Below are positions 1 to 21,124 of a stretch of 21,124 nt of DNA, in pieces. The DNA lies in the IMG/VR virus record IMGVR_UViG_3300008267_000843, positions 1 to 21,124 of that record; one strand, written 5' to 3'. Position 1 is the stretch's first letter. Each line of letters opens with the position of its first letter. The translations under genes were made by a program, and so were the position numbers. The notes below the pieces were generated by a model. The model was not told where the DNA came from. It ran no database searches and worked only from the letters and a program-made list of their open reading frames with translations. Origin of the DNA: a virus.

Positions 1-89
1 CCGATGTGTTCATTCTGTGAAAACAAATCTCTAACTCCGTTATACCCAATCATATAGAGATTATTTCCGTCAATTAAAAGTGTTTTCAC
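1..89 (-). CDS. 5'-3' exonuclease / T4 RNase H-like (FEN family), N-terminus only
   Basis: Partial gene: the first 29 codons are present and the rest lies beyond base 1. It starts at GTG (87-89); an in-frame TAA immediately precedes the GTG, so no earlier start is possible, though an internal ATG 12 codons in exists. The peptide begins with K-T-L-L-I-D-G-N-N-L, the hydrophobic strand plus Asp typical of the metal-binding first motif of FEN/PIN-fold 5' nucleases such as T4 RNase H and the pol I 5' nuclease. In T4 this enzyme removes RNA primers and flaps during lagging-strand synthesis. Its position beyond uvsX and the SSB gene fits a replication module. The family call rests on about 29 residues, so a different FEN/PIN nuclease remains possible. 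Confidence 0.6.
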   Translation of the reverse strand, partial: MKTLLIDGNNLYMIGYNGVRDLFSQNEHI

Positions 90-130
90 TTAATCATATT
101 GTGAGGTGATAAAAAATATTGTTTCTGAAT

Positions 131-162
131 TAAGTATAGATGATAATAATAGGTAAGTCAAA
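131..162 (-). promoter_or_regulatory. Possible Bacteroidota-type promoter for the RNase H-like gene
   Basis: On the minus strand a TTTG (-33 element, 159-162) is followed after exactly 20 bases by TATACTTA (131-138), a partial match to the Bacteroidota -7 consensus TAnnTTTG. The predicted start of transcription near 124 would give a leader of about 35 bases before the GTG start. The -33 element sits directly next to the T-run of the HNH gene terminator, the same arrangement as at the gp32-like promoter. The weaker -7 box makes this a tentative call. Confidence 0.4.
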
Positions 163-163
163 T

Positions 164-192
164 AAAAAACCCCTCATTAAGAGAGGGGGGTT
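164..192 (-). terminator. Intrinsic terminator after the HNH endonuclease gene
   Basis: On the minus strand a GC-rich stem pairs CCCCTC (170-175) with GAGGGG (183-188). An alternative register pairs AACCCC (168-173) with GGGGTT (187-192). Six T residues (164-169 read on minus) follow. It lies a few bases after the stop codon of the HNH gene, so it closes the SSB-UvsX-HNH transcription unit. Confidence 0.8.
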
Positions 193-198
193 AAATTG

Positions 199-861
199 TT
201 AAATTAATATTTTATTACTCTTCTTTAAGTTTTCCTCCTCCCATAATGGTTGGAGATTTGTGTAATGACAAAGTTTGTATAGTTCTTCTTCTGTCTTTGC
301 AGATGATAATGGAATAATGTGGTCAATGTGCCATTCTGTTCTGTTTTCCCAACTCATTCCCGAAACAAACTTGTTTTCCAAATGTTCCTTTAATTCTTGT
401 GGTGAACAACCGACTATTTCAAAAGTTGTGTTTTTCTTTGTAATGTTTAAAGTAATTAAAAATTTATACATTCTAGACCTTAAATTATTAGTAAGGACAA
501 ACAAAGGGTCAATTTTCCTTCTTTCTTTCCTTTGTTGTTGTTTTCTTGGTTTATAATTTTTACGATATTCCAATCTTTTTTCAGGATTTTTTTTATACCA
601 TTCTTCCCGTAACTCTTTAACTTTTTCAGGGTTTTCTTTCCTCCATTTTTTGTGTCTGTTATAAACTGAATCTGGATTTTTTCTCGTCCAATTTCTTGTG
701 AGTTCTAAAATTTTTTCAGGATTATTTTTACGATATTCCACTGACCTTTTATTATTACACTCTTTACAGGAATATAATAACCCATCTTTAGAAGATTTTA
801 ATTTACCAAACTCACAAACATTTTTTTCTTCACCACATTTTTTACAAACTTTTGTTTCCAT
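199..861 (-). CDS. HNH homing-type endonuclease with N-terminal zinc ribbon
   Basis: A 220-residue DNA endonuclease of the phage free-standing HNH type. The N-terminus has two Cys pairs (C6-x2-C9 and C32-x2-C35), a likely zinc ribbon. Residues about 43-105 hold four imperfect basic repeats of roughly 16 residues built on a K-N-P-E-K core, probably a DNA-contacting helical array. The C-terminal HNH nuclease has W-H-I-D-H (H178, D180, H181), then N-L-Q-P (N202) and a final Asn (N211), the expected metal and catalytic positions. It begins inside the 3' end of the small ribbon-helix-helix-like gene (20-base overlap) and ends just before a terminator. It sits between uvsX and the RNase H-like gene, a typical insertion site for a selfish nuclease between replication genes. 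Its target cannot be told from this window. Confidence 0.85.
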   Translation of the reverse strand: METKVCKKCGEEKNVCEFGKLKSSKDGLLYSCKECNNKRSVEYRKNNPEKILELTRNWTRKNPDSVYNRHKKWRKENPEKVKELREEWYKKNPEKRLEYRKNYKPRKQQQRKERRKIDPLFVLTNNLRSRMYKFLITLNITKKNTTFEIVGCSPQELKEHLENKFVSGMSWENRTEWHIDHIIPLSSAKTEEELYKLCHYTNLQPLWEEENLKKSNKILI

Positions 862-1003
862 TTTTTATATATTCTTTCAATAGTTTATTAACAAGGGAAG
901 AAAGATTTATTGATTTATCTTTAAAGTATTGTGGTAGTTCTGGGTCAACCGAAACACCTATTTTAACTTTTTTTTCAATTTCTTTAATTTTCTTTCTTCC
1001 CAT
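842..1003 (-). CDS. Small ribbon-helix-helix-like protein (53 aa)
   Basis: A 53-residue ORF beginning at ATG 1001-1003 and ending at TAA 842-844. A very basic N-terminus (residues 2-14) is followed by K-I-G-V-S-V-D-P-E, a short beta strand. Then come two predicted helices, the second containing L-S-S-L-V-N-K-L-L-K-E-Y. This strand-helix-helix layout is that of the MetJ/Arc/CopG DNA-binding fold. Its end overlaps the start of the HNH gene by 20 bases, so the two are probably translated as a coupled pair. It may be a repressor of the nuclease gene or an accessory DNA-binding protein; that is inference. No Shine-Dalgarno is visible, as elsewhere in the window. Confidence 0.65.
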   Translation of the reverse strand: MGRKKIKEIEKKVKIGVSVDPELPQYFKDKSINLSSLVNKLLKEYIKNGNKSL

Positions 1004-1054
1004 ATATAATAAATATCTACAACTTAATAAAAAGTGGAATTATTATAACTTTTT

Positions 1055-2050
1055 TTATTCTGTTATCTCCACTTCTTCATTTTCTTCGAGAGCTATTTCT
1101 CCATCACCAGAAAGTATTGCGTTCCAGTATTGTGAGTAATCTTTCTTATATTTTTCCAAATCTTCTTTGGTGTCTTTGATATAACCATTGTGAACTGCAA
1201 TAATCTTTCCATCTTTATAACCCAAACCATTTACGTGGTTTTTAAGGATGGAAACTTTTGTTCTTACCGCATAAGATACTGTTCTACCATTTTTTGTTGC
1301 TGTGATGTGATTGATTCCCGCATTCTTTTGATTACCAAATAAAAACACCAACGATGACGCCAACCATAATGCCTCCCCACCTTTCGCCTTGATAGTGGGT
1401 TGTCCAAAAGGATTATCCGGCAGCTCAACCCAAGGTTGGTTTACTACAACCAAAGTGTTATAATATGGATATTCTTCTTTTTTTGATTTAGTGATACGTG
1501 AATGAACCCCCATACCAATTCTATCGGCCAATGCAGATGCCGTATGCATTTTTCCCCCTTTACCTTCAAATGTCATTTTACAAGGAATAGACCCCACAGA
1601 ATCCCATAAGAATAATAAGTTATACGGAACCTCACCTTTTTCTTGAGCATCCAATATTTCATTAATAAAATCTGTCGCCTGCTCAATATAATCAAACGAA
1701 TCATTAAAGATAAAATCTCCATCCCATTCTCCGTTCTCGTTCTTTGTTGCTTGTAATCCCAACTCAACGGCGTGGTCCCACGACCATTTCTTTTCTGTTA
1801 TAATGAATACAGGTAGATGTCCCTTCTTTTGTGCATCCGCGGCCGCCATAATCATTGCAGTTGTTTTACTACTATTACTATGTCCCAAGAACATATTAAT
1901 TCCTCCCATTACGGGACCCGGTATTCCACAAGCGTTATGAAACGCTTCACCACAATTATAGTAGTTTGTTTCTTTATATTTTGTTTTGGTTGAGAACTTA
2001 TCTTTTATGTTCCCAATTCCACCAATATCTTTTTTCTTAATTCCTGCCAT
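1055..2050 (-). CDS. uvsX: UvsX/RecA-like recombinase
   Basis: A 331-residue strand-exchange ATPase that would form filaments on single-stranded DNA for recombination-dependent replication and repair. The Walker A loop is G-H-S-N-S-S-K-T-T (residues 56-64), the catalytic Glu is likely E86 in I-I-T-E, and Walker B is L-L-F-L-W-D-S (145-151). A later V-V-V-N-Q-P-W segment corresponds to the strand and loop 2 entry of RecA proteins, followed by G-G-E-A-L-W, like the RecA G-G-N-A-L-K motif. The length is between E. coli RecA (about 350) and shorter phage versions, and T4 UvsX is about 390. The extreme C-terminus is acidic (E-E-N-E-E-V-E-I-T-E). It is co-directional with, and 34 bases from, the upstream acidic-tail gene, in one operon with the SSB gene. 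Confidence 0.9.
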   Translation of the reverse strand: MAGIKKKDIGGIGNIKDKFSTKTKYKETNYYNCGEAFHNACGIPGPVMGGINMFLGHSNSSKTTAMIMAAADAQKKGHLPVFIITEKKWSWDHAVELGLQATKNENGEWDGDFIFNDSFDYIEQATDFINEILDAQEKGEVPYNLLFLWDSVGSIPCKMTFEGKGGKMHTASALADRIGMGVHSRITKSKKEEYPYYNTLVVVNQPWVELPDNPFGQPTIKAKGGEALWLASSLVFLFGNQKNAGINHITATKNGRTVSYAVRTKVSILKNHVNGLGYKDGKIIAVHNGYIKDTKEDLEKYKKDYSQYWNAILSGDGEIALEENEEVEITE

Positions 2051-2084
2051 GATATAAATTATGAATTGAATTTATTTTATAAAA

Positions 2085-2447
2085 TTATTCTTCGTCCTCT
2101 TCTTCTTCGTCTTCATCATCTTCTTCTACATCTTCGTAATCATCTTCCGAATTATCCCAATCGTAGGTGTTTTGAGTATCTTCTTGTTCTGTTAAAGAAT
2201 CTTCTAGAATTTTTTCAATCTTTTCGCACATTAGTTCGAATGATTTAGAAATCTTTCCGATTTTAAATGCCATCTCTACGAGAGTTAAATCGGACTCAGA
2301 CGCGAGAGATTCCAATTCACCATGAGGATTATCCCATCTCAAAATTGATTTAATCTCATCGTATTGTTCTTCTGTCATACTTGAGTATGATGGTTTCACC
2401 ACTTCTTTCATTTTTGGTGCTGCTTTCTTTTTTGCTTTTTTTGACAT
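2085..2447 (-). CDS. Unknown 120-aa protein with strongly acidic C-terminal tail
   Basis: I do not recognise the family. A lysine- and alanine-rich basic N-terminus (residues 1-15) is followed by a predicted helical region (about 25-85). From about residue 86 comes an Asp/Glu-rich tail in which nearly every one of the last 25 residues is acidic. The charge split (basic head, acidic tail) would suit a protein that contacts both DNA and a basic DNA-binding partner. It lies between the SSB gene and uvsX, the place where a mediator of recombinase loading would be expected, but no sequence motif of T4 UvsY is visible. A low-complexity tail makes homology calls unreliable. Confidence 0.75.
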   Translation of the reverse strand: MSKKAKKKAAPKMKEVVKPSYSSMTEEQYDEIKSILRWDNPHGELESLASESDLTLVEMAFKIGKISKSFELMCEKIEKILEDSLTEQEDTQNTYDWDNSEDDYEDVEEDDEDEEEEDEE

Positions 2448-2481
2448 AAAATATTTTTTTATTTGTTTTTATTTAAAATTA

Positions 2482-2501
2482 GGGGTGGGGTATCCCACCC
2501 C
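2482..2501 (-). terminator. GC-rich hairpin after the SSB gene, probably a partial terminator
   Basis: A perfect 8-bp inverted repeat (GGGGTGGG with CCCACCCC, 4-base loop) lies 12 bases after the stop codon of the gp32-like gene. On the minus strand the following bases are AT-rich but lack an unbroken T-run, so it may only attenuate transcription or protect the 3' end of the abundant SSB message. No new promoter is visible before the next gene, which must therefore depend on read-through. Confidence 0.55.
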
Positions 2502-2513
2502 CTTTGTGAGAAA

Positions 2514-3362
2514 TTAGAATGGTAACTCTGTGTCCGGTTCTTCGTCGGCTTGTGGGTCAACATATGATTTAGATTTTGAACTACCACCCATAGAGGTTGT
2601 AGATTCTTCGTCATCACCATAAACATAACCGCCTTTTTCTGAATCCCATTTTGGTGTCTTACCTTGTGCAATTGCTTCAAGATACTCAACAGGTTTTTTA
2701 GAATAAACATCATTCCAAGTAAGTGGGTCATTAATCCATTCTTTCATCAAATCTTTGTCTTCTGAAAGTGGTTGGACATCATCATACATAATTGTAGATA
2801 CGGAAGTGTATTCTTTACCTTTACCGGTTTTAGATTTGGTTAATTCAATAATCAAATCACGTCCTTTTTCGGCATCGGTGATATCACCTTTGTTTCTCCA
2901 AATTGGAATGATTTTATCAAGGATACCATCATTCTTGTAATTGTGTTTGAATCTCCAGAACTTTGGTCCGTCCTGCTCATTATCACGGTCGATAACTTTA
3001 ACAATATAAAACTTACGAGATTTATACTGCTTGGCAAGTTCTTTATCAGATTCTTTACCGGTAGACATCAACTCTTCATAAACTTCATTAAGAGGTGAAC
3101 GTTCGTTGTTATTTTTTCCCGGGTCATAGAACTTTTGCCATTGACCTCCAACTTGGATTTCGTGATACCAAGCTTCTTTAAATGGTGAGGAACCATCCGG
3201 AGTAGGTAGGATTCTGATTCTTCTTTGTCCTGACTTTTCTTTATCAGAAAGAAGAAGAGCAAAATACTTTTTCATTCTTTCGTCTTGCGACATTTTGTTT
3301 TGGGCCCCGCCCCCTTGTGTAGATTTCTCATACTGTGCCAATACGGCGTCGAGTGAACTCAT
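2514..3362 (-). CDS. gp32-like single-stranded DNA-binding protein
   Basis: A 282-residue SSB of the T4 gp32 type that would coat single-stranded DNA at the phage replication fork. The OB-fold core starts at R-R-I-R-I-L-P-T-P (about 47-55), which matches the V-I-R-F-L-P-S region of gp32, followed by aromatic W65/Y66/H67 and W75/F78/Y79. The CPVC part of the gp32 zinc site appears replaced by S89-P-L-N92, and the whole protein contains no Cys, so it should be zinc-free. The C-terminus is a Ser/Gly-rich linker and an acidic tip ending D-E-E-P-D-T-E-L-P-F, reminiscent of the D-D-D-I-P-F tip of bacterial SSB. T4 gp32 is 301 residues. It is the first gene after a well-matched promoter and heads an operon with the acidic-tail gene and uvsX. 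Confidence 0.85.
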   Translation of the reverse strand: MSSLDAVLAQYEKSTQGGGAQNKMSQDERMKKYFALLLSDKEKSGQRRIRILPTPDGSSPFKEAWYHEIQVGGQWQKFYDPGKNNNERSPLNEVYEELMSTGKESDKELAKQYKSRKFYIVKVIDRDNEQDGPKFWRFKHNYKNDGILDKIIPIWRNKGDITDAEKGRDLIIELTKSKTGKGKEYTSVSTIMYDDVQPLSEDKDLMKEWINDPLTWNDVYSKKPVEYLEAIAQGKTPKWDSEKGGYVYGDDEESTTSMGGSSKSKSYVDPQADEEPDTELPF

Positions 3363-3395
3363 AGCTTTTAAATTTTAAAAAGTTAATTAATATCT

Positions 3396-3427
3396 CAAAG
3401 ATAAACATAAATACCGAACATGTCAAA
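3396..3427 (-). promoter_or_regulatory. Bacteroidota-type promoter for the SSB-uvsX operon
   Basis: On the minus strand TTTG (3424-3427) and TATCTTTG (3396-3403) are separated by exactly 20 bases. Both boxes match the known Bacteroidota primary sigma consensus (TTTG, 19-21 bases, TAnnTTTG). The transcript would start near 3389, about 27 bases before the ATG of the gp32-like gene. The -33 box adjoins the T-run of the tail-module terminator. This implies transcription by the host sigma factor, hence early or middle expression. Confidence 0.8.
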
Positions 3428-3428
3428 T

Positions 3429-3462
3429 AAAAAAAAAGGTATCACGTTTTGTGATACCTTTT
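3429..3462 (-). terminator. Strong intrinsic terminator ending the tail module
   Basis: A perfect 12-bp inverted repeat (3434-3445 with 3451-3462, 5-base loop) is followed on the minus strand by a run of nine T residues (3429-3437, partly within the stem). It sits about 20 bases after the stop codon of the proline-rich coiled-coil gene and separates the tail operon from the SSB operon. Confidence 0.9.
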
Positions 3463-3482
3463 AAGTGTTAAAAATTTAATCT

Positions 3483-4121
3483 TTATTTTGTAAATTCTGT
3501 TTCATCTGTTGGTAGAAAAGTGTCTTTAATTTCACTGTCAGAAATATCTGTTACATCATCTGATGTTAAAACATAATCAGTTTTTCCGGTTTTTTCAAAT
3601 TCATCTTGCTTATCATTAAAAAAATCAGAAAGTTTTTGGTTGAATGGATAAGAATCGTATTTTCTCAAATCCAATTTTTCTTGTGGTGATTTTTCTCTAT
3701 ATTTCTCTATTTTATTTTCGAGTGTGTTAAGTTTCGCAACAATAGAATCCATATCCTTTAACTTAGCTTCTAAATTAGATAATTGAGAAAATAAGTTATT
3801 GAAGTATTCTTCTTGTTTCTTTTCTATGTTCTCTTGTGATTTTACAAGGTCTGTGATTTCCAATTCTTCGGTTTCACCTTCTCCTTCCTCTGAGTTTCCT
3901 TTATCATCAATTTTTGTTACCTCGTCGTCAGTTTCAACATCAATTGGTTGTGGTTCGGATTCGGGTGTTGATTCCGCTCCCGGAGCCGGTGGTGGGGGTG
4001 CCCCTGCTTCGGCACCAGGTGCTGGTGGAGCGGGTGGTGGTGGAACTTCTTGTTCATTCAAGTATTTGTTTATACTTCTATATCTTTCAATTTCACTAAT
4101 AATTTTTTTATCTATTGACAT
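3483..4121 (-). CDS. Unknown 212-aa protein with Pro/Ala-rich linker and coiled coil
   Basis: No family recognised. A short predicted helix (1-24, rich in I-E-R-Y-R-S-I-N) leads into a Pro/Ala/Gly-rich stretch with two P-P-P-P-A-P type repeats (about 27-55), then an acidic Glu/Asp segment (56-90). A predicted coiled coil (about 92-145) has heptad-spaced Leu and Ile. The rest is charged and ends in a Thr/Asp-rich tail. It starts within three bases of the end of the preceding 74-aa gene, so the two are translationally coupled. It is the last gene of the tail unit, which suggests a virion or assembly role such as a fibrous or linker protein, but nothing in the sequence proves this. Confidence 0.75.
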   Translation of the reverse strand: MSIDKKIISEIERYRSINKYLNEQEVPPPPAPPAPGAEAGAPPPPAPGAESTPESEPQPIDVETDDEVTKIDDKGNSEEGEGETEELEITDLVKSQENIEKKQEEYFNNLFSQLSNLEAKLKDMDSIVAKLNTLENKIEKYREKSPQEKLDLRKYDSYPFNQKLSDFFNDKQDEFEKTGKTDYVLTSDDVTDISDSEIKDTFLPTDETEFTK

Positions 4122-4123
4122 TT

Positions 4124-4348
4124 TTAATCATTTAACAATTGCTTTATACCTTTTACGGTTTCTACTTTTACTTTTCTGTTTGCGGTTACTTGATGACCTG
4201 CTCTTTCGATTAGTCCATCTTTTTCTCTGACAACATAGCAATCACCTGTTTCTAAGTCACAAACTTCCTTAGTTCCATTACCCATAGATTGTTCTGAGTA
4301 TTGACCTTGTTTACCTAAGTAGTTGTTTAATTTTTGTGTTAAGTCCAT
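4124..4348 (-). CDS. Unknown 74-aa protein
   Basis: No family recognised. A short N-terminal helix (about 1-12) is followed by a compact, probably beta-rich part with two Cys (C-D-L-E-T-G-D-C, about residues 30-37) and V-V-R-E-K-D-G-L-I-E-R, and then a basic C-terminal helix. The two close Cys could form a disulfide or half a metal site. It lies between the giant hub gene and the proline-rich gene with tight spacing on both sides. A copy of the TATTTATA motif (4363-4370) is 14 bases upstream of its start, as for two larger tail genes. Confidence 0.7.
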   Translation of the reverse strand: MDLTQKLNNYLGKQGQYSEQSMGNGTKEVCDLETGDCYVVREKDGLIERAGHQVTANRKVKVETVKGIKQLLND

Positions 4349-4362
4349 AAAAATAATTTATT

Positions 4363-4370
4363 TATAAATA
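4363..4370 (-). promoter_or_regulatory. TATTTATA motif, candidate late promoter element
   Basis: The motif lies 14 bases before the start codon of the 74-aa gene, in the only gap after the giant hub gene. Here it is part of a self-complementary TATTTATAAATA, so the T4 late-promoter word TATAAATA also reads on the minus strand. The repetition at the same spacing elsewhere supports function, but AT-rich chance matches are possible. Confidence 0.35.
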
Positions 4371-4380
4371 TCATAAAAAG

Positions 4381-7300
4381 TTAAATAGTTATAGAACTAT
4401 TAACCGAAAAGATTTTTTGTGTTCTTATTAGGTTTCCTTGTGCATCTTTAGTCTCGTCTAAACTACCGTTTGGTAATACCGGATTTGCATAGACATCATA
4501 TTCCAATGGAACTATTCCACTGACTCCAGCATCTGTATTGCAACTCTGTAAAGCATCTTGTAATGGTGTAAAAATAGCTTGTTGTTTATCGTCAGTTATT
4601 CGACCAGGTTCTGAAAGGTCTCCACTAGAACTACATGGTGTGTTACTGAATATTTGTCCTTTTGTTAGGAATATTTCCCATAAACCGACATTTGGTTTAA
4701 TTGAAACAATAATTTGATTGTCATTTCCTTGGACAGTAACTCTTCGAACATTAAAAATATCTTGTCCTGGTGGTAAAACAATTGGTCTCGGTGATGGTGT
4801 TGGTGTGGGGAATATTTCTTGGTAATTTGGACCATCAACTAACTTTTCAACGTTTTGAATAGTAATTCCATCGGTTTTAGCAACATTTAAAGCTTGAATT
4901 AGTTTATCTCTAATTGGTTTGTAAATTGTTAGTCTGTTTGTTTCAAAAGTAGTTTTATTGACTGTTGTATAATCCCATTCTGTGACATAGAACTGATGTA
5001 AACCTATTAAATCAGATATTTGTATTGTTTTAGCCTCTAATCTATCCCTTAAGAATCCTACAAATAAATCAACTGTTTTGAAGTTAGCTGCGGGAATTGT
5101 TATCTTACCGTTGAGACTTTGAGTTTCAACACACGAATATTGTTTCATGAAAGCTCCTCGTTCAAAGGTTGGACTGTAATCTTTTTCTAAAGAGATTAAC
5201 GCGTAATTATTATTGAATGAATTAAATCCTTCTTCGGGTTTTTCACATGTTCTTAGGAAGCACAAAGCGTAAATAATTGCTTGTAGGTTTGAGTCCGCAG
5301 GTATTGCACTTTTTATCTTTGCAACTAAATCACTTCTATTAATTACTGTTTGTGTATAGGCGGTTGATACGAATCCGTTTCTATTTGTCGGGGCGCCAGT
5401 ATTACTAGCCCCTTGAACACTTGATGAGGTCTTTGTTAAGTTGGATGATGCGGAAGATGTTCCTTTTTCGTCGGTTTTATTTACGAGAGCCTTTTCGAGT
5501 TTTGTTAGTAAATTTTGATTTATACTTTGAAGGAAACTATCTATTGCAGGTAAGTCGAACACACCTTGTCTAACACCTTTAAATGTTGTTTGGAATTGAC
5601 CAGGGGTTATGACATGTTCAACATCAGTAATAAAATATGGACCATTAAACATTGGAACGTGTCTAAGGTTAAAATACATGGTTGGTTGAATCATTGCATT
5701 ACCTAAACATACAACTTGACATCCGTAACTTCTTTGACTGTAATAATTATATAACCCCACATTCTGTGTTGACGACTGCCTTCCTCCCGCTTGTTCTATC
5801 ATGTTCACTAAATTCTGAACACTTTCACTCGTCCCTTTACCATTATCTTGAGACACTGAAAAATTAGAAAAAACATTTTGATTTCTTATACCTATATCTA
5901 CGGTAAATCCAACACATCTATTTGACTGAGCCCAATCTTTCCTTTTTTGTTTTTCATTTAAATCTTCAATCAATGGATTACTTTTATCTAATTGTATTCC
6001 ATCACTTCTAAATAAATAATTTTTACTTTCCGGTAATTCTACATAATTTGCTGGTCGACCAACGAAGAAACAAACCATTTTTGGACCGGCCTCCCTATAA
6101 TCCACATTTAAAAAAGTCCCCCACATATTATCCGCAAACTCTAATGAATTACCAGTCGGGGTTGAAACTCCGTCTACATTTTGTATATTATAAAAATTAA
6201 CATATGCAGGTAAGTTCATTATTACAAAATTATTCTCATAAAGAATATTTGCAATAAATGTATAAACACTCATCTTCATACTCATTTCTTTATTTAGATA
6301 TTTTTTCAAACTGAAAATATCTAAATATAAAGTATCCCCTATGTTTCGCGACGCTTTATCTAAGAAAAGAATGTCCTCAAAAAAGGTTTTGTTTTTATAA
6401 TCACCACCCGCAATCCACTTGTCATTCAACGCTTTAAATACGTTTTCATATAAGTCTACTTTAGTTTGTTGTCCACTTATTTTTGAATCTATTGTTTTTT
6501 CAGGGACTTCATTGTAATTTGGTAAATCTTTTTGAATTTTCGCCAAAATCCCATCCAAAGTATCCGTTTGTATTTTATTACAATCAGTTAAATAGTTATT
6601 CAATAAAGTATTGAATTGAGTGCTATTAAATGTTGGTTTATTAAGTTTTTGGGTTGCGTATATTTTTATCAATTGGTATAGGTCTTTTATATTTTCTACC
6701 GAAAACTCAATATTGTTGTCAATGAAGAAGTCAGTAATATATGAACCATTATTAGAATATTTTAAACCGTCGATTGTTGAAAATCCGACATACTCTTCTA
6801 ACGCCACCCATTCATTAAAATAACTATTTTTTGATTGTATTAAAGTTGTTGTCCCACCTTTTGACGGTAAACTTCCTGCTAAGTAAGGTTTGAAAAACTT
6901 TGGATTTACTAAACTACCTGATTGTATTGCTTGGGCGGCTTGTTGAACCGCTAGAAATCCATTAAATACAGGTCTATTTAGAAAAGAATCAAAAATATAT
7001 CTATCATAATTTGATGGATTACCATATTTTAAAATCACATCATACTCCAAAAATTTCAAAATTATCGAACTGAAGTTTCCAAGTTGGTCATCTATTGAAT
7101 CCAAGAAATAGGTTTCATTAGTAACCCCATCGATTGGTTTGTCAATAACCATTAGGGTTCTCATGAGTGATTGAAAATTTCTATAGGTTAGATTTGGATT
7201 ACTTGTTTGTTGACCAATTGATGGGTTTTGTGTTGGTTCATATTGTAATTTATCAACAGATTTAGAAAAGTTTTTAAACTCAAATTCGAATGAGTCTAAA

Positions 7301-10300
7301 ATTTCTTTGTTAAAAACTGAAAATATTTCTTCAATTTTTGTGTAATCGTTTTTATTTGATAATTTATATGGTGATATTGACTGACTATTTCCAACAATGT
7401 TATTTAAATAAGATTCAGCATCAGGTTTTATTATTTGACTCTCATCAAAATACCCATAGTTTGGTGCCGCCCATAATAATCTCATTGAGCCATTGTAGAC
7501 TGATGTATTCCCTGTTATTGAATATCCGCCTAAAACACTTTGGGTTGAGAGTAGTGGTGGTGTTTGTGTTGTTGTAATTAATGAATCAACAACTTGATTT
7601 TGTGAACCACCGAATGAGGGTATAAAATAATACCCACTAGCACCAGGTAGTAAAACACTCCAAGTGATATACCTTAAAGGTATATCGTTCTGAGTAACAT
7701 TCAGATTAGATTCTGTAAAGTTGTAAAGTTTAAGTCCTTCGTTTATTGATTGTTGTATTTCCGAATCTGAATAATTCGAATATATATCTCCACCCTTGTA
7801 AAAGTAATTAAAATCGTTAATTAGTTTTGGGTAAAAACCTGATTGAACTACCACATTTTCACTACTAATATATTCTAGTTGAATTGTGTTTCCGGTGTTT
7901 CCATTAAAATCAAGTGTATAAATTTTATCGGTTTTCTTTGTGATTGGGTCAAATAAATCTTTATAATCTGCCGACCTCCAAATTTTGGATAAAATATCAA
8001 CACCCGTTTCTTTCTCTAATTTATATCTATACCATAAGGACCCAATTTTCAAAATCCAAGAGTATGGTAACTTATGTATTGCACCGAATTTTTTCAAAGA
8101 TGCAAACATATAATCCAACTGATTTGAATTTATACTATTTGATTTATATTTTTCTCTTAACGAGATTAACGGTAAAGAATTGATAAATAAGTAAGCCGCC
8201 TCGACATAAGGAAGCTCATTATTATTTTTACTTTTTGCAACACCTTCTACGATTGAATTGATGAAGAAAGGCGTGTTTAGTATTGAAGTTGTGGTTTGTA
8301 TTGGTAAATCACCGGCTAAGATATTAGGTATTGGTTTATTTTTATTTTTAGGAACATCAAATAAACAATATCCTTCTGTTGGAATAAAGTTTAAGGGTTG
8401 TCTATTACTATAAAAAGTAGGGAGAAATGATGTCTGATTAGTCGATGAAAAGAAATCATTGTTTGATAGTGGGTTCTGAACATTTAAGAAAGAAAAATTT
8501 GTTACCGGTCTGTTTTGAGTAAAGTTATTTATATCGGTAAAATTAGATATAACATTTCTTTGTTTATAAACATTCAATACTTTTGTTGTATTGAACACAT
8601 TATTCAAATCTTGAATCGATTGTCCGTCTGCTAAGTTTGTTTGTCCCCACTCAGCATTTGTGAAGGGATATATATCCAAAAGAGTTGGTTCGTTAGTTTG
8701 GGTTGATTTAACAATAATTTCTAGTCTATTATCGTCCAAACTAGTTGCGGGTTGTTTCCCTAAGTCATCCAAACTTAATATACCAAAAGTTTTACTTGTA
8801 TAACTTTTTATGTATGGTGTTACAAATATATCTCTTATAAAATCAATATATGATTGACTTGTCCCATTATTAGAAATTTGACTAAGAAGAGTAGTATAAT
8901 TCGCAGCAGTAAACTTATAATTCTTTAATTTTGAATTTAAGTAAGGGTTTGAAGTCCCAAGTCCATCAAGAATATTTTTAGATTCTACCTCAACTAATAG
9001 TTTTATTATCTCGTCGTATTCAGAATCATTTTTACTGAAACGAGATAAATTTGAATATCTTGAAGTCATAAATTGTCTTTCCCATATTTCATAGAAAAAC
9101 TTAACTTCTTCTTTATTACTATACACTATTTCCGTTTGTGGAAACTCTATAGCGTTTATGTTAAGAATATTTGTAAACTGCTTTATGTTTTCTGGTGTTG
9201 GGGCGTTTGGTGGTGTAAACCTCTGAGTAATACCCTTTATATATTCTTCAACAAATTCAACTTCAGGCCACTTATCATACAAATAACCTTTAGTTTGAGA
9301 TATTATAGATGGGTCACCAATGTATTTTAGTTGATACTTTCCTTTTTTGTCTTCGTCAGTCTCCACAAAAAATTGTGGCCACGGATAAACAGGTATTTGT
9401 GAATTTGGGTCGATTCCGGAAACCAAATCCTTAGTGTCTGAGCCTTGAACTGATGATGTATTGTTAAGTATTGCACTTTTTCTTATTGGGTCATATCTTA
9501 CTCCCCAAGCCTTAGTATGGACATCGTCCATCAACCTTATAAATCCCTCCGCAGATGCCATTATAATTGAAACTATATTTCTTACTGTTGGACTAAAACC
9601 AATTCCTGTTTTTGAATCTTCAATTTTTTCTTTTAATTCTTTTGTTATTTTATTTTCAATGTCGGCAAGTTTTTTTGTTGCCTCAGCATTCATGTTATTA
9701 ACAACATCTATAAATCTGTTCTGACCGTCAAAAATGAAAAAATGAGGCTTTAAAAACTCAAGAACTTTAGCACTTTCACCTCGAGCAATAAATGGTGTTT
9801 CACCACCGATTGAACTTAATAAATTTTTAAAACTTGAGAGTGTTGTAGGTTTAAATAATTTGTTATATGATTGTATGACTTCTTGAACTTGAATTACCGT
9901 TGGACTTATAATACCGGTCTGCTCCCTTGTGGTCTCAACCCAATCTATTTTATCCGCAGTTGTAGTTGCGGTAATCATATTTATAGATATGGGATTTTTT
10001 ATTTCTTGAGGTGCTTTAAGTCCAAGAGTTGGGTTACTGTTTAGTGTTGTATTGTATTTGATTATTATCGAATCTAATTTTGAGTCAAGTTCTGGTTTAA
10101 GAGTATCGTCAATACTCTCTTTATATGCGTAATATCTTATACCTGTTCCTTTTTCAATGAATGGTTTAGGGTTTAAGTTTTTTGTAAACCAAGAGCCTGA
10201 TTCACTATAAACTTCACCATACATCTTTTTAAGAACTCGGATATATTCTCTCATATTGGTTAAAGGTTCAACATCAGATTTTTTGTAATTGTCAATTATA

Positions 10301-11331
10301 TTTTTCTCAAAGTTCTCTAATTTGTTAATTAACTGTTGTAATGTTAATTCCGGAAAATCTTGTGGTATTAATTTTTTTGATTTATACTCACCGTAAACTT
10401 CTATTATTTTTTGATATCCTTTTTCAACAAACATTTGTTGTGTAACAGTGTTCTTACTATTGTTAGCGACAGGTATATTTGATGACTGTTGTGTTGCAGA
10501 ACCTTGTAATGCGTTTGATACTTGACTACCTGTGTTAGAGTTAGAAATATCAAATCTTGATGAATACATGTGTGGGGCCGCAATTAAATGACCCATTTGT
10601 ATTTCATTCAAAATATTAAATTTGTATCCTTTGAATTCCAAATTTACTTGGTAGTTTCCACTTGTAGAATTGAATGAGACATTGAATTTTTCCAAATTTA
10701 ATTGATACCTTATAGCTTGTCCGTAATATCCTTTCATCGTAAGATAAAATGGAGGATACGGTAAATGAAGAAACGCAGCATACGGTGAATTTTCTCCTAA
10801 CTGAAATAAGGCTCTTCCTTGAACGTCTTCTAACTGTATTGAAACACTTGGTATAAACGCACTGGATGTTTTTACCGCAATACTAGTTATACCTAACAAA
10901 CCAGTATCTATTGTTCCTTCTTTTCCGTCTGTTAGTGCGGTTAATTTTGTATATGCTTTGTCACCGTTTGATGGTGGTATTAACTCTGTTTGTGTTTGAT
11001 TTGTTCCTTTACCTTGTCTTGTTCCTTTACCCGTGAGTTCATCGTAATAGTTCGTAGACAGGTAATCATCTTTAGTTGGTGCTAAAAAGTTAATTTTTGC
11101 AATTGATATTGTTCGAATATTATCTGTCGTGCTACCTAATGCTAATTTTGTTCTTGGTAATAATTCGGCCTCCAAGTTGGCATACATCACCAAATCTTCA
11201 TGGTCTACCAACCTTTCGGATATATTACCTTGACTATCGACCGTTTTGTTTGGGTCGACTATAATAATATTGTTGTAATCAAACTCAACATATATATTTC
11301 CACTTTTGTCTCCTTGAATTTTACCTGCCAT
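4381..11331 (-). CDS. Giant baseplate hub-like protein (2316 aa)
   Basis: A 2316-residue structural protein. Residues about 155-260 contain a beta-rich segment (F-Q-L-G-E-N-S-P-Y-A-A-F with later L-P-Y-P-P-F-Y-L-T-M-K-G-Y-Y-G) like the tube-like domain of phage hub and tail proteins. A second beta-rich segment at about 1745-1935 carries M-V-C-F-F-V-G-R-P and later F-N-L-R-H-V-P-M-F-N-G-P-Y-F-I-T-D-V, typical of the closing part of gp27-type hub domains. The roughly 1500 residues between are Asn/Ser/Tyr-rich with no motif I recognise. A helical region follows (about 1995-2130) and then a Pro-rich linker and a final beta domain. T4 gp27 is only 391 residues. The start overlaps the end of the LysM gene by 11 bases. 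The hub role is inferred from these segments and gene order. Confidence 0.7.
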   Translation of the reverse strand: MAGKIQGDKSGNIYVEFDYNNIIIVDPNKTVDSQGNISERLVDHEDLVMYANLEAELLPRTKLALGSTTDNIRTISIAKINFLAPTKDDYLSTNYYDELTGKGTRQGKGTNQTQTELIPPSNGDKAYTKLTALTDGKEGTIDTGLLGITSIAVKTSSAFIPSVSIQLEDVQGRALFQLGENSPYAAFLHLPYPPFYLTMKGYYGQAIRYQLNLEKFNVSFNSTSGNYQVNLEFKGYKFNILNEIQMGHLIAAPHMYSSRFDISNSNTGSQVSNALQGSATQQSSNIPVANNSKNTVTQQMFVEKGYQKIIEVYGEYKSKKLIPQDFPELTLQQLINKLENFEKNIIDNYKKSDVEPLTNMREYIRVLKKMYGEVYSESGSWFTKNLNPKPFIEKGTGIRYYAYKESIDDTLKPELDSKLDSIIIKYNTTLNSNPTLGLKAPQEIKNPISINMITATTTADKIDWVETTREQTGIISPTVIQVQEVIQSYNKLFKPTTLSSFKNLLSSIGGETPFIARGESAKVLEFLKPHFFIFDGQNRFIDVVNNMNAEATKKLADIENKITKELKEKIEDSKTGIGFSPTVRNIVSIIMASAEGFIRLMDDVHTKAWGVRYDPIRKSAILNNTSSVQGSDTKDLVSGIDPNSQIPVYPWPQFFVETDEDKKGKYQLKYIGDPSIISQTKGYLYDKWPEVEFVEEYIKGITQRFTPPNAPTPENIKQFTNILNINAIEFPQTEIVYSNKEEVKFFYEIWERQFMTSRYSNLSRFSKNDSEYDEIIKLLVEVESKNILDGLGTSNPYLNSKLKNYKFTAANYTTLLSQISNNGTSQSYIDFIRDIFVTPYIKSYTSKTFGILSLDDLGKQPATSLDDNRLEIIVKSTQTNEPTLLDIYPFTNAEWGQTNLADGQSIQDLNNVFNTTKVLNVYKQRNVISNFTDINNFTQNRPVTNFSFLNVQNPLSNNDFFSSTNQTSFLPTFYSNRQPLNFIPTEGYCLFDVPKNKNKPIPNILAGDLPIQTTTSILNTPFFINSIVEGVAKSKNNNELPYVEAAYLFINSLPLISLREKYKSNSINSNQLDYMFASLKKFGAIHKLPYSWILKIGSLWYRYKLEKETGVDILSKIWRSADYKDLFDPITKKTDKIYTLDFNGNTGNTIQLEYISSENVVVQSGFYPKLINDFNYFYKGGDIYSNYSDSEIQQSINEGLKLYNFTESNLNVTQNDIPLRYITWSVLLPGASGYYFIPSFGGSQNQVVDSLITTTQTPPLLSTQSVLGGYSITGNTSVYNGSMRLLWAAPNYGYFDESQIIKPDAESYLNNIVGNSQSISPYKLSNKNDYTKIEEIFSVFNKEILDSFEFEFKNFSKSVDKLQYEPTQNPSIGQQTSNPNLTYRNFQSLMRTLMVIDKPIDGVTNETYFLDSIDDQLGNFSSIILKFLEYDVILKYGNPSNYDRYIFDSFLNRPVFNGFLAVQQAAQAIQSGSLVNPKFFKPYLAGSLPSKGGTTTLIQSKNSYFNEWVALEEYVGFSTIDGLKYSNNGSYITDFFIDNNIEFSVENIKDLYQLIKIYATQKLNKPTFNSTQFNTLLNNYLTDCNKIQTDTLDGILAKIQKDLPNYNEVPEKTIDSKISGQQTKVDLYENVFKALNDKWIAGGDYKNKTFFEDILFLDKASRNIGDTLYLDIFSLKKYLNKEMSMKMSVYTFIANILYENNFVIMNLPAYVNFYNIQNVDGVSTPTGNSLEFADNMWGTFLNVDYREAGPKMVCFFVGRPANYVELPESKNYLFRSDGIQLDKSNPLIEDLNEKQKRKDWAQSNRCVGFTVDIGIRNQNVFSNFSVSQDNGKGTSESVQNLVNMIEQAGGRQSSTQNVGLYNYYSQRSYGCQVVCLGNAMIQPTMYFNLRHVPMFNGPYFITDVEHVITPGQFQTTFKGVRQGVFDLPAIDSFLQSINQNLLTKLEKALVNKTDEKGTSSASSNLTKTSSSVQGASNTGAPTNRNGFVSTAYTQTVINRSDLVAKIKSAIPADSNLQAIIYALCFLRTCEKPEEGFNSFNNNYALISLEKDYSPTFERGAFMKQYSCVETQSLNGKITIPAANFKTVDLFVGFLRDRLEAKTIQISDLIGLHQFYVTEWDYTTVNKTTFETNRLTIYKPIRDKLIQALNVAKTDGITIQNVEKLVDGPNYQEIFPTPTPSPRPIVLPPGQDIFNVRRVTVQGNDNQIIVSIKPNVGLWEIFLTKGQIFSNTPCSSSGDLSEPGRITDDKQQAIFTPLQDALQSCNTDAGVSGIVPLEYDVYANPVLPNGSLDETKDAQGNLIRTQKIFSVNSSITI

Positions 11332-11644
11332 AATAATAAAAATGGTTACTTAATGCACCTTTATAGTCTTGTAAAGAAGGTAGTAAAGGAAAAGGAATTA
11401 TCAATATAGCTCCGTCAGGAATATAATTTTCAAGACCCCCATATTGTGGGTTTGCCTGTAATATCAACCATCCGAAGAATGGTGTTCCATAATATTCTTG
11501 AGATATTTTATCCAACCTACTCCGACCAACTTTATAAATGTAAGTCTTATCTGTAGTCTTTTGTGGTATTTGCACAAAAGGAACAACGGTTTGTTGACCG
11601 TTGATTAAGAACTCACTATACCTATTATAATATTGAAGTGCCAT
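11321..11644 (-). CDS. LysM-containing baseplate wedge / tail protein (gp53 or gpX-like)
   Basis: A 107-residue protein. Residues about 34-86 form a LysM-like unit: Y-I-Y-K-V-G-R-S-R-L-D-K-I-S, then Y-Y-G-T-P-F-F-G-W-L-I-L, then I-P-D-G-A-I-L-I-I-P. Small LysM proteins in this position include T4 gp53 (196 aa, wedge) and P2 gpX (tail protein X), where the domain holds baseplate parts together. Its ATG overlaps the upstream stop codon by one base (TAATG) and its own 3' end overlaps the giant hub gene, so three large tail proteins are translationally coupled. Whether it is closer to gp53 or gpX cannot be settled by eye. Confidence 0.75.
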   Translation of the reverse strand: MALQYYNRYSEFLINGQQTVVPFVQIPQKTTDKTYIYKVGRSRLDKISQEYYGTPFFGWLILQANPQYGGLENYIPDGAILIIPFPLLPSLQDYKGALSNHFYYYGR

Positions 11645-14600
11645 TAATTTAATTTTACTTTACCTATATAAACCGCATTTATTAAATCGTTCCATGTTAG
11701 TTTATTGTTATTTGTATTGTTTGAAGCCCCAAGTGATTTAATTAAACTGTTTCTATTGTTTGTATACGCCTCCTCTCCACCTTCGATAGTTGTTGTGAAA
11801 ACAAATTCTCTTTTCTTAGTTTTTGAGAATGGAGTATAAACCAAATAATCCTTAAGTGTTTTTGTAGTTAACTCATTGAAGAATTGTTCAGTAATTTTAT
11901 TTTCATCCACAAAAACAGGTTTTACTTCATTTTTCCAATAAGCATCAAACTCCCTTTCAAGTTCTGTATTTCCATTCCCAAATAAACTAGAGTTAGAAAG
12001 TATGCTTCCAATTATTTGATTTTTAAATGCCGTGTATTTTGCATCATCCACTATGTCATCATTTAGTATAAAATAACTTCTTCTGAATGAAGGATTATTC
12101 ATTTTTACATTATCAGTAAAAGGAACGAATACATCGTTTTTCGGGATTTCAGTATTGTTGTAAATTAATTTTCCATTTTTCGCTTTCCCTTCAAATGTGA
12201 AATCGACTTTATTTTTTGTTAGAGTATCAAATTTATTTAAATCTTCCCTGATTCTGATTATATCATTTTCTAATTCCACAAATGTATTAGATGGTGTTGG
12301 TATTGAAGATGGGTCTACTTTAGTTGTTCCTGATATCAAATATAGTTTAACGAACCCATTACTTTGTTGAAATCCGTCTGTTCCACTTCTATTTGCCAAT
12401 GGTTGATATGCCACAGTATTGGCCTTACTTATCTGTTGTAAATAATTTTGTTGAACAATTGTGAAATCTTGAATTATCTTGGTCAAAGCACTTTGAAAGT
12501 TATTTTTCTTCGTGGTTGATATATACTTTTTGTAATTTTCTTTCAAAGCGGTGATAACTTTGTCTGAGAAGTTTTTAGCGTTACCCGGTGTTCCTTTAAT
12601 GAAAGATATCAATCCATCACTATCATTATTTATATCAGTTATGAAATCATTAAATACCTCATTTATTTTGACTTCCACATTTTTTGGTTTTCCAAAAAGA
12701 TAGGTATCTACGTTACCAACTGTATACAAAATTTTACCGGTTTGATAATCTCTATTAAATGTCCACATTTGTCTAACCGCATTATTAAATTGTCTAAATA
12801 CTTCTCTATTCTTATTAACCACATTTGTAAAATAATTTTGAGTTTCACCCAAAAATCCATTCATATATCCCTGATAATTAATATCACCAACTTCTCCTGA
12901 TTGTAAAGTAGTTGCAGATGTGATAACACCTATAGTTTGACCATTTGTTTGTCCAGGGTTGTTTTGAACTTGATTAACTGTTGGTGGTGGAACACTAATA
13001 TTAAAATAATTCAAGAAATCCTTATCTAACACTTGATAACTTGTATCGGTAACGTCAGCCCTATCATCATACATTTCTGTGTTAGCATAATAGTTGAACG
13101 TTAAGGCGTTTTGTATTCTATCTACAGCACCGGCTAAACCATGTCCACCAACAAACTTGAAGCTCATGGTTATATTTGCTATCATTGGTTGTATACCGAT
13201 TCCTTCGGGATTCATATCTAATCCTTCATATGTGATATTCAAATTATCGGGTATTATCTTAGTGTGATAAAAGTCACCTACTCTCAATATCAAAACGGGT
13301 GGTGCCCCGAACGCAGTATTTGTTGCGTTATTATATTGTAATTCCCCACCTTTCTGAACTACAGGTATTGTATCTCCCGGTCTTAAACATTGTTGTAAAA
13401 AGGTTAATCTAGAATTTAATCCCTCAGGTGTGGTTGAATGGAATGCTGGATGGAAAAATTTTAATTTTTCTTTGAGGTTATCATAAACCATCGGAGTCTC
13501 TTCTTTGATTGTTTCAAAATAATCACATTCCGATAATAATGACCTCAGAACTCTTTTTGTTATATTATCTCTAATTACTGTCCTCGTAACTTCCTCAGGT
13601 ACTTGAGTTGTCTCTGTAAATCTTTGAGGGGTTTCAAATTCTTGTGTTTGTCTATTTCCCGGTGTTCCAGGTACAATAGTTTCTTTGTCAGGAAGATATT
13701 CGTTGACTGTTAATTTAACTCCAACCCTTCTACACGCCATCGCATTTACGGTGTAAATTTTTTCAGCGGAGCTTCCCGCAGTATCTTTATCACCGTTCTC
13801 ACAGTTATATGAACCGAAGTTTTGTTTTCCTGTTGGTGATACGCTTGTTTGTTCCCCTCTTGGGTCAGGGAAAACCATTAATCTTTTCGGCGAACTATTC
13901 ATAAACATACCTAGAGTTTTATCACCGACCTTGAAGTTTGTTAACCAATTAGTCACAGCCTCTACTCTCCTTTTCGACAACTCTACATTATACGCTTTAG
14001 TTTGTGGTGAAGACGCACTTCCTATTAATAATAATGTTGCGGTTGCTTTCTTGTTTGTGATAAAAAGATTAAGTAATTCACCCGCCATTTCTTTCAACTT
14101 TGTAAAATTATCCTCCACGATATCCACAAAGAAATTCGCAGTTTGGCTCGCACTACTACTATATGGTGTAGTGGTAGTTGGACTATTATTCGAATATTTC
14201 GTTTTGAGTCCTAAGTATTCATTATAATATGTTTCAAATGAGCCGACTGTTTGTTTCCTCAACGGAATGTCGTTATGAAAATAAAATCCCAAATTTTTGT
14301 ATTTATTCACATCTATTGTCGGTGGTGTAGGGCTTGTCTTGATAGTGTCCGGTGTCCCATCTTCCCCTGTTGTGATTGAATCTTTTATATACCTAATTCT
14401 TTCTGTGCTAACATCCCTATATTGTAATTCTTTTTGAATTTCAAAAATATCATTTGGATTTACCGTATAATATTTTTTTGCTAATTCATACAAATCGTAT
14501 TTTCTACATCCGGCGAAGAAAGATTCTAAAATAGAATCAACTCTTGTCTTATTAGTTTCATTAGCTAAAACTTTATCCACTATCACATTCAAAACTGATG

Positions 14601-16701
14601 GGTGGTCTACAACTATTTTCCAAGATAATGTTCCACTCCTACTTGTGTTATTATAAGTGTATACTGGTTCAGGTCTTCCTAAAAAGTCGGTTCCTTTCCA
14701 ATTAGCACTTGATGACTCAGTAAACTTTAAATCGTATGGTGGAAACCACATTACTCGTCCACCATTAGGTCCTCTCTCACATACCGGTAAATCTGAAACA
14801 GTATAACCCGGTTTGTTTGATGTTCTCCAAGCTAAATTTTCTAACGAGAACATATATTTTTTTGCTCTACCTTCTTCTCCTGTTCCACCAACTAAATTTG
14901 TTGAATCTTGTCCACCCTCTCTTTTGTTTGGATACATATTTAAATTATATGTCTTATCCAATACCGAGTAACTAAATCTTCTACCCTCCGTAGTCATACC
15001 ATCAGTCTTCTGTAAATCATTATATTGTAAATAAGGTGTGTCTTTCGCAAATACTCTACAATATTCCGCACCTCTCTCTTGACCTATCTCACCAATGTAT
15101 GCCAAAACTCTTGAGCCCTTTGTCATCTCTTTATATCCATCGTTGAAGACCTTACTAACTTGGTCAATCGCGTTTCCGACGTGTTCTAATCTTTTTCCAC
15201 CTTGTGGTTGACTATTAATTAATCTTTGTGTCTCATCTAAAATAGAACCATCCCTAAAATCTAAATTGGTTGATTCGGTGCTTAAGAAAGATGATTCTTT
15301 AAAATCATTATCATCTCTCACTATCTCTCCACCCTGTCCTACCTTCTTACCTGCGTTTTGTTTATACTTAGGGGAAACCCATGTCATACCCCCTTCTATA
15401 CCCCCTCCATTACTATAGATTGGACCGTTAGCACCCAACTTAATTTGTTTACTAGTCTCTCCTTCATAAAGTTGTGCCAATTTACTTGGTCCGTATACAG
15501 GTGCTTGAACTTCTTTTCCAAATTCATTTCCGGGTAAATCACCACTTGGTGAAAAAATTCTAGAGGGTTCTGATGTTGTCGAACCTATATAGTAATTACT
15601 ATTATTGACACTTGTTCCAAAAATCGCACCACCAAGTCTATCTAAAAGTGTTCTGTCATATCCCGGTTTATATATATTATAATCAATGTTAAGAAACAGT
15701 CTAGATTTCTGACCTCTACCAGTATTATTTAAAAATAATTGTGAACCTGTTTTTGAACTACCAAGTAATGCTGATATAACCTGACCAACACCTGTTTGTC
15801 CAACAGTATTATTAAACGCATTTGTTATTTGTTGAATTGTGGTGGGTTGTCCCGGATTTATACTTGAGTCAAAATAAGAACCAGGTATCGGTGATACGGG
15901 TAAAAACCCTCCTGCTAATCTTAACGCAAATTCTGCAGCGTATGAAATAGGATTTGCGGGAACGGTAATTTGATAATTAGGTTGTAAAAGTGGGATGGTT
16001 CCTGTTATTATACCAACTAAATTAGAAGTGCTATTTGTATTAAGAAAATTAGCCCTACCTAATGTTTGTCTTCTCAGTTCGGCGGCAATTCTATCTTGAA
16101 ACTCTCTTCTCAAAACTTTAGCACCGAGTTTTGCAATAAAAGAATCTTGACTCAAATTACCATTAGTTCCTCTTGGATTGTCTGATAATAATATATTTGA
16201 TGCTCTATAAAATGAAGGGACAAATGTTGTAGGATATGGTTGTGAGTTTCCTGTTCTTCCGTTATTAATTTGTAATACCTCAAAACTTGAAAAATTAATT
16301 GATGAATCAATAACATTACTTGTTCCGTCCCCATAAGCATTTAATACTTTCCATCCTCCCGGTTTGTTCGCTTGGTTAAAAGCTTGTAAAATTATTTCCG
16401 CATCATTTACACCATATTCTCCCTCATTAGAGTTTGTATTATTTAAAACATTTACATCTCTCGTTTGTCTATATCCACCATCACTACCATATTGATTTAA
16501 TGGGTATAACTCGTTCGCTAAAGTTGGTTGGTCTATCAGTTGGTCGGGACTATCTATAACTTCATAGTCTGACTGAATTATCGGAAAATTAAATGGTGGG
16601 TCAGGTCTGTTTGGTGATTTAGGGTATGGGGCTAGATTTCTAGCAACTAATCTTGTTCTAAAAGTTTGTGTTGATGGGAAATCTAAAGGACTATTAGCCA
16701 T
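11644..16701 (-). CDS. Baseplate / tail-tube-initiation-like protein with embedded OmpA-like domain (1685 aa)
   Basis: A 1685-residue virion protein. Residues about 645-710 (M-W-F-P-P-Y-D-L, E-S-S-S-A-N-W, Y-T-Y-N-N-T-S-R-S-G-T-L-S-W) resemble the tube-like fold of T4 gp48/gp54-type proteins. A complementary half at about 1135-1210 has L-R-V-G-D-F-Y-H and later N-I-T-M-S-F-K-F-V-G-G-H-G. Between them lies an OmpA C-terminal-like domain (about 860-1000) with Y-N-V-E-L-S-K-R-R-V-E-A-V and a closing A-C-R-R-V-G-V-K-L. The N-terminal 640 residues are Gly/Asn-rich and unassigned. The C-terminal 450 residues are mixed alpha/beta and unassigned. It follows the tape measure gene, as baseplate and tube-initiation genes do in T4-like phages. 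The fold calls rest on motif resemblance only. Confidence 0.75.
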   Translation of the reverse strand: MANSPLDFPSTQTFRTRLVARNLAPYPKSPNRPDPPFNFPIIQSDYEVIDSPDQLIDQPTLANELYPLNQYGSDGGYRQTRDVNVLNNTNSNEGEYGVNDAEIILQAFNQANKPGGWKVLNAYGDGTSNVIDSSINFSSFEVLQINNGRTGNSQPYPTTFVPSFYRASNILLSDNPRGTNGNLSQDSFIAKLGAKVLRREFQDRIAAELRRQTLGRANFLNTNSTSNLVGIITGTIPLLQPNYQITVPANPISYAAEFALRLAGGFLPVSPIPGSYFDSSINPGQPTTIQQITNAFNNTVGQTGVGQVISALLGSSKTGSQLFLNNTGRGQKSRLFLNIDYNIYKPGYDRTLLDRLGGAIFGTSVNNSNYYIGSTTSEPSRIFSPSGDLPGNEFGKEVQAPVYGPSKLAQLYEGETSKQIKLGANGPIYSNGGGIEGGMTWVSPKYKQNAGKKVGQGGEIVRDDNDFKESSFLSTESTNLDFRDGSILDETQRLINSQPQGGKRLEHVGNAIDQVSKVFNDGYKEMTKGSRVLAYIGEIGQERGAEYCRVFAKDTPYLQYNDLQKTDGMTTEGRRFSYSVLDKTYNLNMYPNKREGGQDSTNLVGGTGEEGRAKKYMFSLENLAWRTSNKPGYTVSDLPVCERGPNGGRVMWFPPYDLKFTESSSANWKGTDFLGRPEPVYTYNNTSRSGTLSWKIVVDHPSVLNVIVDKVLANETNKTRVDSILESFFAGCRKYDLYELAKKYYTVNPNDIFEIQKELQYRDVSTERIRYIKDSITTGEDGTPDTIKTSPTPPTIDVNKYKNLGFYFHNDIPLRKQTVGSFETYYNEYLGLKTKYSNNSPTTTTPYSSSASQTANFFVDIVEDNFTKLKEMAGELLNLFITNKKATATLLLIGSASSPQTKAYNVELSKRRVEAVTNWLTNFKVGDKTLGMFMNSSPKRLMVFPDPRGEQTSVSPTGKQNFGSYNCENGDKDTAGSSAEKIYTVNAMACRRVGVKLTVNEYLPDKETIVPGTPGNRQTQEFETPQRFTETTQVPEEVTRTVIRDNITKRVLRSLLSECDYFETIKEETPMVYDNLKEKLKFFHPAFHSTTPEGLNSRLTFLQQCLRPGDTIPVVQKGGELQYNNATNTAFGAPPVLILRVGDFYHTKIIPDNLNITYEGLDMNPEGIGIQPMIANITMSFKFVGGHGLAGAVDRIQNALTFNYYANTEMYDDRADVTDTSYQVLDKDFLNYFNISVPPPTVNQVQNNPGQTNGQTIGVITSATTLQSGEVGDINYQGYMNGFLGETQNYFTNVVNKNREVFRQFNNAVRQMWTFNRDYQTGKILYTVGNVDTYLFGKPKNVEVKINEVFNDFITDINNDSDGLISFIKGTPGNAKNFSDKVITALKENYKKYISTTKKNNFQSALTKIIQDFTIVQQNYLQQISKANTVAYQPLANRSGTDGFQQSNGFVKLYLISGTTKVDPSSIPTPSNTFVELENDIIRIREDLNKFDTLTKNKVDFTFEGKAKNGKLIYNNTEIPKNDVFVPFTDNVKMNNPSFRRSYFILNDDIVDDAKYTAFKNQIIGSILSNSSLFGNGNTELEREFDAYWKNEVKPVFVDENKITEQFFNELTTKTLKDYLVYTPFSKTKKREFVFTTTIEGGEEAYTNNRNSLIKSLGASNNTNNNKLTWNDLINAVYIGKVKLN

Positions 16702-16715
16702 TTATTCTAATTTAA

Positions 16716-16723
16716 TATAAATA
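16716..16723 (-). promoter_or_regulatory. TATTTATA motif upstream of the 1685-aa gene
   Basis: It is preceded by TC on the minus strand (giving TCTATTTATA) and lies 14 bases before the start codon, in the 39-base gap after the tape measure gene. It matches the motif and spacing seen before the tape measure and 74-aa genes. Confidence 0.4.
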
Positions 16724-16740
16724 GATTATATAGAAGTTTT

Positions 16741-21124: not shown

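Follow-up and report, generated by a model that had tools for sequence, protein, structure and literature searches.

A conserved OmpA-like domain inserted in the tube initiator protein of a contractile phage tail

The window analysed in this study is a whole virus record of 21,124 bases. A set of tail genes lies in it, and their coordinates and those of the features discussed below are collected in Table 1. The genes are arranged in the order of tail tube, T4_baseplate protein, a protein in the tape measure place, tube initiator, gp53-like protein and a giant protein in the hub place. The same order of tail genes occurs in Flavobacterium phage immuto; the tape measure and the hub were placed by position only. 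The tail tube protein has 43.6% identity to that of Microcystis phage Mel-JY01, and immuto is the next closest. The gp53-like protein matched the baseplate wedge subunit family phrog_7145 (E 1.3e-4) and also Phage_tail_X with an E-value of 0.094, which is below the cut-off. Pfam and PHROGs gave no family match of weight for the protein in the tape measure place, and the hub-place protein had no Pfam match and a weak PHROG match. Outside the tail genes, a UvsX-like protein has its nearest relative in immuto, an ssDNA-binding protein is weakly similar to those of Lysinibacillus phages and cyanophages, and another protein resembles only uncultured phages of 634–735 kb. Large aquatic phages with hosts mostly in Bacteroidota are described in passages of PMC12619734. 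At positions 199–861 there is a 220-aa protein with a zinc-ribbon-like start, and its C-terminal HIDHIIPLS looks like an HNH endonuclease motif by eye; the Pfam search with this protein gave nothing at E ≤ 0.01.

Table 1. Tail genes of the window and features of the tube initiator protein.
Feature	Position	Strand	Basis
Tail tube protein, gp19-like	19446..19934	-	PF06841 E 0.0032, below cut-off
T4-type baseplate / assembly protein	18627..19367	-	PF12322 T4_baseplate 28.3 bits, cut-off 24.5
Protein in tape measure place, 567 aa	16741..18444	-	Position only
Tube initiator / baseplate centrepiece protein with OmpA-like insert, 1685 aa	11644..16701	-	ORF, relatives, structural match, gene order
Tube-like domain, first half, residues 610-712	14566..14874	-	Structural match; profile finds 10/10 outgroup proteins
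Whole insertion, residues about 713-1092 (helices, OmpA-like domain, linker, helices)	13426..14565	-	Absent in 10/10 outgroups
OmpA-like domain, residues 797-1002	13696..14313	-	PF00691 profiles, AlphaFold model, PDB superposition
First-strand motif FYFxNDxP, residues 806-813	14263..14286	-	Tyr807 and Pro813 in 103/103, Asn810 in 101/103 distinct domains
Ligand-pocket motif Ser897 (replacing Asp), Tyr904, Asn905, Leu908, Arg912	13966..14013	-	Alignment; roles of equivalents from passages of PMC7192894
Cys967, first loop Cys	13801..13803	-	102/103 distinct domains
Cys990, second Cys, before last strand	13732..13734	-	102/103 distinct domains
Tube-like domain, second half, residues about 1093-1187	13141..13425	-	Structural match; co-linear profile alignment
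gp53/LysM-like small baseplate wedge protein, 107 aa	11321..11644	-	Next gene downstream of tube initiator
Protein in hub place, 2316 aa	4381..11331	-	Position only

Searches with the tube initiator as a single sequence were empty. The whole protein found no match with phmmer against the PDB or with tblastn against 50,697 phage records, and the PHROGs search gave weak unnamed matches only. Profiles built from its family were needed. At least 600 candidate stretches with relatives were found in IMG/VR, and at least 599 of them were confirmed. A structural model of residues 480–1240 had a mean pLDDT of 57.6 and a pTM of 0.36, in which the OmpA-like part was of good confidence and the two tube halves were of moderate confidence (pLDDT about 60–75). 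Single VIA alignments covered model residues 131–708, corresponding to residues 610–1187 of the protein, and skipped the OmpA-like part. The best tube match was chain 6j0n_b (Z 11.0, rmsd 4.2, 146 aligned), which comes from an extracellular contractile injection system. Other matches were diffocin 8v3w_T (Z 10.9), AFP 6rao_G (Z 10.8), AlgoCIS, the Anabaena CIS and the baseplates of phages A-1(L), P1, E217 and Mu, with Z about 10–11 for AlgoCIS and the phage baseplate chains. We regard the matched chains as tube initiators or equivalent proteins; the A-1(L) entry carries that name, and most others are just called baseplate.

The profile of the first tube half found one protein per locus in all ten outgroup loci (E 2.2e-5 to 0.0041; 736 ORFs). 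This outgroup was composed of immuto, Mel-JY01, LR756508 and seven of twelve IMG/VR loci, five near-duplicates being left out. The second tube half alone found no homologue in the ten loci by profile search. When both halves were joined, the profile alignment was co-linear over 164 columns, with VGDFY aligned to IGNLY and QPMIANITMSF to LPKNIQVSCEF. The P-value was 8e-9 compared with 2e-8 for the first half alone, which is a small gain. The distance from a conserved Trp to a KLNYL-type motif is exactly 47 residues in all ten outgroup proteins, without any insert. In contrast, the distance from GRPEP to NSRLTFL in the family, measured between nearly the same points, is 406–488 residues (69 of 160 members, those matching both patterns). 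The OmpA profile had no match in the ten outgroup proteins, and neither did a PF00691 search of the full immuto, Mel-JY01 and LR756508 records. Since the outgroup proteins are uninterrupted and lack an OmpA match, the domain was gained in one lineage. The protein serves a contractile tail as its tube initiator, or baseplate centrepiece, and the OmpA-like domain entered the helical region of the tube domain in an ancestor of the phage family. Identity and insertion taken jointly are close to certain.

The preliminary description had placed the domain between two halves of a gp48/gp54-type tube fold. The two halves stand, and the label is better replaced by the type of Mu gp43, Pvc7, Afp7 and Milano gp25. 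Like Mu gp43, Milano gp25, Alg7 (and Pvc7/Afp7) and A-1(L) gp18, the window protein has the tube-like domain, the position in the gene order and the gp53/LysM-like neighbour. Helical, alpha/beta and/or LysM parts are added to the tube domain in Mu gp43, Milano gp25, Alg7 and A-1(L) gp18, as far as the available passages describe them, and an OmpA-like insert is mentioned in none of these passages. On the other hand, the insert of the window protein is located within the tube domain and its gp53-like protein is a separate gene. The centrepieces of immuto (gp35), Mel-JY01 (WWT39329.1) and LR756508 have a first tube half homologous to that of the window protein (E 2.6e-5 to 0.0041), and those of immuto and Mel-JY01 have the same neighbours. 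Unlike the window protein, all three are without the insertion.

PF00691 was the sole Pfam match of the whole protein at E ≤ 1 (E 5.8e-5, 23.8 bits; cut-off 27.2). The excised region alone scored 26.8 bits, just below the cut-off, and a search of the window record in six frames gave 28.7 bits, above it. Among 46 representative family members, 34 matched PF00691 at E ≤ 0.1. The family profile found 31 distinct PDB sequences at E ≤ 1, of which the top 27 are OmpA/Pal/YfiB-type by name and the best is PorE (6top, 1.4e-4). Profile comparison gave P-values of 8.9e-8 against E. coli OmpA and 2.5e-6 against Pal. An AlphaFold model of the domain with 46 family sequences had a pLDDT of 93.1 and a pTM of 0.91, and its order of strand-helix-strand-helix-strand-strand is that of OmpA. 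It was superposed by VIA-align onto Pal 4g4w with Z 10.7 and an rmsd of 2.6 Å over 108 of 108 target residues, and all of the 50 VIA matches listed are OmpA, Pal, MotB, TagL, YfiB or related envelope proteins. Foldseek was weaker, with eight matches at E ≤ 0.001 and query-length TM-scores of 0.28–0.36 among the matches listed; the long loops of the domain probably account for these modest scores.

An OmpA-like domain had been proposed earlier for positions 13690–14125, that is, residues 860–1004. The domain itself is borne out by the profile matches and the modelled fold. Its start had been set too late, because the domain begins at about residue 797, some 60 residues earlier, and the first strand (residues about 805–808) lies about 55 residues before the proposed start. 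The strings quoted at that time are all present, namely GSAS at 894–897, YNVELSKRRVEAV at 904–916 and ACRRVGVKL at 989–997. The second cysteine, expected about 25 residues upstream, is Cys967, which lies 23 residues before Cys990. The corresponding spacing in E. coli OmpA is 12 residues, and the disulfide is putative. In common with Pal, OmpA, PorE and TagL (PF00691), the window domain has the fold order, the YNxxLSxRR signature and the Tyr, Asn, Leu and Arg of the pocket. Its C-terminal half also resembles E. coli OmpA in the GE motif, the two cysteines and RRV in the last strand. Unlike all four, it has a long loop with two conserved tyrosines after the first strand. Members of the OmpA family are found at the end of an envelope protein, whereas the window domain lies inside a phage tail protein. 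A YNxxLSxRR string arising by chance within an unrelated fold is extremely improbable. The whole-protein Pfam score slightly under the cut-off and the modest Foldseek TM-scores would fit such a false positive, but the profile, profile-profile and structural evidence is independent and concordant. The AlphaFold model and the VIA superposition practically refute it.

The OmpA-like domain was present in all of the 160 ORFs that strongly match the first tube region, at loci from three scans. The domain scan was run with filters off; the speed filters had missed three contigs (L167, L169 and L172). The 160 ORFs gave 104 distinct domain sequences, one short sequence was dropped and 103 were aligned. 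Mean pairwise identity was 0.36 in the domain compared with 0.73 and 0.71 in the flanking tube regions. Seven cysteines (residues 548, 641, 732, 967, 990, 1059 and 1105) were invariant in 57 of 57 near-full-length homologues. Five of them lie outside the OmpA-like domain and possibly form disulfides or a metal site. A disulfide network is reported for the tail of phage Milano in passages of PMC10811340. Among bacterial genome contigs, 594 pattern matches for a relative of the tube region were obtained and none was confirmed. In BFVD, a single clear match was obtained, A0A6J5L6C4_2, which is an uncharacterised protein from an uncultured Caudovirales phage; some annotated OmpA proteins matched as well.

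In the ungapped motif alignment, Ser897 sits at the Asp of GYTD in OmpA and of GHAD in Pal. According to passages of the PorE study (PMC7192894), the side chains of Asp576, Asn584 and Arg591 contact the peptidoglycan fragment, and the hydrophobic contacts include Tyr583 and Ile587. The Asp side chain binds the amine of diaminopimelate, and the main-chain contacts of this Asp need no side chain (PMC7192894, same passages). The pocket of TagL is likewise given as Asp, Asn, Leu and Arg in passages of PMC8253398. In contrast to the peptidoglycan-binding Pal, PorE and TagL, the window domain has Ser for the diaminopimelate-binding Asp. The preliminary description had noticed this loss together with the retention of the Arg, and both hold across the family. 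The amine-binding Asp is absent in all of the 103 distinct domains (Ser in 102, Pro in one), and Arg912 is kept in 102. Tyr904 is found in 102 and Asn905 in 103; Leu908 is found in 93, with Ile in nine. Conservation reaches 97% or more at 18 of 200 positions, and these include four of the five pocket positions, namely Ser897, Tyr904, Asn905 and Arg912 (hypergeometric 2e-4). The pocket residues also belong to the OmpA signature, so this conservation may serve folding. One distinct sequence, identical in three contigs (L167, positions 6986–11818, L169 and L172), has lost YNxxLSxRR (GTKPPQTVSSPNDWFE) and retains the remaining domain and both cysteines.

These data bear on the view that the captured domain merely occupies the space between tube and wedges and keeps its signature for the fold. 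Such a filler role is improbable. The fast divergence of the domain relative to the tube regions and the lineage that tolerates the loss of the motif are in its favour, but it does not explain why at least 97% of the 103 distinct sequences keep each of four pocket residues. The suggestion of a purely structural relic is weakened, since the pocket is among the most conserved positions and Ser is common in OmpA-like proteins of Bacteroidota. For the latter, a GYASPEG-YN coding pattern was searched in 84,980 bacterial and archaeal genomes and gave 118 stretches. The full OmpA-like motif with the Ser variant was present in 78 of the 80 stretches examined, mostly Bacteroidota by record title. The pattern itself fixes Ser, so this count shows that the variant is common and says nothing on its frequency relative to Asp. 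Asp stood at this position in 19 and Ser in two of the top PF00691 matches from eight Bacteroidota genomes, a set that also contained E. coli OmpA and Pal. Because Ser is common in cellular proteins of Bacteroidota, the change from Asp to Ser alone is no proof of lost binding.

In tube structures, the helical region that corresponds to the insertion site is on the outside of the ring, and the insertion probably faces outward here as well. Six copies of the OmpA-like domain would then lie around the ring connecting tube and hub, in the space between the tube and the wedges. There the domain may act as an adaptor on the outside of the tube-initiator ring, and its pocket (Arg912, Asn905, Tyr904 and Ser897) would hold an acidic side chain or terminus belonging to another tail, hub or wedge protein. 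This adaptor mechanism is the reading that we consider most likely, with a probability of roughly 0.45. Pal's OmpA-like domain can hold TolB. The adaptor is suggested by known homologues, in which the extra parts of tube initiators bind wedges and hub and a further wall-binding fold, the LysM module, is regarded as structural (passages of PMC11915804, PMC10811340, PMC10966104 and PMC8894135). Against it, the unusual conservation of the pocket could equally mean peptidoglycan binding, and the Ser need not abolish binding to the wall. In addition, the tube halves were modelled at moderate confidence, and the second half alone has no profile homologue.

A close and somewhat less probable rival is a grip on peptidoglycan. 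After contraction, the ring of domains would bind stem peptides through the Asp-to-Ser pocket and so hold or position the tube tip at the cell wall. In this reading, the initiator ring would travel out of the baseplate and into the periplasm along with the tube. The pyocin centrepiece homologue is extruded with the moving tube on contraction, as stated in passages of PMC10811340. The equivalents of PorE Tyr583, Asn584 and Arg591, as assigned from the available passages, are kept in 102, 103 and 102 of the 103 domains, and the main-chain contacts of the Asp are independent of its side chain. A Ser variant is also present in Cellulophaga phage phi14:2, a member of Crassvirales, beside those common in cell proteins of Bacteroidota. 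Its g002 protein (L193, positions 283–1278) matches PF00691 with the Ser of the window domain, GYASPPGTNDYN. Unlike the window protein, g002 is a stand-alone protein of 331 aa whose annotation is that of a membrane protein and not of a tail protein. However, every distinct domain aligned lacks the side chain for the free diaminopimelate amine, and one member is without the whole motif. The adaptor is preferred over the grip because none of the aligned domains has this Asp and the pocket is gone from one lineage.

With envelope-anchoring domains of this kind, bacteria fasten their secretion systems and flagellar motors to the wall. A widespread lineage of large phages might have built such a domain into the ring at its tube tip, where six copies would on contraction moor the tube to peptidoglycan with a pocket retuned from Asp to Ser for the wall chemistry of the host. 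This wider proposal is less likely than not. The question raised is whether the domain anchors the tail tip to the cell wall or has come to hold the tail itself together. Little is known about what a contractile tail tube does when it reaches the peptidoglycan, and a conserved OmpA-like domain on the initiator ring would offer a direct handle, with a small confident fold, one pocket and one residue change. After LysM, it would be the second wall-binding fold seen where tube and wedges meet in the baseplate. No description of an OmpA-like domain in a tube initiator was found in the titles, abstracts and some passages of the open-licence literature. The insertion is genuine and conserved, and the protein that carries it is of a type already known. 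The family is abundant in IMG/VR, and its sole close match among predicted viral structures is named "uncharacterized".

The origin of the domain was examined with profiles of Ser- and Asp-type Bacteroidota domains in which the Ser/Asp column was masked, the Ser profile being built from 19 of 80 sequences to equal the 19 of the Asp type. Neither descent was preferred (mean 20.1 bits for Ser and 19.2 for Asp), and the Ser profile scored higher in 25 of the 46 family members. In phage records, E. coli Pal and the OmpA C-domain found 19 and 30 matches, respectively, many of them like host DNA by annotation. Loa22 was not found in prophages, according to passages of PMC8705779. Three of the phage OmpA proteins were examined, and none of them is a centrepiece. 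A 608-aa membrane-type protein with a C-terminal Asp-type OmpA domain was observed in LR756500 (L195, positions 4444–6268), an uncultured phage of 462 kb.
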